A stretch of DNA of 64,000 bases, taken from the NCBI GenBank assembly GCA_004322015.1, contig SCQT01000102.1, positions 1 through 64,000 on the forward strand, given 5' to 3'. Positions 1-64,000 of the stretch are shown one piece after another. This DNA comes from Chitinophagaceae bacterium. Its GTDB lineage: Bacteria > Bacteroidota > Bacteroidia > Chitinophagales > Chitinophagaceae. The notes below the pieces were generated by a model. It saw nothing but the letters and a program-made list of their open reading frames with translations. It was not told the origin of the DNA and ran no database searches. Position 1 is the first letter of the stretch. Each line of letters begins with the position of its first letter. Made by a program: the position numbers and the translations under genes.

Positions 1-75
1 GCATCTGATTATATAGAAAAAAGTTTTGAATACAAGTTCTTAGAAGAGATTGGATTAAAAGAGCCGTTTTTATAG
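1..75 (+). CDS. 3' end of a CDS that begins upstream of the window
   Basis: The frame starting at base 1 is open for 24 codons and stops at TAG 73-75. The encoded tail has a strongly charged, helical composition (ending in EEIGLKEPFL) typical of a real protein C-terminus. A hairpin terminator follows at 121-139, which supports a gene end here. The family cannot be recognised from so short a piece. Confidence 0.4.
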   Translation, partial: ASDYIEKSFEYKFLEEIGLKEPFL

Positions 76-120
76 GATAGGATCAATGTTATTAACTTGA
101 ATCTTTTGTAAGAGAAAGGG

Positions 121-139
121 TTTTGCCCGAAGGGCAAAA
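121..139 (+). terminator. hairpin terminator after the partial upstream gene
   Basis: A perfect 8-bp stem TTTTGCCC/GGGCAAAA closes a GAA loop. It lies 46 nt after the stop codon of the partial gene. The stem's own A/T ends stand in for the U-tract on either strand, so it could act in both directions. Confidence 0.5.
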
Positions 140-235
140 ATATGATTTCAAAAATGTTACAAGTTATTGAGCAAGCCCTAATTAAATGACTATCAATTAG
201 CTGTAGGGAAGATACCACCGGCAGAATACTTGATA

Positions 236-466
236 GATTAAGTATGGATTAAGTATGGATTAAGCATGGTAAAAGCGCACTAAGAGTATCAATGAGTAAA
301 GTGTACCTACGGGGGTTAGGGAAAGATGAGGCATGGACATAGCCTGCAAAAGGAGGGTAACTCCCTGTCTTCTCCCTACCTTCTCCCTACCTTCGCCCTA
401 TTAAAAGCGCACTAAGGGTATAAAAGAGCCGGAGCTATCTGCTGGGTTAGGGAAGGGTAAGGCAAT
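236..466. repeat. decayed 11-bp tandem repeat field
   Basis: About 21 units of 11 bp can be laid end to end without losing phase. Units 1-3 (236-268) are GATTAAGTATG, GATTAAGTATG and GATTAAGCATG. Units at 368-400 are variants of CCTTCTCCCTA. The word TAAAAGCGCA followed by CTAAG occurs at about 270 and 402, exactly 132 bp (12 units) apart, which suggests an older higher-order duplication. The same words recur in the 11-bp array at 42195-42271. The region has no convincing gene. It accounts for most of the gene-poor stretch 76-527. Confidence 0.65.
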
Positions 467-527
467 AGACCGTCTATATCACTTGAAACGGCGAAAAAAG
501 AATAGATAAATAAAAATACTTTATAAT

Positions 528-779
528 ATGAAAAGAGTAACAGTTTTTTGCGGTTCAAGTGAAGGGAATGAAGAGATTTATTGGAGAACAGCCACACTGC
601 TTGGTGAAACATTGGCTCAACAAAATATTGAATTAGTATATGGCGGTGCAAAAGCAGGGCTTCCGGGTGGCTTTGGGATATTGGATGAAGTTTTTGAAAT
701 GCTGACCGGGGCTCAATTGGGTCTGCATAAAAAGCGTTTTTATTTTTTGAAGAATTATGACTCAAAAACTATATCGTAA
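528..779 (+). pseudogene. internally deleted and truncated LOG-family (cytokinin riboside monophosphate phosphoribohydrolase-like) gene
   Basis: The start MKRVTVFCGSSEGNEEIYW and the stretch ELVYGGAKAG match the N-terminal half of LOG (TIGR00730) proteins. This runs directly into LPGGFGILDEVFEMLTGAQLG, which in intact members lies roughly 60-70 residues further on. The block between, which normally carries the Arg/Lys nucleotide-binding residues, is missing in frame. The conserved PGGxGTxxE motif has Ile in place of Thr. The reading frame ends at 83 aa, less than half the usual length of about 190 aa, and overlaps the end of the convergent TonB receptor gene by 18 bp. This is most likely a dead gene, although the frame is still open. 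An assembly error is the alternative. Confidence 0.7.
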
Positions 780-3700
780 CCCCAATTGCATTCCCCACAC
801 CCTTGATGAACTGATGTCCGGAGTGAAAGCCTGAGTGGCCAATTGTCCACTGTATTTATTCATCTGAAATTCAGGTTGTCCTTTTGAATCCACACCTTTA
901 AATATCAAAGGATTATTGATAGTGTACATCTGGCTATAGCCCCAGTTTTTCCATTTGCTGCTGATCAGGTTGGGCAGGTTGATCATATCGAGGCTTATCT
1001 CTATGGTATGACGGGTTCCTCCTTTAGACTTAACGAAAAAGTCTTGTAAGATTCGCATATCCAATTGATTGAACCAGGGAGTCAGGGCAGTATATCTGTC
1101 TGCATATTTCCCTTTATGTTTTTTCAGATAAGGGCTGCTGTTGATGAATTGATCATAAGCTGCTTGTTGCTGGGCTATGGTAGAGATGATATTACCACTT
1201 TTATCCGTAATATTTATGAACGGTACGTCAGCCCCGCTTTTGTATATATACATAAGTTGTTGATTCCCGTCTCCTACAATGCTTCCATTATACACATAGC
1301 TATAGTTGGAGAGACTCATACCCTGGTAAAACAACGAAATGGTGGTAGCCATGTGATTCACATATTCAATATGATAAGAAAGGTTAGCCAGGAGACGGCT
1401 CGGAGTCGCATATTCAGAGCCTCCTAATTCGGGGTCATTAGTGGGGCCCACATTATTGATGGATTGCCAGGCTGAGGTAGCGCGGGATCCCGGGTTGGGG
1501 CTTACCTCTTCAGCTTTGGTGTAGGTGTAAGCTATTGATCCATAAAAACCATTAGAGAAGGATTTGGATATTTGTATAGTACCGAACATGGAATACCCTT
1601 TAGGAGTATTTTCAAGGAGAATTTCCTGTCCCAGATTCGGATAATAATTCAAGGCTGCGCCGGTTTGTGTAGATGGATAATATGGGCGGGGATCCAATCC
1701 GCTGAGGGTACCTGTCGGTGGCATCAAATTGACATTGACCATTCTCACCGCATGGATATCTTTTGTAAACTCCAGATCTGCCGAAGCAGTAAATCCGTAT
1801 CCCAATGACTTATCAGCCCCTAAATCAGTTCTCCACACTTCCGGAAATTTGAATTTCGGATCTATCAGCACAAAACTTTGCGGAGCCACCGGTGGATTGG
1901 GTGCCTGGGGAAATAAATTTTTGTATGCATTGGGATCAGGGTTGAAAACAATCCCCTTCTGTGCAATGGCTGCGGGAGTATTCAAATAAACACTACTCTG
2001 GTACATTCCATTATTGGAAGGCATATTGGTCAGCCATACCAACGGGATTTTACCTGTAAAAATACCTGTTCCACCGCGAAGAATCAAAGATTTATCACCC
2101 ATAGCGTCCCATCGAAAACCCACTCTGGGAGATAAATAGACCGATGTTTTGGGCCATTTTCCCGTATTAAAGTGCTCCATCTCTCCTTTACTGTTGGGGA
2201 ATGATAAAGCAGTGATGGCAGGATTACTGATTGGCGGCGTGCCATATACCGGCATATCTGCACGAATTCCCAAGGTTAATTTTAATTTATTGTTTACCTG
2301 GCATTCATCCTGAGCATAAAGGCCTGTCTGTCCGTATTTCAGGTTGGCTGAGAAAACTTTGGATTGGCCATAATAGGCATAAGTAAGACCGTAATAAACG
2401 GGTGGCGCATCATTCAGGAAATCATTTAATGAATTGTAAATATAGTAACTGTTGGATCCTCCCATAAACATGTTCCCCACCCGCTGATGTTCGTAAGTAG
2501 CTCCGAAAGTGAAAGTATGTGCTCCTGCAAAGAGGGTGAAATTATCCGTCAGATCCAGCACATTGTTGATCACTTCATTATTATTTGTAAATGGATCCGT
2601 GCCGGCGCTTAGCTGGTTCTGTCCTGCTCCGTTGAAAATGTCAATAGTCGGGAACACCTGTCCTCCCGGTATCGTACGTTTATCATTAATATGTGTATAG
2701 GTTGCCAGGAACTGGTTTGATAGTTTACTATTGAAGTTGCTGTTCAACTCAGCGGAGGCGGTTTGAACTACGTGATTAGTTCCGTAGTTGGAGTTCGCAA
2801 ATGACATGGATTTACTGCTGAAACGGTTATTGGGCAAACGGGATAGCGAATTGGCCTGACTGGTTACAAAAAACTTTCCATTGGTTGGGTTGCTGCTCCC
2901 GTTGAGCGGTGACATATCTGAGCCCCTGAAATCAGTATATTTCACTGTCAGTTTATGCACGGAACTGATATTCCAGTCAGCTTTAGCCAATATTTTATGG
3001 TTTTTGGTAACAAAATTGGGGAAATCCTGATATGCTCCGGTATTATAATTGTATTTGCTTTTCAAGTACTGGGAAAGCGCCTGTAATGAATCCACCGGTG
3101 TGGAAGAAGGATTCCCTGATGAATTTGATCCGGCAGCGGAATAGGTAATTCCCTGTGCAGACTGATTTTCTATTTCCCCATTTACAAAAAAGAATAATTT
3201 ATTTTTAATAATGGGCCCGCCCAGGTTAAAACCAAAAGTTTTATGACTTTGCGGAGTAGTTGTCAATGTGTATCCATCTACTGTTTTCCCGTTGAAATTC
3301 TGATTACGGTAAAATCCATATATGGAACCTTTAAAGGTATTGGTGCCGCTCTTGGTAGCCACGTTAATACCGGCCCCTGTGAAGTCAGACTGCCTTACAT
3401 CAAAGGGGGCGATATTGACGGATATTTCGCTTAATGCGTCCACTGAAACAGGGGAAGCGCCACCTCCGGGTAACAGATCGCTTGAAAGCCCAAAACTGTT
3501 ATTCAGATTGACACCGTCCACCTGGATGTTATTATAACGACCGTCACGCCCGCCGAAATCATTGAGACCATCTGTCTGTGGCGTTATTCTGGTAAAATCC
3601 GAAATGCTGCGGTTAATACTGGGGAGTGTGGCCAGTTCCTGCGAGCTGATATTGGTTGAAGCTCCAGTTCTTTCCTGGTTTAACTTCCCGCCGGAAGCTA

Positions 3701-4064
3701 CCACAGTTATTTCGCTGAGCTGCTGACCTCCTTGTGCGAGGGTGGTATTTAATGAATAAGGCTCTCCTAACACCAGACTGATCTGGTTAATGATTTTGGT
3801 TTGATAACCAACGTAGGAGATTTCCACTTTATAAGGACCTCCGATACGCATGTTAGGAATAGTGAATCCGCCATTGGATTGCGTAACGGTTCCATACACC
3901 GTTCCCGAAGGAACATGGGTTGCCTTCACGGTAGCCCCTATTAAAGGCAGGCCCTGTGCATCTTTCACCGAGCCGGTGATGCTGCCGGTGGTAACCTGTC
4001 CGAAAGAATCAGCAACGAATGCAAACAATAAACCAACAATAAGTAAGGGTTTTAACGATTTCAT
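762..4064 (-). CDS. Oar-like TonB-dependent outer-membrane receptor
   Basis: This 1100-aa protein has a signal peptide of about 22 residues (hydrophobic core, then DSFG|Q). A carboxypeptidase-regulatory-like beta-sandwich follows at about 26-110 (GSITGSVKDAQGLPLIGATV, then a VGYQT end), then a plug domain at about 125-235 with the typical NIQVDGVNLNNSFG segment, and a long beta-barrel ending in the aromatic C-terminus RYSF. This architecture is that of the Oar family of Bacteroidota and Myxococcus, which act at the outer membrane in uptake or in protein/adhesin export; the substrate cannot be predicted. No SusD partner lies next to it, so it is not a classical polysaccharide-utilisation pair. 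It is transcribed divergently from ribBA and ends against the LOG remnant. No TAnnTTTG element was found in its upstream region. Confidence 0.85.
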   Translation of the reverse strand: MKSLKPLLIVGLLFAFVADSFGQVTTGSITGSVKDAQGLPLIGATVKATHVPSGTVYGTVTQSNGGFTIPNMRIGGPYKVEISYVGYQTKIINQISLVLGEPYSLNTTLAQGGQQLSEITVVASGGKLNQERTGASTNISSQELATLPSINRSISDFTRITPQTDGLNDFGGRDGRYNNIQVDGVNLNNSFGLSSDLLPGGGASPVSVDALSEISVNIAPFDVRQSDFTGAGINVATKSGTNTFKGSIYGFYRNQNFNGKTVDGYTLTTTPQSHKTFGFNLGGPIIKNKLFFFVNGEIENQSAQGITYSAAGSNSSGNPSSTPVDSLQALSQYLKSKYNYNTGAYQDFPNFVTKNHKILAKADWNISSVHKLTVKYTDFRGSDMSPLNGSSNPTNGKFFVTSQANSLSRLPNNRFSSKSMSFANSNYGTNHVVQTASAELNSNFNSKLSNQFLATYTHINDKRTIPGGQVFPTIDIFNGAGQNQLSAGTDPFTNNNEVINNVLDLTDNFTLFAGAHTFTFGATYEHQRVGNMFMGGSNSYYIYNSLNDFLNDAPPVYYGLTYAYYGQSKVFSANLKYGQTGLYAQDECQVNNKLKLTLGIRADMPVYGTPPISNPAITALSFPNSKGEMEHFNTGKWPKTSVYLSPRVGFRWDAMGDKSLILRGGTGIFTGKIPLVWLTNMPSNNGMYQSSVYLNTPAAIAQKGIVFNPDPNAYKNLFPQAPNPPVAPQSFVLIDPKFKFPEVWRTDLGADKSLGYGFTASADLEFTKDIHAVRMVNVNLMPPTGTLSGLDPRPYYPSTQTGAALNYYPNLGQEILLENTPKGYSMFGTIQISKSFSNGFYGSIAYTYTKAEEVSPNPGSRATSAWQSINNVGPTNDPELGGSEYATPSRLLANLSYHIEYVNHMATTISLFYQGMSLSNYSYVYNGSIVGDGNQQLMYIYKSGADVPFINITDKSGNIISTIAQQQAAYDQFINSSPYLKKHKGKYADRYTALTPWFNQLDMRILQDFFVKSKGGTRHTIEISLDMINLPNLISSKWKNWGYSQMYTINNPLIFKGVDSKGQPEFQMNKYSGQLATQAFTPDISSSRVWGMQLGLRYSF

Positions 4065-4245
4065 AAAAGGAAGTTTTGGATGTTAGGTGTCTGCAAAGAA
4101 AATAAATAATATTCATTCAGAAATGCACATAAAATGAACAAATTGTTATGTTTTAACGGTCCCTCTGCGTGCCAGATATTCAAATATGTCTGAATTCAAA
4201 TGTTTCTAAAAAAAGAGCCGGAATGCCCTATAGTCTAAAAAGCAT

Positions 4246-4253
4246 TAATTTTG
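4246..4253 (+). promoter_or_regulatory. TAnnTTTG -7 element upstream of ribBA
   Basis: TAATTTTG matches the Bacteroidota -7 consensus and would give a leader of about 50 nt before the ATG at 4309. No FMN (RFN) riboswitch could be recognised in the leader. Confidence 0.5.
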
Positions 4254-4308
4254 TCAGGGAATAGACCGGGCATTGGAACATGTATCATTTAAAAACTATA
4301 AAACTAAT

Positions 4309-5511
4309 ATGTTCGACAAAATAGAAGAGGCCATCGAATCCATCCGCCAGGGAAAGATGGTCATCGTGGTGGACGATGAAGACAGAGAGAACGAAGGCGA
4401 TTTCGTAACGGCTGCTGCCAATGTGACGCCTGAAATCATCAATTTTATGTCCATGCATGGCCGTGGACTTATTTGTGCGCCGCTGATAGAAGACCGTTGC
4501 GAGGAATTGAAGCTTAATCTGATGGTTGGCAACAACACGGCATTACATGAAACGCCCTTTACCGTTTCCGTGGATCTGCTGGGACATGGTTGTACCACGG
4601 GTGTTTCTGCTTATGACCGTTCACAAACCGTCAGGGCGCTTATTAACCCTGATACCAAACCGGAAGAATTAGGGCGGCCCGGACATATTTTCCCCTTAAA
4701 AGCCAAAAGAGAAGGCGTACTGCGCCGTACTGGACATACGGAAGCCACCATTGATCTGGCGCGGTTAGCCGGTTTTGAACCGGCAGGAGTGCTGGTTGAA
4801 ATTATGAATGAAGACGGTACGATGGCCAGACTGCCGGAATTAGAGAAAATTGCGAAAAAGTTTAATTTAAAACTGATCTGTATCCGGGATCTGATTGCTT
4901 ATCGCATGCGGAACGAGACGTTGATAAAAGAGGAGGTACGCGTGCACATGCCGACCAAGCATGGAGATTTCGAATTAATAGCCTTCAGTCAGTTAAACAC
5001 CAATGATCTGCATCTCGCTCTGAAAAAGGGCCATTGGAAAGAAGGTGATCCGGTGTTGGTGCGAGTACATTCTTCCTGTTTTACAGGGGATATTTTACAT
5101 TCCTTGCGCTGCGATTGCGGGGATCAATTGGAAAAAGCCATGGAAATGGTGGAAGCGGAAGGGCAGGGGCTTGTGCTATACATGAAGCAGGAAGGTCGCG
5201 GCATAGGACTTTTAAATAAGTTAAGAGCCTATAAACTGCAGGAACAAGGACACGATACGGTAGAAGCCAACCTGATGCTCGGTTTTGATATGGACGAACG
5301 CGATTACGGTATCGGCGCCCAGATATTGCGCTACCTGAAAGTAACCAAGATGCGTCTGATGACCAATAACCCGCGTAAACGCGCAGGGTTGGATGGTTAC
5401 GGGCTCGAAGTGGTGGAAAACGTACCCATCGAAATTTGCCCAAATCCTTACAATGAATTTTATTTGAAAACTAAAAGGGATAAAATGGGGCATGAAATTT
5501 TGAAGGGCTGA
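4309..5511 (+). CDS. ribBA: bifunctional 3,4-dihydroxy-2-butanone-4-phosphate synthase / GTP cyclohydrolase II
   Basis: The enzyme makes both precursors of the lumazine ring in riboflavin synthesis. Residues 1-200 form the RibB domain with the acidic metal/substrate loop [10 protein letters not shown] (22-31). Residues about 205-400 form the RibA domain with the zinc ligands C257, C268 and C270 in the [18 protein letters not shown] segment and the catalytic region after it. The chosen start is ATG 4309, giving 400 aa, the family's normal length. An in-frame TTG at 4273 would add 12 residues without homology. There is no SD, as expected here. Riboflavin synthase (ribE) is about 57 kb away rather than in an operon. 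An 11-bp repeat array follows the stop immediately. Confidence 0.95.
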
Positions 5512-5616
5512 GATGTTTCAGAGTTTCAGGATAGTTCCAGAATAGTTCCAGGACTGTTCCAAAAAACCCGAACAAACCCGAAACCCCAAACCCGAAACCT
5601 CAGACCCTAAACCCGA
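5512..5616 (+). repeat. composite 11-bp array, copy 1 (AGAATAGTTCC block plus AAACCCGAA block)
   Basis: Units AGGATAGTTCC (5528-5538), AGAATAGTTCC (5539-5549) and AGGACTGTTCC (5550-5560) are followed by degenerate AAACCCGAA-type units to about 5616. The array fills the space between the ribBA stop and the permease start. The same two blocks occur in inverted order and orientation at 44994-45137, with an 18-bp identical core, AAACCCGAAACCCCAAAC. Confidence 0.75.
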
Positions 5617-5633
5617 ATAGTTAAATACATCAT

Positions 5634-7085
5634 GTGAAAAAATTAGATAAGCTCATCATAAAAGCATTTGTCGGTCCGTTCGTGATCACTTTTTTTGTGA
5701 CGCTTTTCGTGCTGGTGATGCAGTTTTTATGGAAATGGATTGATGATTTGGTAGGGAAGGGCCTGGATGCATTCACGGTCGGTAAATTGCTTTTTTATAT
5801 GAGCGCTACAATGGTTCCCCTGGCGCTTCCTTTAGCCATTCTGTTATCTTCCATTATGACTTTTGGCAACTTAGGGGAAAACTTTGAGCTGGTAGCCTTA
5901 AAGTCTGCCGGTATTTCTTTAACGAGGTTTATGCGGCCTTTAATTATCCTTTGTTTATTTATTTGCGGCGGAGCTTTTTTGTTCTCCAATTATGTGATCC
6001 CCGCCGCTAACCTGCAGGCAGATTCTTTATTATATGATATAGTTAATTTAAAGCATGGCTTTAATATTCGTCCCGGAATATTTTTTAGTGAAATTGATAA
6101 TATGGCCATAAAAGTGCAGCGTAAAAGTGCAGATGGTGTAACTATTTATGGGGTTATGATTTATGACAGCCGAGATCCCCTGAACAAAAAGCTGATCCTC
6201 GCCAAAAGCGGAAAAATGGAAGAATCAGAAGATAAAAAATTCGTGTATCTGATCTTAAAAGACGGTTGGGAATATGAAGAAAGAGGTAACCGCTCTATGG
6301 ATAATAATGAATTTGTAAGAAGCAGTTTTAAGGAATTCAGGGAGGTCATAGATCTGAGTTCTTTTGCATTATCCCGCACACCTATTGATCTTTTTAAGAC
6401 CTCTTATCAAATGCTGAATGTAGGTCAACTCACCAAAGCCATTGATTCCATTCAAACGCAGCTTAAATTTAATTTGCAGACTGTCACCGCCAACATGAAT
6501 AGCCGATACGCTTTTTCCCGCTGGGGAGACACCGGCTGGCTGAAAACACAACCGCCTCCGCTTAAAGTAGCCGCTTTTGACAGCCTGATAGCTCCGAATC
6601 AATTAGGTTATGTATATGACAGGGTAAAGATGAATTTGAAGGAGATCAGCAATAACATGGGGTTAACCGTCAGTGATTATGACCAGAGAGTGGATTCCAT
6701 CGTTCGTCATAAAATAGAATGGCAGAGAAAATTTACGCTGTCTTTTGCCTGCATGGTACTTTTTCTGATCGGCGCTCCCTTAGGATCTATTATCCGGAAA
6801 GGCGGGTTAGGGACTCCCTTGGTTTTTGCCGTAGCATTCTTCGTAGTATTCCATGTCATATCTACTATCGGTGAAAGGCTTGCCCGCAATAATGTACTGA
6901 CTCCGGGAGGCGGAATGTGGATGGCCACTGTTATTCTGACGCCGATAGCAGGATTTTTGGTTTACAAAGCTTTAAATGATTCTCAATTATTTAATCAGGA
7001 ATTCTATTTTCGTTTGCTCAGGGATATGCGCAGGCTATTACCCTGGAAGAAAACGATTGTGTCAACGGCTTTACAAAGTGAATAA
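5634..7085 (+). CDS. LptF/LptG (YjgP/YjgQ) family permease
   Basis: This is an inner-membrane subunit of the Lpt ABC exporter that lifts lipopolysaccharide out of the membrane. The 483-aa protein starts with a short basic stretch (MKKLDKLIIKAFVGPFVITF), has three N-terminal membrane helices in about the first 125 residues, a large periplasmic beta-jellyroll region, and three C-terminal helices at about 365-455 including the conserved GAPLGSIIRKGGLG loop. The start is GTG 5634. The overlapping ATG at 5632 is out of frame and stops at once. Only one such gene is present, so its partner must lie elsewhere; F or G cannot be assigned. It is probably read through from ribBA. Confidence 0.88.
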   Translation: MKKLDKLIIKAFVGPFVITFFVTLFVLVMQFLWKWIDDLVGKGLDAFTVGKLLFYMSATMVPLALPLAILLSSIMTFGNLGENFELVALKSAGISLTRFMRPLIILCLFICGGAFLFSNYVIPAANLQADSLLYDIVNLKHGFNIRPGIFFSEIDNMAIKVQRKSADGVTIYGVMIYDSRDPLNKKLILAKSGKMEESEDKKFVYLILKDGWEYEERGNRSMDNNEFVRSSFKEFREVIDLSSFALSRTPIDLFKTSYQMLNVGQLTKAIDSIQTQLKFNLQTVTANMNSRYAFSRWGDTGWLKTQPPPLKVAAFDSLIAPNQLGYVYDRVKMNLKEISNNMGLTVSDYDQRVDSIVRHKIEWQRKFTLSFACMVLFLIGAPLGSIIRKGGLGTPLVFAVAFFVVFHVISTIGERLARNNVLTPGGGMWMATVILTPIAGFLVYKALNDSQLFNQEFYFRLLRDMRRLLPWKKTIVSTALQSE

Positions 7086-7151
7086 GTTTTTGTGCCTGCG
7101 AAATTGAATTTTCCTGCTTAAAATGCTGTTTTTTTATAACAAAAAAATATT

Positions 7152-7159
7152 TACCTTTG
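7152..7159 (+). promoter_or_regulatory. TAnnTTTG -7 element upstream of greA
   Basis: TACCTTTG fits the -7 consensus. Transcription would start at about 7163-7166, just before the palindrome at 7168, so the mRNA would carry a hairpin at its extreme 5' end. Confidence 0.5.
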
Positions 7160-7167
7160 TAAATATA

Positions 7168-7204
7168 CAACGCTTCTATGCGCATAGAAGCGTTGCTTTT
7201 TTTT
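7168..7204 (+). terminator. 28-bp perfect palindrome followed by T8
   Basis: Bases 7168-7195 are perfectly self-complementary (arms CAACGCTTCTATGC and its complement). A C and eight T residues (7197-7204) follow directly. This is the shape of a strong intrinsic terminator. It is 83 nt past the permease stop and 64 nt before greA, downstream of a candidate greA promoter, so it could end the permease transcript or attenuate greA. Confidence 0.75.
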
Positions 7205-7268
7205 CTGCTGTCCGTTAAACAGAAAGAAATACATTGTAAGAATACACCCATATAAAATTTGATAAACT

Positions 7269-7742
7269 ATGTCTGACATAACATATGTAACCAAAGAGAC
7301 TTTGGAGCAAATGCAGCAGGAGCTGACGAGGCTGAAAACCAAAGGAAGGGCAGAGATAGCCAAAGCCATTGCTGAAGCGAGGGAAAAAGGTGATTTGAAA
7401 GAGAATGCCGAATATGACGCTGCCAAAGAAGCGCAGGGCTATCATGAAGCGCGCATTGCCCAGTTGGAAGCTACTATTATCAATGCCCGCATCATAAATA
7501 TGAAAGATATTGACATTTCCAGGGTGTCTATCCTTTCGAAAGTCACTATCCTGAATCTTAAAAATCAGAAGCAGATGACTTACCAGTTGGTTTCTGAAAA
7601 TGAAGCTGATATTAAATCAGGTAAATTATCTGTAGGTTCACCCATTGGCAAAGCGCTGCTGGGTAAAAAAACAGGTGAAGTATTTGATGTGAATACACCC
7701 GCAGGAATCTTACAATTCAAGGTAGAGAAAATTGCTATTTAA
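7269..7742 (+). CDS. greA: transcription elongation factor GreA
   Basis: GreA rescues backtracked RNA polymerase by stimulating transcript cleavage. The 157-aa protein has the usual length. The N-terminal antiparallel coiled coil covers about residues 8-75 and carries the acidic tip in EKGDLKENAEYDAAKEAQ, whose Asp/Glu residues coordinate the catalytic Mg. The FKBP-like C-terminal domain (about 80-157) contains SVGSPIGKALLGKKTGEV. It is preceded by its own promoter candidate and a hairpin, and followed 34 nt later by the HIT gene. Confidence 0.95.
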   Translation: MSDITYVTKETLEQMQQELTRLKTKGRAEIAKAIAEAREKGDLKENAEYDAAKEAQGYHEARIAQLEATIINARIINMKDIDISRVSILSKVTILNLKNQKQMTYQLVSENEADIKSGKLSVGSPIGKALLGKKTGEVFDVNTPAGILQFKVEKIAI

Positions 7743-7776
7743 TGGTTAGATCGAACAATGTTAATTTGTAGATATC

Positions 7777-8175
7777 ATGACAGTATTCAGTAAGATCATC
7801 AAGGGTGAGATACCCGGCTACAAGATAGCCGAAGATGATCATTTTTATGCTTTTCTGGATGTGTTTCCTTTGGTTCCGGGTCATACTTTAGTCATTCCAA
7901 AGTATGAAGTGGATAAATTTCTGGACATGAAGGATGATTATCTCAGTAAAGTATTATTGTTCGCGAAGCCCATTGCACAGGCGATTGAGCGTGCTTTTCC
8001 GTGTAACAGGGTAGGGCTGAGTGTAGTAGGACTGGAAGTGCCTCATGCACATCTGCATCTGGTTCCTTTAAATACCATGAATGATATTAATTTTACAAGG
8101 GGAAAGATGAACCGGACTCCCGATGAGCTGAAAGCTGACCAGGAAAAGATATTGAAAGAATTAAACAAACACTAA
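7777..8175 (+). CDS. HIT-family (histidine triad) protein
   Basis: HIT proteins are small cytosolic nucleotide hydrolases or transferases, often acting on adenosine phosphoramidates or dinucleoside polyphosphates. The triad is visible as HAHLHLVPL with H90, H92 and H94. The N-terminal FSKIIKGEIPGYKIAEDD and the HTLVIPKYEVDKFLD segment are also typical. The length of 132 aa is normal. The gene lies between greA and aroC on the same strand with short gaps and may be cotranscribed with greA. The physiological substrate is unknown. Confidence 0.9.
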   Translation: MTVFSKIIKGEIPGYKIAEDDHFYAFLDVFPLVPGHTLVIPKYEVDKFLDMKDDYLSKVLLFAKPIAQAIERAFPCNRVGLSVVGLEVPHAHLHLVPLNTMNDINFTRGKMNRTPDELKADQEKILKELNKH

Positions 8176-8231
8176 ATAGCCATGCCGGACTCCGGGCCTT
8201 CGGAGGTTGAAGCATAGCAATGATCCTCATT

Positions 8232-9224
8232 ATGAATTCATTCGGCAGATTATTCCGGGTCCATATTTTTGGAGAATCACACGGTGAAAGTGTGGGTGTA
8301 AATATTGATGGTTGCCCTGCAGGCATTCCTGTAAAAGTGGAAGATTTTTTACCGGATCTGGAGAGAAGGAAGGGAGGACAAAGGGGGGGGACTCCGAGAA
8401 AGGAAGACGATCTGCCTGCTTTCAAATCAGGTATTTTCAATGGGTTTACCACCGGCGCTCCCATTACAATTTTGTTTGAAAACAATAATATCCGGTCCCA
8501 GGATTATGAGAAAATACGCGCATTTCCCCGCCCGGGTCATGCCGATTTTATTGCCACTAAAAAATTCGGCGGTTTTGAAGATTACAGAGGGGGGGGGCAT
8601 TTTTCCGCCAGGCTTACCGTGGGATTTGTAGCCGCAGGTATTATTGCAAAAAAGATATTGTCTCCCGTAAAAGTAGAAGCATTTATTAAAGAAATTGCGG
8701 GAGAATCCGACCCTGAGAAGGGATTACAAAAAGCTATCCGGGAAAAAGATTCCGCAGGGGGAATTGTGGAATGTGTCGTCAATGATTTACCTATAGGATT
8801 AGGAGAACCTTTTTTCGATTCGGCAGAATCTTTATTAGCTCACATAGCCTTTTCCATCCCGGCTATTAAAGGGGTGGAATTTGGTTCGGGTTTTGCAGCA
8901 GCAAGGATGTTTGGCTCTCAGCATAATGACCCTATTTTAGATACTACCGGAAAAACAAAGACCAATCATGCAGGCGGTATTGTAGGGGGCATTACTAACG
9001 GGAATCCTTTGGTGTTTCGCGTGGCTGTGAAACCCACTTCTTCCACCCCCAAAGAACAACAAACGTTGAATATTGAATCGGGAAAAGTGGAATCCTTCAG
9101 CGTCAAAGGGCGTCATGATTTGTGTATTGCCATGCGTGTTCCTGTAGTGCTGGAAGCAGCTACGGCCATCGTGCTGGCAGATCTGATGTTATTGGAGCAA
9201 CACAGAAAAAGAATATACCGGTAA
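8232..9224 (+). CDS. aroC: chorismate synthase
   Basis: The enzyme converts EPSP to chorismate, the last shared step of aromatic amino acid synthesis, using reduced FMN. The start ATG 8232 gives MNSFGRLFRVHIFGESHGES, the family N-terminus with the catalytic His of GESHG; an in-frame ATG at 8220 would add four residues. A GHFSARLTVGFVAAG segment corresponds to the second signature. The product is 330 aa, within the range for the shorter bacterial form. Two long G runs occur in the coding sequence, G8 at 8383-8390 (Arg-Gly-Gly) and G9 at 8589-8597 (Gly-Gly-Gly), yet the frame is intact. Confidence 0.93.
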   Translation: MNSFGRLFRVHIFGESHGESVGVNIDGCPAGIPVKVEDFLPDLERRKGGQRGGTPRKEDDLPAFKSGIFNGFTTGAPITILFENNNIRSQDYEKIRAFPRPGHADFIATKKFGGFEDYRGGGHFSARLTVGFVAAGIIAKKILSPVKVEAFIKEIAGESDPEKGLQKAIREKDSAGGIVECVVNDLPIGLGEPFFDSAESLLAHIAFSIPAIKGVEFGSGFAAARMFGSQHNDPILDTTGKTKTNHAGGIVGGITNGNPLVFRVAVKPTSSTPKEQQTLNIESGKVESFSVKGRHDLCIAMRVPVVLEAATAIVLADLMLLEQHRKRIYR

Positions 9225-9237
9225 TAAAATTTCAATC

Positions 9238-9690
9238 TTATTTGTGACCTTTCGCCGTTAGTAGCCTGTCCACAGACAACCATCCGCTGCCGTAAAAGAT
9301 GATAGCAATAGCCATTCCGATCCCAAGAATGTGAAACTCAAATCCTTCCCCGTGCATGGTGCCTGCCCAGTTCATAAAAAAGCCATTGGAAACATGGACA
9401 AAAAGCATGGCAGCCAATAGAAATATTCCCTGTAAAAAAGCCATAATACGCCCCCATAAACCGATGATAAGTAAAACAGCTCCTAAAGATATAGACAGGA
9501 TGCCTCCTAAAGAAATTATCCAGGGGATATGATAGAATCCGTGGTAATATTTCATGGTTCCGGAGAAACCGTTTCCACCAGACCATCCCAATGTTTGCTG
9601 TAATCCGTGTGCCAGCATAACGATGCCCAATGCAAGCCTGAGGAAAAAACCGACTGCAGAATTGCCGGTACTCACGATCTTTTCAAACAT
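9238..9690 (-). CDS. DoxX family membrane protein
   Basis: This is a small four-helix inner-membrane protein of the DoxX/DoxD group, which is linked to quinone- or thiol-related redox chemistry in characterised members. The start at 9690 gives MFEKIVSTGNSAVGFFLRLA, a common DoxX beginning; an upstream in-frame ATG at 9723 would add 11 residues. Helices are evident at about 14-32 (with the LAHGLQQ motif after it), 55-80, 83-105 and 115-135. It is convergent with aroC (13 bp gap) and lies just downstream of another membrane protein gene on the same strand. Confidence 0.8.
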   Translation of the reverse strand: MFEKIVSTGNSAVGFFLRLALGIVMLAHGLQQTLGWSGGNGFSGTMKYYHGFYHIPWIISLGGILSISLGAVLLIIGLWGRIMAFLQGIFLLAAMLFVHVSNGFFMNWAGTMHGEGFEFHILGIGMAIAIIFYGSGWLSVDRLLTAKGHK

Positions 9691-9727
9691 AGTTATCTTA
9701 TTTATTTTCGTTATCATAGTCACGAGG

Positions 9728-10222
9728 TCACTCCTGCTTCGTGTCAGTATCTACAAACCGGTCATCAAATTGTTTTAAATAATGGAAAGTCAGCAGCACA
9801 TGAATAATAAGCAACAGCATACAGCCAATGAAAATAAAGATAACGTTATGCAACATAAAAACGGGAACACTGGTGGCTTTGCTTATCTGTTCAATATAAG
9901 ATTTCTCAATTAATCCGAAGCATATAACCCCTATGACAATTATTGCATAAATAATGGTCACAAAGGCATTTACCTTAATCCATTCTTTCAATTTATAACG
10001 CAGTGAATTCCCCTTTGCCATGACGTGCCGGGCAAAAACGGCGCTGAGATTAGTATATAATAATACGGAAAGCCATATAAATAAGGAAAATAATAATTTT
10101 GGATTAAATCCTGCCGCCGTGAAACTGATGATAATCCCGAACAAAAACAGAATAGCTATAAAATTATCTATGCTCCCTATGATCCTGTATGTCCAGTATT
10201 GTTTCTGTTTCTGCTCTTCCAT
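9728..10222 (-). CDS. four-helix membrane protein of unknown function
   Basis: The 164-aa product (from the ATG at 10222) shows four hydrophobic stretches at about 12-36, 43-62, 84-108 and 126-152, separated by short charged loops, and a polar C-terminal tail DRFVDTDTKQE. No family motif was recognised. It is followed 38 nt later by doxX on the same strand and preceded by aspS, whose stop codon lies 18 nt upstream, so the three may be one transcript. A longer start at 10234 adds four residues. Confidence 0.6.
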   Translation of the reverse strand: MEEQKQKQYWTYRIIGSIDNFIAILFLFGIIISFTAAGFNPKLLFSLFIWLSVLLYTNLSAVFARHVMAKGNSLRYKLKEWIKVNAFVTIIYAIIVIGVICFGLIEKSYIEQISKATSVPVFMLHNVIFIFIGCMLLLIIHVLLTFHYLKQFDDRFVDTDTKQE

Positions 10223-10239
10223 AAAGCACCTCACCTAAA

Positions 10240-11991
10240 TTATTCGTTCACCGTGTCAAGCCGTAACTCTTTCAATTGTTTCTCATCAATTAGAGCCGGC
10301 GCATCCAACATCATATCTCTTCCCGAATTATTTTTCGGGAAGGCGATAAAATCCCGGATGCTTTCGCTGCCGCCCAGGATTGCACATAGCCTGTCAAAGC
10401 CGAAAGCGATTCCCCCATGCGGCGGAGCGCCGTATTCAAAAGCCCCCATCAGGAATCCGAATTTCTCCTGAGCTTCTTCCTCACCCATTCCCAATGCTTT
10501 AAACATTTTTTCCTGCAGCTCTTTTTGGAAAATACGGATAGACCCCCCCCCGATCTCATTTCCGTTCAATACCATGTCATACGCATTGGCCTTAATTTCT
10601 CCGAAATGATCCGGCTGATCCATCAACGCTATCTGCTCTTTCCTGGGTGAGGTGAAAGGATGATGAAGGGCTGTCCACCTCCTTTCTTCTTCAGAATATT
10701 CAAATAAAGGAAAATCAGTGACCCATAATGCCCGGAACTCCTCTTTTTTACGAAGCCCCGAACGGTTGCCCATTTCCAAACGCAATTCACTCATGGCCTT
10801 ACGCGTTTTAGCCTCCTTGCCTGCGAGGATCAGGACCAGATCACCCGGCTGTGCCTGACAGGCGGATGCCATTTCTTTTAATCCTTTTTCATCAAAAAAT
10901 TTATCAAAACTGCTTTTATAGGTATTATCCGTGTGGCATTTTATATAAGCCAATCCCATCATGCCGATTTGGGGACGTTTCACCCATGCAGTAAGCTCAT
11001 CCAACTGTTTCCTGCTGTATTCGCTGCATCCTTTTGCCGTGATAGCCACCACTAATTCTGCCTCATCGAAAACCCGGAATCCTTTCTTTTTTGCCAATAT
11101 GTCAAGATTCACTAATTTCATTCCAAAGCGGATATCGGGCTTATCATTTCCATAATCACGCATGGCATCTTCCCAGCTCATTCGCGGAAACGGATGAGGG
11201 TCTTCCATTCCTTTAATTTCCCTTAATACTTCTTTGATCATTCCTTCGAAGACCCGTAAAATATCTTCCTGCTCCACAAAACTCATTTCACAGTCAATTT
11301 GTGTGAATTCCGGTTGACGGTCTGCGCGCAGATCTTCATCACGGAAACATCTCACAATCTGGTAATACTTGTCATAACCGCTGACCATGAGTAATTGTTT
11401 TAAGGTTTGCGGTGATTGCGGCAGTGCATAAAACTGCCCGGGATTCATACGGGAAGGAACCACAAAATCACGTGCCCCTTCAGGGGTGGATTTTATGAGA
11501 TACGGGGTTTCTATATCCATAAAACCGTGACTGTCCAGGTAATTCCTGACAATCCTACTCACACGGTAACGCAATTCGAGGTTCTTTTTAACCGTATTTC
11601 TCCGCAGGTCTAAGTAACGAAAACGCATGCGCAGGTCATCACCGCCATCCGTATCATCCTGAATGGTAAAAGGCGGTGTTTGAGATTTATTGAGTATCGT
11701 GTACGTCGTAATATCAATCTCTATATCGCCTGTGGGAAGATCCGGATTTTTATTGCTGCGTGCTGTCACTTGTCCGTTTACCTGTAATACGAACTCCCTT
11801 CCGATAGGATTTTCATCCAATAGATGATTCATGTTTTCCTTTAAAAGAAGCTGAGTAATACCATAACGGTCACGCAGATCTATAAAGGTAATGCTGCCGA
11901 ATTTGCGAATGGTCTGTACCCATCCGGCTAAGGTTACGGACTGACCTTTATCGCTAAGCCTGAGTTCGCCGCAGGTATGTGTACGGTACAT
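10240..11991 (-). CDS. aspS: aspartyl-tRNA synthetase
   Basis: Charges tRNA-Asp. The 583-aa protein has the bacterial layout: an OB-fold anticodon-binding domain at about 1-105, the class II core with motif 2 ([18 protein letters not shown], about 213-230), the bacterial GAD insertion in the middle, and motif 3 with [15 protein letters not shown] near residue 530. The start [11 protein letters not shown] is the conserved beginning. A run of nine C on the plus strand (10543-10551) encodes the Gly triplet of [11 protein letters not shown], a catalytic-core segment, and the frame is intact. A TAnnTTTG element lies 51 nt upstream of the start. Confidence 0.96.
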
Positions 11992-12041
11992 AATTATCCG
12001 GTCTTGCTATGATTGAAGATGAAGGATTTTCAAAAACAGCG

Positions 12042-12049
12042 CAAAGATA
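12042..12049 (-). promoter_or_regulatory. TAnnTTTG -7 element of aspS
   Basis: CAAAGATA on the plus strand reads TATCTTTG on the minus strand and would give an aspS leader of about 45 nt. Confidence 0.5.
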
Positions 12050-12229
12050 GGAAAAGGTGAATAGTTAAATCTTTTTTATTGATATGCAGCGTTTGGGAAA
12101 CTTTTTTGTCTGCAGTTTAGCACCCTTTAAAATCTTAGCTCATGAAGATATGAGCATAAAATTACTTCCTGCATTTCCGACTGGTTTTATATTATTTTAA
12201 AAAGATCAGAAACAATCTGTTAAATTCTT

Positions 12230-12811
12230 TTACAAACAGATTTGCTTCTCCACCATCATTTTCCGGAGATTGATCAGTCCGTAGCGCATCCTTCCCAGGG
12301 CGGTATTAATGCTCACATTTGTCTGGTCCGCAATTTCTTTAAAGCTCAATCCTCCGTAATGACGCAGAATGATCACTTCCCGTTGCTCGGCAGGCAATAA
12401 ATTCAGCATCTTCCGGACGCTTTCATGACTTTGTCTGGTCATTAATATTTCCTCGACACAAGGCTCGGCAAATGGCAATACGTTAAAAATATCTTTGTCA
12501 TCACTGGTGCGGATAATGGGCGCGCGTTTGATACGCCTGAAATGATCCACACATAAGTTATGAGCGATCCGGACGGCCCAGGGCAGAAATTTGCCTTTTT
12601 CAGTATAACGCCCGGAACGGATAGTATCTATGACCTTAATGAAGGTTTCCTGGAAAATATCTTCGGCAAGATACTGATCCCTTACCAATAATACGATGGA
12701 AGTGAACAATTTATCCTTATGCCTGTTGACTAATTCCGCCAACGCATCTTCATCCCCATTGCCATACAGTTCAATGAGTTCCTGATCAGTCAATTTGCAG
12801 GTGATTTGCAT
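12230..12811 (-). CDS. ECF-type RNA polymerase sigma factor (stand-alone)
   Basis: A 193-aa sigma-70 family protein with region 2 at about 15-90 (LAEDIFQETFIKVIDT is the core-binding/-10 recognition helix pair, then FLPWAVRIAHNLCVDHFRR) and region 4 at about 130-185 (LPAEQREVIILRHYGGLSFKEIA, helix-turn-helix). The start at ATG 12811 gives MQITCKLTDQELIELY; an in-frame upstream start would add 21 unlikely residues. No anti-sigma gene adjoins it, in contrast to the second sigma factor at 18070. A minus-strand TATATTTG at 12929-12936 is a possible promoter. It is divergent from uvrA. Confidence 0.88.
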   Translation of the reverse strand: MQITCKLTDQELIELYGNGDEDALAELVNRHKDKLFTSIVLLVRDQYLAEDIFQETFIKVIDTIRSGRYTEKGKFLPWAVRIAHNLCVDHFRRIKRAPIIRTSDDKDIFNVLPFAEPCVEEILMTRQSHESVRKMLNLLPAEQREVIILRHYGGLSFKEIADQTNVSINTALGRMRYGLINLRKMMVEKQICL

Positions 12812-13011
12812 AAACTTTTTAAGTTTCAGGTTAGTTGAATTCTTGTAACAACACCAAATGTAAAGTTTATGCAATAAGGCGGCTTAGTATGAATGAAATA
12901 TTAAAAGAATGTTAAATGTTACAACTTGCAAATATAAGTGTATATCTGAAACTGACAAATTTTTGATAAAAAATAAACATAAAACGGTGGACATTAATTC
13001 TCTTTCCTGTT

Positions 13012-13019
13012 TACCTTTG
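13012..13019 (+). promoter_or_regulatory. TAnnTTTG -7 element touching the uvrA start
   Basis: TACCTTTG ends 5 nt before the uvrA ATG. A TGGACA-like -33 sequence is present around 12988. Transcription should start at or within a base or two of the ATG, predicting a leaderless mRNA. Confidence 0.55.
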
Positions 13020-13024
13020 ACACA

Positions 13025-15847
13025 ATGAACGAAACAGAAGTTAAAACAAAGAAGCAAACGAGATTATCCCGTCAGGACTCCGGTAAGGAAGACATATTTA
13101 TCAAAGGAGCGCGGGTGCATAACCTGAAAAATATTGATGTGACCATCCCACGCAATGAGTTGGTGGTGGTTACCGGTGTTTCAGGATCAGGGAAATCATC
13201 TCTGACAATGGACACGCTTTTTGCCGAAGGTCAGCGCCGTTATGCAGAAAGCCTGAGCGCTTATGCCAGGCAGTTTCTGGTGAGAATGAACAAGCCGGAT
13301 GTGGATTATATCAAGGGTATTTGCCCGGCCATTGCCATCGAGCAAAAAGTAATTACCCGGACACCCCGTTCCACGGTGGGTTCCATGACGGAGACTTATG
13401 ATTACCTGCGGCTTCTTTTCGCCAGGGTGGGGAGAACTTTTTCACCTGTTTCCGGAAAAGAAGTAAAAAAACATGATGTGACAGATGTGGTGAATTTTGT
13501 TACAAGTCTGCCTGAAGGCGCCAAGATCCAGATACTGATCCCTTTTCCCGAAAGTAAAAAAAGAAAACCGGCTGAAGAACTCAATATTTTATTGCAAAAA
13601 GGCTTTTCCCGGATGTATGAATATAAAGGCAGGGAAGCAGGAGAGACACTGCGTATAGAAGAACTTTCTGCGGACAAAAAATGGATTCCCAGCAAGAATA
13701 CCTGTATTTTGATTGACCGGATGGTGATAAAATCTTTTGGAGAAGAAGAACAACATCGCCTGGCAGACAGTATTCAGACTGCCTTTTATGAGAGTGAAGG
13801 AGATTGTACGATAGAAGTTATCGGAGATAAATTATATCATTTCTCGAATCGTTTTGAAGCGGATGGGATCCATTTTGAAGAACCTGTTCCCAATCTGTTT
13901 TCCTTCAACAATCCTTTGGGCGCCTGCCCGGAATGTGAGGGATTCGGTCAGGTATTGGGCATTGATCCCGATCTGGTCATCCCGGACAAAAACCTGAGCA
14001 TTTATGAAGACGCTATTGCCTGCTGGCATGGAGATAAAATGAAAGCGTGGAATCAGGCCCTGATCAGGGCGGCTAAAAACTTTAATTTCCCTGTTCATAA
14101 ACCGGTGAAAGAACTTACGAAAGAGCAATACCAGGTTTTATGGACAGGTAATGAATATTTCGACGGTATCAATGACTTTTTCAAAATGGTGGAGGAGAAT
14201 TTGTACAAAGTGCAATACAGAGTGCTGCAGTCCCGCTTCCGCGGGAGGACTCTTTGCCCTGTTTGCGGGGGCAGCCGGTTACGCAAAGAAGCATTATATG
14301 TAAGAGTGGGTGGAAAAAATATAGCGGAATTAGTGGAGATGCCGGTATCTAAACTAAGCATTTGGTTTGAAGAATTACGGCTTAATGCGCACGAGGAAAA
14401 GATTGCAAGGCGGATCCTATTGGAGATTAATCAGCGACTGCAAACATTGCTGGACGTAGGGTTAGGGTATCTTACCCTCAACAGGGTCGCGAATACGCTG
14501 AGCGGCGGCGAAAGCCAGCGTATCCAGTTAACGCGTTCCCTGGGCAGTAATCTTACTGATTCGTTATATATTTTGGATGAACCGAGCATCGGGCTGCATG
14601 CCAGGGATACTCATCGTCTGATCGGGGTGCTGAAAAATCTGCGGGATCTGGGAAATACGGTGGTGGTGGTAGAGCATGATGAACAAATGATGAAAGAAGC
14701 GGATCACATCATAGATATGGGACCGCTGGCAAGCTATCTGGGAGGTGAAGTTATTTTCAGCGGGACTTATCAGGAAATACTGGAGCATCCGGAGAGCCTG
14801 ACCGGACAATATCTTAGCGGGAAAATGTTCATAGCTCTGCCAAAGCACGTTCGTCTATGGAAAAGATCCGTTACATTGACCGGTTGCAGCCACCATAATC
14901 TCAAAAATATGACGGTGGAGTTCCCTCTCGGCATTTTTACCGTAGTGAGCGGTGTCAGCGGATCAGGGAAAACCACTTTAGTAAAACAAATCTTATATCC
15001 CGCTCTGCGAAAATTAAAAGGAGAATCTTCCGAAAAGCCAGGAAGCTACAGAAGCCTGACGGGAAATACAGACGGTATTGCCCAGGTTGAACTGATAGAC
15101 CAGAACCCCATTGGAAAATCTTCCCGTTCCAATCCGGTGACGTATATCAAGGCCTATGATGAAATACGTAATCTTTTTGCCAGGCAGCCTTTGAGTAAAA
15201 TGCGCGGTTTTCAGCCGAAACATTTTTCCTTTAATGTGGATGGCGGGAGATGCGATACCTGCAAAGGTGAAGGGGAAATATTGGTGGAAATGCAATTTCT
15301 GGCAGATGTGCATTTGGTTTGTGAAAGTTGCAACGGCAGGCGTTTTAAGGAAGAAGTGCTGGAAGTAAAATATCACGATAAAAATATTTATGAAGTATTG
15401 GAAATGAGTGTGGATGAAGCTATTGATTTTTTTAAAAGTGAAAAGGAAGTAGCTGAGAAAATTCAGCCGCTCAGTGATGTAGGTCTGGGATATATTAAAT
15501 TAGGGCAATCTTCCGGTACGCTGAGCGGGGGAGAAGCGCAAAGAGTGAAATTAGCTTCTTTCCTGGGGAAAGGCCGTCAGCAGGGCCATGTGTTATTTAT
15601 TTTTGATGAGCCTACGACAGGATTGCATGCGCACGATATCAATAAATTATTGACTTCTTTTGATGCGCTTATCGCGCAGGGACATACCATTTTAGTCATC
15701 GAACATAACCTGGATATTATCCGTTCCGCTGACTGGCTGATCGAGCTTGGTCCCGAAGGCGGTGAGGAGGGGGGGTATCTGATGTATGCAGGAGAGCCAA
15801 AGGGGATTAAAAAGGTAAAAGAAAGTTATACCGGAAAATTTATTTGA
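13025..15847 (+). CDS. uvrA: excinuclease ABC subunit UvrA
   Basis: The damage-recognition ATPase of nucleotide excision repair. The 940-aa length is normal. Two ABC modules are visible: Walker A GVSGSGKSS at 51-59 with signature LSGGESQRIQL at 492-502, and Walker A GVSGSGKTT at 643-651 with signature LSGGEAQRVKL at 833-843. Zinc-binding cysteine pairs occur in CPECEGFG and CPVCGGSRL in the first half, and in CDTCKGEGE (from 743) with CESCNGRRF in the second. UvrB and UvrC are not in the window. The promoter element abuts the start codon. Confidence 0.96.
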   Translation: MNETEVKTKKQTRLSRQDSGKEDIFIKGARVHNLKNIDVTIPRNELVVVTGVSGSGKSSLTMDTLFAEGQRRYAESLSAYARQFLVRMNKPDVDYIKGICPAIAIEQKVITRTPRSTVGSMTETYDYLRLLFARVGRTFSPVSGKEVKKHDVTDVVNFVTSLPEGAKIQILIPFPESKKRKPAEELNILLQKGFSRMYEYKGREAGETLRIEELSADKKWIPSKNTCILIDRMVIKSFGEEEQHRLADSIQTAFYESEGDCTIEVIGDKLYHFSNRFEADGIHFEEPVPNLFSFNNPLGACPECEGFGQVLGIDPDLVIPDKNLSIYEDAIACWHGDKMKAWNQALIRAAKNFNFPVHKPVKELTKEQYQVLWTGNEYFDGINDFFKMVEENLYKVQYRVLQSRFRGRTLCPVCGGSRLRKEALYVRVGGKNIAELVEMPVSKLSIWFEELRLNAHEEKIARRILLEINQRLQTLLDVGLGYLTLNRVANTLSGGESQRIQLTRSLGSNLTDSLYILDEPSIGLHARDTHRLIGVLKNLRDLGNTVVVVEHDEQMMKEADHIIDMGPLASYLGGEVIFSGTYQEILEHPESLTGQYLSGKMFIALPKHVRLWKRSVTLTGCSHHNLKNMTVEFPLGIFTVVSGVSGSGKTTLVKQILYPALRKLKGESSEKPGSYRSLTGNTDGIAQVELIDQNPIGKSSRSNPVTYIKAYDEIRNLFARQPLSKMRGFQPKHFSFNVDGGRCDTCKGEGEILVEMQFLADVHLVCESCNGRRFKEEVLEVKYHDKNIYEVLEMSVDEAIDFFKSEKEVAEKIQPLSDVGLGYIKLGQSSGTLSGGEAQRVKLASFLGKGRQQGHVLFIFDEPTTGLHAHDINKLLTSFDALIAQGHTILVIEHNLDIIRSADWLIELGPEGGEEGGYLMYAGEPKGIKKVKESYTGKFI

Positions 15848-15943
15848 ATTTTGGAATTTATTATTTGTTTGTTATTTAGCTGGTTCAACATTAATTTGTC
15901 ATCACATAGCAGGTGAATTCTTTCATGGCACTCCCTTAAATAT

Positions 15944-15951
15944 TACTTTTG
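15944..15951 (+). promoter_or_regulatory. TAnnTTTG -7 element of the MBL-fold gene
   Basis: TACTTTTG precedes the ATG at 15975 by 23 nt, giving a leader of about 20 nt. It implies the hydrolase is transcribed separately from uvrA. Confidence 0.5.
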
Positions 15952-15974
15952 CAATTAAAACAAAGGTCTGGTTC

Positions 15975-16736
15975 ATGGCACAAATTATTCCCTTGTCAGA
16001 AGGAAGCTATACAATAGATGCGACCAAAGAATTTATTCCTTTTGATATAACCACAGATCATTTACAGCAGCGTAACAGGGGGTCGCTGTTGGTGGAGATC
16101 CAACCGTTTTTATTAATAACTGATAAAGATTATTTATTATTGGATACAGGATTAGGTTTCAGCACACCACAGGGAAACTGGCAGCTCCATCAAAATTTAA
16201 TGAATCATGGAATTGATCCTTCCTCTGTTACAAAAGTATTGATGAGCCATTTGCATAAAGATCATACCGGAGGTATCAGCTTTAAAAATGAAAAGACGGG
16301 AGAGCGGGAATTAGGTTTCCCGGATGCGGTTTATTATGTGAATAAAGATGAAATGAAATATGCTTTGGCTCACGACGGAAAATCTTATGTGTCTGAAGAA
16401 TTTAGTCTGTTGAAAGAAGCGAAGAATGTTATTTTCACGGGAAATGAAGGAACCATTGATGGATATATTGATTACAGAGTTACGGGCGGACATTGTCCCT
16501 ATCATCAGGCTTTTTGGATTCGGGATGAAAATAAAACTTATTTCTTTGGCGGAGATGTGGCTCCGCAACTTTCACAAATGAAGAACCGCTTTATTGCCAA
16601 GTATGATTATGACGGGAGGAGAAGTATGGAGCTGCGCCAACAATATGCAGAGCAGGGAACAAAAGAAAAATGGACCTTCTTGTTTTATCATGATATAAAA
16701 ACTCCTTTTCTGCAATTATCCACTCTCCGTAAATAA
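15975..16736 (+). CDS. MBL-fold metallo-hydrolase
   Basis: The 253-aa protein belongs to the metallo-beta-lactamase superfamily, most like the quorum-quenching lactonase/glyoxalase II type hydrolases. The metal-binding motif HLHKDH provides H92, H94, D96 and H97. A later GGHCPYH segment and FFGGDVAP supply the remaining His and bridging Asp. There is no signal peptide, so it acts in the cytoplasm. The substrate cannot be predicted. It ends 13 bp before the convergent CpxP-like gene. Confidence 0.82.
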   Translation: MAQIIPLSEGSYTIDATKEFIPFDITTDHLQQRNRGSLLVEIQPFLLITDKDYLLLDTGLGFSTPQGNWQLHQNLMNHGIDPSSVTKVLMSHLHKDHTGGISFKNEKTGERELGFPDAVYYVNKDEMKYALAHDGKSYVSEEFSLLKEAKNVIFTGNEGTIDGYIDYRVTGGHCPYHQAFWIRDENKTYFFGGDVAPQLSQMKNRFIAKYDYDGRRSMELRQQYAEQGTKEKWTFLFYHDIKTPFLQLSTLRK

Positions 16737-16749
16737 GACCTTTCAAGAA

Positions 16750-17403
16750 TTAACGTCCTATTCCGTGCGGAATTCTTGGCAGGTGAACGTGCGGGGGTGG
16801 CATCCGATGCTCCATCCTTTGCATCTGGCGCATCGGCTGTGGTAGCGGTTTTCTTTCCTGTGGTCTTTCCTGACGTTGCACCTGCTGTATATTATTTTCA
16901 TTCGTGCCTGCATTTTGCCTCCTGTGGAGCTCCTGGATCAGCGTCATATTAAATTCTCTTTCCGACTGGTATAATTTTGCCACTTTGTGAGAAGGGATCA
17001 CTTTCCTGAATTGTTGACTGTACTTTTCTTTCAACTGTAAGGCTTGCTGACGCAATTGAAAATCCTTATCCAAGGATTGTTCAATTTGCTGGTCAGTCGG
17101 GTTTTTCAAATTATCTCTTGCCTGACGATTTGCTCTTTCTTCCTTATTGATTTGTTGCAGATCCTGTTCATATTGATTATATACCGGCCAGAATTTTTGT
17201 GCTTCTTCCGGACTTAAATTCAGTTGATTGGTGAGATAAGCCATCTTCAGCGCCTCGATCTTCTGTTGATTGTTTTCGTTGTTGCCCTGCTCGTCCTGCG
17301 GATTGTTTTGTTGGGAAAAGGCCGGAAGGGATAATGTGACGGAAACAAGTAAGACGGGCAGCCCTACTATTATTTTTTTGATATGATAAAGAAAAGAATC
17401 CAT
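16750..17403 (-). CDS. CpxP/CnrX-like periplasmic protein of a sigma-factor module
   Basis: The product (217 aa from ATG 17403; a GTG at 17412 is an alternative) has an N-terminal signal peptide ending in LPAFSQ, then an Asn/Gln-rich linker. A helical region follows with LSPEEAQKFWPVYNQYEQDL and many Gln, Glu and Lys residues (about 62-165). The tail is rich in Pro, Arg, Met and His. The LSPEEAxKFWPVYxxYE pattern recalls the LTxxQ helices of Spy/CpxP/ZraP/CnrX periplasmic sensors and chaperones. It is the third gene after a sigma factor and an anti-sigma-like membrane protein, which suggests an extracytoplasmic sensing role. The His/Met-rich tail might bind metal; this is inference. Confidence 0.6.
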   Translation of the reverse strand: MDSFLYHIKKIIVGLPVLLVSVTLSLPAFSQQNNPQDEQGNNENNQQKIEALKMAYLTNQLNLSPEEAQKFWPVYNQYEQDLQQINKEERANRQARDNLKNPTDQQIEQSLDKDFQLRQQALQLKEKYSQQFRKVIPSHKVAKLYQSEREFNMTLIQELHRRQNAGTNENNIQQVQRQERPQERKPLPQPMRQMQRMEHRMPPPHVHLPRIPHGIGR

Positions 17404-17426
17404 AAGTTTCACGTTTAATAAACAGG

Positions 17427-18029
17427 TTAAAAAGATGAGGAATCCGGTTCGTTATTTTGCAGGTATTCTTTTATAGCTGACGTGCTTAAGCCGCTTGTCA
17501 GGGCATCCTGTAAATCCTGATCACTCAAGTTCTTATATACTTCGTTCATATTGGAAGAATTTATTTGAGTGCTTAAGTATTGCTCGATAGCCTGGTTGCT
17601 TACAGATGCTAATTGCTGATTGAAAGAAATGGAAGCCTGCGGGTTATTTTGCAGACGGGGAGGAATCAGCCACAACATGCCGCCTGCCGCTACAAAAGCT
17701 GCAATTGCGGCGGCAGCAGCCCAGTTTGGCCACTTCCGCCGGCTCCGCGGCAATCTTACCAGCGGTGTCTTTTTATTTTCTTCATTTATTTTGTTTAAAA
17801 TCCTTAACGGCAGATTTTCAAAATATCCTGCTGGCGTGTCAAAAGCGTTTTCCCGGCTTAAAGGAACAGGTAATTCTTCCCTTTCATGGCCGTTGATCCT
17901 GTTCAAAACAGTATCCGGGAGCTCTGTAAAATATCCTTCCGGAACCTCAAAATCAGCGTGCTTTTCGGGCCATCCGAATCCGGGTACAAGCTCTTCCAAT
18001 TCCTTCAATATATTTTTATTAACAGACAT
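17427..18029 (-). CDS. anti-sigma-like single-pass membrane protein with duplicated GYF motif
   Basis: This 200-aa protein lies between a sigma factor and a periplasmic CpxP-like protein. Its N-terminal 95 residues are cytoplasmic by the positive-inside rule and hold two copies of F-x-x-P-x-GYF-x-x-LP-x-x-[VI]L-N-[RK]-I (27-45 and 63-81). A basic patch (RSRRKW) precedes one membrane helix at about 101-122. The rest is a Ser/Asn/Gln-rich periplasmic domain ending in helical repeats (LSDQDLQDALTSGLS). No zinc anti-sigma (HxxxCxxC) motif is present. Function as an anti-sigma factor is inferred from position and topology. Confidence 0.6.
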   Translation of the reverse strand: MSVNKNILKELEELVPGFGWPEKHADFEVPEGYFTELPDTVLNRINGHEREELPVPLSRENAFDTPAGYFENLPLRILNKINEENKKTPLVRLPRSRRKWPNWAAAAAIAAFVAAGGMLWLIPPRLQNNPQASISFNQQLASVSNQAIEQYLSTQINSSNMNEVYKNLSDQDLQDALTSGLSTSAIKEYLQNNEPDSSSF

Positions 18030-18069
18030 GGTAAGGTTTAGACATTTGCCTGGATAAAAGGTTTAATTT

Positions 18070-18627
18070 TCAGGTCAGGGATTCTCCGCTGGTTTTAATG
18101 TACGCTACTATCTTCTGTACTGCATGATGATAAGAGGCTTTTAACGCTCCTTCCGATGTCTTCAGTACGCGGCTCATCTCCTCATAAGGCATTTCATCAA
18201 AGTATCGTAAATTGAACACTATACGTTGTTTTTCAGGAAGTTGTAAAATGGCTTCCTGTAATTTCCATTCCAATTTACGGGAATCATAATTAGATTCCGC
18301 CTTTAACCTGTTTTCAAGACCTGTTTCCACCTCATTCAGCGATATAATATTCCGCTTTTTTTGCTGTTCCAGAAAGGTCAGGCATTCGTTAGTAGCGATT
18401 CTGTAAAGCCAGGTATAGAGTTGGGCATTCTCCTTGAATTCTCCGAGATGATCCCAGACTTTTATAAATACATTCTGAAGGATATCATCCGCATCATCAT
18501 GGTCAATCACCATGCGGCGGATATGCCAGTAAAGGCGTTCCTGGTACTTACGCATGATAGCTGTAAAGGCAGCTTCCCGGGTCTCCGGCTTGTGGAATTG
18601 TTGCAGTAAAATGCTGTCGCTTTCCAT
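18070..18627 (-). CDS. ECF-type RNA polymerase sigma factor
   Basis: A 185-aa sigma factor (start MESDSILLQQF, ATG 18627; a longer frame adds 19 hydrophobic residues that do not look native). Region 2 holds DHDDADDILQNVFIKVWDHL and YTWLYRIATNECLTFLEQQ. Region 4 holds LPEKQRIVFNLRYFDEMPYEEMSRVLKTSEGALKASYHHAV with the DNA-binding helix. It is followed 40 nt later by the membrane anti-sigma-like gene and then the CpxP-like gene, all on the minus strand. A period-7 repeat array lies just upstream of its start. Confidence 0.88.
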   Translation of the reverse strand: MESDSILLQQFHKPETREAAFTAIMRKYQERLYWHIRRMVIDHDDADDILQNVFIKVWDHLGEFKENAQLYTWLYRIATNECLTFLEQQKKRNIISLNEVETGLENRLKAESNYDSRKLEWKLQEAILQLPEKQRIVFNLRYFDEMPYEEMSRVLKTSEGALKASYHHAVQKIVAYIKTSGESLT

Positions 18628-18672
18628 GAAAAGCATTAATGAACTGAAAAAAGCGAAAAATAAACTATTTTT

Positions 18673-18721
18673 AGCTTTAAGCAATTAGCTTTAAGCCTTG
18701 GGCTTTCAGCTTTCGACCTTA
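18673..18721 (-). repeat. heptanucleotide array (AGCTTTA / AGCTTTC words)
   Basis: Seven units in perfect 7-bp phase: AGCTTTA, AGCAATT, AGCTTTA, AGCCTTG, GGCTTTC, AGCTTTC, GACCTTA. It lies between the stop of the TPR gene (9 nt away) and the start of the sigma gene (46 nt). The words GGCTTTC and AGCTTTC are the units of the large array at 37358-37565. Confidence 0.65.
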
Positions 18722-18730
18722 TATCATTCC

Positions 18731-19378
18731 CTATCCGGGCATCCTCGGAATATATTTATCCAATTGTTTCAATTGCTCTACTACTTCTTTGGTCTTAGGC
18801 CGTTGTTCTTTGGCCATTTTGTGATAGCGCCTTACATTTTTAAAGTCGCGGCGGTTCATGGCAATGGAAGCTAATTGCAAATAGGCGGCAGCCTTGCTTT
18901 CATTATCCGGCAATCCCGCACTGAGGGCTTTTTTCAGATAGTTTTCCGCATCCTTGAGCTTGCTCTTTTGATAAGAGATAGTACCTAACTGGAAATAGGA
19001 TTGGGCCTGCACTTCTTTCATGGGCGTGCCTAAGGAAACGCTTTTTTTCATAGCGCTTTCCGCTGCATCTAAGTCCTGGTTGGTGCTGGCAATGATTGAT
19101 TTTAAAAAATAATAAGTTGAACGGACCGGTTTGTATAATAATCCCGGGAATCTTACCTTATCCAATATCTTCTGAGCGCCTTCCAGATCTGCATCTTCTA
19201 AATATTCCTGTGCCAGGCTTAGCGGGCCAATAAAAAAGTGCAGAAAGACCAGGATAATGCCTATCAGGTAAAATATCCAGGCAAGGCCTATTCCGCTGGT
19301 AAAAGTGAATATCACACTGATTATCAGCAATAGAACTCCTAAAAGCAGCCTGTATTTTATAAATAACTTCTTTACCAT
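18731..19378 (-). CDS. TPR-repeat membrane protein
   Basis: The 215-aa protein has two adjoining hydrophobic segments near the N-terminus (about 10-30 and 33-52), then tetratricopeptide-like helices through about 65-205 (for example EVQAQSYFQLGTISYQKSK and LKDAENYLKKALSAGLPDN). It is probably a membrane-anchored scaffold with a cytoplasmic TPR domain. Its partner is unknown. The minus-strand element TACTTTTG at 19398-19405 would give a short leader of about 15-20 nt. The downstream sigma gene may be cotranscribed, although a repeat array intervenes. Confidence 0.75.
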   Translation of the reverse strand: MVKKLFIKYRLLLGVLLLIISVIFTFTSGIGLAWIFYLIGIILVFLHFFIGPLSLAQEYLEDADLEGAQKILDKVRFPGLLYKPVRSTYYFLKSIIASTNQDLDAAESAMKKSVSLGTPMKEVQAQSYFQLGTISYQKSKLKDAENYLKKALSAGLPDNESKAAAYLQLASIAMNRRDFKNVRRYHKMAKEQRPKTKEVVEQLKQLDKYIPRMPG

Positions 19379-19397
19379 ACCCCGTTGAATAAGGGCG

Positions 19398-19405
19398 CAA
19401 AAGTA
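19398..19405 (-). promoter_or_regulatory. TAnnTTTG -7 element of the TPR gene
   Basis: CAAAAGTA on the plus strand reads TACTTTTG on the minus strand, 19 nt upstream of the start codon. Confidence 0.5.
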
Positions 19406-19431
19406 AGAAAAAGCTGCCGTTTCCGGCGAGT

Positions 19432-19728
19432 TTATCTGTCGTATTTACCGGTTTTTTCTTCTATAGCCACATCAGCTTGTGGCCTGCGCTGGATTTTAAT
19501 GTTTACCAGCACTTCTTCGGCGCCCGCATCAAAACAGGCCTTCTGCGCATCATCCACGATTTGCATCAGTTTGTCATAAGGTCCTTCCATTACCGTTTCG
19601 AAGGGGCAAACCCGGTATTTTACTCCTGATTTTTGAATCACTTCAATGGCTTTATCTACGACAGCATAGACTTTACCATCTTTTACTTTTGGCAAAACCT
19701 GAATGGCTAAATTGATATTATTGGGCAT
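19432..19728 (-). CDS. thiamine-binding / MTH1187 (YkoF-like) family protein
   Basis: A 98-aa ferredoxin-like protein of the MTH1187/DUF77 family. The conserved FETVMEGPYDKLMQIVDDAQKA segment and the start INLAIQVLPKV are typical. Members bind thiamine or related pyrimidines, and some are fused to transport systems. No thiamine gene adjoins it, so the role here is open. A minus-strand TAAATTTG at 19785-19792 gives a leader of about 50 nt. Confidence 0.82.
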   Translation of the reverse strand: MPNNINLAIQVLPKVKDGKVYAVVDKAIEVIQKSGVKYRVCPFETVMEGPYDKLMQIVDDAQKACFDAGAEEVLVNIKIQRRPQADVAIEEKTGKYDR

Positions 19729-19795
19729 GTTAATTTGATTTTATTACGTTACATTACATAGAGAGGCATAGCGGCGCAGCTCTGCAAATTTATTG

Positions 19796-20587
19796 TCAGA
19801 ACCTCAACACAAAATGTTGTTTCTCCTTAAAATCTTTTCTGAAAAAAACCAATCCCAGGAAAAATAAATCTATGGTCAAAGTTACGGCAGGATTTGCTTT
19901 AATAGTTTCCCACGCGGCTTCCATTTCATTTGTCCAGTGAATGTCATCAAAAATGATCAGGCTGGAATCGTGTATTTGAGTCAGGCATTGGGAAAAATAT
20001 CTGAGAGTAGGTTCTTTACGATGATTCCCGTCAATAAAGGCCATATCTAACTGCTGAATCCGACGCAGGACGGGGGCTAAGGTATCATCAAAATTTCCTC
20101 TTACAATGCTGATATTTTGGAGCTTGAGTTCCTGGAAAGTTTCTAAGGCAATATCGGCTATTGCTTCCGAGCCTTCCAGCGTTTGGAGTTGTGAATGGGT
20201 GCCGGCAGATGCCAGGTAAGCGCCGGATATTCCTAAAGAGGTACCTAACTCTATGATATTTTCCGGATGAAAATGATTCACTAATCGGAATAAAAGCTTA
20301 CCGTATTTCGGAGATTTGGCTGCCGAACGAGCGATGTCGCAAACGCGCCTTTCTGTAACTTTTTGCAACGAAGCGCCTGCTCCCAGGTCGGAGACGGGGA
20401 TCAGATGAGTGTCTGACAGAAGTTGTTTCCTGCGTTTTTCGATTGCCTCAAATGCATAAAATGCACGCTTGTCATGAAGCACTTCCTGCGTGAACGTGAA
20501 AACAAAAGGAGAATGAACCGCATATGCCGTATCTGATTGCAGGAAATAACGGATATATTTTAATGCAAAGCGTGTTTCAAGAGCCAT
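19796..20587 (-). CDS. class I SAM-dependent methyltransferase
   Basis: A 263-aa protein resembling the catechol-O-methyltransferase-like group. Motif I is IIELGTSLGISGAYLAS (about 105-121), followed by an acidic motif in LEGSEAIADIA, the metal/substrate motif MAFIDGNHRKEPTLRYF and IIFDDIHWTNEMEAAWE. There is no signal peptide. The methyl acceptor is unknown. The minus-strand TACATTTG element at 20613-20620 gives a leader of about 20 nt, so it has its own promoter, separate from the divergent patatin gene. Confidence 0.82.
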   Translation of the reverse strand: MALETRFALKYIRYFLQSDTAYAVHSPFVFTFTQEVLHDKRAFYAFEAIEKRRKQLLSDTHLIPVSDLGAGASLQKVTERRVCDIARSAAKSPKYGKLLFRLVNHFHPENIIELGTSLGISGAYLASAGTHSQLQTLEGSEAIADIALETFQELKLQNISIVRGNFDDTLAPVLRRIQQLDMAFIDGNHRKEPTLRYFSQCLTQIHDSSLIIFDDIHWTNEMEAAWETIKANPAVTLTIDLFFLGLVFFRKDFKEKQHFVLRF

Positions 20588-20612
20588 GTCCGTTTCAACG
20601 TTTTAAACAGGT

Positions 20613-20620
20613 CAAATGTA
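20613..20620 (-). promoter_or_regulatory. TAnnTTTG -7 element of the methyltransferase gene
   Basis: CAAATGTA on the plus strand reads TACATTTG on the minus strand, 25 nt upstream of the start codon at 20587. Confidence 0.45.
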
Positions 20621-20672
20621 GAACTAAATCCTCTTTAAACCGTATATAAGTAATAGAAAGATAATCTGTTAA

Positions 20673-21605
20673 ATGAAAAGAGCTTTGGTACTCAGCGGCG
20701 GCGGCTCAAAAGGGGCTTTCCAGTATGGCGCTTTGCGGTATATCGTGGACCATGAAATGCATGGCGGATTACCTGCATATTATTTTAATATTATTTCGGG
20801 CGTTTCTGTCGGATCGCTGAATGGGGTGATGCTGGCTCAAAATCATTTTGAAGCGCTTACCTATTTATGGGAAAATATTACAACGAAGGATATTTATAAG
20901 GGCAATTTGGATATTATAAGAATTTTCTGGAAGCTGTTAACTCACAAACTCGGTGTTCTCAACGACCAACCTTTGCAAGATTTAATTGATAAAAATATAT
21001 CGCTGAAAGCAGTTGATCAAACGCATTGTGATTTTATGTTTGGAACCGTGTCTCTGGATTCAGGGCTGTATTATTCATTTCATGCGTATGATTTTGATGA
21101 TGAAGATCAATTCAGGAACGGGATCCTGGCGTCGTCTTCCATGCCGGTACTTTGGCCTCCGGTAGCGGAAGTCCGCAATAAAGAAGGTATCCCGTTCCGG
21201 CAGTTGGTAGATGGCGGGATCAGGAATGTCAGTCCACTCGGGGATGTAATTGATTATAATCCTGATGAAGTGGTGATCATCAATTGCAACGCACATGATT
21301 TCAAACCTTATCCCAATCCGGCGAAAAATATGATTAAAATTGCAGCCAGAGCATTGACGGAGATTACCATTAACCAGATATTCCAGCAGGATATACGCGA
21401 GTTTCTACACATTAATGATATCATCAGCCAGTTACCGGATGGAGTGAAGGTAAAAAAGACGGATGGCACTTTTTATAAGAAATATAAAAGCATTTTGATT
21501 GAGCCTTCTTATGACCTGGGCGATGCGCTGGATTTCAGCAGGTATAAGATTGACAGATCTATTCAAGAGGGTTATGAAGCCGCGAAGAAAACTTTTGAAG
21601 GTTAA
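20673..21605 (+). CDS. patatin-like phospholipase
   Basis: The 310-aa protein carries the patatin features: the Gly-rich oxyanion loop VLSGGGSKGAFQYG near the N-terminus, the nucleophile elbow GVSVG with Ser45, and the DGG dyad motif in QLVDGGIRNVSP (about 180). Such enzymes cleave acyl chains from membrane lipids. There is no signal peptide, so action at the inner face of the membrane or in the cytosol is likely. It is convergent with the glycosyltransferase at 21637. The short gap holds an imperfect hairpin (about 21612-21631). Confidence 0.88.
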   Translation: MKRALVLSGGGSKGAFQYGALRYIVDHEMHGGLPAYYFNIISGVSVGSLNGVMLAQNHFEALTYLWENITTKDIYKGNLDIIRIFWKLLTHKLGVLNDQPLQDLIDKNISLKAVDQTHCDFMFGTVSLDSGLYYSFHAYDFDDEDQFRNGILASSSMPVLWPPVAEVRNKEGIPFRQLVDGGIRNVSPLGDVIDYNPDEVVIINCNAHDFKPYPNPAKNMIKIAARALTEITINQIFQQDIREFLHINDIISQLPDGVKVKKTDGTFYKKYKSILIEPSYDLGDALDFSRYKIDRSIQEGYEAAKKTFEG

Positions 21606-21636
21606 TGTGGTATTCAGTCCTTCGTACTGAGTATAT

Positions 21637-22476
21637 TTACTGCTTACCATTTACCCCTTTAGGCTTTTTCTCTATTCCATAAGGTGTCCATGTCGGTTGT
21701 TCCTTTTTAGTTTTTCTGCGAATGTCTGCATTACGTTGAAGATCGGCCTGGTTTACGTAACCTCTTGAATGATCCAAATGAATACAAACAGCGCTGTAAC
21801 GTATCTGAATCCCCTTTAATCCTTTATTCATCAGCCGTTCACCGAACTCACGGTCTTCGGCGCCATACCGCATCCGTTCATCAAACCCATTTACTTCTAT
21901 AATATCTCTTTTCCACACGCTGGCGTTACCGCCATTCCATGTAGCTTTGGTAGGAGTGATCTTATTCATCATCTCCCCGGTTGATTTATTCTTTGTGAGC
22001 TTTAAATTTTTAACAAAAGATTGTTTTAATCCATGTCTGACCAGCCATTCTTTATTAAAGGCTTTTTGATTTATGATATCCTCTTCACTGATCTTTTTAC
22101 TTAAAGCCATGGGTAAACGAATGGCTCCACCTGAAAGAAAAGCACCCCGCTGCCTTTTTTCAACATGCACCTGTAAAAAATCTTTTCTCGGGATACAGTC
22201 TCCGTCAGAAAAAACAAGATAATCTGCCTGAGCGGTCACAATGGCTTTGTTTAAGATCTCACATTTCCTGAAACCCTTGTCCTCATGCCATACATGATGC
22301 AAAGAAAAATCAATTTGACGCTTTATTTTCTTTATAAGATCCGAAGTAGGCGCCGATGACCCGTCATCAGCGATGATCAGTTCAAAATCTTTGAAAGATT
22401 GACAGGAATATCCCCATAAAACTTTTTCCAGCCAGTCATGTGAATTATAAGTAGTAATAATCACAGATAGTTCCAT
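21637..22476 (-). CDS. family 2 glycosyltransferase with galactosyltransferase-type C-terminus
   Basis: Start at ATG 22476 gives MELSVIITTYNSHDWLEKVL (279 aa), the GT-A nucleotide-binding beginning. The DxD equivalent is DGD in YLVFSDGDCIPRKDF. Near the C-terminus GFDERMRYGAEDREFGERL is the Glyco_transf_7C motif found in chondroitin/galactosyl transferases. It probably adds a hexose to a cell-surface glycan at the cytoplasmic face. A minus-strand TATTTTTG at 22501-22508 is the likely promoter. It is divergent from a second GT2 gene. Confidence 0.85.
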   Translation of the reverse strand: MELSVIITTYNSHDWLEKVLWGYSCQSFKDFELIIADDGSSAPTSDLIKKIKRQIDFSLHHVWHEDKGFRKCEILNKAIVTAQADYLVFSDGDCIPRKDFLQVHVEKRQRGAFLSGGAIRLPMALSKKISEEDIINQKAFNKEWLVRHGLKQSFVKNLKLTKNKSTGEMMNKITPTKATWNGGNASVWKRDIIEVNGFDERMRYGAEDREFGERLMNKGLKGIQIRYSAVCIHLDHSRGYVNQADLQRNADIRRKTKKEQPTWTPYGIEKKPKGVNGKQ

Positions 22477-22525
22477 AAAAAAAATTAGTTTTACATCTTG
22501 CAAAAATAGGTTTTTATACATACAA

Positions 22526-23401
22526 ATGATGCTGCAAGTATTAGTCATTATCGTAACCTACAATGGGGAAAAGTGGATAGAAGCCTGTTTAAATTGTTTG
22601 TCAAAGAGTGCTCGGGAAGCGTCTGTGATGATCATTGACAATGCATCTACGGATAACACAAAAAAAATCATCAAAGATAAATTCCCTTCTTTTCAATTGA
22701 TTGAAGAAGAAGATAATCTCGGCTTCGGGCAGGCAAATAATATCGGGATGAAATATGCTGTGCAAAATGGATTCGATTACGTATTTCTATTGAATCAGGA
22801 TGCGTATGTCTCTCCTGATACAATTTCCGTTTTAGCATCAATCCATGAAAAGCACCCTGAATTCGGTATCATCAGCCCTTTACAACTCGATGGTAAAGGA
22901 AAAGCATTGGACGAATTATTCCGGAGATTTATTGTCAATAATTATCCGGAGGATTTCGTGCAGAAGATAGAAAGCCATTCGGGAGATGTACCCGAAGTAT
23001 TTCCAGTAAGGTTTGTCAATGCCGCTGCCTGGTTTATTTCAAAAGAATGCCTTCAAAAGGTGGGTTTATTTCATCCTTTATTTTACCATTACGGTGAGGA
23101 TAATAACTATTGTTCCCGATCGCAATACCACGGCTTTAAAGCAGGTATCACACCATTGGCTGCAGTATGTCATGATAAGATATATGACCACGACAGGCAT
23201 AAACTATTGTTGCGCCAGATACATCTTGTTCCGTTATACATATTGCTGGATTTGAGAAAAAAAAGGACTCACGCGATTGTTGGCCACCTGGAAGATTATC
23301 GGTTATTATTGGAAAGGAATAAGATTTCACTCCTCCGATATAAGACGATTGGTTTTTTCGGAGTTCAAATGGATACTTCGAAACAGGAAGATTATATCTG
23401 A
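22526..23401 (+). CDS. family 2 glycosyltransferase (rhamnosyltransferase-like)
   Basis: The 291-aa protein begins with LQVLVIIVTYNGEKWIEACL and contains DNASTDNTKK and VFLLNQDAYVSPDT, the metal/nucleotide-sugar motif of the WbbL/RfbF-type GT2 enzymes. The C-terminal half has HYGEDNNYCSRSQYHGF, typical of this group. Two consecutive ATG codons (22526, 22529) can serve as start. It and the divergent glycosyltransferase share a regulatory region of about 50 bp. The acceptor glycan is unknown. Confidence 0.83.
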   Translation: MMLQVLVIIVTYNGEKWIEACLNCLSKSAREASVMIIDNASTDNTKKIIKDKFPSFQLIEEEDNLGFGQANNIGMKYAVQNGFDYVFLLNQDAYVSPDTISVLASIHEKHPEFGIISPLQLDGKGKALDELFRRFIVNNYPEDFVQKIESHSGDVPEVFPVRFVNAAAWFISKECLQKVGLFHPLFYHYGEDNNYCSRSQYHGFKAGITPLAAVCHDKIYDHDRHKLLLRQIHLVPLYILLDLRKKRTHAIVGHLEDYRLLLERNKISLLRYKTIGFFGVQMDTSKQEDYI

Positions 23402-23472
23402 CGCCAGGGCAGAAATGAAAGATCTTTACTCTTGAGTATGCTGTTTTATTGCAGCGTTGATACTGATTTTTG

Positions 23473-23480
23473 TACTTTTG
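23473..23480 (+). promoter_or_regulatory. TAnnTTTG -7 element touching the tsaC start
   Basis: TACTTTTG ends 4 nt before the GTG at 23485. It predicts a leaderless or near-leaderless transcript starting with GTG. Confidence 0.5.
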
Positions 23481-23484
23481 CCGC

Positions 23485-24057
23485 GTGGACTTGCTTCATT
23501 ATTCTGTTGAACAGGCGCTGCATGTCTTACGTGCGGGCGGTATTATTCTTTATCCGACAGATACTGTCTGGGGTATTGGCTGCGATGCGACGGACGCAAA
23601 GGCTGTTTCCAGGGTTTTCCAATTGAAGCAACGAGACGATGCCAAGAGCATGATCATTTTAGCTGCGGATGAGCGTGATATTTTGAAATATACCGCTAAT
23701 CCCGATCCGGCAGTTTTTGATTATCTCCGGAACTCCGCCACACCTACCACTGTTATTTATGAAAATGCGCTTGGGCTTCCGGATAATTTAGTTAATCAGG
23801 ATGGGAGTATTGCCATCCGGATAACGAAGGAGGTCTTTTGTAAAACATTGATCAAACGGCTGGGGAAACCCATTGTGTCCACTTCTGCCAATATAAGCGG
23901 ACAACCTTCACCTAAGAGTTTTAGAGAGGTTTCAAAGGAAATTATCAGGGGCGTGGATTATGTGGTAGATTACAGGGAGCATGATGAAACAGAAGCCAAA
24001 CCTTCCCGCATCATTAAATTAAAGGCAAACGGTGAGATCCTGGTAATCCGGGAATGA
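23485..24057 (+). CDS. tsaC: L-threonylcarbamoyladenylate synthase (Sua5/YrdC/TsaC family)
   Basis: Makes threonylcarbamoyl-AMP for the t6A37 modification of ANN-decoding tRNAs. The 190-aa protein shows GGIILYPTDTVWGIGCDATD near the N-terminus, KQRDDAKSMIIL as the nucleotide-binding segment, and PIVSTSANISGQPSPKS. It lacks the Sua5 C-terminal domain, so it is the short YrdC type. The GTG 23485 start matches the family N-terminus; the frame extends to a TTG at 23470, but that start would lie inside the promoter element. Confidence 0.9.
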   Translation: MDLLHYSVEQALHVLRAGGIILYPTDTVWGIGCDATDAKAVSRVFQLKQRDDAKSMIILAADERDILKYTANPDPAVFDYLRNSATPTTVIYENALGLPDNLVNQDGSIAIRITKEVFCKTLIKRLGKPIVSTSANISGQPSPKSFREVSKEIIRGVDYVVDYREHDETEAKPSRIIKLKANGEILVIRE

Positions 24058-24156
24058 CCTGATATCTTACCTGTTTCCTCAACAAATTGTTAAAGTCGGT
24101 AATAAGAGAAAACTTTTTCTTTCAGGCTTCCGTAATTTTAAGGAAACTTATTTATC

Positions 24157-24825
24157 ATGATTGCAGGATATCTTTTATTGGGAAGCATAGGTTTTTTTAC
24201 CTTTGCTTCCTGCGCTTCAAAAGCAAATAATAATATGAATCATTTCAAAGAACAGCCGGTGAGCGAAGAAATGGCGCCCGGCCATGATCAGTTAGATACA
24301 GCTACCTTCGCGGAGGGCTGCTTTTGGTGTACGGAATCTTTTTTCCAACAATTGAGAGGAGTTAAAAAAGTGGTAAGCGGCTATTCAGGCGGCTTTACAC
24401 CCAATCCCACTTATGAAGAAGTGTGTTCTGGAACTACAGGCTATGCTGAAACCTGCAATATCATTTATGATCCGAAAGAGATCAGCTATGATATGCTGCT
24501 GGAAGCTTTCTGGGAAAGTCATGATCCAACCACGCTGAACAGGCAGGGCAACGATATAGGCACTCAATACCGTTCGGTGATTTTTTATCATAACGAAATG
24601 CAGAAAGAAAAGGCCGAAAAGTATAAACAGAAACTGAATGCGGAAGGCGCTTATGATAAGCCTGTTGTAACCGCGATAGAACCATATAAAAACTTTTATG
24701 CGGCAGAGAATTATCACCAGGATTATTATGAGAGAAATCCTAACCAGCCATATTGCCAGATTGTCATACGGCCTAAATTAGAGAAATTCAAAAAGGTATT
24801 TAAAGATGAATTGAAAAGGGATTAG
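24157..24825 (+). CDS. msrA: peptide-methionine (S)-S-oxide reductase with lipoprotein-like N-terminus
   Basis: Reduces S-methionine sulfoxide in damaged proteins. The catalytic motif [10 protein letters not shown] places the active Cys at residue 55 (GCFWC 54-58), and the C-terminal PYCQIVI supplies a resolving Cys. The domain spans about 48-215. The first 19 residues are hydrophobic and end in FASC, which suggests a lipid-anchored periplasmic enzyme; the -3 Phe makes the lipobox weak. A 30-residue polar linker separates anchor and domain. It lies 11 nt upstream of queG and may be cotranscribed with it. Confidence 0.92.
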
Positions 24826-24836
24826 TTCCATTAGTT

Positions 24837-25778
24837 ATGAATCCATCACAACGATCAGCGATTATCAAATCTGTAACTGCAAAGTTGGGTTTTGATTACT
24901 GTGGCATAGCCAAAGCGGTTCGTTTGGATGAGGATGCCAGGCGATTGGAACAGTGGCTGAACAAGGGCATGAACGGAACTATGCAGTATATGGAGAATTA
25001 TTTTGATTTACGCACTGATCCTACTAAATTAGTTCCAGGCGCTGAATCAGTCATTACCTTAATGATGAATTATTATCCCGGAGAAATACAAAAGCCGGAT
25101 ACTCCTAAGATTTCCAAATATGCTTATGGGCAGGATTATCATCATGTCATCAGAAAAAAATTAAAGCAACTGTTACAATTTATAAGAGACCACATCGGAG
25201 AGGTGCAGGGGAGAGGGTTTGTGGATTCTGCGCCGGTGCTGGAGCGTAGCTGGGCGCAGAGAAGCGGGTTAGGATGGATAGGAAAGAATGGGAATCTTAT
25301 CACCCGACAACACGGTTCTTTTTATTTTATAGCTACTTTGATTACGGATTTAATATTGGATTATGACGATCCTTTTGCCAAAGATTATTGCGGGAGCTGC
25401 AGGCGATGTATAGATGCATGCCCTACCGATGCGATTCAGGAAAATAAAGTGATTGATGGCAGCAAATGTATTTCTTACTTCACTATAGAATTAAAAGAAC
25501 AACTGATCCCTGATGAAATGCAGGGGAAATTTAAGGATTGGGTCTTTGGATGTGATATTTGCCAGGATGTGTGCCCGTGGAATCGTTTTGCCGTTCCGCA
25601 ACAGGAGCAGGCATTCACTCCTGTTCCCGAAGTGCTGAATTTTACGACCGGTGATTGGGAAGCATTAACGGAGGAAAAATTCAATGAAATATTTCAGCAC
25701 TCTCCAATCAAAAGGAGTAAATACGCAGGTATCAGAAGGAATCTGAGATTTATTCAACAAAAAAACAAAACGCCCTGA
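24837..25778 (+). CDS. queG: epoxyqueuosine reductase
   Basis: Catalyses the last step of queuosine synthesis in tRNA, reducing epoxyqueuosine with cobalamin and two [4Fe-4S] clusters. The 313-aa protein contains the cluster motifs [16 protein letters not shown] and [10 protein letters not shown] and the cobalamin-domain segment [19 protein letters not shown]. The length fits the short form without the C-terminal HEAT repeats. The stop codon sits inside a hairpin that serves the convergent hpd gene. Confidence 0.93.
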
Positions 25779-25792
25779 AGAATTCAGAGCGC
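25759..25792 (-). terminator. intrinsic terminator of hpd
   Basis: On the minus strand an imperfect stem (25771-25779 with 25783-25791, one mismatch, GAA-type loop) is followed by TTTTGTTTTTTT (25770-25759). It lies 30 nt past the hpd stop and overlaps the queG stop codon. Confidence 0.6.
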
Positions 25793-25821
25793 TTGCTTTC
25801 GGTTTTGGTGAAAAGGACCCG

Positions 25822-26946
25822 TTACAGATTTCCGCGCAGAGCCTGTTCTCTTTCTATGGCTTCGAACAGGGCTTTAAAATTACCTGCGCCAAAAGATTGT
25901 GCTCCTTTGCGTTCAATGATCTCAAAAAAAACAGTAGGACGAACCTGCACCGGCTTGGTAAATATTTGTAAAAGATACCCTTCCTCGTCGCGGTCCACTA
26001 ATATCCCTAACCTTTTTAAAGGAGCAGCATTCTCATCTATCTTTCCTACTCTTTCAAGCAAATGATCATAATAAGTTGAAGGAACTTTCAAAAACTCCAC
26101 ACCCCTTTCATGTAATTCAGTGACCGTTTCTATAATATTATTGGTAGCCATGGCCACATGCTGGACACCCTCACTGCGATAATAATCGAGATATTCTTCT
26201 ATCTGTGATTTCTTTTTTCCCTCTGCGGGCTCATTGATCGGGAATTTAATCCTGCCGTTGCCATTACTCATTACTTTACTCATGAGAGCAGAATATTCCG
26301 TAGTGATAGTCTTGTCATCAAAAGAAATAAGATTGCGGAACCCCATGACCTCCTCATAAAATTTGACCCATCGGTTCATTTCATTCCAACCGACATTGGC
26401 CACACAATGATCCACATGAAGCAATCCAGTATTTTTAGTTTTAAAATGAGGATCCCATGGCTGGTATCCGGGCAGGAAAGCGCCGTGATAATTTTTCCTT
26501 TCCACAAAAACATGTACTGTATCGCCATACAGGCGGATACCGCTCCTTTTTACCTCTCCCTGTTCATCCTGTTCAACGACCGGTTCCAAATAAGGCTCGG
26601 CCCCCCGTTTTACAGTTTCATTAAAAGATTTTTCGGCATCGTCCACCCATAATGCCAGCGCCTTTACGCCATCGCCGTGTTTCCACACGTGTCCGGCAAT
26701 ATCACCTTCGGGCTGTAAGGGAGAGGTCAGCACCAACCGGATCTTATGTTGCTGAAGCACATAAGAAGCGCGATCCCGGATACCTGTCTCGGGACCTGCA
26801 TAAGCAAGCGGTTGAAATCCAAAAGCAGACTGATAATAATGGGCCGCTTGTTTAGAATTTCCCACATAAAATTCGATATAATCCGTTCCATTGACCGGAA
26901 GAAAATCTTTGGTTATATTCTTTTTGATTTCAGTCATCGTTTCCAT
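25822..26946 (-). CDS. hpd: 4-hydroxyphenylpyruvate dioxygenase
   Basis: Converts 4-hydroxyphenylpyruvate to homogentisate in tyrosine catabolism (or for a homogentisate-derived pigment). The 374-aa protein has two VOC domains. The iron ligands are visible as His in LLHVDHCVANVG, His in GVQHVAMATNN and Glu in TVFFEIIERKGAQSFG near the C-terminus. The rest of the homogentisate pathway is not in the window. Two close ATG starts (26946, 26937) are possible. It has a clear terminator and a candidate promoter far upstream. Confidence 0.94.
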   Translation of the reverse strand: METMTEIKKNITKDFLPVNGTDYIEFYVGNSKQAAHYYQSAFGFQPLAYAGPETGIRDRASYVLQQHKIRLVLTSPLQPEGDIAGHVWKHGDGVKALALWVDDAEKSFNETVKRGAEPYLEPVVEQDEQGEVKRSGIRLYGDTVHVFVERKNYHGAFLPGYQPWDPHFKTKNTGLLHVDHCVANVGWNEMNRWVKFYEEVMGFRNLISFDDKTITTEYSALMSKVMSNGNGRIKFPINEPAEGKKKSQIEEYLDYYRSEGVQHVAMATNNIIETVTELHERGVEFLKVPSTYYDHLLERVGKIDENAAPLKRLGILVDRDEEGYLLQIFTKPVQVRPTVFFEIIERKGAQSFGAGNFKALFEAIEREQALRGNL

Positions 26947-27134
26947 GGTATAATTTTTAAGTGCTTATAAAAGTGAAACACTTTTCAATCCGTTTCGTTT
27001 GAAAACAGGCCATTCTGAGCCAAGATCAGGCTTGAAATGAATCCATGGCAAGCGTACTCATCAGGAAATAATAATGGGTACGCTGATCATCGAAAACCGG
27101 GTATGATTTAACGGCGGACATGTAAACGTTTGGG

Positions 27135-27142
27135 CAAATATA
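27135..27142 (-). promoter_or_regulatory. TAnnTTTG -7 element in the gene-free stretch upstream of hpd
   Basis: CAAATATA on the plus strand reads TATATTTG on the minus strand. It would give an hpd leader of about 185 nt. Apart from this element and the tRNA terminator, I see nothing definite in 26947-27300. Confidence 0.35.
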
Positions 27143-27252
27143 GCGTACTTTAAAAGTAACCGCAGCCTGACCGAAATTGATATTTTCAGTCAATTGAGGG
27201 TGCGTGTAAGAGGAAACTTTAATTCCTTCCGTATTAATTGTTTATTTTAAAA

Positions 27253-27286
27253 CAAAAAGGCTGTTTTTTACACAGCCTTAAAAAAA
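27253..27286 (-). terminator. intrinsic terminator of tRNA-Leu
   Basis: The stem AAGGCTG/CAGCCTT (27257-27263 with 27273-27279, 9-nt loop) is followed on the minus strand by TTTTTGTTTT, 22 nt past the 3' end of the tRNA. An A-run on the other side makes it possibly bidirectional. Confidence 0.7.
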
Positions 27287-27300
27287 TAGAATTTTTGAAG

Positions 27301-27384
27301 TGCGGCAGAGGAGATTCGAACTCCCAAACCCTTTCGGGCACTACCACCTCAAAGTAGCGCGTCTACCAGTTTCGCCACCGCCGC
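27301..27384 (-). tRNA. tRNA-Leu (anticodon GAG)
   Basis: The 84-nt gene folds as a class II tRNA. The acceptor stem GCGGCGG pairs with CTGCCGC (one G-U) and A is the discriminator base. The anticodon stem CTACT/GGTAG holds the loop TTGAGGT, with GAG templated by plus-strand 27348-27350. A long variable arm (TGCCCGAAAGGGT) and the T-loop TTCGAAT are present. The 3' CCA is not encoded. Confidence 0.95.
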
Positions 27385-27507
27385 ATGAAGGTTGCAAAAA
27401 TAAGATGTTTTTATTTTCGGAAAAAGAGGAATATCCATAGGATCAGATTTTATATCAGGAATTTTTATGTTTCACAAAACTGTCAGTGATGCGGTCTTTG
27501 AATGATT

Positions 27508-29130
27508 TCAGCCGTTTATTTCCGAAGAGAAATGAAACTCAATTTCAGGATGATTTTGTCTTTCGGTATTCAGATACCATTCGGATTGTGCCAGATAGAC
27601 TAAGTTCCCGTCTTTGTCTTCTACGATATTGGCCTGCTTAAAACGGGCAAAGCTTTCTAAATCTTCTTTTTTACCGGTGATCCAGCAGGCCTTATAGAAA
27701 GGCAAAGTATTGAACTGACAGGCTGCACCATATTCATGCAACAACCGGTATTGGATTACTTCGAACTGGAGATCTCCCACACAACCTATGATTTTTCTGT
27801 TGCCGCCGTGCTGGGTAAAAAGCTGAGCCACACCTTCATCCGTAAGCTGGCGAATGCCTTTTTCCAATTGCTTGGTTTTCATCGGGTCTTTATTCACCAA
27901 TTCTTTAAATAATTCCGGTGAAAAACTGGGTATTCCGGTAAAATAAAAATCTTCTCCTTCGGTAAGCGTATCACCGATTTTAAAATTACCCGTATCAAAT
28001 AATCCGACTACATCACCCGGGTAAGCGTCTTCCAGTACGCTTTTTTCCCTGGCAAGGAAAGTATAAGGATTGCTGAATCGTATATTTTTATCCAGACGGA
28101 CATGGTGATAAAATTTATTACGTTCAAACCTTCCCGAACAAACACGCAGAAAGGCGATCCGGTCGCGATGGCGCGGGTCCAGGTTGGCATGGATTTTAAA
28201 AACAAATCCGCTGAAGACGGGTTCCATGACACTGACCTCGCGCACATTCGTTTCACGGTTTTGAGGAGGCGGAGCTATCTGTATAAAGGTGTCCAGTAAA
28301 TCTTTGACTCCGAAATTATTCAGGGCGCTTCCAAAAAATACCGGAGCAATTTTCCCTGCTAAATATTCTTCTTTATCCAGCACATCATACACGCCTTCGA
28401 TCAGTTCCACATCATTTTTTAATTGTGTACTATCTCTTTCATCAAAATATTTTGAAAGTATTCTATCGCTTAATTCAGGTAAAGGAATGATGTCGTCGTC
28501 TGTAACTTTTTGGTTGGGGAAAAAACGAAGCAGACTTTTATTGAAAAGATCATACACGCCTTTAAAATCCCTGCCCATGTTAACAGGCCAGCTTAGTGGC
28601 CGCACCCTGATATTGAGCTTTTCTTCCAATTCATCTAACAAATCGAACGGATTTTTCCCATCGCGGTCTAATTTATTAATGAAAATAATAACCGGCGTAT
28701 CGCGCATACGGCACACTTCCATCAACCTTTCCGTTTGCTCTTCCACCCCTTTCACGCAATCCACCACCAAAATCACACTGTCCACCGCAGTGAGCGTCCG
28801 GTAGGTATCTTCAGCAAAATCTTTGTGGCCCGGTGTATCTAACAGGTTGATGAGCATTTCTTTATATTCAAAGCTCATCACGGACGTAGCCACCGAAATA
28901 CCACGCTGGCGTTCTATTTCCATAAAATCGGAAGTAGCGCCCTTTTTGATCTTATTGGATTTTACCGCACCGGCAGTTTGAATGGCGCCACCGAAAAGGA
29001 GTAATTTCTCGGTCAAAGTGGTCTTACCCGCATCGGGATGAGAGATGATGGCAAAAGTTCTTCTTTTCCGGATCTCGGAAGCTAATTTTGAGTCTGACAC
29101 GGTGGCATTTTCGCCGGTAATCGCATCCAT
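27508..29130 (-). CDS. prfC: peptide chain release factor 3
   Basis: RF3 is a translational GTPase that recycles RF1/RF2 after peptide release. The 540-aa protein carries the GTPase motifs [13 protein letters not shown] (G1), the switch region with [24 protein letters not shown] (G3) and INKLDRDG (G4), followed by the RF3-specific domains II and III ([32 protein letters not shown]). The N-terminus has an extra dozen residues before the usual start, which is common. It is divergent from the SUF operon. Confidence 0.95.
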
Positions 29131-29149
29131 TTTTACGAAAATAAGGCTG

Positions 29150-29157
29150 CAAAGGTA
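29150..29157 (-). promoter_or_regulatory. TAnnTTTG -7 element of prfC
   Basis: CAAAGGTA on the plus strand reads TACCTTTG on the minus strand, 19 nt upstream of the start codon, giving a leader of about 15 nt. Confidence 0.5.
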
Positions 29158-29283
29158 GGATATTTATTCCTTCATTTACTGCCTGAACTCATGCCTATTG
29201 GAATAAGATGTGTTATAGATTTCTTTTATCCTGTTATTGCTTTCTCCTGAAAAATTCAGGTCGCAGATATGTAACAGTCCTTG

Positions 29284-29330
29284 TTTTCCGGTTTAATAAA
29301 CGGGAAAATCACTATTCCTAAACGGAAAAT
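29284..29330. promoter_or_regulatory. candidate operator between prfC and the SUF operon
   Basis: TTTTCCGGTTTA (29284-29295), one base, then TAAACGGGAAAA (29297-29308) form an inverted repeat with 11 of 12 matching positions. A third related half-site, TAAACGGAAAAT, begins at 29319, 22 bp after the second one starts, i.e. on the same helix face. The site is about 80-100 bp upstream of the sufB -7 element. The regulator is unknown. Confidence 0.4.
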
Positions 29331-29387
29331 TATCCTTTAAAACCACGTCAAAGCCTAAATGTACTACCAAATGAAGGCAAAATGAGG

Positions 29388-29395
29388 TAATTTTG
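29388..29395 (+). promoter_or_regulatory. TAnnTTTG -7 element touching the sufB start
   Basis: TAATTTTG ends 5 nt before the sufB ATG, with only CCCCC between. It predicts that the SUF operon transcript starts at or next to the AUG. Confidence 0.55.
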
Positions 29396-29400
29396 CCCCC

Positions 29401-30846
29401 ATGAGTGATCAACAAAAAATATTAGAGGAGGTAACCGGTTCAGAGTACAAATTCGGCTTCACGACGGATGTCGAAATGGAAGTAGCTCCTGCCGGTTTGA
29501 CTGAAGATACCATCCGATTCATCTCAGCCAAAAAAGAAGAGCCGGCGTATTTTCTGGAATGGCGGTTAAAAGCATTTCGTCATTGGAAAAAGATGACGGA
29601 ACCGCATTGGGGATATTTTAAATATGATCCTATTGATTATCAGGTGCAATCCTATTATGCTGCGCCAAAACAAATGCCTAAAAAAGCCAGTATGGATGAG
29701 GTAGACCCTGAAGTGCGGAAAACCTTTGAAAAGCTGGGTATTTCCCTGCAGGAACAAAAACGTCTCTCCGGTGTGGCTGTGGATGCGGTATTTGATTCAG
29801 TGTCTGTTGGGACCACTTTTCAAAAACAATTGAGGGATGTCGGGGTTATTTTCTGCTCTATGAGCGAAGCTATCCGTGAACATCCTGATTTGATCCAAAA
29901 ATATCTGGGTTCTGTAGTACCGTATTCTGATAATTTCTTTGCAGCCCTGAATTCGGCTGTTTTTTCGGATGGTTCATTTGCCTATGTACCCAAAGGTGTA
30001 CATTGTCCGATGGAGCTTTCCACTTATTTCCGGATGAATGCCCAAAATACCGGCCAGTTTGAAAGAACATTAATTATCGCCGATGAGGGGGCTTATGTCA
30101 GCTACCTGGAAGGTTGCACCGCACCCATGCGTGATAAAAATCAATTGCATGCGGCGGTCGTTGAACTGATCGCCTTAGACAGGGGGGAAGTGAAGTATTC
30201 TACGGTTCAAAACTGGTTCCCGGGTGATAAAGACGGGAAGGGCGGTGTGTTCAACTTCGTGACCAAGCGGGGCTTGTGCGCCGGGCATCATTCCCGTATT
30301 TCCTGGACTCAGGTGGAAACAGGTTCTGCCATTACCTGGAAATATCCAAGCGTGATCCTCAAAGGAGATCATTCTCACGGAGAATTTTATTCCGTAGCAG
30401 TGACTAATAATCATCAGCAGGCAGACACCGGCACCAAAATGCAGCACCTCGGTAAAAACTGTAAAAGCCGTATCGTGGCAAAAACCATTTCCGCCGGAAA
30501 AAGTAACAGTTCTTATCGCGGGTTGGTTCGCGTAGCTAAAAACGCCGACAATGCGAGGAATTATACGCAGTGTGATTCCTTATTGGTGGGGGATAAATGC
30601 GGAGCGCATACCTTTCCATATATTGAAGTAAAAAACAAATCGGCGCAGGTGGAGCATGAGGCTACCACTTCCAAGATCGGAGAAGACCAGATATTTTATT
30701 GCAATCAACGTGGGATTGGAACAGAAGAGGCAGTCAGCCTGATCGTGAACGGTTATTGCCGGGAAGTGTTAAATCAGTTACCGATGGAGTTTGCCGTGGA
30801 AGCGCAAAAACTGTTATCGGTAAGCCTGGAAGGAAGTGTCGGATAA
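29401..30846 (+). CDS. sufB: Fe-S cluster assembly scaffold SufB
   Basis: SufB forms the SufBC2D scaffold on which Fe-S clusters are built. The 481-aa length is normal and the conserved core [15 protein letters not shown], the CTAPM segment and the C-terminal [23 protein letters not shown] are present. First gene of sufB-C-D-S-E(-T). No sufA or regulator gene is in the cluster. The start codon lies 5 nt after the -7 element. Confidence 0.96.
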
Positions 30847-30880
30847 TCAATTTTTAAATTAAAAAAAGCATCAATCAAAA

Positions 30881-31645
30881 ATGTCAATGTTAATAATCAA
30901 TGAGTTACACGCCTCTATCGAAGAGAGGGAGATTTTGAAAGGGATCAGCCTGACTGTCAATCCGGGTGAAGTACATGCTATCATGGGCCCGAATGGATCA
31001 GGGAAAAGTACCTTGGCTTCAGTACTGGCAGGAAGGGAAACTTATGAGGTAACTTCAGGCAGCGTGGCTTTCGACGGAAAAGATCTGCTGGATATGGCGC
31101 CTGAAGAAAGAGCACGGGAAGGAATGTTCCTGGCTTTTCAATATCCTGTGGAAATACCCGGTGTCAGTACTACTAACTTCCTGAAAACAGCCGTGAATGA
31201 GAAACGCAAAGCTGTGGGGCTGGCTCCTTTGGATGCCGTCCAATTTATGAAAATGATGAAGGAAAAAATGAGTTTGGTGCAAATTGATCAGACGTTACTC
31301 AGCCGTTCATTGAATGAAGGTTTTTCCGGCGGGGAGAAAAAACGGAACGAAATTTTCCAAATGGCCATGCTGGAACCTAGGTTGGGTATCCTGGATGAAA
31401 CAGATTCCGGTTTGGATATTGACGCCCTTCGTTTGGTGGCTAATGGTGTGAATAAATTAAGAAATAAAGACAATGCTTTCGTGGTCATCACACACTATCA
31501 GCGTTTGCTGGAATATATCGTTCCCGATTTTGTACATGTGATGTATAACGGACGCCTGGTAAAATCCGGCGGAAAAGAACTGGCATTGGAATTGGAAGAC
31601 AAGGGATATGACTGGATCAAGGAAGAAGCCCACGAGATGGCATGA
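30881..31645 (+). CDS. sufC: Fe-S cluster assembly ATPase SufC
   Basis: ABC-type ATPase of the SufBCD complex, cytosolic. The 254-aa protein has Walker A GPNGSGKST (about 36-44), the signature FSGGEKKRNEIFQMAM, Walker B with LGILDETDSGLDIDALR, and the switch His in VVITHYQRLLEYI, all typical of SufC. It follows sufB by 34 nt. The 202-nt gap to sufD is the only sizeable gap before sufE. Confidence 0.96.
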   Translation: MSMLIINELHASIEEREILKGISLTVNPGEVHAIMGPNGSGKSTLASVLAGRETYEVTSGSVAFDGKDLLDMAPEERAREGMFLAFQYPVEIPGVSTTNFLKTAVNEKRKAVGLAPLDAVQFMKMMKEKMSLVQIDQTLLSRSLNEGFSGGEKKRNEIFQMAMLEPRLGILDETDSGLDIDALRLVANGVNKLRNKDNAFVVITHYQRLLEYIVPDFVHVMYNGRLVKSGGKELALELEDKGYDWIKEEAHEMA

Positions 31646-31708
31646 TCCGGTGGATTTTCCCATATTGGGCAGGGACAATGCATATATTTGTCTCGAAGAA
31701 ATAATATC

Positions 31709-31813
31709 TTGGCTATACAAATTCAAAATCATGGATACCATTATCTTCATCCCAAATCAAGAGAGCAGGCAAGCCTGTTTGAACAGTTGACAAGCCTTAA
31801 AAGTGCCGATTGA
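31709..31813 (+). CDS. possible 34-codon small ORF between sufC and sufD
   Basis: A TTG-initiated frame of 34 codons contains HPKSREQASLFEQLTSLKSA, an amphipathic, protein-like composition. It lies in the otherwise unexplained sufC-sufD gap, 18 nt after a TAnnTTTG match (31683-31690, TATATTTG). No homologue was recognised. It may be a chance frame or a fragment of a lost gene. Confidence 0.15.
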   Translation: MAIQIQNHGYHYLHPKSREQASLFEQLTSLKSAD

Positions 31814-31847
31814 AAAGAAGATATCCGAATAAAGTTTAAAAATCGCA

Positions 31848-33158
31848 ATGAATACATTAGAATCAGCCATACAATTACCGGTGCGTATAGAACAGTGGTG
31901 GCATGCACAACAAAAAAAAGAATCGGCTTCACCGGTGATAGAACGTATGCAGAAAGCTTATGCGTCGTTTAAAACACATGGTTTTCCTCATGTCAAAATG
32001 GAAGACTGGAAATATACCGATGTCAGAAAAGTGACGGAGTATCCTTATGCATGGCCGGTGAAAAATGAACATCGTCTCAGCAGGGAATATTTCAAATCAT
32101 TTTTGTTAGCCGGATTAAAGGATGTGTACCGGCTGGTATTTGTGAACGGTTATTTGCAGGAAGATTTATCCATCCTTCCGGGGGGAGATAATCAATTTAC
32201 AGTGACGCATCTGGGTGATGATAAAGGAACAGACCATTATGAAGAATATCTGGGCAGGGTGGCGAATATGGATACGCCTTTCACTGCACTGAACACGGCT
32301 TTGCATTCGGATGGTGTATTGATCCATATTAAGAAAAATGCAGAGGTGGATAAACCGGTCCTGGTGTATTATGTGGCATTAACGGATAATGATCTGTACC
32401 TGATCCAGCCGAGAAATATTGTAATTACGGAGCCTGGCAGCAAAGTACAGTTTGCGGAAATATTTGTATCCAAAGGCGTGGAACCTTCACTGACGAACGT
32501 GGTGACTGAAATTAAAGCGGGAGAAGGCTCTTATGTGGATTATTCCCGTATTCAGATGGAAGAGAACAGGAATTTTCAAATCAGTTACACAGGTATTGAA
32601 CAGCAAAAAAATTCGCGTATTGATACGCATGTATTATGCCTGAACGGCGCTTTTATCAGAAATGATCTGCATTTTACTTTGCAGGGTTCCAATTGTACGA
32701 GCATCATGAACGGTTTGTATATTTTGGATGACGAGCAATTTCTGGATAACCATACCCGGGTGGACCATGCAGTTCCGAATTGCATGAGTGATCAATTGTA
32801 TAAAGGAATTTTAAATGGCAAATCAACGGGTGTTTTCAATGGGAAGATCATAGTCCATCCGGATGCGCAAAAAACCAATGCCTATCAGCGCAACGTGAAT
32901 GTATTGCTTTCCGATAATGCGACTATCAATACTAAGCCGCAGTTGGAAATTTTTGCAGATGATGTACGCTGTACTCACGGAGCTACAGCAGGGTTCATTG
33001 ATGAAGAAGCCATCTTTTACATGCAGGCCCGCGGTATTTCCAAAGAGGAAGCCCGTAAGCTTTTGATGAATGCTTATGCGAATGAAATTGTGGACAAGAT
33101 GAATGTGGAAGCGTTGAAAGATCCTTTGAGAGAATACATAGCTCAAAAGCTGAAGTGA
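31848..33158 (+). CDS. sufD: Fe-S cluster assembly protein SufD
   Basis: Paralogue of SufB in the SufBC2D complex. The 436-aa product has the variable helical N-terminus (FPHVKMEDWKYTDVRK is the conserved entry) and the beta-helical core with NHTRVDHAVPNCMSDQLYKG and KTNAYQRNVNVLLSDNATI. The C-terminal CTHGATAGFIDEEAIFYMQA contains the Cys-His pair proposed to act with SufB. It sits 17 nt before sufS. Confidence 0.95.
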   Translation: MNTLESAIQLPVRIEQWWHAQQKKESASPVIERMQKAYASFKTHGFPHVKMEDWKYTDVRKVTEYPYAWPVKNEHRLSREYFKSFLLAGLKDVYRLVFVNGYLQEDLSILPGGDNQFTVTHLGDDKGTDHYEEYLGRVANMDTPFTALNTALHSDGVLIHIKKNAEVDKPVLVYYVALTDNDLYLIQPRNIVITEPGSKVQFAEIFVSKGVEPSLTNVVTEIKAGEGSYVDYSRIQMEENRNFQISYTGIEQQKNSRIDTHVLCLNGAFIRNDLHFTLQGSNCTSIMNGLYILDDEQFLDNHTRVDHAVPNCMSDQLYKGILNGKSTGVFNGKIIVHPDAQKTNAYQRNVNVLLSDNATINTKPQLEIFADDVRCTHGATAGFIDEEAIFYMQARGISKEEARKLLMNAYANEIVDKMNVEALKDPLREYIAQKLK

Positions 33159-33175
33159 TTTTTTAACTGATCAAC

Positions 33176-34426
33176 ATGCCAACATTAACCGCTGTAAAAA
33201 AAAATAAGTTTGATGTATTATCCGTGAGGGCAAAATTCCCTGCACTTCATCAACAGGTAAACGGACATCCCCTGGTATATTTTGATAATGCCGCCACTTC
33301 TCAGAAACCGGAGGAAGTAATTGATGCGTTATCCCATTTTTATAAAAATGATAATGCCAATATCCACCGGGGTATTCATACTTTGGCTGAACGCGCTACG
33401 GCCGAATATGAGAAGACGAGGAAAGCAGTGCAATCTTTCATCTATGCGGGAGAACCCGAAGAGATTATTTTCACGAGCGGTACTACGGGAAGCATTAATC
33501 TGGTAGTACAGACATACGGCAGAAAATTTCTGAAGGAAGATGATGAAGTCATCATCTCTGCTATGGAACATCATTCCAATATTGTTCCCTGGCAAATGAT
33601 CTGTGAGGAAAAGGGAGCAAAGTTGAAGGTAATTCCAGTCACAAAACGGGGAGAATTGATATTGGAGGAATATAAAAAGCTGCTCAGTAGTAAGACTAAA
33701 ATTGTTTCCATCGTTTATGTATCTAATACCCTGGGAACCATTAATCCGGTAAAAGAGATTATTGATATGGCGCACCATGCAGGAGCGAAAGTACTGGTTG
33801 ATGCAGCCCAGGCCATTATTCATATTCCCATCAATGTGCAGGATCTGGATTGTGATTTTCTGGCTTTTTCAGGACATAAAGTATATGGCCCTTCAGGAAC
33901 GGGAGTCTTGTATGGTAAAAGAGAATTACTGGAGGCCATGCCACCCTGGCAGGGGGGGGGCGAGATGATCAAAGAGGTGACTTTTGAAAAGACAACTTAT
34001 AACGAACTCCCTTACAAGTTTGAAGCAGGTACCCCCAATATAGCTGATGTGGTGACGATGAAATATGCCATTGATTTTGTGGAAGGTCTGGACAGGGAAG
34101 CTGTAGCCGCGCATGAGCATCATTTATTGCAGAAAACCATGGAGGGACTTGCTGAAATCGAAGGTATCCGTTTAATTGGAACTGCAAAGCATAAAACGGG
34201 AGTTGCATCATTTATTTCTGATCGTATTCATCATTTCGACATGGGAATGATGCTCGATGCGAGGGGTATTGCGATCCGTACGGGCCATCATTGCACCGAA
34301 CCATTGATGAATGTTTTAGGCATTGAAGGAACAAACCGCGCTTCTTTTGCAGTATATAATACCGAAGAAGAGGTAGATTATTTTTTGGGAACCGTCAGGG
34401 AGATTGTTCAGAAAAAAAAGAAATGA
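33176..34426 (+). CDS. sufS: cysteine desulfurase SufS
   Basis: PLP enzyme that takes sulfur from cysteine and hands it to SufE. The 416-aa protein has the PLP lysine at K235 (FSGHKVYGPSGTG) and the persulfide Cys at C373 in RTGHHCTEPLM, the group II pattern RxGHHC. The N-terminus YFDNAATSQKPEEVIDA is typical. A run of nine G (33952-33960) encodes the Gly triplet of WQGGGEMI without loss of frame. Its stop overlaps the sufE start (ATGA). Confidence 0.96.
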   Translation: MPTLTAVKKNKFDVLSVRAKFPALHQQVNGHPLVYFDNAATSQKPEEVIDALSHFYKNDNANIHRGIHTLAERATAEYEKTRKAVQSFIYAGEPEEIIFTSGTTGSINLVVQTYGRKFLKEDDEVIISAMEHHSNIVPWQMICEEKGAKLKVIPVTKRGELILEEYKKLLSSKTKIVSIVYVSNTLGTINPVKEIIDMAHHAGAKVLVDAAQAIIHIPINVQDLDCDFLAFSGHKVYGPSGTGVLYGKRELLEAMPPWQGGGEMIKEVTFEKTTYNELPYKFEAGTPNIADVVTMKYAIDFVEGLDREAVAAHEHHLLQKTMEGLAEIEGIRLIGTAKHKTGVASFISDRIHHFDMGMMLDARGIAIRTGHHCTEPLMNVLGIEGTNRASFAVYNTEEEVDYFLGTVREIVQKKKK

Positions 34427-34857
34427 ATCAAACGATCAATGAAATACAGAATGAAGTAGTGGATGAGTTTTCCATGTTGGGCGGTGATATGGAGAGTACG
34501 GTTTTTTATATTATGGAATTGGGAAATCATTTGCCGCCGATGGATGAGAGATACAAAGTGAAAGAAAATCTGGTAAAAGGATGCCAGTCGAAAGTTTGGT
34601 TGAGCACCTATTTTAAGGATGGAAAAGTTTTCTTTCTGGCTGACAGCAATACGGACGTAACCAAAGGTTTGATCAGCATGCTGATCAGGATATGGAACGG
34701 CAGGACACCGAAGGAAATATTGGGAACGGATCTGTATTTTATTGATAAAATAGGTATGCAGCGGGTTGTTGGCTCCCAGCGTTCTAACGGTTTTGCATCC
34801 ATGATCAGGCAGATGAAGTTATATGCATTGGGGTATCAACAACAGCATGCGCTATAA
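34423..34857 (+). CDS. sufE: sulfur acceptor protein SufE
   Basis: SufE accepts the persulfide from SufS and passes it to the SufBCD scaffold. The 144-aa protein has the acceptor Cys at C54 in VKGCQSKVWLS and the C-terminal RSNGFASMIRQMKLYA. Translational coupling with sufS is indicated by the 4-nt ATGA overlap. Length is normal. Confidence 0.95.
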   Translation: MNQTINEIQNEVVDEFSMLGGDMESTVFYIMELGNHLPPMDERYKVKENLVKGCQSKVWLSTYFKDGKVFFLADSNTDVTKGLISMLIRIWNGRTPKEILGTDLYFIDKIGMQRVVGSQRSNGFASMIRQMKLYALGYQQQHAL

Positions 34858-34913
34858 CAATAAATATTCAAAATCCAATATTCAAGGTTTGAAACGATTC
34901 CTGAGGAGGAACT

Positions 34914-34928
34914 GCCTGTCGGTCAGGC
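34914..34928. repeat. short GC-rich palindrome in the sufE-sufT gap
   Basis: GCCTG-TCGGT-CAGGC forms a small hairpin and belongs to a loose set of CCTGCC/GGCAGG palindromes also seen at 37691-37727 and 48333-48348. It may be a dispersed REP-like sequence; the match among copies is only partial. Confidence 0.35.
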
Positions 34929-35007
34929 GGGCTTGATATTTTGAGATTGTTAATTGGCGCTTATTTGTATTTTGTGATTTTATTTTTGAATTTAATATAA
35001 TTTTCTC

Positions 35008-35367
35008 ATGGCGGATGAACAACCGATAAACAAAAGAGTAAACACCCCTGCTGATGATGAATCAAAAGCCATCGGAGCACAAGCGGTTGATTTAATTCAG
35101 ACTTGTTATGACCCTGAAATTCCGGTGAATATATGGGAATTAGGATTAGTGTATGAAGTGAACCTGAAAGAGAATAAGGATATCGAAGTGATTATGTCTC
35201 TGACCTCGCCCTTTTGTCCGGCGGCGCAATCCTTACCCGAAGAAGTAAAAACAAAACTGGAAGGGATAGCCGGTGTCAATGATGTCACGGTGGAAATTAC
35301 TTTTGAACCGCCCTGGACTACCGATATGATGAGCGAAGAAGCGAAGCTCGAATTAGGATTTATGTGA
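35008..35367 (+). CDS. sufT: DUF59 / SufT (MIP18-like) Fe-S assembly protein
   Basis: The 119-aa protein carries the DUF59 fold signature CYDPEIPVNIWELGLVYEV and the reactive-Cys loop LTSPFCPAAQSLPEEV, with a terminal WTTDMMSEEAKLELGFM. SufT-type proteins help Fe-S cluster maturation. It ends the SUF cluster, 150 nt after sufE, probably in the same transcript. Confidence 0.88.
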   Translation: MADEQPINKRVNTPADDESKAIGAQAVDLIQTCYDPEIPVNIWELGLVYEVNLKENKDIEVIMSLTSPFCPAAQSLPEEVKTKLEGIAGVNDVTVEITFEPPWTTDMMSEEAKLELGFM

Positions 35368-35387
35368 CCCGGTTGCTTGTTTCTCGT

Positions 35388-35427
35388 AATCACCCAATCA
35401 CTCGATCACTCAATCACTCAATAACTT
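35388..35427. repeat. octanucleotide array (AATCACTC)
   Basis: Five 8-bp units: AATCACCC, AATCACTC, GATCACTC, AATCACTC, AATAACTT. The array lies 20 nt after the sufT stop and ends 7 nt before the rpiA start. Confidence 0.6.
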
Positions 35428-35434
35428 TTCAAAC

Positions 35435-36124
35435 ATGCTATCTGCTATTCACACCGGGAAAAAAGCTGCAGGTGAAAAAGCTGCAGAGTATATTCGTTCG
35501 GGTATGACCGTAGGATTAGGAACGGGTTCCACAGCTTTCTGGGCTATAGAAAAAATCGGCAGGCTGGTTTCAGATGGACTGCAGATCAAGGCAATTGCCA
35601 CTTCCCTTCAATCAGAACAACAGGCTGAAAAGCTGCATATCCCATTGGTCTCTTTTGCAGAGCTGGATCATATTGATGTGGATATTGACGGCGCCGATGA
35701 GGTGGACGAAGATCTGAATCTCATCAAAGGGGGCGGAGGCGCTTTATTGCGTGAAAAAATTATTGCTTCTTCCAGCAAGAAAATGATCGTAGTGGCAGAT
35801 GAGCATAAACTGGTTAAAATATTGGGAAAATTTCCTCTGCCTGTAGAGGTGATACCTTTTGGTTGGGAAATGACGTTGAGAAAATTAAAATCTTTCGGTT
35901 GTATTCCCGTCTTACGGAAGAAAGGAGATCAGGTCTTTGTGACCGACAACGGTAATTATATTATTGATTGCAGTTTTGGCGCTATCCCTTCTCCCGGAGA
36001 CCTGCACAGCAGGCTGAATAATATCCCCGGCGTAGTGGAGAACGGATTGTTTACAGGCATGTGCGATACCGTTATCGTGGGTTATGAAGACGGCAGTACA
36101 AGGGTTATCACAAAATCCGTTTGA
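35435..36124 (+). CDS. rpiA: ribose-5-phosphate isomerase A
   Basis: Interconverts ribose-5-phosphate and ribulose-5-phosphate in the pentose phosphate pathway. The 229-aa protein has VGLGTGSTAFWAIEKIG, the catalytic IDGADEVDEDLN (Asp pair), LIKGGGGALLREKI and the conserved C-terminal NIPGVVENGLF. It ends at a double hairpin terminator shared with the convergent ssb gene. Confidence 0.96.
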   Translation: MLSAIHTGKKAAGEKAAEYIRSGMTVGLGTGSTAFWAIEKIGRLVSDGLQIKAIATSLQSEQQAEKLHIPLVSFAELDHIDVDIDGADEVDEDLNLIKGGGGALLREKIIASSSKKMIVVADEHKLVKILGKFPLPVEVIPFGWEMTLRKLKSFGCIPVLRKKGDQVFVTDNGNYIIDCSFGAIPSPGDLHSRLNNIPGVVENGLFTGMCDTVIVGYEDGSTRVITKSV

Positions 36125-36131
36125 ACCTATA

Positions 36132-36188
36132 TTTTGCAGTTGGCTGCAAAATCCGGTAAAAAAAACGGCATGAAGAACATGCCGTTTT
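36132..36188. terminator. double bidirectional terminator between rpiA and ssb
   Basis: The first hairpin is TTTTGCAG-TTGG-CTGCAAAA (36132-36151). The second is AAAACGGCATG paired with CATGCCGTTTT (36162-36172 with 36178-36188, 5-nt loop). The A-run before the second stem gives an eight-T tract on the minus strand for ssb; its TTTT end serves rpiA. Confidence 0.8.
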
Positions 36189-36219
36189 AGAAACAATGGT
36201 TTGATAAAGTCCCCTGTGT

Positions 36220-36576
36220 TTATTCCTTCAAAGCAGAGGCGGGAGCATTTCCCAATAGCCGGATCTCATTCACCACTATTTCCGTGATATATCTTTTTAT
36301 ACCATCCTTATCGGTATAATTCCGGTTGCTTAATTTCCCTTCCACTGCCACTTCGTTGCCTTTGTGCAGGAATTGCTCGGCGACCGTTGCCTGCCCGTTC
36401 CAGGCGACAATATTATGCCAGGAAGTATTGGTTACTTTGCTGCCCTGGGCATCTTTGTACGTTTCATTGGTGGCAATGGAAAAACGTGCTACTTTTTTGT
36501 CTTTTCCAATGGTGCGGATTTCAGGATCCATTCCGAGTCTTCCGATGAGCCTTACGCTGTTGCTGATGTTGTTCAT
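36220..36576 (-). CDS. ssb: single-stranded DNA-binding protein, short form without acidic tip
   Basis: The 118-aa OB-fold protein begins with NSVRLIGRLGMDPEIR and contains TSWHNIVAWNGQATVAEQFL and the GKLSNRNYTDKDG loop, all typical SSB. It stops right after the OB fold (LGNAPASALKE) and lacks the flexible tail and the acidic DDDIPF-like tip that recruits repair and replication partners in canonical SSB. It may be a secondary SSB paralogue. A minus-strand TATCTTTG at 36659-36666 is its likely promoter. Confidence 0.9.
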   Translation of the reverse strand: MNNISNSVRLIGRLGMDPEIRTIGKDKKVARFSIATNETYKDAQGSKVTNTSWHNIVAWNGQATVAEQFLHKGNEVAVEGKLSNRNYTDKDGIKRYITEIVVNEIRLLGNAPASALKE

Positions 36577-36658
36577 GACTTAAAGTTTTAATTGTTTTAA
36601 CTGATTAATTGTTTCCTTTTATTTTCCACTTCGGTGCACCTTGTTTGAAGTGTTGACG

Positions 36659-36666
36659 CAAAGATA
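36659..36666 (-). promoter_or_regulatory. TAnnTTTG -7 element of ssb
   Basis: CAAAGATA on the plus strand reads TATCTTTG on the minus strand, about 80 nt upstream of the ssb start. The remainder of 36577-36989 shows no gene and no clear structure. Confidence 0.45.
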
Positions 36667-36989
36667 AGTTCGTGAAAAGGCGATAGTCGGTATTTATACA
36701 TTTACTTACGAATATAAACGGGTGTAAATGTTTTTAAGCGTTTAAAAACGGATAATGTATGCCCCATCTTATTGACCATCAATTCACTATGATTTTCAGG
36801 GATAATATTCGAGGCGGAGGGAGAAAAGGATTATTTGAAAATAATTATTAGCGGATTACCTGTTTATTGCATGGATGCTTGTTATAATCCGGTGATCAGG
36901 GAAGGATCGAATACTTTTCATTATTTTTTCAAAAATTTTTTTTGTACATTGCTCTTCCATTTTTCCTAAATCTTTCATGCTTTAACGCT

Positions 36990-37358
36990 ATGGATGTACG
37001 TACCTGCCTGGAATGCGGCGCCAAGATCCGCGGAAGAACCGATAAGAAATTCTGCAATGACCAATGCCGGAATGCCTATCATAACCGGCTTAAAAACGAT
37101 AAGGCTGTCGCCGTGAAAAAGGTGAATCATATCCTGCGTCATAACAGGCAGGTCCTTCGCCATTTAATTCCCGAAGAAAAAGGCAAAACTACCCTGCACC
37201 GGGACAAATTAACTTTAGAAGGTTTTAATTTTACTTACCACACCCATACTTACACCACCCGTAATAACCATACTTACGTCTTTTGTTATGAATATGGCTA
37301 CTTGCCCTTGGGAAACGATATGTTCATGCTGGTGAAAAGAGAGGGCGGGCCGGGGTAA
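36990..37358 (+). CDS. DUF2116-like Zn-ribbon protein
   Basis: The 122-aa protein starts with a treble-clef-like zinc motif: C6, C9, C22 and C26 (CLECGAKIRGRTDKKFCNDQC), followed by RNAYHNR. The middle is basic (LRHNRQVLRHLIPEEKGK) and the C-terminus is aromatic (YTTRNNHTYVFCYEYGYLPL). This resembles the DUF2116 family, whose function is not known; nucleic-acid binding is plausible. Start chosen at ATG 36990 because the longer frame adds 16 hydrophobic residues. The stop codon's last base begins a long heptamer array. Confidence 0.7.
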   Translation: MDVRTCLECGAKIRGRTDKKFCNDQCRNAYHNRLKNDKAVAVKKVNHILRHNRQVLRHLIPEEKGKTTLHRDKLTLEGFNFTYHTHTYTTRNNHTYVFCYEYGYLPLGNDMFMLVKREGGPG

Positions 37359-37565
37359 TCTGTGATGTTCGATCTGTGATGTTCGATCTGAGATGTTCGA
37401 TCTATGATCTGTGATCTTTGGCCTTTGTTTATCGCCTTTTGCTTTTAGCCTTTCGCTTTCGGCTTTCGGCTTTCGGCTTTCGGCTTTCAGCTTTCAGCTT
37501 TCAGCTTTCAGCTTTCGGCTTTCGGCTTTCGGCTTTCGGCTTTCGGCTTTCAGCTTTCGGCTAAT
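37358..37565 (+). repeat. large heptanucleotide array, 29 units in one phase
   Basis: From the last base of the preceding stop codon the sequence keeps an unbroken 7-bp phase for about 208 bp. It begins with ATCTGTG/ATGTTCG alternation (a 14-bp super-repeat, 37358-37399) and passes through ATCTTTG, GCCTTTG, CTTTTAG and CCTTTCG. It then becomes 14 near-identical units at 37461-37558, ordered four GGCTTTC, four AGCTTTC, five GGCTTTC, one AGCTTTC. There are no unique spacers, so it is not a CRISPR. The stretch after it (37566-37826) has no gene; it holds an imperfect GCCTGC/GCAGGC inverted repeat (37691-37727). Confidence 0.9.
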
Positions 37566-37826
37566 AGAAGATTATTGTCCTTAGCCCTAAAATTTAACAA
37601 ATGATTTGGAAAATTCGAAAATAGCTATACTTTTGTCCCTTACTTTCAGTTCCTATATGTCTTGCAATTCTCCATTAGCTGTGAGCGTTTGCCTGCCCGG
37701 GGAGTACGGATGTTTCGTAAAGCAGGCGGGTGCAAGCGTTGTTGCATAGTAGTAAGCCCGTCAGACAGGATATCCTTAAAACCATATCATATAAATAACA
37801 CATATTAAAACCTAAAACTAACAACT

Positions 37827-39173
37827 ATGAAAAACATGGTACGTGTAAGGTATTTACTCCTTACTTTAGCCTTTGCTGCGTTTGCCGTCATACAGGCAAG
37901 CGCCCAGATGAAGATCGGTAATCATCCGACACAAATTCAACCCGCCTCCATTTTAGAATTAGAAAGCAATAATCAGGCTTTAAGGTTAACGCAGGGTGAT
38001 ACATTAAAGGTGAATGGCATTATTGCCACTGAGGCTACGCTCCCCGATGGGGAAACACCTTATCAGGCCGCAGAGGGTATGATCATGTATAATGAAGGAG
38101 ACAGCAGCTTTTACATGAGGATGAATGGCTGGTGGCATAAGGTGATGTCTGCAGACCAGGTAAATGCGCAATACTTTAAGTTAGGCGGAAACACCATAAG
38201 TACTTCCAGTACTTTTCTGGGACTAAAAGGCCATTCGGATTCGCTAAGAATTGGAACTGACAGTACCGCGGCAAGCATTATCATCATGCCAAATGGGGTG
38301 ATCAATATGCTGGATAGTTTACATGCTGTGTTGGCAAGGATAAACAAACTCTATTCCGGAGTGGCAAGCATTGATACGCTCACGGTCAATGATTCCTTGA
38401 ATGTGGCCGGCAATTTCATTGTAAAAAAAGATACCTCCAGGATGCTCAATTATTTTGTTATGCAGGATAGCGTAGTGATGACTAATCTCATGAAGGCCTA
38501 TGGCGCCGATACGGCCTTGTTAAGCATTGGACCCGGTGGCGTGGTGCACAGAATGAGCATTGATTCGTTGTTGGGAGCCAATAAGCCTACCATTAACGGT
38601 ATCAACAGTACTATCTTTCATTTGAAATTTGGGACAGACAGCACCCGGAAGGGTCCCTGGATAGACAGCACTTCTATGGCTAAAGATTCTATCCTGATTT
38701 TTAATATTCCGGATGCCGCTTTGGGGGTAAGAGGATTGGTGGATACAACCAGTCAGGTTTTTCAAGGTACTAAGATGTTTAGGGATTCGCTGGCGGTTGG
38801 ACAAACCACTACACCGAATTCTACCTTCCAGGTAAATGGAAACGTGAGTTTGGCGCAGAATCTTGTTTCTGCGACTTCCTATGATATGACTACTGCTGCT
38901 AATGCAGCGTATAGAACAATAGTCTTTAACGTCGCGGCTCTGACAGGACCTGTTACAGTAATCTTACCTAGTGCATCTTCCATTCCGGGTAGATTATATA
39001 CCTTTAAAAAGATCGGATCAACGGGAGATGGTCAATTAGCGGAATATGTAAAATTAAAGACAAGCTCGTCTCAGACTATAGATGGAGATGGAACTTCGTT
39101 TACGCTGTATAATAATTTTACTTCAGTGACACTTCAAGCACAAAGCGGTAATTGGGTCATAATAGGCCATTAA
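37827..39173 (+). CDS. secreted tail-fibre-like surface protein
   Basis: The 448-aa protein has a signal peptide of 26 residues (hydrophobic core, then IQASA|Q). The segment just after it, KIGNHPTQIQPASILELES, is clearly related to KLGNNPTFINPAAVLQLDS in the next protein, so the two share an N-terminal domain. The middle is beta-rich with Ser, Thr and Asn. The C-terminus (VFNVAALTGPVTVILPSASS, then LYTFKKIG, SQTIDGDGTSFTL and GNWVIIGH) resembles the tip of phage tail fibres. It is probably exported and exposed at the surface. No enzyme motif is visible. Confidence 0.7.
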   Translation: MKNMVRVRYLLLTLAFAAFAVIQASAQMKIGNHPTQIQPASILELESNNQALRLTQGDTLKVNGIIATEATLPDGETPYQAAEGMIMYNEGDSSFYMRMNGWWHKVMSADQVNAQYFKLGGNTISTSSTFLGLKGHSDSLRIGTDSTAASIIIMPNGVINMLDSLHAVLARINKLYSGVASIDTLTVNDSLNVAGNFIVKKDTSRMLNYFVMQDSVVMTNLMKAYGADTALLSIGPGGVVHRMSIDSLLGANKPTINGINSTIFHLKFGTDSTRKGPWIDSTSMAKDSILIFNIPDAALGVRGLVDTTSQVFQGTKMFRDSLAVGQTTTPNSTFQVNGNVSLAQNLVSATSYDMTTAANAAYRTIVFNVAALTGPVTVILPSASSIPGRLYTFKKIGSTGDGQLAEYVKLKTSSSQTIDGDGTSFTLYNNFTSVTLQAQSGNWVIIGH

Positions 39174-39182
39174 ATAAAACCG

Positions 39183-39216
39183 CCGGAAAGGAAATTAAAG
39201 ATGATTTTCTTTCCGG
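39183..39216 (+). terminator. 12-bp hairpin between the two tail-fibre-like genes
   Basis: CCGGAAAGGAAA (39183-39194) pairs with TTTTCTTTCCGG (39205-39216) with one G-U. It lies 10 nt after the stop codon. No T-run follows, so it may be an mRNA-stabilising end or an attenuator rather than a strong terminator. Confidence 0.45.
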
Positions 39217-39317
39217 TACGGCTTATTGCCGTATAGAAAACTTAGGCTGCTTCCGTTTCTTTCATCAAACGGAGGAAACATAGCCGTTCTTAAGCGTCAA
39301 TTATTTAATGTGCGGAC

Positions 39318-42170
39318 ATGCGAGAACCTGTATCAATTATATTTCTTTTCTTTTTGGCTTTAGGCTTTTCGTTTTTTTCAGTCAACGTACAGGCGCAACA
39401 GTTAAAACTGGGTAACAATCCGACTTTTATTAATCCGGCCGCAGTCCTGCAATTAGACAGCAGGAACCAGGGACTGCTTTTGACAAGGGTGGAAGACACG
39501 GCAGCCATTAATTCGTTCATTCCTCCCGATGGCATGATCATTTATTTTACAGATAGTTCCGCTCTGGGTGTTTACGGGCCGAATGCGGGCGTTTATCAAC
39601 GAAAAAACGGTGTATGGAGGCCTTTATGGGTTGGCTATGGGAACGATGGGCAGATATTGCGTACACGCGGGGCTAATTTCCTCCCGATATGGGAAAATTT
39701 ATTGCTGGATAGCTTGTATAATGTAAAAATATCTTCTGCCTCCGCCGGACAAATACTGCAATATAACGGAACTAAGTGGGTAAATACAACCGGTAGCGGC
39801 TTATATTGGTCACTCTTTGGGAATAGTGGAACGGACACTTCTGTCAATTTTTTAGGAACTACTGATGATAAACCGTTAATATTTAAAGTGAATGGCCATA
39901 AAGCCGGGTACCTTGGTACATCGGATGATAATAGTATTTCTTTAGGATATAATTCTGTAGTAATAGGTCCTTATTCCACCGCTATCGGAGGTAATGCATC
40001 GGTCACTTCAAGATATTCCACTGCCATAGGAGGCAACGCATCTGCGAACAATCAAAATAGCACTGCGTTAGGTTATAATTCCCAGTCGGTAGGCCAATCT
40101 TCCACAGCTATAGGGAGTAGTTCTTATGCAAATCCGCAATACGCCACTTCGTTAGGTAGTAATGCTTATGCCAACAATCAATATACCACTGCTTTGGGCA
40201 GTTACTCTTCCGCAACAGGCAAAAATACTACCGCCATTGGAGAAAGTGCTTATGCCTGGAACCCCAACACGCTTATTTTAGGTGATACAATTAATAATAT
40301 TAAAGTAGGCATAGGAACAAATAATCCGGCATATAATTTAGAAGTACGGGGGACAAGTGGATTTGACAGCACTTTAACCTTAGCCAGGGACCTGATAGTG
40401 AATGCAAGTTCCGGTTCAAACGGAAATATCCTCCGTTCACGCGGGACAGGGCTGTCCCCTGTATGGGAAAATCTGTTGCTGGATAGCTTGTACAATGTAC
40501 AGATATCTTCTCCTGATACCGGACAGATACTTCAGTATAACGGGAGCAAATGGATAAACTGGACACCCACCTATACTTCACTGAATGGCACAGGATATGT
40601 AAAGATGAACGGTACCACACCAACTTATATTACAGCCATACCGAATAGTGATTTAGCTAATTCCACGATTTCAGGAGTAGCTTTAGGAGGGACTTTATTT
40701 TCATTGAGTCCCGGATATGGTTTAGTCGGAAGCGCTTATAATGGTACCGTTAATCAACAGTTTAATGTAGATACTTCATCAGGGAAATTGGCTACTCAAT
40801 ATTATGTCAATACTCAGGGCTTTTTAAAAGGCAATCAAGCCATAACACTATCAGGTGATGTTACGGGCAGCGGAACTACCTCCATTCCGGTTACTCTCAA
40901 TACGGTAAATTCAAATATAGGGACATTTGGTAATTCAACCAATGTAGGGACATTTACGGTTAATGCAAAAGGCCTGATAACGGCTGCCTCCAACATGCCT
41001 ATATCTTTTCCCGTAACAAGCGTAAATGGATTTACAGGTGCTGTTTCTTTGGGGTTGAATAATCTTAACTATGTTACTATTACCTCACCAAATAGTGGAG
41101 ATATATTGCAGTATACCGGATCCGCTTGGGTAAATGCTTCAGGAGGTGGGTTGGCCTGGTTAATAGGCGGTAATGGGAATGTAACATCAAGTAATTATAT
41201 CGGCACTAATTCTTCTGCATACGTGCCGTTAATATTCAAAGTGAATGGTTTACAGGCAGGTTATCTTGGAACACCCGGCACCTCTTTAAACGTTTCTTTT
41301 GGTATTGGTTCCTCAGCCAATTTTAAATCCATTGCTATCGGAGGAAATACTATTGCCGCGCTAAATGAATCAGTTGCTTTAGGCTATTTGGCAAACTCGA
41401 ATGCTTTTCAAAGTATTGCCATAGGGGAGGCTACAACAACCGGTCAAAGTTCTGTAGTTATTGGGCAAGGTGCATCTTCCAATTCTTATCAAAGTATAGC
41501 TATCGGAGCAAGCGCAACGGCCAATGGAAGCAATAACGGTGCTATCGCAATTGGTTCTGGCTCCTCAGCGACTGCGCAGAATTCACTTGCGCTTGGCGTT
41601 AGTGCTTCCGCATCTGGACAGAATGCTACAGCTATCGGTACCGGAGCTATTGCTAATGTGGCAAATACTTTAATTTTAGGAAATGGCGCTAATGTAGGAA
41701 TTGGAACTAACACCCCCGGTACGAATAAGCTTTATGTGAATGGTAATGTTTATGTTGCTGGAAGTATTACAGCAAGTGGTGCCATTACAGGGTCATCAGA
41801 CATTCGTTTCAAAAAAAACCTCCTCGAACTTCGTCATGTTTTGGCTGCTATAGACAGTCTCCACGGTTATACCTATTTCTTCCTGACAAAAAAATTTGAG
41901 GATAAAGATTTCCCTAAAACCAAACAAATAGGTATGATAGCCCAGGAAGTAGAAAAATATTTTCCCGAATTGGTATCAACAGATAAAGAAGGATATAAAT
42001 CTTTGAACTATCCGCAGTTTACCGCCGTATTGCTGGAAGCCGTCAAAGAGCAGCAGGCGGAAATAGATTCTTTGAAAAAACAAAATGAACAATATCAACA
42101 AACGGTGAATGAGCAATTAAAAGAACTGACCGAAAGAATACAAGCATTGGAAAAAAAGGAGAAGAATTAG
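39318..42170 (+). CDS. secreted adhesin/tail-fibre-like protein with YadA-type head repeats and C-terminal S74 chaperone
   Basis: The 950-aa protein has a signal peptide of 26 residues (FFSVNVQA|Q). Next come the shared N-terminal domain and two blocks of YadA-like head repeats (STAIGGNASVTSR, STALGYNSQSVGQ and so on, about 215-320 and 665-800). Near-identical modules LLLDSLYNVxISS-x-GQILQYNG are separated by collagen-like beta segments. A peptidase S74 intramolecular chaperone starts at about 825. Its proposed Ser-Lys dyad is S827/K832 in SSDIRFKKN, with the usual five-residue spacing, so the last 120 residues may be cut off after trimer folding. A terminal coiled coil (915-948) ends it. S74 domains are best known from phage tail spikes; here the signal peptide implies a cell-surface protein. 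Confidence 0.82.
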   Translation: MREPVSIIFLFFLALGFSFFSVNVQAQQLKLGNNPTFINPAAVLQLDSRNQGLLLTRVEDTAAINSFIPPDGMIIYFTDSSALGVYGPNAGVYQRKNGVWRPLWVGYGNDGQILRTRGANFLPIWENLLLDSLYNVKISSASAGQILQYNGTKWVNTTGSGLYWSLFGNSGTDTSVNFLGTTDDKPLIFKVNGHKAGYLGTSDDNSISLGYNSVVIGPYSTAIGGNASVTSRYSTAIGGNASANNQNSTALGYNSQSVGQSSTAIGSSSYANPQYATSLGSNAYANNQYTTALGSYSSATGKNTTAIGESAYAWNPNTLILGDTINNIKVGIGTNNPAYNLEVRGTSGFDSTLTLARDLIVNASSGSNGNILRSRGTGLSPVWENLLLDSLYNVQISSPDTGQILQYNGSKWINWTPTYTSLNGTGYVKMNGTTPTYITAIPNSDLANSTISGVALGGTLFSLSPGYGLVGSAYNGTVNQQFNVDTSSGKLATQYYVNTQGFLKGNQAITLSGDVTGSGTTSIPVTLNTVNSNIGTFGNSTNVGTFTVNAKGLITAASNMPISFPVTSVNGFTGAVSLGLNNLNYVTITSPNSGDILQYTGSAWVNASGGGLAWLIGGNGNVTSSNYIGTNSSAYVPLIFKVNGLQAGYLGTPGTSLNVSFGIGSSANFKSIAIGGNTIAALNESVALGYLANSNAFQSIAIGEATTTGQSSVVIGQGASSNSYQSIAIGASATANGSNNGAIAIGSGSSATAQNSLALGVSASASGQNATAIGTGAIANVANTLILGNGANVGIGTNTPGTNKLYVNGNVYVAGSITASGAITGSSDIRFKKNLLELRHVLAAIDSLHGYTYFFLTKKFEDKDFPKTKQIGMIAQEVEKYFPELVSTDKEGYKSLNYPQFTAVLLEAVKEQQAEIDSLKKQNEQYQQTVNEQLKELTERIQALEKKEKN

Positions 42171-42194
42171 AATGGTTGCTGAATGATATTCCAT

Positions 42195-42271
42195 AGATAA
42201 AGCATGGATAAAGCATGGATAAGGCATGGATGAAGCCTATTAAAAGCGCACTAAAGGCGTGGATAAATTAG
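42195..42271. repeat. 11-bp tandem array (GGATAAAGCAT)
   Basis: Seven in-phase units: AGATAAAGCAT, GGATAAAGCAT, GGATAAGGCAT, GGATGAAGCCT, ATTAAAAGCGC, ACTAAAGGCGT, GGATAAATTAG. The same word order (AAGCAT/AAGGCAT, then AAAAGCGCACTAA) is found in the field at 236-466. It starts 24 nt after the preceding stop codon. Confidence 0.7.
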
Positions 42272-42342
42272 GAAGTTATCGGGGTTATTCGGGGTATAAG
42301 CTATCAAACCTCCCTCAAATGAATAACTTGATAATTTTAATC

Positions 42343-42350
42343 TATATTTG
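42343..42350 (+). promoter_or_regulatory. TAnnTTTG -7 element of the ORF6N gene
   Basis: TATATTTG lies about 83 nt upstream of the ATG at 42434. The element suggests the locus was once, or still is, transcribed. Confidence 0.4.
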
Positions 42351-42433
42351 GAGATCATTAACAGAATGGCATAAAAGACAAAGAAGATTTTTGCAATTTC
42401 ATATAGAGTACTCAACCTTAAACCCTTTGAAAT

Positions 42434-42948
42434 ATGGAAATTGCTTTGATTCAAAACAGGATCTATGAAATTCGGGGTAAGAACGTAATGATGGATTTTG
42501 ATTTGGCAGCGTTGTATGAGGTAGAAACGAAGTACCTTAAAAGAGCAGTTAGACAAAATCGTTCACGTTTCCCGGATGATTTTATGTTTGAATTGTCTCA
42601 GAGAGAATTTGAAGTTTTGAGGTGCAATTTTAGCACCTCAAAACAGCGAGGGGAACCAGGTATCCTCCCTTCGCATTTAGGGAACAAGGAGTAGCCATGC
42701 TAAGCGGTATCCTCAATTCCCCAAGGGCTGTGCAGACTAATATCACCATCATGTGTGCATTTGTGGCTATGCGGCATTTCGCCCTGACTTATCAGGAACT
42801 TGCCCAAAAGCTGAATGAATTGGAAAAGAAATATGATGGACAGTTTAATGAAGTATTTAAAGCGCTTAATCTTTTACTGGAGAAAAAAAACAGGAAAGTA
42901 AAGTGGGAAGAAAGGGAACAAATTGGGTTTAAGAAATATAAGAAATAA
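42434..42948 (+). pseudogene. ORF6N (KilA-N-associated) domain gene with frameshift
   Basis: The first frame (42434-42694) gives MEIALIQNRIYEIRGKNVMM, then DFDLAALYEVETKYLKRAVR and NRSRFPDDFMFEL, the ORF6N DNA-binding domain common in Bacteroidota accessory DNA. After STSKQRG it runs into a stop. The other frame reads FAFREQGVAMLSGILNSPRA and LTYQELAQKLNELEKKYD, the family C-terminal half with its coiled coil. Restoring one G in the G4 run at 42650-42653 rejoins both halves. A perfect 12-bp inverted repeat (42614-42625 with 42633-42644) lies just before the run. It is a recent pseudogene or a sequencing slip. Programmed frameshifting is unlikely because no slippery heptamer is evident. Confidence 0.8.
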
Positions 42949-43111
42949 TTGTGCCTGATAGGCTTAAATGCTTATGCAAAAACATTTACTACATATCTTT
43001 TCCCGCCTGTCACCTGCCGGCTTTTTGCATAAAATATGGAGATATTTATTTCCTGATGAATTAATTTGTATTCTTAAAAAGGATAGATCCCAATGGCCAT
43101 GGTTCGACAGG

Positions 43112-43183
43112 CTCACCATGACAAGAGAACTCACCATGACAAGAGGACTCACTATGACAAGAGAACTCACCATGACAAGGGAA
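43112..43183 (+). repeat. 18-bp tandem repeat (CTCACCATGACAAGAGAA)
   Basis: Four units of 18 bp with three internal substitutions begin after GGTTCGACAGG. The 18-bp period is in frame and would be read as TMTREL hexapeptides if the downstream gene started further upstream. It lies in the space between the ORF6N pseudogene and the T9SS-like cargo gene. Confidence 0.8.
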
Positions 43184-43234
43184 CTTTCCACCAGGAAGCG
43201 GGAACTATATACCATGATTTTGGGAAGGGTTAAA

Positions 43235-44992
43235 ATGGGTGAGGATACAAACCCGGAAAAACCTATTCACGATTCACGATTCACAATTCATGATTCGCGA
43301 TTCACGATTTACGCTTTACGCTTCACGCTTCACGATTTACCCTTCACCATTTACCGACCACTTCTTCCGAAACTTCAGGCATGCTTCTGCTTACTGCTTA
43401 CTGCCTCCTGCTTACTGCTTACTGCCACTGCTTCCCCTGCCCAACAACCCGTTTACATTCCTCCCACCGGCAAAGTATTCTCTCATCCCGCTGACTCGGT
43501 AGGTATCTTTGGGGATATGACGAATGACGGCAACCTGGGTTCTGCTCCCGGTTCAGTGATTAATTTTTATGGGAAAAGTTGGGAAAATGCGTCCACGGCA
43601 TTGCTTCCGGGTGTAACAGGCGCTGCAGGCTCTCCGGGCGGGCAGTTTCGTTTTTTGGGGTTGCAGTCGCAAAACCTTTTTGCAGGATATAATTTTAATG
43701 CTAAAACGGGTCCTTCTTTTCCCAATTTATCGGTCGAAAATAAATCCGGTGTCTGGCTGCAGGATTTGAATGACCTGCACGTCCGGAATAACCTGAATTT
43801 CAATAAAGGATATCTTTATCTGAATGGTTGGAATACACTGGTGGGTCAATCTGTAACAGGCTATTCAGATAAAGGTTTCGTAGTGACCGGCAGCGGTATC
43901 GGAGGCGGGAGCCTTTATCGGGAACCGCCGCAGAATGACACACTGATGACTTTTCCGGTAGGTACGGATCCGGAAAGCTATTCACCTTTTGCCATGCAAT
44001 CAGCCACGCCTTTCAGGGGTATGGTGGGCGCCACGGTTTTTGATAATGTATATCTGCATGCCACTTCAGGCGGGATGCCTGACAGCGATTATGTAATGAA
44101 GTCCTGGCAAGTCACCTCAGGCGAGGGCTCTCCGCAGACGACCGTCCTGCTCCAACACCGGGAGGCGGATGAAGGTGTTCGCTTCGCTCCGTATCGCGAC
44201 AGCAGTTATGTTTCTCTCTACCGGGTGGACAACGGAGCCTGGGATATGGATCCTTTACCCCATAAGATATTTAATCCGGGTACGCTGACTACGGGGAAAC
44301 AATATAATGATGTCTGGATGAATAACAGGCATTTCCCCGCAGGCCTGCCTCATCAAAATACCGGAACGAACAGAGACTCCGTGAACTGGTTAACAGTTTC
44401 CACTACCGCCTATAGCAATACGACATGCCCCGTAGCTGATTTCAGATTATGGGTGGCGCAGCGGTACAATTATAAATGGGTACAATTGTTCTGGAGAACT
44501 TTACGTGAACTGAACGTGATGCAGTATGAAGTGCAGAAGCGGGTGGACACCTCAGAGAATTTTCACACGATTGCCACCATACCGGCGAAGAATGTCAACG
44601 GCTTTAGCGATCACCTGCTGTATTACTATGATGCAGACAGCGCCATTTATGACGGAACGGTATATTACAGGCTGAAAATGACGAGCTCCAGCGGTTGTGT
44701 GGTTTACACCAATGTGCAGAAGGTAATATGGGGTATTTATGTTCAGGTATGGCCTGATCCAAGCCCCGGCCCGACGAATATCCACGTCTATGGTGTAAAA
44801 CATGATTTGATGATGCAGGTGATAAATACGCTGGGGCAGATCCTTGGGACTTACACCATTCCACCCAATACGGATTATATGATAGATCTGAGCAAATTGC
44901 CTGATGCCATTTACCAACTCTATTTCCGGGATCCCAAACAAAACGGTAAGATCGTAGCATCGGTTAAGGTAGTGAAGATAACGGTGAGATGA
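43235..44992 (+). CDS. secreted protein with T9SS type A-like C-terminal domain; N-terminus built on heptamer repeats
   Basis: The C-terminal 80 residues (VWPDPSPGPTNIHVYG, then INTLGQILGTYTIP and IDLSKLPDAIYQLYF) match the T9SS sorting-domain pattern, so the product should cross the outer membrane by that route. The body is beta-rich and begins VYIPPTGKVFSHPADSVGIF. The signal-peptide core (CFCLLLTASCLLLTATASPAQ) is encoded by CTGCTTA heptamers. Upstream, 43265-43355 is a second heptamer array read in frame as HDSRFTI-type repeats. ATG 43235 is the nearest in-frame ATG and gives 585 aa with a very long n-region. ATG 43214 is an alternative; the frame is open to 42968. The native start may have been displaced by repeat growth. 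Confidence 0.68.
   Translation: MGEDTNPEKPIHDSRFTIHDSRFTIYALRFTLHDLPFTIYRPLLPKLQACFCLLLTASCLLLTATASPAQQPVYIPPTGKVFSHPADSVGIFGDMTNDGNLGSAPGSVINFYGKSWENASTALLPGVTGAAGSPGGQFRFLGLQSQNLFAGYNFNAKTGPSFPNLSVENKSGVWLQDLNDLHVRNNLNFNKGYLYLNGWNTLVGQSVTGYSDKGFVVTGSGIGGGSLYREPPQNDTLMTFPVGTDPESYSPFAMQSATPFRGMVGATVFDNVYLHATSGGMPDSDYVMKSWQVTSGEGSPQTTVLLQHREADEGVRFAPYRDSSYVSLYRVDNGAWDMDPLPHKIFNPGTLTTGKQYNDVWMNNRHFPAGLPHQNTGTNRDSVNWLTVSTTAYSNTTCPVADFRLWVAQRYNYKWVQLFWRTLRELNVMQYEVQKRVDTSENFHTIATIPAKNVNGFSDHLLYYYDADSAIYDGTVYYRLKMTSSSGCVVYTNVQKVIWGIYVQVWPDPSPGPTNIHVYGVKHDLMMQVINTLGQILGTYTIPPNTDYMIDLSKLPDAIYQLYFRDPKQNGKIVASVKVVKITVR
43265..43355 (+). repeat. heptanucleotide array (ATTCACG), 13 units
   Basis: Thirteen units in exact 7-bp phase: ATTCACG twice, ATTCACA, ATTCATG, ATTCGCG, ATTCACG, ATTTACG, CTTTACG, CTTCACG twice, ATTTACC, CTTCACC, ATTTACC. 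The same word ATTCACG forms the array at 48408-48449 behind lysC. It lies inside the open frame of the cargo gene. Confidence 0.88.
43380..43428 (+). repeat. heptanucleotide array (CTGCTTA) encoding a signal-peptide core
   Basis: Seven units: CATGCTT, CTGCTTA twice, CTGCCTC, CTGCTTA twice, CTGCCAC. Because 7 is not a multiple of 3, three units are read in three frames and yield a 7-residue hydrophobic repeat (LLLTASC-like). The phase differs from the ATTCACG array upstream. Confidence 0.85.
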
Positions 44993-44993
44993 G

Positions 44994-45137
44994 GGGTTTC
45001 ATTGTTTGGGGTTTCGGGTTTTGAGTTTGAGGTTTTTTGAAACTGTTCTGGGACTATTCTGGAACCATCCTGGAACCATCCTGAAACCATTCTGAAACTA
45101 TTTTGGAACTATTCTGGAACTATTCTGAAACTTTAAT
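44994..45137 (-). repeat. composite 11-bp array, copy 2 (inverted relative to 5512-5616)
   Basis: A GGGTTTCGGG-type block (about 44994-45035) is followed by nine 11-bp units from 45039: GAAACTGTTCT, GGGACTATTCT, GGAACCATCCT twice, GAAACCATTCT, GAAACTATTTT, GGAACTATTCT twice, GAAACTTTAAT. Reverse-complemented, both blocks appear in the same order as the copy after ribBA. It begins immediately after the stop of the cargo gene and ends 16 nt before the guaA promoter element. Confidence 0.8.
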
Positions 45138-45152
45138 AACAATTTTACATTG

Positions 45153-45160
45153 TACTTTTG
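45153..45160 (+). promoter_or_regulatory. TAnnTTTG -7 element touching the guaA start
   Basis: TACTTTTG ends 6 nt before the guaA ATG at 45167, predicting a leaderless or near-leaderless transcript. Confidence 0.55.
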
Positions 45161-45166
45161 CCTCTC

Positions 45167-46702
45167 ATGGCAGAGAAAATACTCATCATTGACTTCGGCT
45201 CGCAATATACCCAGCTTATTGCCCGTAAAGTAAGAGAATGTAATGTCTATTGTGAAATACACCCTTGTACAAAACCTATCGCACCTGATGATGCAGTCAG
45301 GGGCGTCATTCTGTCCGGCAGTCCTTTTTCCGTGAATGATCCTGAGGCGCCTAAGCCTGATTTCAGGGTCTTTGCAAAAAAGGTTCCTGTGCTGGGAGTG
45401 TGTTATGGCGCTCAACTGATAGCGCAGGAATTGGGTGGAGAAGTGGCGAAGAGCCGTCACAGAGAATACGGGAGAGCTATCCTGAAACATCAGGATCAGG
45501 AGCCATTGTTAGATCATGTGTCTCCTAAGAGCCAGGTGTGGATGAGCCATGCGGATACTATTGTTCGACTGCCGGAAAATTGCAAGGTAGTGGCAAACAC
45601 CGATGATATCCCTGTAGCAGCTTTTAAATGTGAGGAGGATGCATTAGAGTCTGTTTACGGATTACAGTTCCATCCCGAAGTGTATCATTCTACGGAAGGT
45701 TTGCAAATACTCAGGAACTTTTTAATCAATATCTGTCATTGTTTGCAGGATTGGACCCCTGCGGCGTTTGTTCATGAAACAGTCAATCATATTCAAAAGG
45801 AGGTGGGAAACCAACAGGTGATCATGGCATTGAGCGGCGGGGTGGATTCTACGGTGGCGGCTACTTTGATTCATCAGGCCATTGGTAAAAATCTTCATGG
45901 CGTGTTTGTGGATAATGGATTGCTGCGCAAAGATGAGTTTGATCAGGTATTAAATTCTTATCATGCTATCGGGTTAAACGTGACAGGCGTGGATGCCGGA
46001 GAACGTTTTTATGCGGCATTGAAAGGCATCATAAACCCGGAACAAAAGCGAAAAATTATTGGCGGCCTGTTTATAGATATTTTTCAGGAGCAGGCCGGTA
46101 AAATTCCGGGAGTTTCTTTCTTAGGACAGGGAACCATTTACCCGGATGTGATAGAATCTGTTTCCGTGAATGGCCCTTCAGCTACCATTAAATCACATCA
46201 TAACGTAGGCGGATTACCTGAAAAGATGCATTTGAAATTAATAGAGCCATTACGCTTTTTATTTAAAGACGAAGTCAGAAAAATAGGGAAGGAGATCGGG
46301 ATTGAGGACAATTTTCTGCATCGTCACCCTTTCCCCGGGCCCGGCCTGGGCATTCGTATATTGGGCGAAGTGACCGCTGAAAAAGTGGCGCTTTTGCAAA
46401 ATGCAGATGCCATTTATATTCAATCTTTAAAAGACGCCGGTTTATATGATCAGGTATGGCAGGCAGGGACTATTTTGTTGCCGGTGCAAAGTGTAGGCGT
46501 AATGGGAGACGAACGGACCTATGAATACACGGCCGCTTTGAGGGCAGTCACTTCTACTGACGGCATGACCGCAGACTGGGCGCATCTTCCTTATGATTTT
46601 TTAGCTAAAGTTTCTAATGACATCATTAATAAAGTCAAAGGGATTAACCGGGTAGTATACGATATCAGTTCAAAACCTCCGTCCACTATTGAATGGGAAT
46701 AA
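45167..46702 (+). CDS. guaA: GMP synthase (glutamine-hydrolysing)
   Basis: Converts XMP to GMP. The 511-aa protein has the class I amidotransferase domain with nucleophile motif GVCYGAQL and FHPEVYHS (His/Glu), the ATP pyrophosphatase loop LSGGVDST, and the C-terminal dimerisation domain ending in [13 protein letters not shown]. The start is ATG 45167 ([20 protein letters not shown]); an in-frame TTG at 45158 lies inside the promoter element. An 11-bp repeat array sits directly upstream of the promoter. Confidence 0.97.
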
Positions 46703-46714
46703 TTTTTGCAAGTG

Positions 46715-48049
46715 ATGAAAAACATGAAACGAACGGCTGCTTCTCTTTTGCTCTTGACAGGAATGGGACTGTTATTTTCCTCCTGCTTTTTATTCAGGAA
46801 GGCTGCTACGCCCCCCCCTTCTCCCCATCAGGAGATTCCCCGTGCTTCACTTCCCCCTAAAGTGACGCCTCCGCCTTCTCAAAAAACAGTTCCTCCGCCA
46901 TTTGGGGTGTCTGCATTTGCGAAAAAGATCTACAAACCCGTTTACAATGTAGTACTATTCACACCCCTCGACATAGATCAGGTGGTTTCTGACACAGGAT
47001 TTTCTGTAAGCAACCGGACTCCGCTTCCGCCTGCCTCGCTGGCAGGACTGGAATTTTATGAAGGCGCTTTACTGGCTATGGACAGTTTGCAGGATGAGGG
47101 AATTTCCATAAAGCTCACTGTGTATGATACCAAATCGCTATCCAAACCGTTAGCCGGTATTTTAAGAAGCAATGAATTAGATTCTGCCGATTTAATGATA
47201 GGTGATGTGAACAGCAGAGAACTGCAAGAGATCGGCAGTTTGGCGAAAGCAAAACAAATCAATTTTATATCTGCTATTTATCCGAATGATGCGGGCATTA
47301 CCGGGAATCCTTTTCTTACTATCATGAATAGCACGCTCTCTGTTCACTGTCATGCGATCCAGAATTTCGTGCAACAGAAATTCGGCGATAAAAATATCCT
47401 GGTGATTTATCAGGATAATGCACAGGAAAAGCAGAACTTAACGTATATGCAACAGGCATACAGGGAAATGAATTATAATTTTAAATCACCGCTGCAACCG
47501 TTTGAATGGAGCAACAATACCACTGTGAATGACCTTTTGCCTCACCTGAAAAAAGATAAAAATAATGTGATCATTATTGCAACTTTATACCCGCAGGTAG
47601 CTCTGAGCATTATAGGGCAATTGATCCCATTGATGAAAACTTACATGATCAACGTGGTAGGAATGCCCACGTTGGACGGTAACCAGGATTTAAAGACAAA
47701 TGAATATTACGGCATTAATGTGTATTATTCTACTCCTTATCCCTATTATAATGCCGGAACGGATCCTGCTATCCGTAGTATGATGTGGCAGTTTTTCAAT
47801 AAATACCGGTCTCGTCCTTCAGATATAGCTTTAAAAGGAAATGAGATAATGTTCTATTTCGGGCATTTATTGCGTAAAGAAGGAGTTTATTTTAACTCTA
47901 ATATGAATGATCCGGGCGGGAAAATATATACTGCGTTTAATATCCAGCCGGTTTACAGGAATGATGGTATAAAGGAGCCTGATTATTTTGAGAACATGCG
48001 CTTATATTTCGTGCAGGTGAGGGACGGCAAATCGGTACCTGCAAATTAG
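46715..48049 (+). CDS. lipoprotein with periplasmic substrate-binding (LivK-like) fold
   Basis: The product (444 aa from ATG 46715) starts with a lipoprotein signal ending in LLFSSC (C24). A Pro-rich linker follows (TPPPSP, PPKVTPPPSQKTVPPP), partly encoded by a C8 run (46811-46818). The rest resembles type I periplasmic binding proteins: VVLFTPLDIDQVV, LEFYEGALLAMDSLQDEGI (typical of this fold), and a second lobe with NILVIYQDNAQEKQN. In Bacteroidota such proteins often occur without an ABC transporter and sometimes with LysM domains; none is seen here. The ligand is unknown. It follows guaA by 12 nt. Confidence 0.7.
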   Translation: MKNMKRTAASLLLLTGMGLLFSSCFLFRKAATPPPSPHQEIPRASLPPKVTPPPSQKTVPPPFGVSAFAKKIYKPVYNVVLFTPLDIDQVVSDTGFSVSNRTPLPPASLAGLEFYEGALLAMDSLQDEGISIKLTVYDTKSLSKPLAGILRSNELDSADLMIGDVNSRELQEIGSLAKAKQINFISAIYPNDAGITGNPFLTIMNSTLSVHCHAIQNFVQQKFGDKNILVIYQDNAQEKQNLTYMQQAYREMNYNFKSPLQPFEWSNNTTVNDLLPHLKKDKNNVIIIATLYPQVALSIIGQLIPLMKTYMINVVGMPTLDGNQDLKTNEYYGINVYYSTPYPYYNAGTDPAIRSMMWQFFNKYRSRPSDIALKGNEIMFYFGHLLRKEGVYFNSNMNDPGGKIYTAFNIQPVYRNDGIKEPDYFENMRLYFVQVRDGKSVPAN

Positions 48050-48117
48050 CATAAACAGCGAAAGATAAATGAAATAGTAAATGAATGCTAAAAGTTTACC
48101 CTGACTATTTACCATTC

Positions 48118-48217
48118 AATGTCGTTTAGATAAGGTTATGGAGAATGTTGGCGAGGACGCCAACATAAGCGTTTGCTGCGGTCGGCGTCCTCGCCGACCG
48201 GTTAACTAAACGACATT
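48118..48217. mobile_element. MITE-like element A (100 bp)
   Basis: The left end AATGTCGTTTAGATAA (48118-48133) and right end TTAACTAAACGACATT (48202-48217) are inverted repeats with one mismatch; the flanking TC/GA pair extends them to 18 bp. Inside are two hairpins, GTTGGCG-AGGA-CGCCAAC (48147-48164) and CGGTCGGCG-TCCT-CGCCGACCG (48179-48200). Their cores GGCGAGGACGCC and GGCGTCCTCGCC are themselves complementary. There is no ORF. It is flanked on both sides by heptamer words (ATTTACC, ATTC... and G-ATTTACC). No target duplication is obvious. Confidence 0.65.
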
Positions 48218-48236
48218 GATTTACCGTTCACGATTC

Positions 48237-48406
48237 AGTGTCGTTTAATTAAGGAGTTTAAGATTTAAAATTAACGATTTTTGGTCCGAAAGTTCGGATT
48301 CAGATGTACTCACCAGATCGAAAATCTTAAATCCTGCCTACAGGCAGGCGTTAATCGGTGTTCTTAAATCAAACTGAAATAGAAAATTCATTATCTAAAC
48401 GACATT
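48237..48406. mobile_element. MITE-like element B (170 bp)
   Basis: The left end AGTGTCGTTTAATTAA (48237-48252) is inverted against TTATCTAAACGACATT (48391-48406), 14 of 16 positions, the same termini as element A. The interior differs from A and holds the palindrome CCTGCCT-AC-AGGCAGG (48333-48348) and AT-rich inverted segments (TTAAGATTTAAA and AAAATCTTAAAT). There is no ORF. It is separated from A by 19 bp of heptamer words. Together they explain most of the gene-free stretch 48050-48437. Confidence 0.6.
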
Positions 48407-48407
48407 G

Positions 48408-48449
48408 ATTCACGATTCACGATTCGCGATTCACCATTCACGATTCCAG
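48408..48449 (-). repeat. heptanucleotide array (ATTCACG) overlapping the lysC stop
   Basis: Units ATTCACG twice, ATTCGCG, ATTCACC, ATTCACG, ATTCCAG run from the edge of element B into the lysC coding end. On the minus strand they read CGTGAAT, and the final codons GAA TCG TGA of lysC (Glu-Ser-stop) fall inside the last two units. Isolated in-phase words of the same family remain at 48107-48120 and 48219-48239. Confidence 0.8.
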
Positions 48450-49763
48450 TCCAAACACACCCTTATTTAATAATTGGAGCGCTTCTGTTTTCTGCGTTCC
48501 TTTTATCAGAATAGAAATGTTATGCCTGCTTCCTCCATAAGAGATCATTCGCAATGGGACGGGTTCCAGTGTTTCGAATATCTTTTTCAGGATCTCCGGG
48601 GTAGCTGCGATTTCATTCCCAACTAAGCTGATAATTGTTTGGTCGAAATCTATTTCAATGCTTCCGAATGGTTCCAGTTCGCTTTGAATTCCCTGCAGAT
48701 GTGCAATATCATCAATCGTGATAGATACGGCTACTTCCGAGGTGGTGATCATATCTATGGAAGTTTTGTACTTTTCAAATACCTCAAATATTTTTCTCAG
48801 GAAACCGTACGCCAACAACATGCGGCTTGATTTTATCTTGATAGCAGTGATGCCGTCTTTGGCAGCAATGGCTTTTACGCCGTTCCCGTCAGGAAGCTCA
48901 GTGATCACGGTTCCTTTGGCTTCAGGCTGTAAAGTGTTCAGCAATTTTACAGGGATGTTGAAATGTTGGGCAGGCCAGATGGAGGCAGGGTGCAGGATCT
49001 TGGCGCCAAAGTAAGCCAACTCAGCAGCCTCGTCAAAAGACAGTTGATGAATAGGCACGGTGTGTTGCACAATTCTCGGATCGTTATTATGCATACCGTC
49101 TATATCCGTCCATATCTGTATTTCAGTGGCATTGAGCGCTGCGCCGATTAATGAGGCAGTATAATCACTCCCCCCCCTTTTAAGATTATCCACTTCTCCT
49201 TTGGCATTTTTACAGATGTATCCCTGGGTAATAAAAAGTTTTTCTTTGGGATGCTGATTGAGCAAAGCCATCAGGCGTTTTTTGATCTTAGGTATTTCCG
49301 GCTCATTTTGTTCATCAATGCTCATGAAATCCAAAGCCGGGATCAAAGTGGATGGAATACCCTGTTCTTTTAAATAAACGCAAAACAATTTAGTGGACAG
49401 TAGTTCCCCCTGGGCGAGAATGTCTTTATTCAACGCTTCGCTGTATGATATTTTTAAAATGATATTTAAAAATTCAAAATGCTCATCAATAACGGCAAGT
49501 GCTTCTTTTCGCGCTTTTGGTGTTTTTACCAGCGCCTGATAAAATTGGTCATAGTGTTCGCGCAGCTTCCCGATCTGTGACTTTGCCGCATCTTTATGAC
49601 CTGAAGCTAAGGATTGACCGATCTCTACTAAAGAATTGGTTGTACCGGATAATGCGGATAAGATCACTAATTTGGTTTCATCTCCTGTGGCTGCCAACTT
49701 TGCCACTGAATGCATCCGTTCCGGTTTACCTACCGAGGTTCCGCCGAATTTTAAAATTTTCAT
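48438..49763 (-). CDS. lysC: aspartate kinase
   Basis: First enzyme of the aspartate pathway (Lys, Thr, Met). The 441-aa protein has the KFGGTSVG phosphate motif at the N-terminus, the kinase core with YDQFYQAL, LKRGGSDYTASLIGAAL and WTDIDGMHNNDPRI, and two C-terminal ACT domains (about 300-441; DMITTSEVAVSITIDD), so feedback control by an amino acid is likely. It is monofunctional, with no homoserine dehydrogenase domain. The Arg-Gly-Gly segment is encoded by a C8 run on the plus strand (49170-49177). Its stop codon lies in a heptamer array. Confidence 0.94.
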   Translation of the reverse strand: MKILKFGGTSVGKPERMHSVAKLAATGDETKLVILSALSGTTNSLVEIGQSLASGHKDAAKSQIGKLREHYDQFYQALVKTPKARKEALAVIDEHFEFLNIILKISYSEALNKDILAQGELLSTKLFCVYLKEQGIPSTLIPALDFMSIDEQNEPEIPKIKKRLMALLNQHPKEKLFITQGYICKNAKGEVDNLKRGGSDYTASLIGAALNATEIQIWTDIDGMHNNDPRIVQHTVPIHQLSFDEAAELAYFGAKILHPASIWPAQHFNIPVKLLNTLQPEAKGTVITELPDGNGVKAIAAKDGITAIKIKSSRMLLAYGFLRKIFEVFEKYKTSIDMITTSEVAVSITIDDIAHLQGIQSELEPFGSIEIDFDQTIISLVGNEIAATPEILKKIFETLEPVPLRMISYGGSRHNISILIKGTQKTEALQLLNKGVFGLES

Positions 49764-49862
49764 TTGAAGTTGAATATTTGATATTTGAGTGCTGATGTTT
49801 ATTCATGTTTGCCGACCGTTTCCAAAGCTTTATCCTGAAGCTTCCCGATTGCGAACCCCCGC

Positions 49863-50951
49863 TCATAACCTTACTGAAAATTCATTACCTACCTTTCTCA
49901 GATCATTGATTACGTTGTCCAATAAAGGAATGCCTTTTTCTCTGCGTTCAGCTTCCATTTCCCTTTCAGGGTCTCCGGGAATAAGTACTTTTTCATTCTT
50001 GTTTATAGGCTCCGCCTTCCTGAAACGGCGTATCCATTGATCTATATGCTGCAAATATTCTTCTCTTGGCCTGAAGCCGTCAACACGCAGGGCTCCGAAA
50101 AAATGTCCTATACCTTTGCCCGGCGGATTTTGAGGTAGCGGCAAAAAGCTGACAAATGGCGGCACCCAGGGTCCGTAATTGGCGCCGGATAATACTGCAG
50201 AGAAAATATCAACTACCGAGCCTAAGCAATAACCTTTGTGACTTCCGTGTGAGCGATCTGTCCCTAAAGGGAGCAGGGCCCCACCGCGTTTCTGTTCGTC
50301 AGGTTGTGTAGAGGTTTTTCCGTTTTTATCCTGTATCCATCCTTCAGGGGCCATTTTTCCTTCCCGTTGTAATATTTCCAGCTTACCATTTGCGACTGTA
50401 GTCGTGGCGAAATCCGCCACAAATGGAGGTTCTTCTCCTGCAGGAATAGCTACAGCAATAGGATTGGTGCCCAACATCCTTTCTTTGGCAAAGGTGGGTG
50501 TAACCAGCGGACTCGCATTTGTCATGGCCATACCGATCATGTCATGTTCTAAAGCCAGCATGGCATGATAACCGGCAATACCGAAATGATTGGAATGACG
50601 CACGCTGACCCATCCGCTACCGCAATTTTCTGCTTTTGAAATAGCTATTTGCATTGCTTTTGGCGCTACTACCAATCCGAGCCCTGAATCTCCGTCCATA
50701 GTAGCAGTAGAGGGCGTTTCATGCACTATTTTAACCTCCGGCCGGGTATTGATACGACCTGCTTTCCATAAACGTACATATCCCGAAAGCCGTGCCACCC
50801 CATGTGAGTCTATTCCTCTCAGGTCTGCAGATAACAATACCTGTGTGGCCAGCATAGCGTCCTCCCCGGGCAAATCCAGGGCAAGAAAAACTTTTTCTGT
50901 AAAGTCATGTAATTGCCTGTAAGGTAATACAGTGGTGATAAGTTCGCTCAT
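49863..50951 (-). CDS. Ldh-family (malate/L-lactate dehydrogenase type) NAD(P)-dependent oxidoreductase
   Basis: The 362-aa protein belongs to the YlbC/YiaK/ComC group of 2-hydroxy-acid or imino-acid oxidoreductases with an unusual NAD-binding fold. Characteristic segments are DLRGIDSHGVARLSGYV, VSVRHSNHFGIAGYHAML (catalytic His), MAMTNASPLVTPTFAKERML, GTNPIAVAIPAG and GSHKGYCLGSVVDIFSAVLSGA. The substrate (malate, sulfolactate, ureidoglycolate, etc.) cannot be told from sequence. It lies upstream of lysC on the same strand. Confidence 0.86.
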   Translation of the reverse strand: MSELITTVLPYRQLHDFTEKVFLALDLPGEDAMLATQVLLSADLRGIDSHGVARLSGYVRLWKAGRINTRPEVKIVHETPSTATMDGDSGLGLVVAPKAMQIAISKAENCGSGWVSVRHSNHFGIAGYHAMLALEHDMIGMAMTNASPLVTPTFAKERMLGTNPIAVAIPAGEEPPFVADFATTTVANGKLEILQREGKMAPEGWIQDKNGKTSTQPDEQKRGGALLPLGTDRSHGSHKGYCLGSVVDIFSAVLSGANYGPWVPPFVSFLPLPQNPPGKGIGHFFGALRVDGFRPREEYLQHIDQWIRRFRKAEPINKNEKVLIPGDPEREMEAERREKGIPLLDNVINDLRKVGNEFSVRL

Positions 50952-50981
50952 GAACAGGTAGTCAATTTTAATGAATAAAGC

Positions 50982-51299
50982 TTATGCCTGTGCGGCCGGC
51001 CCCCCGAAATTCATGGGAATATTGACAGGCTCCTGGTCCTGTATGGGACCATTCATGGATTCATATTTCTTGATGTTATCCGTTAAAGCTTTCATGAAAC
51101 GTTTCGCATGCTGCGGAGTCAATATAATGCGGGATTTCACTTTGGCTTTGGGTATTCCCGGCATTACATTCACAAAATCCACCACGAATTCTGCATTGGA
51201 ATGGGTGATAATGGCTAAATTGGCATAAATCCCTTCGGCCATTTCTTCACTTAGCTCAATGTTCAATTGGTGCGGGTCATTATTTTTCTTTTCCTCCAT
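50982..51299 (-). CDS. DUF3467 family protein
   Basis: The 105-aa protein (start MEEKKNNDPHQLNIELSEEM, ATG 51299) matches DUF3467: AEGIYANLAIITHSNAEFVV, then DFVNVMPGIPKAKVKSRIIL, then TPQHAKRFMKALTDNI. The C-terminus is Pro/Gly/Ala-rich and variable. The molecular role of the family is unknown. It is followed 30 nt later by the Ldh-type gene on the same strand. The minus-strand TACCTTTG at 51337-51344 is a good promoter candidate. Confidence 0.85.
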   Translation of the reverse strand: MEEKKNNDPHQLNIELSEEMAEGIYANLAIITHSNAEFVVDFVNVMPGIPKAKVKSRIILTPQHAKRFMKALTDNIKKYESMNGPIQDQEPVNIPMNFGGPAAQA

Positions 51300-51336
51300 G
51301 ATAAAACGTTGATTCAGTTTTGCTGAATTCAAGCCA

Positions 51337-51344
51337 CAAAGGTA
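51337..51344 (-). promoter_or_regulatory. TAnnTTTG -7 element of the DUF3467 gene
   Basis: CAAAGGTA on the plus strand reads TACCTTTG on the minus strand, 37 nt upstream of the start codon. Confidence 0.5.
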
Positions 51345-51418
51345 GTGGACTTTCCATGTTTTTAAAACTCAGGACAAAAAATAAAACTGATTTCGTATTT
51401 TTAGAAAAAATTAAGCCC

Positions 51419-52147
51419 ATGGAAGAAAAAATTACTGACCCGAATACGACTGCCCGGTTACAGGCAAAAGGAATCAAAGCATGGTCAAAAGATGACCGTC
51501 CCCGTGAAAAAGTATTGTTGAAAGGAGTCGAGTCTCTCAGCCATGCCGAATTATTGGCCATTCTGATCAGAACAGGCGACGACCAAAACTCCGCCTTAGG
51601 ATTGGCACAAAACCTCCTGGCTTCAGTAGATCATGATTTACGGCAGCTTAGCAGGCTCAGTGTGAAAGATTTTATAAAAATAAGAGGACTGGGTGAAGCG
51701 AAAGCGTTGGCTATCATCGCGGCGCTGGAATTGGGAAGACGCAGGCATTCTGAAGTACCGGAAAAAAAGAAAGGCATACGCACAAGCAAAGAAGCGGCTG
51801 CATTCCTTCAACCCTTACTGGCGGATCATGGTCATGAAGTGTTTTCGGTCATGTTCCTGAGCCAGGGTAACAAGTTGTTACATTATGAGGTAATCAGTAC
51901 GGGGGGAATGACAAGCACCATTGTGGACCCTAAAATCATTATGAAAAAAGCTTTGGAGTACAGGGCTGTCAATATGATCTTATGTCATAATCATCCCTCC
52001 GGAAATTTGGATCCAAGCCGTGAAGATAAAAAACTGACAAAAAAGATATCTGAGGCCGCCCTGCTGCTGGATATGAAGGTGCTGGATCATGTGATCGTAT
52101 CCTCACAGGGTTTTTTCAGCTTTGCAGACAGTGGGTTATTACCATAA
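51419..52147 (+). CDS. radC: RadC/JAB-domain DNA repair-associated protein
   Basis: The 242-aa protein has the N-terminal UPF0758 segment (KAWSKDDRPREKVLLKGVES, LSHAELLAILIRTG), a helix-hairpin-helix (KIRGLGEAKALAIIAALELG) and the JAMM metal motif LCHNHPSGNLDPSREDKKLT with its upstream Glu in LHYEVISTGG. RadC's exact biochemical role remains unsettled. The start at ATG 51419 (MEEKITDPNT) fits the family; further upstream in-frame starts add up to 33 residues that lie opposite the divergent gene's promoter. Confidence 0.9.
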   Translation: MEEKITDPNTTARLQAKGIKAWSKDDRPREKVLLKGVESLSHAELLAILIRTGDDQNSALGLAQNLLASVDHDLRQLSRLSVKDFIKIRGLGEAKALAIIAALELGRRRHSEVPEKKKGIRTSKEAAAFLQPLLADHGHEVFSVMFLSQGNKLLHYEVISTGGMTSTIVDPKIIMKKALEYRAVNMILCHNHPSGNLDPSREDKKLTKKISEAALLLDMKVLDHVIVSSQGFFSFADSGLLP

Positions 52148-52243
52148 AATTTTCAATTTCCCACCCTTGTTTTTATTTCGAGCATCATTTTTGCAGCAGG
52201 GAGAGGAATAAAATTTTTTATCATCTTTTGCGTTTGTATTTAA

Positions 52244-53125
52244 ATGCCGCATTCCTTGAAAAAACTAATAGCTGTTTTCGTATTGGTATTCAGCGCTCCC
52301 GTGATCCTTTATGCACAGAGTGCTCCCGAAGTGGGGATTTTTTCCGGAATAAGCACCTATAGCGGCGACCTGACCCAACATGCCGTCACTTTTCGCCAGT
52401 CGCATCCTGCTATTGGTTTTCTTATCAGAAAATCTGTATATAAGAACTTCGGACTGAGATTAGGTGTGGATTTTGGAAAAATTTCAGGGGCTGACAGTTT
52501 AAGTTCAGACAGTTCTCTTCGCGTGCGTAATCTGAGTTTCCGGTCCAATCTGGTGGATGTGCATTTGCTTGCAGAGTATAATTTCTTTGATTACAGTGAA
52601 ACGGGCTTTACTCCCTACGTTTTTGTGGGTATCTCTGTTTATCATTTTGATCCTTATGCGCTTGATTCAAGCGGGCTTAAAGTTTATCTGCCTCCGTTAA
52701 GCACAGAAGGCGAAGGGTTGCCTCAATATCCTGACCGGAAGCCTTATGCGCTTACCCAGATTTCTATTCCTTTTGGAGTAGGTGTAAAATATGCGCTTAG
52801 TCCGAAAATTAATTTAGGATTTGAATTCAGGATCAATAAGACATTTACTGATTATCTGGATGATGTAAGCACTACTTATGTAGATCAAAATGTGTTGTTG
52901 GCAGCACGGGGACCCAGCGCTGTTTATTATGCTTACAGGACTAATGAATTGCCGGGGCATACCAAAGATATATATCCTCCTGCAGGCTCCCACCGTGGCT
53001 CCCCTGCCCATAAGGACTGGTATTATTTCACCGGAGTAACGCTTACTTTCAATTTAAATGGAGGTGGAAATGGGCTTTTCGGCAAAAGCATCCGCCAGCT
53101 TCGTTGCCCTCCCTATAAAAAATAA
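52244..53125 (+). CDS. outer-membrane beta-barrel protein (DUF6089/PorG-like), paralogue 1
   Basis: The 293-aa protein has a signal peptide (VFSAPVILYAQ) and then alternating beta strands beginning PEVGIFSGISTYSGDLTQ, as in DUF6089 proteins, which include small outer-membrane barrels related to PorG of the T9SS. FGVGVKYALSPKINLGFEFRI and a DWYYFTGVTLTFNLN C-terminus are typical. The next gene is a close paralogue. Whether either serves T9SS is inference. Confidence 0.72.
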   Translation: MPHSLKKLIAVFVLVFSAPVILYAQSAPEVGIFSGISTYSGDLTQHAVTFRQSHPAIGFLIRKSVYKNFGLRLGVDFGKISGADSLSSDSSLRVRNLSFRSNLVDVHLLAEYNFFDYSETGFTPYVFVGISVYHFDPYALDSSGLKVYLPPLSTEGEGLPQYPDRKPYALTQISIPFGVGVKYALSPKINLGFEFRINKTFTDYLDDVSTTYVDQNVLLAARGPSAVYYAYRTNELPGHTKDIYPPAGSHRGSPAHKDWYYFTGVTLTFNLNGGGNGLFGKSIRQLRCPPYKK

Positions 53126-53245
53126 CCGGCTGCCCTCTTCTATTAGCAGTAGATGGTCTGTTTTTAAATGATTGAGGAAGTCTAATCTTTTGTATAAAAG
53201 TGAAAGTTTTTATGCATTTTTGTGTTATCATAAAATGTATATTTT

Positions 53246-54109
53246 TTGAAAAGACTGGTAACACTCTCCGGAATTTTAATGCTTCCCATCTTTCTGTTCG
53301 CTCAGAGTTCTCCTGAAATAGGTATGTTTATAGGTATAAGTACGTATAGCGGGGATTTAACTGAGAGTTCCCTGACTTACCGTCAATCTCATCCTTCTAC
53401 AGGCGTTTTATTCCGTACGCCCGTATATAAAAATTTCGGGATCAGGGCAGGAATAGATTGGGGAAGGCTTTCAGGCTCAGACAAATTAAATGCAGACAGC
53501 AGCTTGTTTCCCCGTAATCTAAGCTTCATTACCAATCTGGCGGACATGCATCTGCTGGCAGAATACAATTTCTTTAATTATGGGGATAATGGTTTTACTC
53601 CTTATTTTTTTGCCGGTATTTCCGTATTTCATTTTAATCCGTTTGTATTTGATTCCACAGGAAAAAAGGTCTTTCTCAGGCCATTGAGTACGGAAGGAGA
53701 GGGATTTCCGGAATATCCGGACCGAAAGCCTTATAATCTGACCCAGATTTCCATTCCATTCGGAGTAGGTATAAAATATGCGCTTACTTCCACGATTAAC
53801 CTGGCTTTTGAATTCAGGATCAATAAAACTTTTACAGATTATATTGATGACGTAAGCACGGCGTACGTGGATAGAAATATCTTGCTAAGGGAAAGAGGAT
53901 CTGCTGCAGTGTACTATGCCTACCGCACGAATGAATTACCGGCCTACCGCAATGATCCGTATCCGGCGGCCGGGGCTCAACGGGGTAATCCCAGGATCAA
54001 GGACTGGTATTATTTTACCGGCTTTACCATTACATACAATTTGAATGAACCACACAAGAGTTTTTGGGGAGCCAAAATAAACCCTTTACGTAATCCCGGC
54101 GCCAAATAG
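53246..54109 (+). CDS. outer-membrane beta-barrel protein (DUF6089/PorG-like), paralogue 2
   Basis: The 287-aa protein aligns along its whole length with the preceding gene (STYSGDLTESSLTYRQSHP, STEGEGFPEYPDRKPYNL, INKTFTDYIDDVSTAYVD), so it is a tandem duplicate. The only start that keeps the signal peptide is TTG 53246 (MKRLVTLSGILMLPIFLFAQ); an ATG at 53279 would cut it short. The N-terminus and loops differ most between the copies. Confidence 0.72.
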   Translation: MKRLVTLSGILMLPIFLFAQSSPEIGMFIGISTYSGDLTESSLTYRQSHPSTGVLFRTPVYKNFGIRAGIDWGRLSGSDKLNADSSLFPRNLSFITNLADMHLLAEYNFFNYGDNGFTPYFFAGISVFHFNPFVFDSTGKKVFLRPLSTEGEGFPEYPDRKPYNLTQISIPFGVGIKYALTSTINLAFEFRINKTFTDYIDDVSTAYVDRNILLRERGSAAVYYAYRTNELPAYRNDPYPAAGAQRGNPRIKDWYYFTGFTITYNLNEPHKSFWGAKINPLRNPGAK

Positions 54110-54117
54110 TAAAAAGT

Positions 54118-54125
54118 TACCTTTG
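54118..54125 (+). promoter_or_regulatory. TAnnTTTG -7 element of the UbiD-family gene
   Basis: TACCTTTG lies 15 nt before the ATG at 54141. It overlaps an in-frame TTG (54123), which argues against that TTG as start. Confidence 0.5.
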
Positions 54126-54140
54126 AGCAAAAGAGGCATT

Positions 54141-56033
54141 ATGGCATTCAAGCACCTTCGTCATTTTATAGAAACACTGGAATCTGCCGGTGAATTATCC
54201 AGGATAAAATATTATGTCAACCCTAAGCTCGAAATTACTGAAATTACGGACCGGATCAGTAAGTCCCAGGATGGTGGGAAAGCATTGCTTTTTGAAAATA
54301 CCGGGTATGATTTTCCTTTACTGATCAATGCGCTGGGGAACAATAAACGGATGTGTATGGCATTAGGAGTGAATGATCTGAATGATATTGCAGTGGAAAT
54401 TGAAGGCTTATTTAAACTGCTTACAAAGCCAAAAGAAAACCTTTTAGATAAGATCTCGCTTCTCCCAAAGTTGAACCAGTTCGCATCCTGGATGCCCAGG
54501 GTAACCAGTGGAAAGGGGGCATGCCAGGAAGTCATCATGGAAGAACCTGATTTGTATAAGTTACCCGTTATGCAATGCTGGCCTCAGGATGGGGGACCTT
54601 TTATAACTCTTCCGGTTATTCATACCAAAGATCCGAATACAGGTATTCGCAATGTGGGCATGTACCGCATGCAGGTGTTCACCAAAAATATGACCGGGAT
54701 GCACTGGCATAAGCACAAAGTGTCGGCGCGCCATTTTAATGAATATAAGAAGTTGAACAAACGTATGCCCGTTGCAGTGAGCCTTGGCGGTGATCCGGTT
54801 TATACGTATGCTGCTACGGCGCCCTTGCCGGACAATGTGGATGAATATATGCTGGCGGGTTTTATACGAAAAAAAAAGGTGGAGTTGGTTCGTTGTCTGA
54901 CACAGCCGGAAATGGAAGTGCCTGCAGATGCGGATATTGTCATTGAAGGATATGTGGATCCGGAGGAAGAAATGATTTGGGAGGGCCCGTTTGGCGACCA
55001 TACCGGGTATTATTCTCTACCCGACTGGTATCCACGTTTTCATGTTACCTGCATCACTCACAGAAAAGAGGCGGTTTATCCGTCCACGATTGTAGGGATT
55101 CCCCCGGAGGAAGATGCCTGGATTGGAAAAGCAACGGAAAGAATTTTCCTGGCGCCGATTAAGATGACGCTGATTCCTGAAATAGTGGATATGGAAATGC
55201 CCGTTGAAGGCGTATTCCATAATCTCGTGATTGCCAAAATAAAAAAAGAATATCCGGGACAAGCCCAAAAAGTGATGAATGCCATGTGGGGAGCGGGGCA
55301 AATGATGTTTAATAAGATTTTGGTGGTGGTGGATGAAAATGCCGATATAAGAAATTACGAGAACCTTGCCCGGTGTGTTTTTCAAAATATAAATCCTGCT
55401 ACCGATATTTATTTCAGCCAGGGACCGATGGATGTGCTGGACCATTCTTGTTCTAAATTAGGATTCGGCGGGAAAATGTGTATAGACGGGACAACTAAAT
55501 TTGAAGAAGAAAAAATCCCGACACCTCAGCAAAGTGATATTCGGGGAATTGACAAAGAAAAGTGTATAAAAGTATTCCCCGAAGTACAGGATATAAATGT
55601 TTCGCTCTTGCCGAAGGGTATTTCCTGCCTGCTGATCTCCATTGAAAAGAACAGGAAAGGGCTGGTGGCGGACCTGACCAGGCAGTTGTTTGCCCTGAAT
55701 GAAATGGAGAATATTAAGATGATATTGTTTGTGGAGCATAGTGTGGACGTGCAGGATATCGGTTCAGCGCTTTGGAGGTTTTGCAATAATCTGGATCCCA
55801 AAAGAGATCATTTGATGATAGATAATCATATTGCCTTTGATGGAACCCGTAAAACTAAAGAATACGATGACTTTGGACGGGACTGGCCTAATATTATTAT
55901 TTCAGATAAAGAAACCATCCGGGTTATTGATGAAAAATGGAGCAGTCTCGGATTAGGTGATTTTATTCCTTCACCTTCCTTAAAATATCAGGGTCAGCTA
56001 TATGGCAACGGGGCAGCAGTGTCGGATAAATGA
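54141..56033 (+). CDS. UbiD-family prenylated-FMN-dependent decarboxylase
   Basis: UbiD enzymes decarboxylate aromatic or alpha,beta-unsaturated acids with prenyl-FMN. The 630-aa protein contains GAGQMMFNKILVVVDENADI and the DVLDHSCSKLGFGGKMCIDG segment, and the earlier EGYVDPEEEMIWEGPFGDHT with the conserved acidic residues. The length is like the larger UbiD forms annotated as menaquinone- or 4-hydroxybenzoate-type decarboxylases; the substrate is not determinable. No ubiX is nearby. It is convergent, 11 bp away, with the terpene-synthase-like gene. Confidence 0.88.
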   Translation: MAFKHLRHFIETLESAGELSRIKYYVNPKLEITEITDRISKSQDGGKALLFENTGYDFPLLINALGNNKRMCMALGVNDLNDIAVEIEGLFKLLTKPKENLLDKISLLPKLNQFASWMPRVTSGKGACQEVIMEEPDLYKLPVMQCWPQDGGPFITLPVIHTKDPNTGIRNVGMYRMQVFTKNMTGMHWHKHKVSARHFNEYKKLNKRMPVAVSLGGDPVYTYAATAPLPDNVDEYMLAGFIRKKKVELVRCLTQPEMEVPADADIVIEGYVDPEEEMIWEGPFGDHTGYYSLPDWYPRFHVTCITHRKEAVYPSTIVGIPPEEDAWIGKATERIFLAPIKMTLIPEIVDMEMPVEGVFHNLVIAKIKKEYPGQAQKVMNAMWGAGQMMFNKILVVVDENADIRNYENLARCVFQNINPATDIYFSQGPMDVLDHSCSKLGFGGKMCIDGTTKFEEEKIPTPQQSDIRGIDKEKCIKVFPEVQDINVSLLPKGISCLLISIEKNRKGLVADLTRQLFALNEMENIKMILFVEHSVDVQDIGSALWRFCNNLDPKRDHLMIDNHIAFDGTRKTKEYDDFGRDWPNIIISDKETIRVIDEKWSSLGLGDFIPSPSLKYQGQLYGNGAAVSDK

Positions 56034-56044
56034 TTTCTGATCTT

Positions 56045-57046
56045 TTATAATTTGTCTCCTAATTTCGCATACCGATAGGTAAACTTAAACCACCTCATCA
56101 GGTTACTCCTTTTTTCCATATCAATGATCAGTGATTTCCTTGGCAGGGTTTTTAAATCGGGTAGCTGACCGGCATCTCTCTGAATTTCTTTTAGCTGATG
56201 AATGGCAATTAATCCAAAGGAATAAATACCTGCCATGGATAAGCTGAATTCTTTTTTTCTCTTAAAGGAATAAGGTAAAATCTGTATGGCCTTCTTCATT
56301 TCATGAATTCTCTCGATAAAAAATTCTTCAAACCGGACGGCGTTGGTCATACGGTTTGGCAAAGTGGAAATATCGTCCTGAAGATCTTTATAAATATCAT
56401 ATAGATCATTCGTTAGTTGTATCAAAGTTCCTATTGTGTACCAACAGGTATCTTCCGCTCTATCGGGTGAAAATTCCAAATAATAACGGCACAATAAAAC
56501 AGAATTACCACCTTTATTGAAAGTGATCTGCTTTATTTCTTCATTACTCAGTTTGCTTCCAGACTGTTGCTTGGATTGCATCTGGGCATCATATAGTTCC
56601 TGGGAAATCCGGTCATAAGAGGATTTATTTTTAACAAAATTTCTTAGTAATAAATGACAACGTTGAAAGGCCTTTTCATCAAAAGTCTCAGCATTATATT
56701 GTGCAGGTTGAAATGAAAGTTCTTTTAATTGTTCTTCACTTATCAATTCATCATCTGTAAAATCATCAAACAGAGAGCTGCATATAAAATAGTGGATATA
56801 TCTTTTTTTCTCGTCATCATTAGTCAGTCTTCCGTGAAGGCCGGCGAACGCATCGCAGATCATGGGGTTATAGATACCATAGCTGACGGCTATTTTTCTT
56901 TTGGTTTTGGGATTAAATCGTCCATTCATATTTTTTTCAATGGCATCCAACAGCTGATGAGCCCGTTTGGTCTCTATTCTCCTTGAACGGATAATAAAAT
57001 TTGCTTTTTTAAAAACATGGAACCAGAACCAGAAAAAATATTGCAT
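56045..57046 (-). CDS. class I terpene-synthase-like (isoprenoid synthase fold) protein
   Basis: The 333-aa protein is predicted almost entirely helical. It carries DDFTDD at 94-99 (a DDxxD metal motif), NDLYDIYKD at 213-221 (N213, D217, D221 at the spacing of the NSE triad NDxxSxxxE) and an RY pair at 325-326. A KGGNSVLLCRYYL helix lies between. These are the hallmarks of class I isoprenoid synthases and terpene cyclases, which ionise prenyl diphosphates with three Mg ions. The Ser-to-Asp and Glu-to-Asp changes in the second motif are variants. The N-terminus is aromatic and amphipathic and may touch the membrane. The substrate and product are unknown, and no prenyl-diphosphate synthase adjoins it. 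Confidence 0.62.
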   Translation of the reverse strand: MQYFFWFWFHVFKKANFIIRSRRIETKRAHQLLDAIEKNMNGRFNPKTKRKIAVSYGIYNPMICDAFAGLHGRLTNDDEKKRYIHYFICSSLFDDFTDDELISEEQLKELSFQPAQYNAETFDEKAFQRCHLLLRNFVKNKSSYDRISQELYDAQMQSKQQSGSKLSNEEIKQITFNKGGNSVLLCRYYLEFSPDRAEDTCWYTIGTLIQLTNDLYDIYKDLQDDISTLPNRMTNAVRFEEFFIERIHEMKKAIQILPYSFKRKKEFSLSMAGIYSFGLIAIHQLKEIQRDAGQLPDLKTLPRKSLIIDMEKRSNLMRWFKFTYRYAKLGDKL

Positions 57047-57199
57047 AAAAAGTATTAAAAGAAGTCAGATCAATTCGGTGATTGTACTCTCATCAGATTC
57101 TATCCGCCAGGGCTTTTTATTCTTTAACCATCTCGTGCTGCTGTAAAATAAACAACTATTCACTGATCTGCGCTTTTTTGAAAAACGCCCTGTTTCAAG

Positions 57200-57207
57200 T
57201 AACTTTG
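57200..57207 (+). promoter_or_regulatory. TAnnTTTG -7 element of pruA
   Basis: TAACTTTG lies 42 nt upstream of the ATG at 57250. Confidence 0.45.
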
Positions 57208-57249
57208 CGGCTCAAAATAAGTAATATTTATCTTAATAATTCTTACACC

Positions 57250-58881
57250 ATGAACAATGCGTATTTTTATTTCCCGGAGCCTGAGAATGAGCCGGTATTA
57301 AGCTATGCACCTGGAACACCGGAAAGAGGAGATTTGAAGGAACAATTGGATACTTTTCAAAAAAACAAAACAGATATCCCGATGTTTATCGGTGGCAATG
57401 AAGTGCGTACAGGCGAGAAAGTGGAGTTATATCCTCCGCATAATCTTGGGAAGGTTTTAGGATTTTATCATAAAGGAGAAAAAAGACATGTGGAAGATGC
57501 CATAAAAGCTGCTTTAAAAGCACATGAGCAGTGGGCAGCCACCAGTTGGGAACACCGGGCTTCCGTTTTCCTGAAAGCGGCCGAGTTAATGACCACCAAA
57601 TACAGGGCACAAAGCAATGCGGCCACCATGCTTGGACAAAGTAAAAATGTTTTTCAGGCTGAGATTGATGCAGTGTGTGAACTGGCAGATTTTTTCCGTT
57701 TCAATGTGCATTTCTTAAGCGAAATATACAGACAACAGCCTTATTCTCCTAAAGGAGTCAATAACCGTATGGAATATCGTCCGTTGGAAGGTTTTGTTTT
57801 GGCTATTACTCCATTTAATTTTACATCCATCGGTGGTAATCTGCCTACTGCTCCCGCCATGTGTGGCAATGTGGTCGTGTGGAAACCCGCTCATACACAA
57901 ATCTATTCTGCCCATTTGTTGATGAAAATATTAAAAGAGGCAGGTCTGCCGGATGGGGTGATCAACCTGATTTATGTGGACGGACCTGTGTTGGGAGACG
58001 TTTGTTTCAGTCATCCGGATTTTGCAGGCTTGCATTTTACCGGCTCTACTGCCACTTTTCAACACATGTGGAAGACCATTGGAAATAATATTTCAAGATA
58101 TAGATCTTATCCGCGTATTGTGGGTGAAACCGGCGGAAAAGATTATGTGCTGGTTCATAAAAGCGCGGATGTGGACGCTGTGGTGGCTAATCTGGCCAGA
58201 GGGGCTTTTGAGTACCAGGGGCAGAAGTGTTCTGCCGCCTCCCGTGCCTATCTTCCTTCTAATCTGGCATCGGACATTAAGAAAAAATTAGTGGCTGAGG
58301 TAAAAACTATGAAGATGGGAGCGCCGGATGATTTCAGCAACTTTATCAATGCCGTGATTGATGAGAAATCTTTTGATAAAATTGCCGGGTACATTGAGAA
58401 TGCAAAAAAGGACAAAAGCACGAAAATACTTGCAGGCGGCAGATGTGATAAGAGCAAAGGATATTTTATTGAACCAACCATCATAGAAACTACAGATCCG
58501 AAGTATGTTTCAATGTGTGAGGAAATATTCGGGCCGGTGTTGACCCTGTATGTCTATGAGGCGGACAAATTTGAGGAAGCTTTGAAATTAGTTGATAATA
58601 CCTCCGATTATGCTTTAACGGGCGCTGTCTTTGCACAGGACCGCTCTGCCATTGGACTTGCCACTAAGAAATTAGTGAACAGTTCCGGTAATTTTTATAT
58701 CAACGATAAACCTACGGGTGCAGTGGTAGGGCAACAACCTTTCGGTGGTGCGCGTGCATCCGGCACGAATGATAAAGCCGGCTCTATGATGAACCTTTAT
58801 CGCTGGCTGAGTGCAAGAACGATCAAGGAGACTTTTGTTCCGGTAACTGACTACCGTTATCCTTTTTTAAAAGAAAAATAA
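57250..58881 (+). CDS. pruA: L-glutamate gamma-semialdehyde (1-pyrroline-5-carboxylate) dehydrogenase
   Basis: Oxidises glutamate semialdehyde to glutamate in proline degradation. The 543-aa protein shows the aldehyde dehydrogenase fold: FVLAITPFNFTSIGGNLPTA, the catalytic Glu in RIVGETGGKDYVLVHK, the nucleophile Cys in YQGQKCSAASRAYLP, and FGGARASGTNDKAG. The start is ATG 57250 (MNNAYFYFPEPENEPVLSY); the frame is open 56 codons further upstream, but that part overlaps the promoter element. Proline dehydrogenase is not in the window. Confidence 0.94.
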   Translation: MNNAYFYFPEPENEPVLSYAPGTPERGDLKEQLDTFQKNKTDIPMFIGGNEVRTGEKVELYPPHNLGKVLGFYHKGEKRHVEDAIKAALKAHEQWAATSWEHRASVFLKAAELMTTKYRAQSNAATMLGQSKNVFQAEIDAVCELADFFRFNVHFLSEIYRQQPYSPKGVNNRMEYRPLEGFVLAITPFNFTSIGGNLPTAPAMCGNVVVWKPAHTQIYSAHLLMKILKEAGLPDGVINLIYVDGPVLGDVCFSHPDFAGLHFTGSTATFQHMWKTIGNNISRYRSYPRIVGETGGKDYVLVHKSADVDAVVANLARGAFEYQGQKCSAASRAYLPSNLASDIKKKLVAEVKTMKMGAPDDFSNFINAVIDEKSFDKIAGYIENAKKDKSTKILAGGRCDKSKGYFIEPTIIETTDPKYVSMCEEIFGPVLTLYVYEADKFEEALKLVDNTSDYALTGAVFAQDRSAIGLATKKLVNSSGNFYINDKPTGAVVGQQPFGGARASGTNDKAGSMMNLYRWLSARTIKETFVPVTDYRYPFLKEK

Positions 58882-58923
58882 AAATGACTTCCTGTTTTTA
58901 TTTTTTATTCTAAACAATATTTT

Positions 58924-60234
58924 ATGCCAGTCATTATTGAATCTGTTGAAACAGTAGATGTAAGGTTTCCTACAAGCAGGGAAAGAATAGGTTCTGATTC
59001 CATTAATAAGAATCCCGATTATTCTGCCGCTTATGTCATTCTTAAAACTAATAAAAGCGGTTTGGAAGGACACGGGCTTACTTTTACAGAAGGGCGGGGT
59101 AATGAATTGTGTACTGCCGCTATTCATGCTTTCGCGTATTTAGTAAAAGGAAAATCCATGGAGGAGATCACTTCTGACATGGCGGCTTTCTGGCGTACGA
59201 TGATAGACGAAACCCAATTGAGGTGGTTAGGGCCGAGAAAAGGGGTCATCCACATGGCGACCGGGGCCTTAATCAATGCGATATGGGATTTGTATGCAAA
59301 AATGGAAGGCAAACCGCTATGGAAACTCGTGGCCGACATGTCGCCGGAAAAACTGATATCTTGCATTGATTTCAAATATCTGACAGATCTGATCACGCCG
59401 GAAGAAGCGGTGAAGATGCTCTCTGCACTGGAAAATTCAAAACAAGAACGAATTGATTATTTATTGAAGAACGGTTATCCTGCTTATACTACTTCTGCCG
59501 GATGGCTCGGATACAGTGATGAAAAGATACGCCGTTTGTGTAAAGAAGCTAAAGCTGAAGGCTGGACACACATGAAGATGAAAGTGGGGGCTGATATCAG
59601 GGAAGATGTGCGCAGGGCACAGATCATCAGAGATGAAACAGGATGGGAGGTGAAGCTGATGATGGATGCCAATCAGAACTGGGAAGTGCGGGAAGCTATT
59701 GAAAACATGAAGCAGTTGGCAAAATTTAATCCGTGGTGGATTGAAGAACCCACCAGTCCGGATGATATTTTGGGGCATCTTGAGATCAAAGAGGCGGTGG
59801 CGCCCATTAAAGTAGCTACCGGCGAGAATTGTCAGAATAATATCATGTTCAAGCAGTTTTTGAAAAGCGGCGCCATTGACATTTGCCAGATAGATAGTTG
59901 CAGGGTAGGAGGGGTCAATGAGGTATTAAGTATTATGCTGATGGCTGCTAAGCTGAATATTCCCGTATGTCCTCATGCAGGAGGAGTGGGTCTATGTGAA
60001 TACGTGCAACATTTATCCATGATAGACTTTATTTGTATTAGCGGCACTATGGAAAACAGGATCACCGAATATGTGGATCATCTTCATGAACATTTCAAAA
60101 CCCCGGTACGTATCGAGCATGGCTGTTATATGCCGCCATTGGCGCCCGGGTATAGCGTTGAAATGAAAAAAGAGTCTTTGACAGATTTTAGGTTTCCTGA
60201 TGGAGAGACTTGGCAAAAGGAAAATCATGTATAG
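58924..60234 (+). CDS. fucD: L-fuconate dehydratase (enolase superfamily)
   Basis: Dehydrates L-fuconate to 2-keto-3-deoxy-L-fuconate in non-phosphorylative fucose breakdown. The 436-aa protein has the catalytic base segment THMKMKVGADIREDVRRAQI, the metal-binding acids in LMMDANQNWEV, WIEEPTSPDD and ATGENCQN, and the His motif PHAGGVGLCEYVQHLSM, which is characteristic of FucD. No other fucose gene is adjacent. It follows pruA by 42 nt. Confidence 0.92.
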   Translation: MPVIIESVETVDVRFPTSRERIGSDSINKNPDYSAAYVILKTNKSGLEGHGLTFTEGRGNELCTAAIHAFAYLVKGKSMEEITSDMAAFWRTMIDETQLRWLGPRKGVIHMATGALINAIWDLYAKMEGKPLWKLVADMSPEKLISCIDFKYLTDLITPEEAVKMLSALENSKQERIDYLLKNGYPAYTTSAGWLGYSDEKIRRLCKEAKAEGWTHMKMKVGADIREDVRRAQIIRDETGWEVKLMMDANQNWEVREAIENMKQLAKFNPWWIEEPTSPDDILGHLEIKEAVAPIKVATGENCQNNIMFKQFLKSGAIDICQIDSCRVGGVNEVLSIMLMAAKLNIPVCPHAGGVGLCEYVQHLSMIDFICISGTMENRITEYVDHLHEHFKTPVRIEHGCYMPPLAPGYSVEMKKESLTDFRFPDGETWQKENHV

Positions 60235-60256
60235 GACCAAAGAACCATTTTGGCTT

Positions 60257-61543
60257 TTATTTTGCTTTTGCCAACCAGTAGTTCTTTTTCCCCTTTTGCA
60301 CCAGGATATATTTTCCGTTAATCAGTTTCTGAATAGTAACGGCTGAATCAATGCCTTCCACCTTTTCTTTATTCAGACTTACTCCTCCGCTTTGCACCGT
60401 TTTGCGGGCCTCCCCCTTGGATAAAAATATTTTTGTTTCTGCAAGAAAACTGACAATGTCTATTCCTTCATTCAGCCTGGATAAAGATATATCAACTTGC
60501 GGTACGCCTTCCATGACCTGCAATAATTGCTTTTCATTCAGGGATTGCAAAACATCTGCTGTGGCATTTCCAAAAAGTATTTCTGAGGCCTTTACGGCAA
60601 ATTCATATTCCTTTTCACCATGGATGAAACATGTAACTTCGCCGGCTAATCTTTTTTGTAAAGTGCGAAGATGTGGCGCTTGTTGATGTGCAGTGATAAG
60701 GTCTTCTATTTCTTCTCTGGGCAAAAAAGTAAATATCTTAATGTATTTCTCCGCGTCTGCATCGGCGGTGTTGAGCCAGAATTGATAAAATTGATAAGGC
60801 GAAGTCCTGTTCGGGTCCAGCCAAATATTTCCCTTTTCTGTTTTACCGAATTTACCTCCGTCTGATTTTGTAATCAACGGACAGGTAAATGCGAAAGCTT
60901 CACCCCCAGCTTTACGACGAATGAGTTCAGTTCCCGTTACGATATTTCCCCACTGGTCGGAGCCTCCCATTTGTAACTTGCAGTTTTTCTGCGTATAGAG
61001 ATAATAAAAATCATAACCCTGCACCAACTGATAGGTGAACTCTGTAAATGACATCCCTGTCTCACTTTCCAGGCGTTTTTTTACGGAGTCTTTTGCCATC
61101 ATATAATTCACGGTAATGTGCTTACCGACATCGCGTATAAAATTCAGAAACGAGAAATTCTTAAACCAGTCGTAGTTGTTGACGATATCGGCGGCATTGG
61201 GTCTGGAAGGATCAAAGTCTAAAAATTTTTCCAATTGTCTTTTAACACCTTCCAAATTATGTTGAAGTGTTTCTTCGCTCAGCAAAACCCTCTCCTCCGA
61301 TTTTCCCGTAGGATCGCCCACCATGCCGGTGGCTCCTCCTACCAAAGCAATGGGTTTATGACCTGCTCTCTGCATGTGTACTAAAACAAGTATAGGCACC
61401 AGACTACCTATATGTAATGAATCTGCGGTGGGATCGAAACCAATATATCCGGCAGTCATTTCTTTTTGCAGTTGCTCTTCGGTACCCGGCATCATGTCCT
61501 GGATCATACCCCGCCAGCGTAATTCTTCCACCAAATTAGTCAT
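60257..61543 (-). CDS. tyrS: tyrosyl-tRNA synthetase
   Basis: Class I synthetase, TyrRS. The 428-aa protein contains the HIGH-type motif [11 protein letters not shown], the tyrosine pocket [13 protein letters not shown] and [14 protein letters not shown], the KMSKS-type loop [11 protein letters not shown], and a C-terminal S4 RNA-binding domain ([20 protein letters not shown]). It is convergent with fucD. Confidence 0.95.
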
Positions 61544-61564
61544 TAGCTAAAACAAAAATTTTTG

Positions 61565-61572
61565 CAAACGTA
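61565..61572 (-). promoter_or_regulatory. TAnnTTTG -7 element of tyrS
   Basis: CAAACGTA on the plus strand reads TACGTTTG on the minus strand, 21 nt upstream of the start codon. Confidence 0.5.
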
Positions 61573-61639
61573 CGATATTAGGTTGGAAAGTGGAGAAGCT
61601 TAAGAGATTGTACAATGGGGAAGTGAAAAGATTGTAAAG

Positions 61640-61969
61640 TTAGTATGTCCAAAAACGAGGCGAAAGAGAAAATATGGAAGATATTAGCGGAAAAGAATAA
61701 GAGCTATTTGAAATACAGCCCACAATCAGCAGGACGGTTACGACAAAGAGGCTTACTCCCCATTTGACCATATCAAATTTTGCTTTTGCGATTTCTGCTT
61801 TCAGACCTGATTGTAAATCTGAAATATCGCTTTTGGTTGCCAGATTCACACTTTGTAAATTCAACTCTTTTTCGATTTTAGCTTCAATATACTCAGTCAG
61901 GTTTTCAGCCGTATCCCGGCCGAGTTTTTCACTCAAAAGGTTATAGAGTTTAGTAATGGTAATAGTCAT
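61640..61969 (-). CDS. small coiled-coil membrane protein (DUF1640/CCDC90-like)
   Basis: The 109-aa product (ATG 61969, MTITITKLYNLLSEKLGRDT) has a helical, charged region with ENLTEYIEAKIEKELN and ATKSDISDLQSGLKAEIAKA. One membrane helix follows (about 66-85, WGVSLFVVTVLLIVGCI), then a short tail. This layout matches the DUF1640-like group of bacterial coiled-coil proteins, whose function is unknown; such genes are often found in accessory DNA. It follows ribE on the same strand by 43 nt. A longer start (62047) would overlap ribE and looks wrong. Confidence 0.55.
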   Translation of the reverse strand: MTITITKLYNLLSEKLGRDTAENLTEYIEAKIEKELNLQSVNLATKSDISDLQSGLKAEIAKAKFDMVKWGVSLFVVTVLLIVGCISNSSYSFPLISSIFSLSPRFWTY

Positions 61970-62012
61970 GGGTTTAAACTTTGTATAAAGATAGCGAAAA
62001 ATAAAACGAGAG

Positions 62013-62597
62013 TCAAATCTTGTACAATCTCGTAACATATTTTCCAATCAGATCAAATTCCAGGTTTACAATATCATTTTCTCTGAGTAAATGCATCGTT
62101 GTATGCTCGAAGGTGTAAGGAATCACAGCCACTGTAAATTCATTTTCTGTGACACTGAATACAGTAAGACTGATGCCATTTAAGGCAATAGAACCTTTTT
62201 CAATAATTAAATGGGCGAATTTTTCCGGGAACCTTATCCGGAATTCGGTACTCCCGTTTCTGTTAGCAATTTGCAAACATTTTCCGGTGGTATCCACATG
62301 TCCCTGTACGAGGTGTCCATCAATAAACTTTTGCAAAGTGAGTGAACGTTCCAGGTTTATCTGATCTCCCGGTTTTAAGGTCCCAAGATTGGTCTTTTGC
62401 AAAGTCTCCGCCACTGCAATTACCTGATGCCTGTCATGATCAATGGCAGTGACCGTCAGGCAGGCACCGTTATGGGAAACGCTTTGATCCGGCCTGAGCT
62501 CCCGGCTGATGGGAGAATGGATGGAAAAGATAAGATTATCTTTATCCTGCCTGATATTCGTGACGGTACCTAATGCTTCAATGATGCCTGTAAACAT
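62013..62597 (-). CDS. ribE: riboflavin synthase
   Basis: Dismutates two 6,7-dimethyl-8-ribityllumazine molecules to riboflavin. The 194-aa protein starts with MFTGIIEALGTV and has two lumazine-binding barrel repeats: NGACLTVTAI with NLERSL and GHLVQGHVDTTG in the first, and GSIALNGISLTV with VIPYTFEHTT in the second. No FMN riboswitch was seen upstream. Confidence 0.95.
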   Translation of the reverse strand: MFTGIIEALGTVTNIRQDKDNLIFSIHSPISRELRPDQSVSHNGACLTVTAIDHDRHQVIAVAETLQKTNLGTLKPGDQINLERSLTLQKFIDGHLVQGHVDTTGKCLQIANRNGSTEFRIRFPEKFAHLIIEKGSIALNGISLTVFSVTENEFTVAVIPYTFEHTTMHLLRENDIVNLEFDLIGKYVTRLYKI

Positions 62598-62656
62598 ACC
62601 TGTGCAAATTTCGGTTTTTGCTTTTAGAAAATTTGATTTATTTCCAAAAAAGAATA

Positions 62657-62664
62657 TATCTTTG
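62657..62664 (+). promoter_or_regulatory. TAnnTTTG -7 element of rpsU
   Basis: TATCTTTG gives a leader of about 17-20 nt, just long enough to hold the Shine-Dalgarno sequence before the ATG at 62687. Confidence 0.55.
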
Positions 62665-62676
62665 CACCCCTAAAAC

Positions 62677-62682
62677 AAGGAG
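62677..62682 (+). promoter_or_regulatory. strong Shine-Dalgarno sequence of rpsU
   Basis: AAGGAG ends 4 nt before the ATG at 62687. No comparable, correctly placed SD was noticed in front of other genes in the window. It also fixes the start at 62687 rather than the upstream in-frame codon at 62618. Confidence 0.8.
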
Positions 62683-62686
62683 ATAC

Positions 62687-62884
62687 ATGTTAATTATTGA
62701 TTCCAAAGATTGCGAAAATATTGACAAGGCGCTCAAAAAGTACAAAAAGAAGTTTGAACGCGCCCGCATATTAACTCAACTACGCGATCGCCAGGCTTTC
62801 ACTAAACCATCCGTAAGACGCAGAGATGAGGTGCTGAAGGCAGCTTATCGCCAGCAGATTATGAGCGGAAAATTGGATAAGTGA
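62687..62884 (+). CDS. rpsU: 30S ribosomal protein bS21
   Basis: The 65-aa basic protein (MLIIDSKDCENIDKALKKYK, then RDRQAFTKPSVRRRDEVLKA) is bS21. In Bacteroidota ribosomes bS21 helps to hide the 3' end of 16S rRNA, including the anti-Shine-Dalgarno, so most mRNAs lack SDs. Its own gene here has a strong SD, in line with proposed autoregulation: free anti-SD on bS21-deficient ribosomes would favour rpsU mRNA. It precedes a Xer recombinase gene. Confidence 0.95.
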   Translation: MLIIDSKDCENIDKALKKYKKKFERARILTQLRDRQAFTKPSVRRRDEVLKAAYRQQIMSGKLDK

Positions 62885-62998
62885 TCCTGCAGCCTCCTTA
62901 TTTTACCTTCTTGAAAAAATAAGGTATTTTCATTGACAATTACAGAGTTTTTTTAACTTTACAGGAATAAATGTTTTCTGGAGGATTGTCATTTTTTT

Positions 62999-63907
62999 AT
63001 GTGGAAGAATCAATATCCTGCTATACTTGCTCCTTTTATTGACTATGTCAAGTTCGAGAAACGTTATTCCGGTCATACGGTTATCGCCTACCAGAATGAT
63101 TTGACGGAATTCCTGCTTTTTATAAAAGAAAAATATGAGGAAACGGAGCCTGCAAGGATTTCAGCCCCGATGATACGTTCGTGGCTCGTTTCTTTAAGGA
63201 ATGATAATATTCAGCCCAGATCCATCAACCGCAAGCTTTCTGCTTTAAGATCGTGGTATAAATTTTTATTAAAAAATAAAAAAATAGAGGCAAATCCTTT
63301 GCAAAAGATCAATCCTCCTAAATCAGGGAAACGGCTGCCGGTTTTTGTTGAACGTATTCCCATGGACAGATTGTTGCATCAGATTGAATTACCGGATACT
63401 TTTGAAGGGCATACTCAGCGGTTAATAGTGGAACTTTTATATGCCACCGGTATCAGGAGGTCTGAATTGATTAACCTGAAGATCATGGATATTGATCATT
63501 CGGCCGGAACAATAAAGGTCCTGGGTAAAGGCAGCAAGGAACGGATCATCCCAATCAGTACCGAACTGCTCGGTAAGATGGACGCTTATCAGGCAGAGAA
63601 AGATCAAATGGTTTCAAGTGATCTTCCTTTTTTATTGGTTACAGGGAAAGGCAAAAAATTATATCCTGAATTTGTGTATCGTTCCGTGAAAAAGATGTTA
63701 GGGTTGGTAACCACACTGGAAAAGAAGAGTCCGCACGTTCTGCGCCATACTTTTGCCACCCACCTGGTAAATAACGGAGCCGATCTGAACGCTGTAAAGG
63801 AGCTTTTGGGCCATGCTAACTTATCTGCCACCCAGATTTATACGCATAATACCATCGAACAATTGAAGTCTGTATATGAGCAGGCGCATCCCCATTCGGG
63901 GAAATAA
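62999..63907 (+). CDS. XerC/XerD-type tyrosine recombinase
   Basis: The 302-aa protein has the N-terminal SAM-like core-binding domain (EKRYSGHTVIAYQNDLTEFL) and the C-terminal catalytic domain. Catalytic residues visible are Arg in ATGIRRSELINL, Lys in GKGSKERIIPI, His-x-x-Arg in HVLRHTFATHL, His in LLGHANLSATQIYTH and the Tyr nucleophile in IYTH. The placement after rpsU is usual in Bacteroidota, and it is probably the chromosomal dimer-resolution enzyme; XerC versus XerD cannot be decided here. The last 93 nt of the window (63908-64000) hold no gene that can be supported. Confidence 0.9.
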   Translation: MWKNQYPAILAPFIDYVKFEKRYSGHTVIAYQNDLTEFLLFIKEKYEETEPARISAPMIRSWLVSLRNDNIQPRSINRKLSALRSWYKFLLKNKKIEANPLQKINPPKSGKRLPVFVERIPMDRLLHQIELPDTFEGHTQRLIVELLYATGIRRSELINLKIMDIDHSAGTIKVLGKGSKERIIPISTELLGKMDAYQAEKDQMVSSDLPFLLVTGKGKKLYPEFVYRSVKKMLGLVTTLEKKSPHVLRHTFATHLVNNGADLNAVKELLGHANLSATQIYTHNTIEQLKSVYEQAHPHSGK

Positions 63908-64000
63908 AAAGAGGTTTATTCTCCACGGAAAATAATTTTCCAAATAAAAGTTAAAATCTGAAGAAAAGAGATGAATGAATCAAAAAAAATTACTACATTA

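Follow-up and report, generated by a model that had tools for sequence, protein, structure and literature searches.

Heptanucleotide repeat DNA in the signal-peptide position of a type IX-secreted cargo gene: probable recruitment of a dispersed repeat as an export signal

In the 64,000-nucleotide stretch of DNA analyzed here (the window), the signal-peptide position of a conserved T9SS-type cargo gene is occupied by two in-frame heptamer arrays, the second of which reads as a hydrophobic core. Nearly all homologues of this protein carry ordinary signal peptides ahead of the same mature start, the arrays belong to a dispersed repeat family, and the same heptamer forms signal-peptide cores in other phyla. 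We consider it probable that the repeat was recruited as the export signal of the cargo gene. By this route, a composite dispersed intergenic repeat, made up of an ATTCACG array, a remnant of the palindrome CCGAAGTTTCGG and a CTGCTTA array, would have replaced the 5′ end of the gene, and the replaced end would now supply the Sec signal peptide of the type IX-secreted protein. We infer that the presequence is translated, from an ATG at 43235 or from a non-AUG start, and that it exports the protein. The features involved are as follows:

39318-42170, forward strand: gene for a fibre-like protein (YadA head repeats, S74 chaperone), which normally lies just upstream of genes of the cargo family
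42434-42948, forward strand: broken ORF6N-domain gene, now two ORFs (42434-42694 and 42697-42948), between the fibre-like and cargo genes
43112-43185, forward strand: 18-bp array (CTCACCATGACAAGAGAA), LTMTRE in frame, an expansion of the GGTTCGACAGGCTCACCATGAC-type sequence at 43097-43190
43235-43237, forward strand: nearest upstream in-frame ATG, in a weak start context; translation from it would give a 69-residue presequence
43265-43355, forward strand: array 1, 13 ATTCACG-type heptamers (TRF), with the polar in-frame reading IHDSRFT (R/H/D)
43366-43380, forward strand: linker CCGAAACTTCAGG, a degenerate copy of the dispersed palindrome, within the reading RPLLPKLQA
43381-43383, forward strand: ATG adjoining array 2 on its 5′ side, one base out of the mature-protein frame; poor start context
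43387-43428, forward strand: array 2, six CTGCTTA-type heptamers forming a 21-bp block in two copies, with the hydrophobic core CLLLTASCLLLTA (TRF, hydropathy)
43429-43441, forward strand: putative end of the signal peptide, TASPA ahead of the cleavage site (homologue alignment)
43442-44992, forward strand: T9SS-type cargo protein, mature domain of 516 residues with a weak C-terminal Por_Secre_tail (homologues, codon usage)

The initial annotation had described two heptamer arrays inside the open frame of the cargo gene, and both were recovered with TRF (ATTCACG at 43265-43337/43351; TGCTTAC/CTGCTTA at 43382-43433), with no period-7 array at a score of at least 40 in 60 dinucleotide-preserving shuffles of the window. 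Its count of 13 ATTCACG units stands, and its count of seven CTGCTTA units is slightly high, six being recognizable. The units are degenerate, many in array 1 carrying one mismatch, and perfect heptamer tracts in both arrays are only 16-20 bp long. The block of array 2 is (CTGCTTA)2-CTGCCYC, with a period-21 match free of mismatches over a 40-bp run (43387-43426), and the most recent duplication in the arrays is 21 bp long and frame-neutral.

Because 7 is not divisible by 3, all three frames of CTGCTTA give the same heptapeptide, LLTAYCL, in agreement with the earlier claim that the array is hydrophobic in all three. The mean hydropathy of this peptide is 1.96, a value reached by 3.8% of heptamers. 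In the window, array 2 reads CLLLTAS-CLLLTAT-ASPA↓QQ (the arrow marking the cleavage site), and its best 12 residues have a hydropathy of 2.57, which is reached by 2% of random stop-free windows and lies within the range of the homologues (1.76-3.43, median 2.73, for signal peptides cut by a simple rule, with the mis-cut L040 and L049 left out). An arginine and a lysine (RPLLPKLQA) lie ahead of the hydrophobic core, which has the length usual in a Sec signal peptide (about 10-15 residues) and is followed, as in such a peptide, by a small-x-Ala site (S-P-A↓QQ) at the conserved mature start. Because the heptapeptide is the same in every frame, CTGCTTA could act as a core wherever it adjoins the mature domain of an exported protein, and few changes would be needed for a cleavage site, here TATASPA↓QQ.

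The mature part of the gene has the appearance of an ordinary coding sequence, its 516 codons being stop-free and of normal usage (0.231 bits per codon in frame versus -0.08 and -0.04 out of frame). The product from 43442 on, 516 residues long, represents a protein family present across genomes of this bacterial family (Chitinophagaceae). Por_Secre_tail, the C-terminal sorting domain of type IX cargo, is matched by 10 of 12 homologues at E ≤ 0.1 (best E = 2.4e-9), and the window copy scores 17.6 bits, under the curated cut-off of 27. In about 30 homologues the mature start aligns at the same residue, A↓QxxVYIP (QQPVYIP in the window, at 43442), and nearly all of them have, at the same place, an ordinary, heptamer-free signal peptide of approximately 20-25 residues that begins with ATG, GTG or TTG. 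Given this alignment, the mature N-terminus is ancestral and the signal-peptide place of the window gene is repeat DNA, an exact positional match that supports the assignment of the array to the signal-peptide position. One homologue (L041) also lacks an ATG, GTG or TTG ahead of its signal peptide, where a CTG start would fit (LFRKTLHIITFIFLLLSVSFVGFA). A search of genome contigs with exact peptide patterns found no closer orthologues. In the same-genus genome G031 the gene is kept beside guaA (synteny), on a contig (C80) that ends within the gene and holds its last 24 codons only, 79% conserved between the two genomes.

The arrays also have relatives in intergenic DNA of the same genome. Among 30 heptamer-type arrays sampled from 0.98 Mb, 87% of which is ORF, 24 were intergenic, and both CTGCTTA and ATTCACG sites occur elsewhere in the genome. 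The palindrome CCGAAGTTTCGG adjoins heptamer arrays elsewhere (L071, L009, L061/L084, L082, L104 and L090), the unit run ..TTACTGCCACTGCT.. from the end of array 2 recurs at L071, and the array 2 heptamer with the same neighbours (palindrome, ..TTACTGCCACTGCTCCC) is intergenic at L071 and L009. The window arrays are thus members of a dispersed, mostly intergenic heptanucleotide repeat family and, because the linker palindrome and the array 2 unit run recur beside other heptamer arrays, nearly all of the presequence is dispersed-repeat DNA. In this sample just one other array lay close to where a long ORF begins (L097), and it was rejected as a second in-gene case, being a mechanical ORF extension with the real ATG after the array.

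A scan of genome contigs detected CTGCTTA arrays in many phyla, and 4 of 82 exact arrays formed the core of ATG-started signal peptides of Pfam-recognized proteins:

L159: amidohydrolase, Pyrinomonadaceae
L162: carbonic anhydrase, Nitrospirota
L215: ATP synthase subunit b, Nitrospirota
L199: cytochrome c protein, Nitrospinota

The n-region or the start comes from a second heptamer array (GTTCAAA, AAAATGG) in L215 and L159. We then searched the genomes of these four loci and examined 80 arrays, 22 of which had an in-frame ATG at most 40 codons ahead and opened into at least 80 further codons. The Pfam families of the in-frame genes were SBP_bac_11 (solute-binding protein), Peptidase_M23, Ammonium_transp, Cytochrom_C, Secretin, FliP, HlyD, OEP (TolC-like), LysM, SNase/DUF4124, Vgb lyase, LptD, ATP-synt_B (AtpF), POTRA, ApbE, DUF4390, DUF4292, TPR with a lipobox, and amidohydrolase. 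The genes with array signal peptides are approximately 20 and unrelated, and are found in two array-rich Nitrospinota and Nitrospirota genomes plus single Acidobacteriota and Nitrospirota genomes. Another 21 arrays end ahead of an ATG; the 15 usable Pfam-annotated genes behind them encode 12 cytosolic proteins and 3 inner-membrane proteins that lack a cleaved signal (L386, the AtpF array cut by a contig end, was left out). With classes assigned by us from the Pfam family name, exported or envelope proteins accounted for 15 of 19 in-frame genes versus 0 of 15 genes behind an array (Fisher p = 2e-6), for 13/16 versus 0/15 once the discovery loci were removed (p = 3e-6), and the association held when weakly assigned families were taken out of the exported class (p = 8e-4). 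Because the presence of a case was the reason for choosing these four genomes, the 22/80 rate is biased, and the result is this association rather than the rate. In less biased samples, signal peptides accounted for 4 of 82 and for 1-2 of 30 arrays; the latter, from other phyla, included one clear case (L425). L388 and L398 share the layout of the window, an FTIHYSLF stretch followed by LLTAYC. Few arrays were present in the Chitinophagaceae and in a 394-genome sample of the phylum, and those inspected in the family gave no other signal peptide.

The roughly 20 unrelated exported genes, set against the cytosolic and uncleaved products of genes behind upstream arrays, support the conversion of a repeat into a signal peptide, which the initial annotation had raised as a possibility, as a recurrent event; for the window itself it is likely, with the start codon as the weak link. 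The evidence leaves evenly poised the wider proposition that CTGCTTA arrays have given rise to signal peptides repeatedly and whatever the frame. Dispersed intergenic arrays extending into 5′ coding ends would then be kept if the product is exported and excluded if it is cytosolic, and this would have happened separately in Bacteroidota, Acidobacteriota, Nitrospirota and Nitrospinota, in some cases with the start or n-region coming from a second heptamer array.

Other features of these genomes were recorded in passing. The Nitrospinota genome of L199 (L346-L384) is unusually array-rich, with 147 CTGCTTA-type matches (≤2 mismatches) in 2.9 Mb, many directly ahead of ATGs or within signal peptides. 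In the acidobacterial genome of L187 (G791), many arrays are inverted pairs, the reverse copy first and the forward copy 40-150 bp on, as if they were the arms of hairpin elements. At L399 (567-1436, reverse strand), the signal peptide of a TPR lipoprotein (LLSLCFLLFTIHCSLFLTGC) looks to be built from a different, ATTCACT-like heptamer.

Both arrays lie inside an ORF (42968-44992) that shares the frame of the mature protein. As a single protein of 674 residues this ORF was rejected, because its upstream part (42968-43234) has no codon-usage preference for any frame; nor is the codon usage of the array stretches gene-like. There is no in-frame ATG, GTG or TTG between 43235 and 43442, in line with the earlier claim that no ATG lies between the arrays and the mature protein, the ATG at 43381 being out of frame. 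Start codons are present upstream of the mature protein in all three frames, and none of the candidates has a native-like context, that of the ATG at 43235 ranking at the 3rd percentile of training starts. The ATG at 43381 would join the mature frame on loss of one heptamer unit or gain of two.

The surroundings of the gene differ from those of most homologues. In homologues the mature start mostly lies 65-150 nt after the fibre-like gene, whereas in the window that gene is 1.27 kb upstream, the gap being filled by the ORF6N gene, apparently a pseudogene (its two ORFs are in different frames), the 18-bp array and the two heptamer arrays; the cargo gene may have lost operon coupling. The GGTTCGACAGGCTCACCATGAC-type sequence resembles a common intergenic motif of metagenome bacteria. 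The window holds two further arrays: an 11-bp array (AACTATTCTGG) at 45041-45132, between the cargo gene and guaA, and an intergenic CTTTCGG array at 37432-37562 (16 units, perfect runs up to 41 bp), about 270 bp ahead of a fibre-like gene at 37827. Judged by length, this CTTTCGG array is the one in the window with the highest likelihood of instability.

The initial annotation had offered displacement of the start codon by repeat growth as an alternative. Displacement by repeat or foreign DNA is plausible, given the 1.27 kb of repeats and broken ORF6N gene upstream, where homologues mostly have 65-150 nt. The main rival of recruitment is that the 5′ end is decaying: an insertion zone and repeat growth would have removed the start, the signal peptide and operon coupling, leaving a young pseudogene. 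The hydrophobicity of the translated array would then be incidental, CTGCTTA being hydrophobic whatever the frame. Decay keeps its place as main rival because no candidate start has a native-like context. We regard it as somewhat unlikely, in view of the 516 stop-free codons with normal usage, the conservation of the last 24 codons in the same-genus genome, and the position of the array, which is in frame and of a length that suits a signal peptide.

Two other explanations concern the behaviour and the source of the repeat. Export could be switched on and off by heptamer gain and loss, as at phase-variable contingency loci of the opa or neuO kind; the unit length is not divisible by 3, starts exist upstream in all three frames, and loss of one unit would put the ATG at 43381 in frame with the mature protein, giving MLLLTAYCLLLTATASPA↓QQ. 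This one-unit offset keeps switching on the list, and present switching, which the initial annotation had proposed, is nonetheless improbable because perfect tracts are only 16-20 bp, in degenerate units, and the clearest recent duplication is a 21-bp, in-frame one. That same duplication would fit an array that arose when leucine-rich codons slipped inside a native signal peptide, with no contribution from an intergenic repeat, signal-peptide DNA being rich in CTG, CTT and GCT codons. Such an origin is also improbable, as the same heptamer with the same neighbours is intergenic at L071 and L009, and array 1 and the linker are likewise members of dispersed repeats.

Known systems resemble recruitment of the window repeat in part. 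In the Neisseria opa genes, which encode surface proteins, CTCTT coding repeats lie in the leader peptide and slip at a frequency of ~1e-3 per cell per generation (PMC3960869, PMC3899988); the window gene likewise has a repeat not divisible by 3 in its signal-peptide coding region, but opa has a pentamer with demonstrated slippage, whereas the window has degenerate heptamers from a dispersed intergenic repeat. A locus of the opa type would be expected to have a long perfect tract that can slip and, immediately ahead of the repeat, a fixed start that is in frame in the ON state; the perfect tracts of the window are short, and there the ATG at 43235 is in frame but far and that at 43381 close but out of frame. 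In neuO of E. coli K1, AAGACTC heptanucleotide repeats (3-53 units) form a known on/off code (PMC13001214); as in the window, heptamers in the 5′ coding region are read as a heptapeptide repeat, but NeuO is an enzyme with no link to a signal peptide. The Yersinia YPAL/RU-2 element, also a dispersed repeat, partly forms the predicted signal peptide of locus YPO1552 (PMC2229807); that element is a 168-bp MITE in a new gene, whereas in the window the protein is old and conserved and a heptamer array stands in place of its signal peptide. Dispersed heptanucleotide repeats have been described as TAACTGA in Beggiatoaceae and Bacteroidetes, GGGAATC in Xanthomonas and the Geobacter elements (PMC4679880, PMC4692102, PMC2700814), and these are, like the present family, mainly intergenic arrays, often just upstream of start codons. 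As far as the parts of these reports available to us go, they discuss regulation or DNA/RNA structure and no signal-peptide coding role (PMC4679880, PMC4692102, PMC2700814). In the open-licence literature we found no prior account of dispersed heptamer arrays repeatedly used as signal peptides across phyla.

The origin and turnover of signal peptides are largely unobserved, and here the raw material is recognizable: dispersed heptamer DNA, hydrophobic as a helix in any frame, appears to have been caught in several phyla while serving conserved exported proteins as their signal peptide. CTGCTTA arrays account for some of the odd 'LLTAYCLL' N-termini in metagenome annotations, and automatic start-site calls close to such arrays are unreliable. 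With these arrays the de novo origin of export signals can be tested directly, and repeats of this kind may time and again supply the material from which signal peptides are made.
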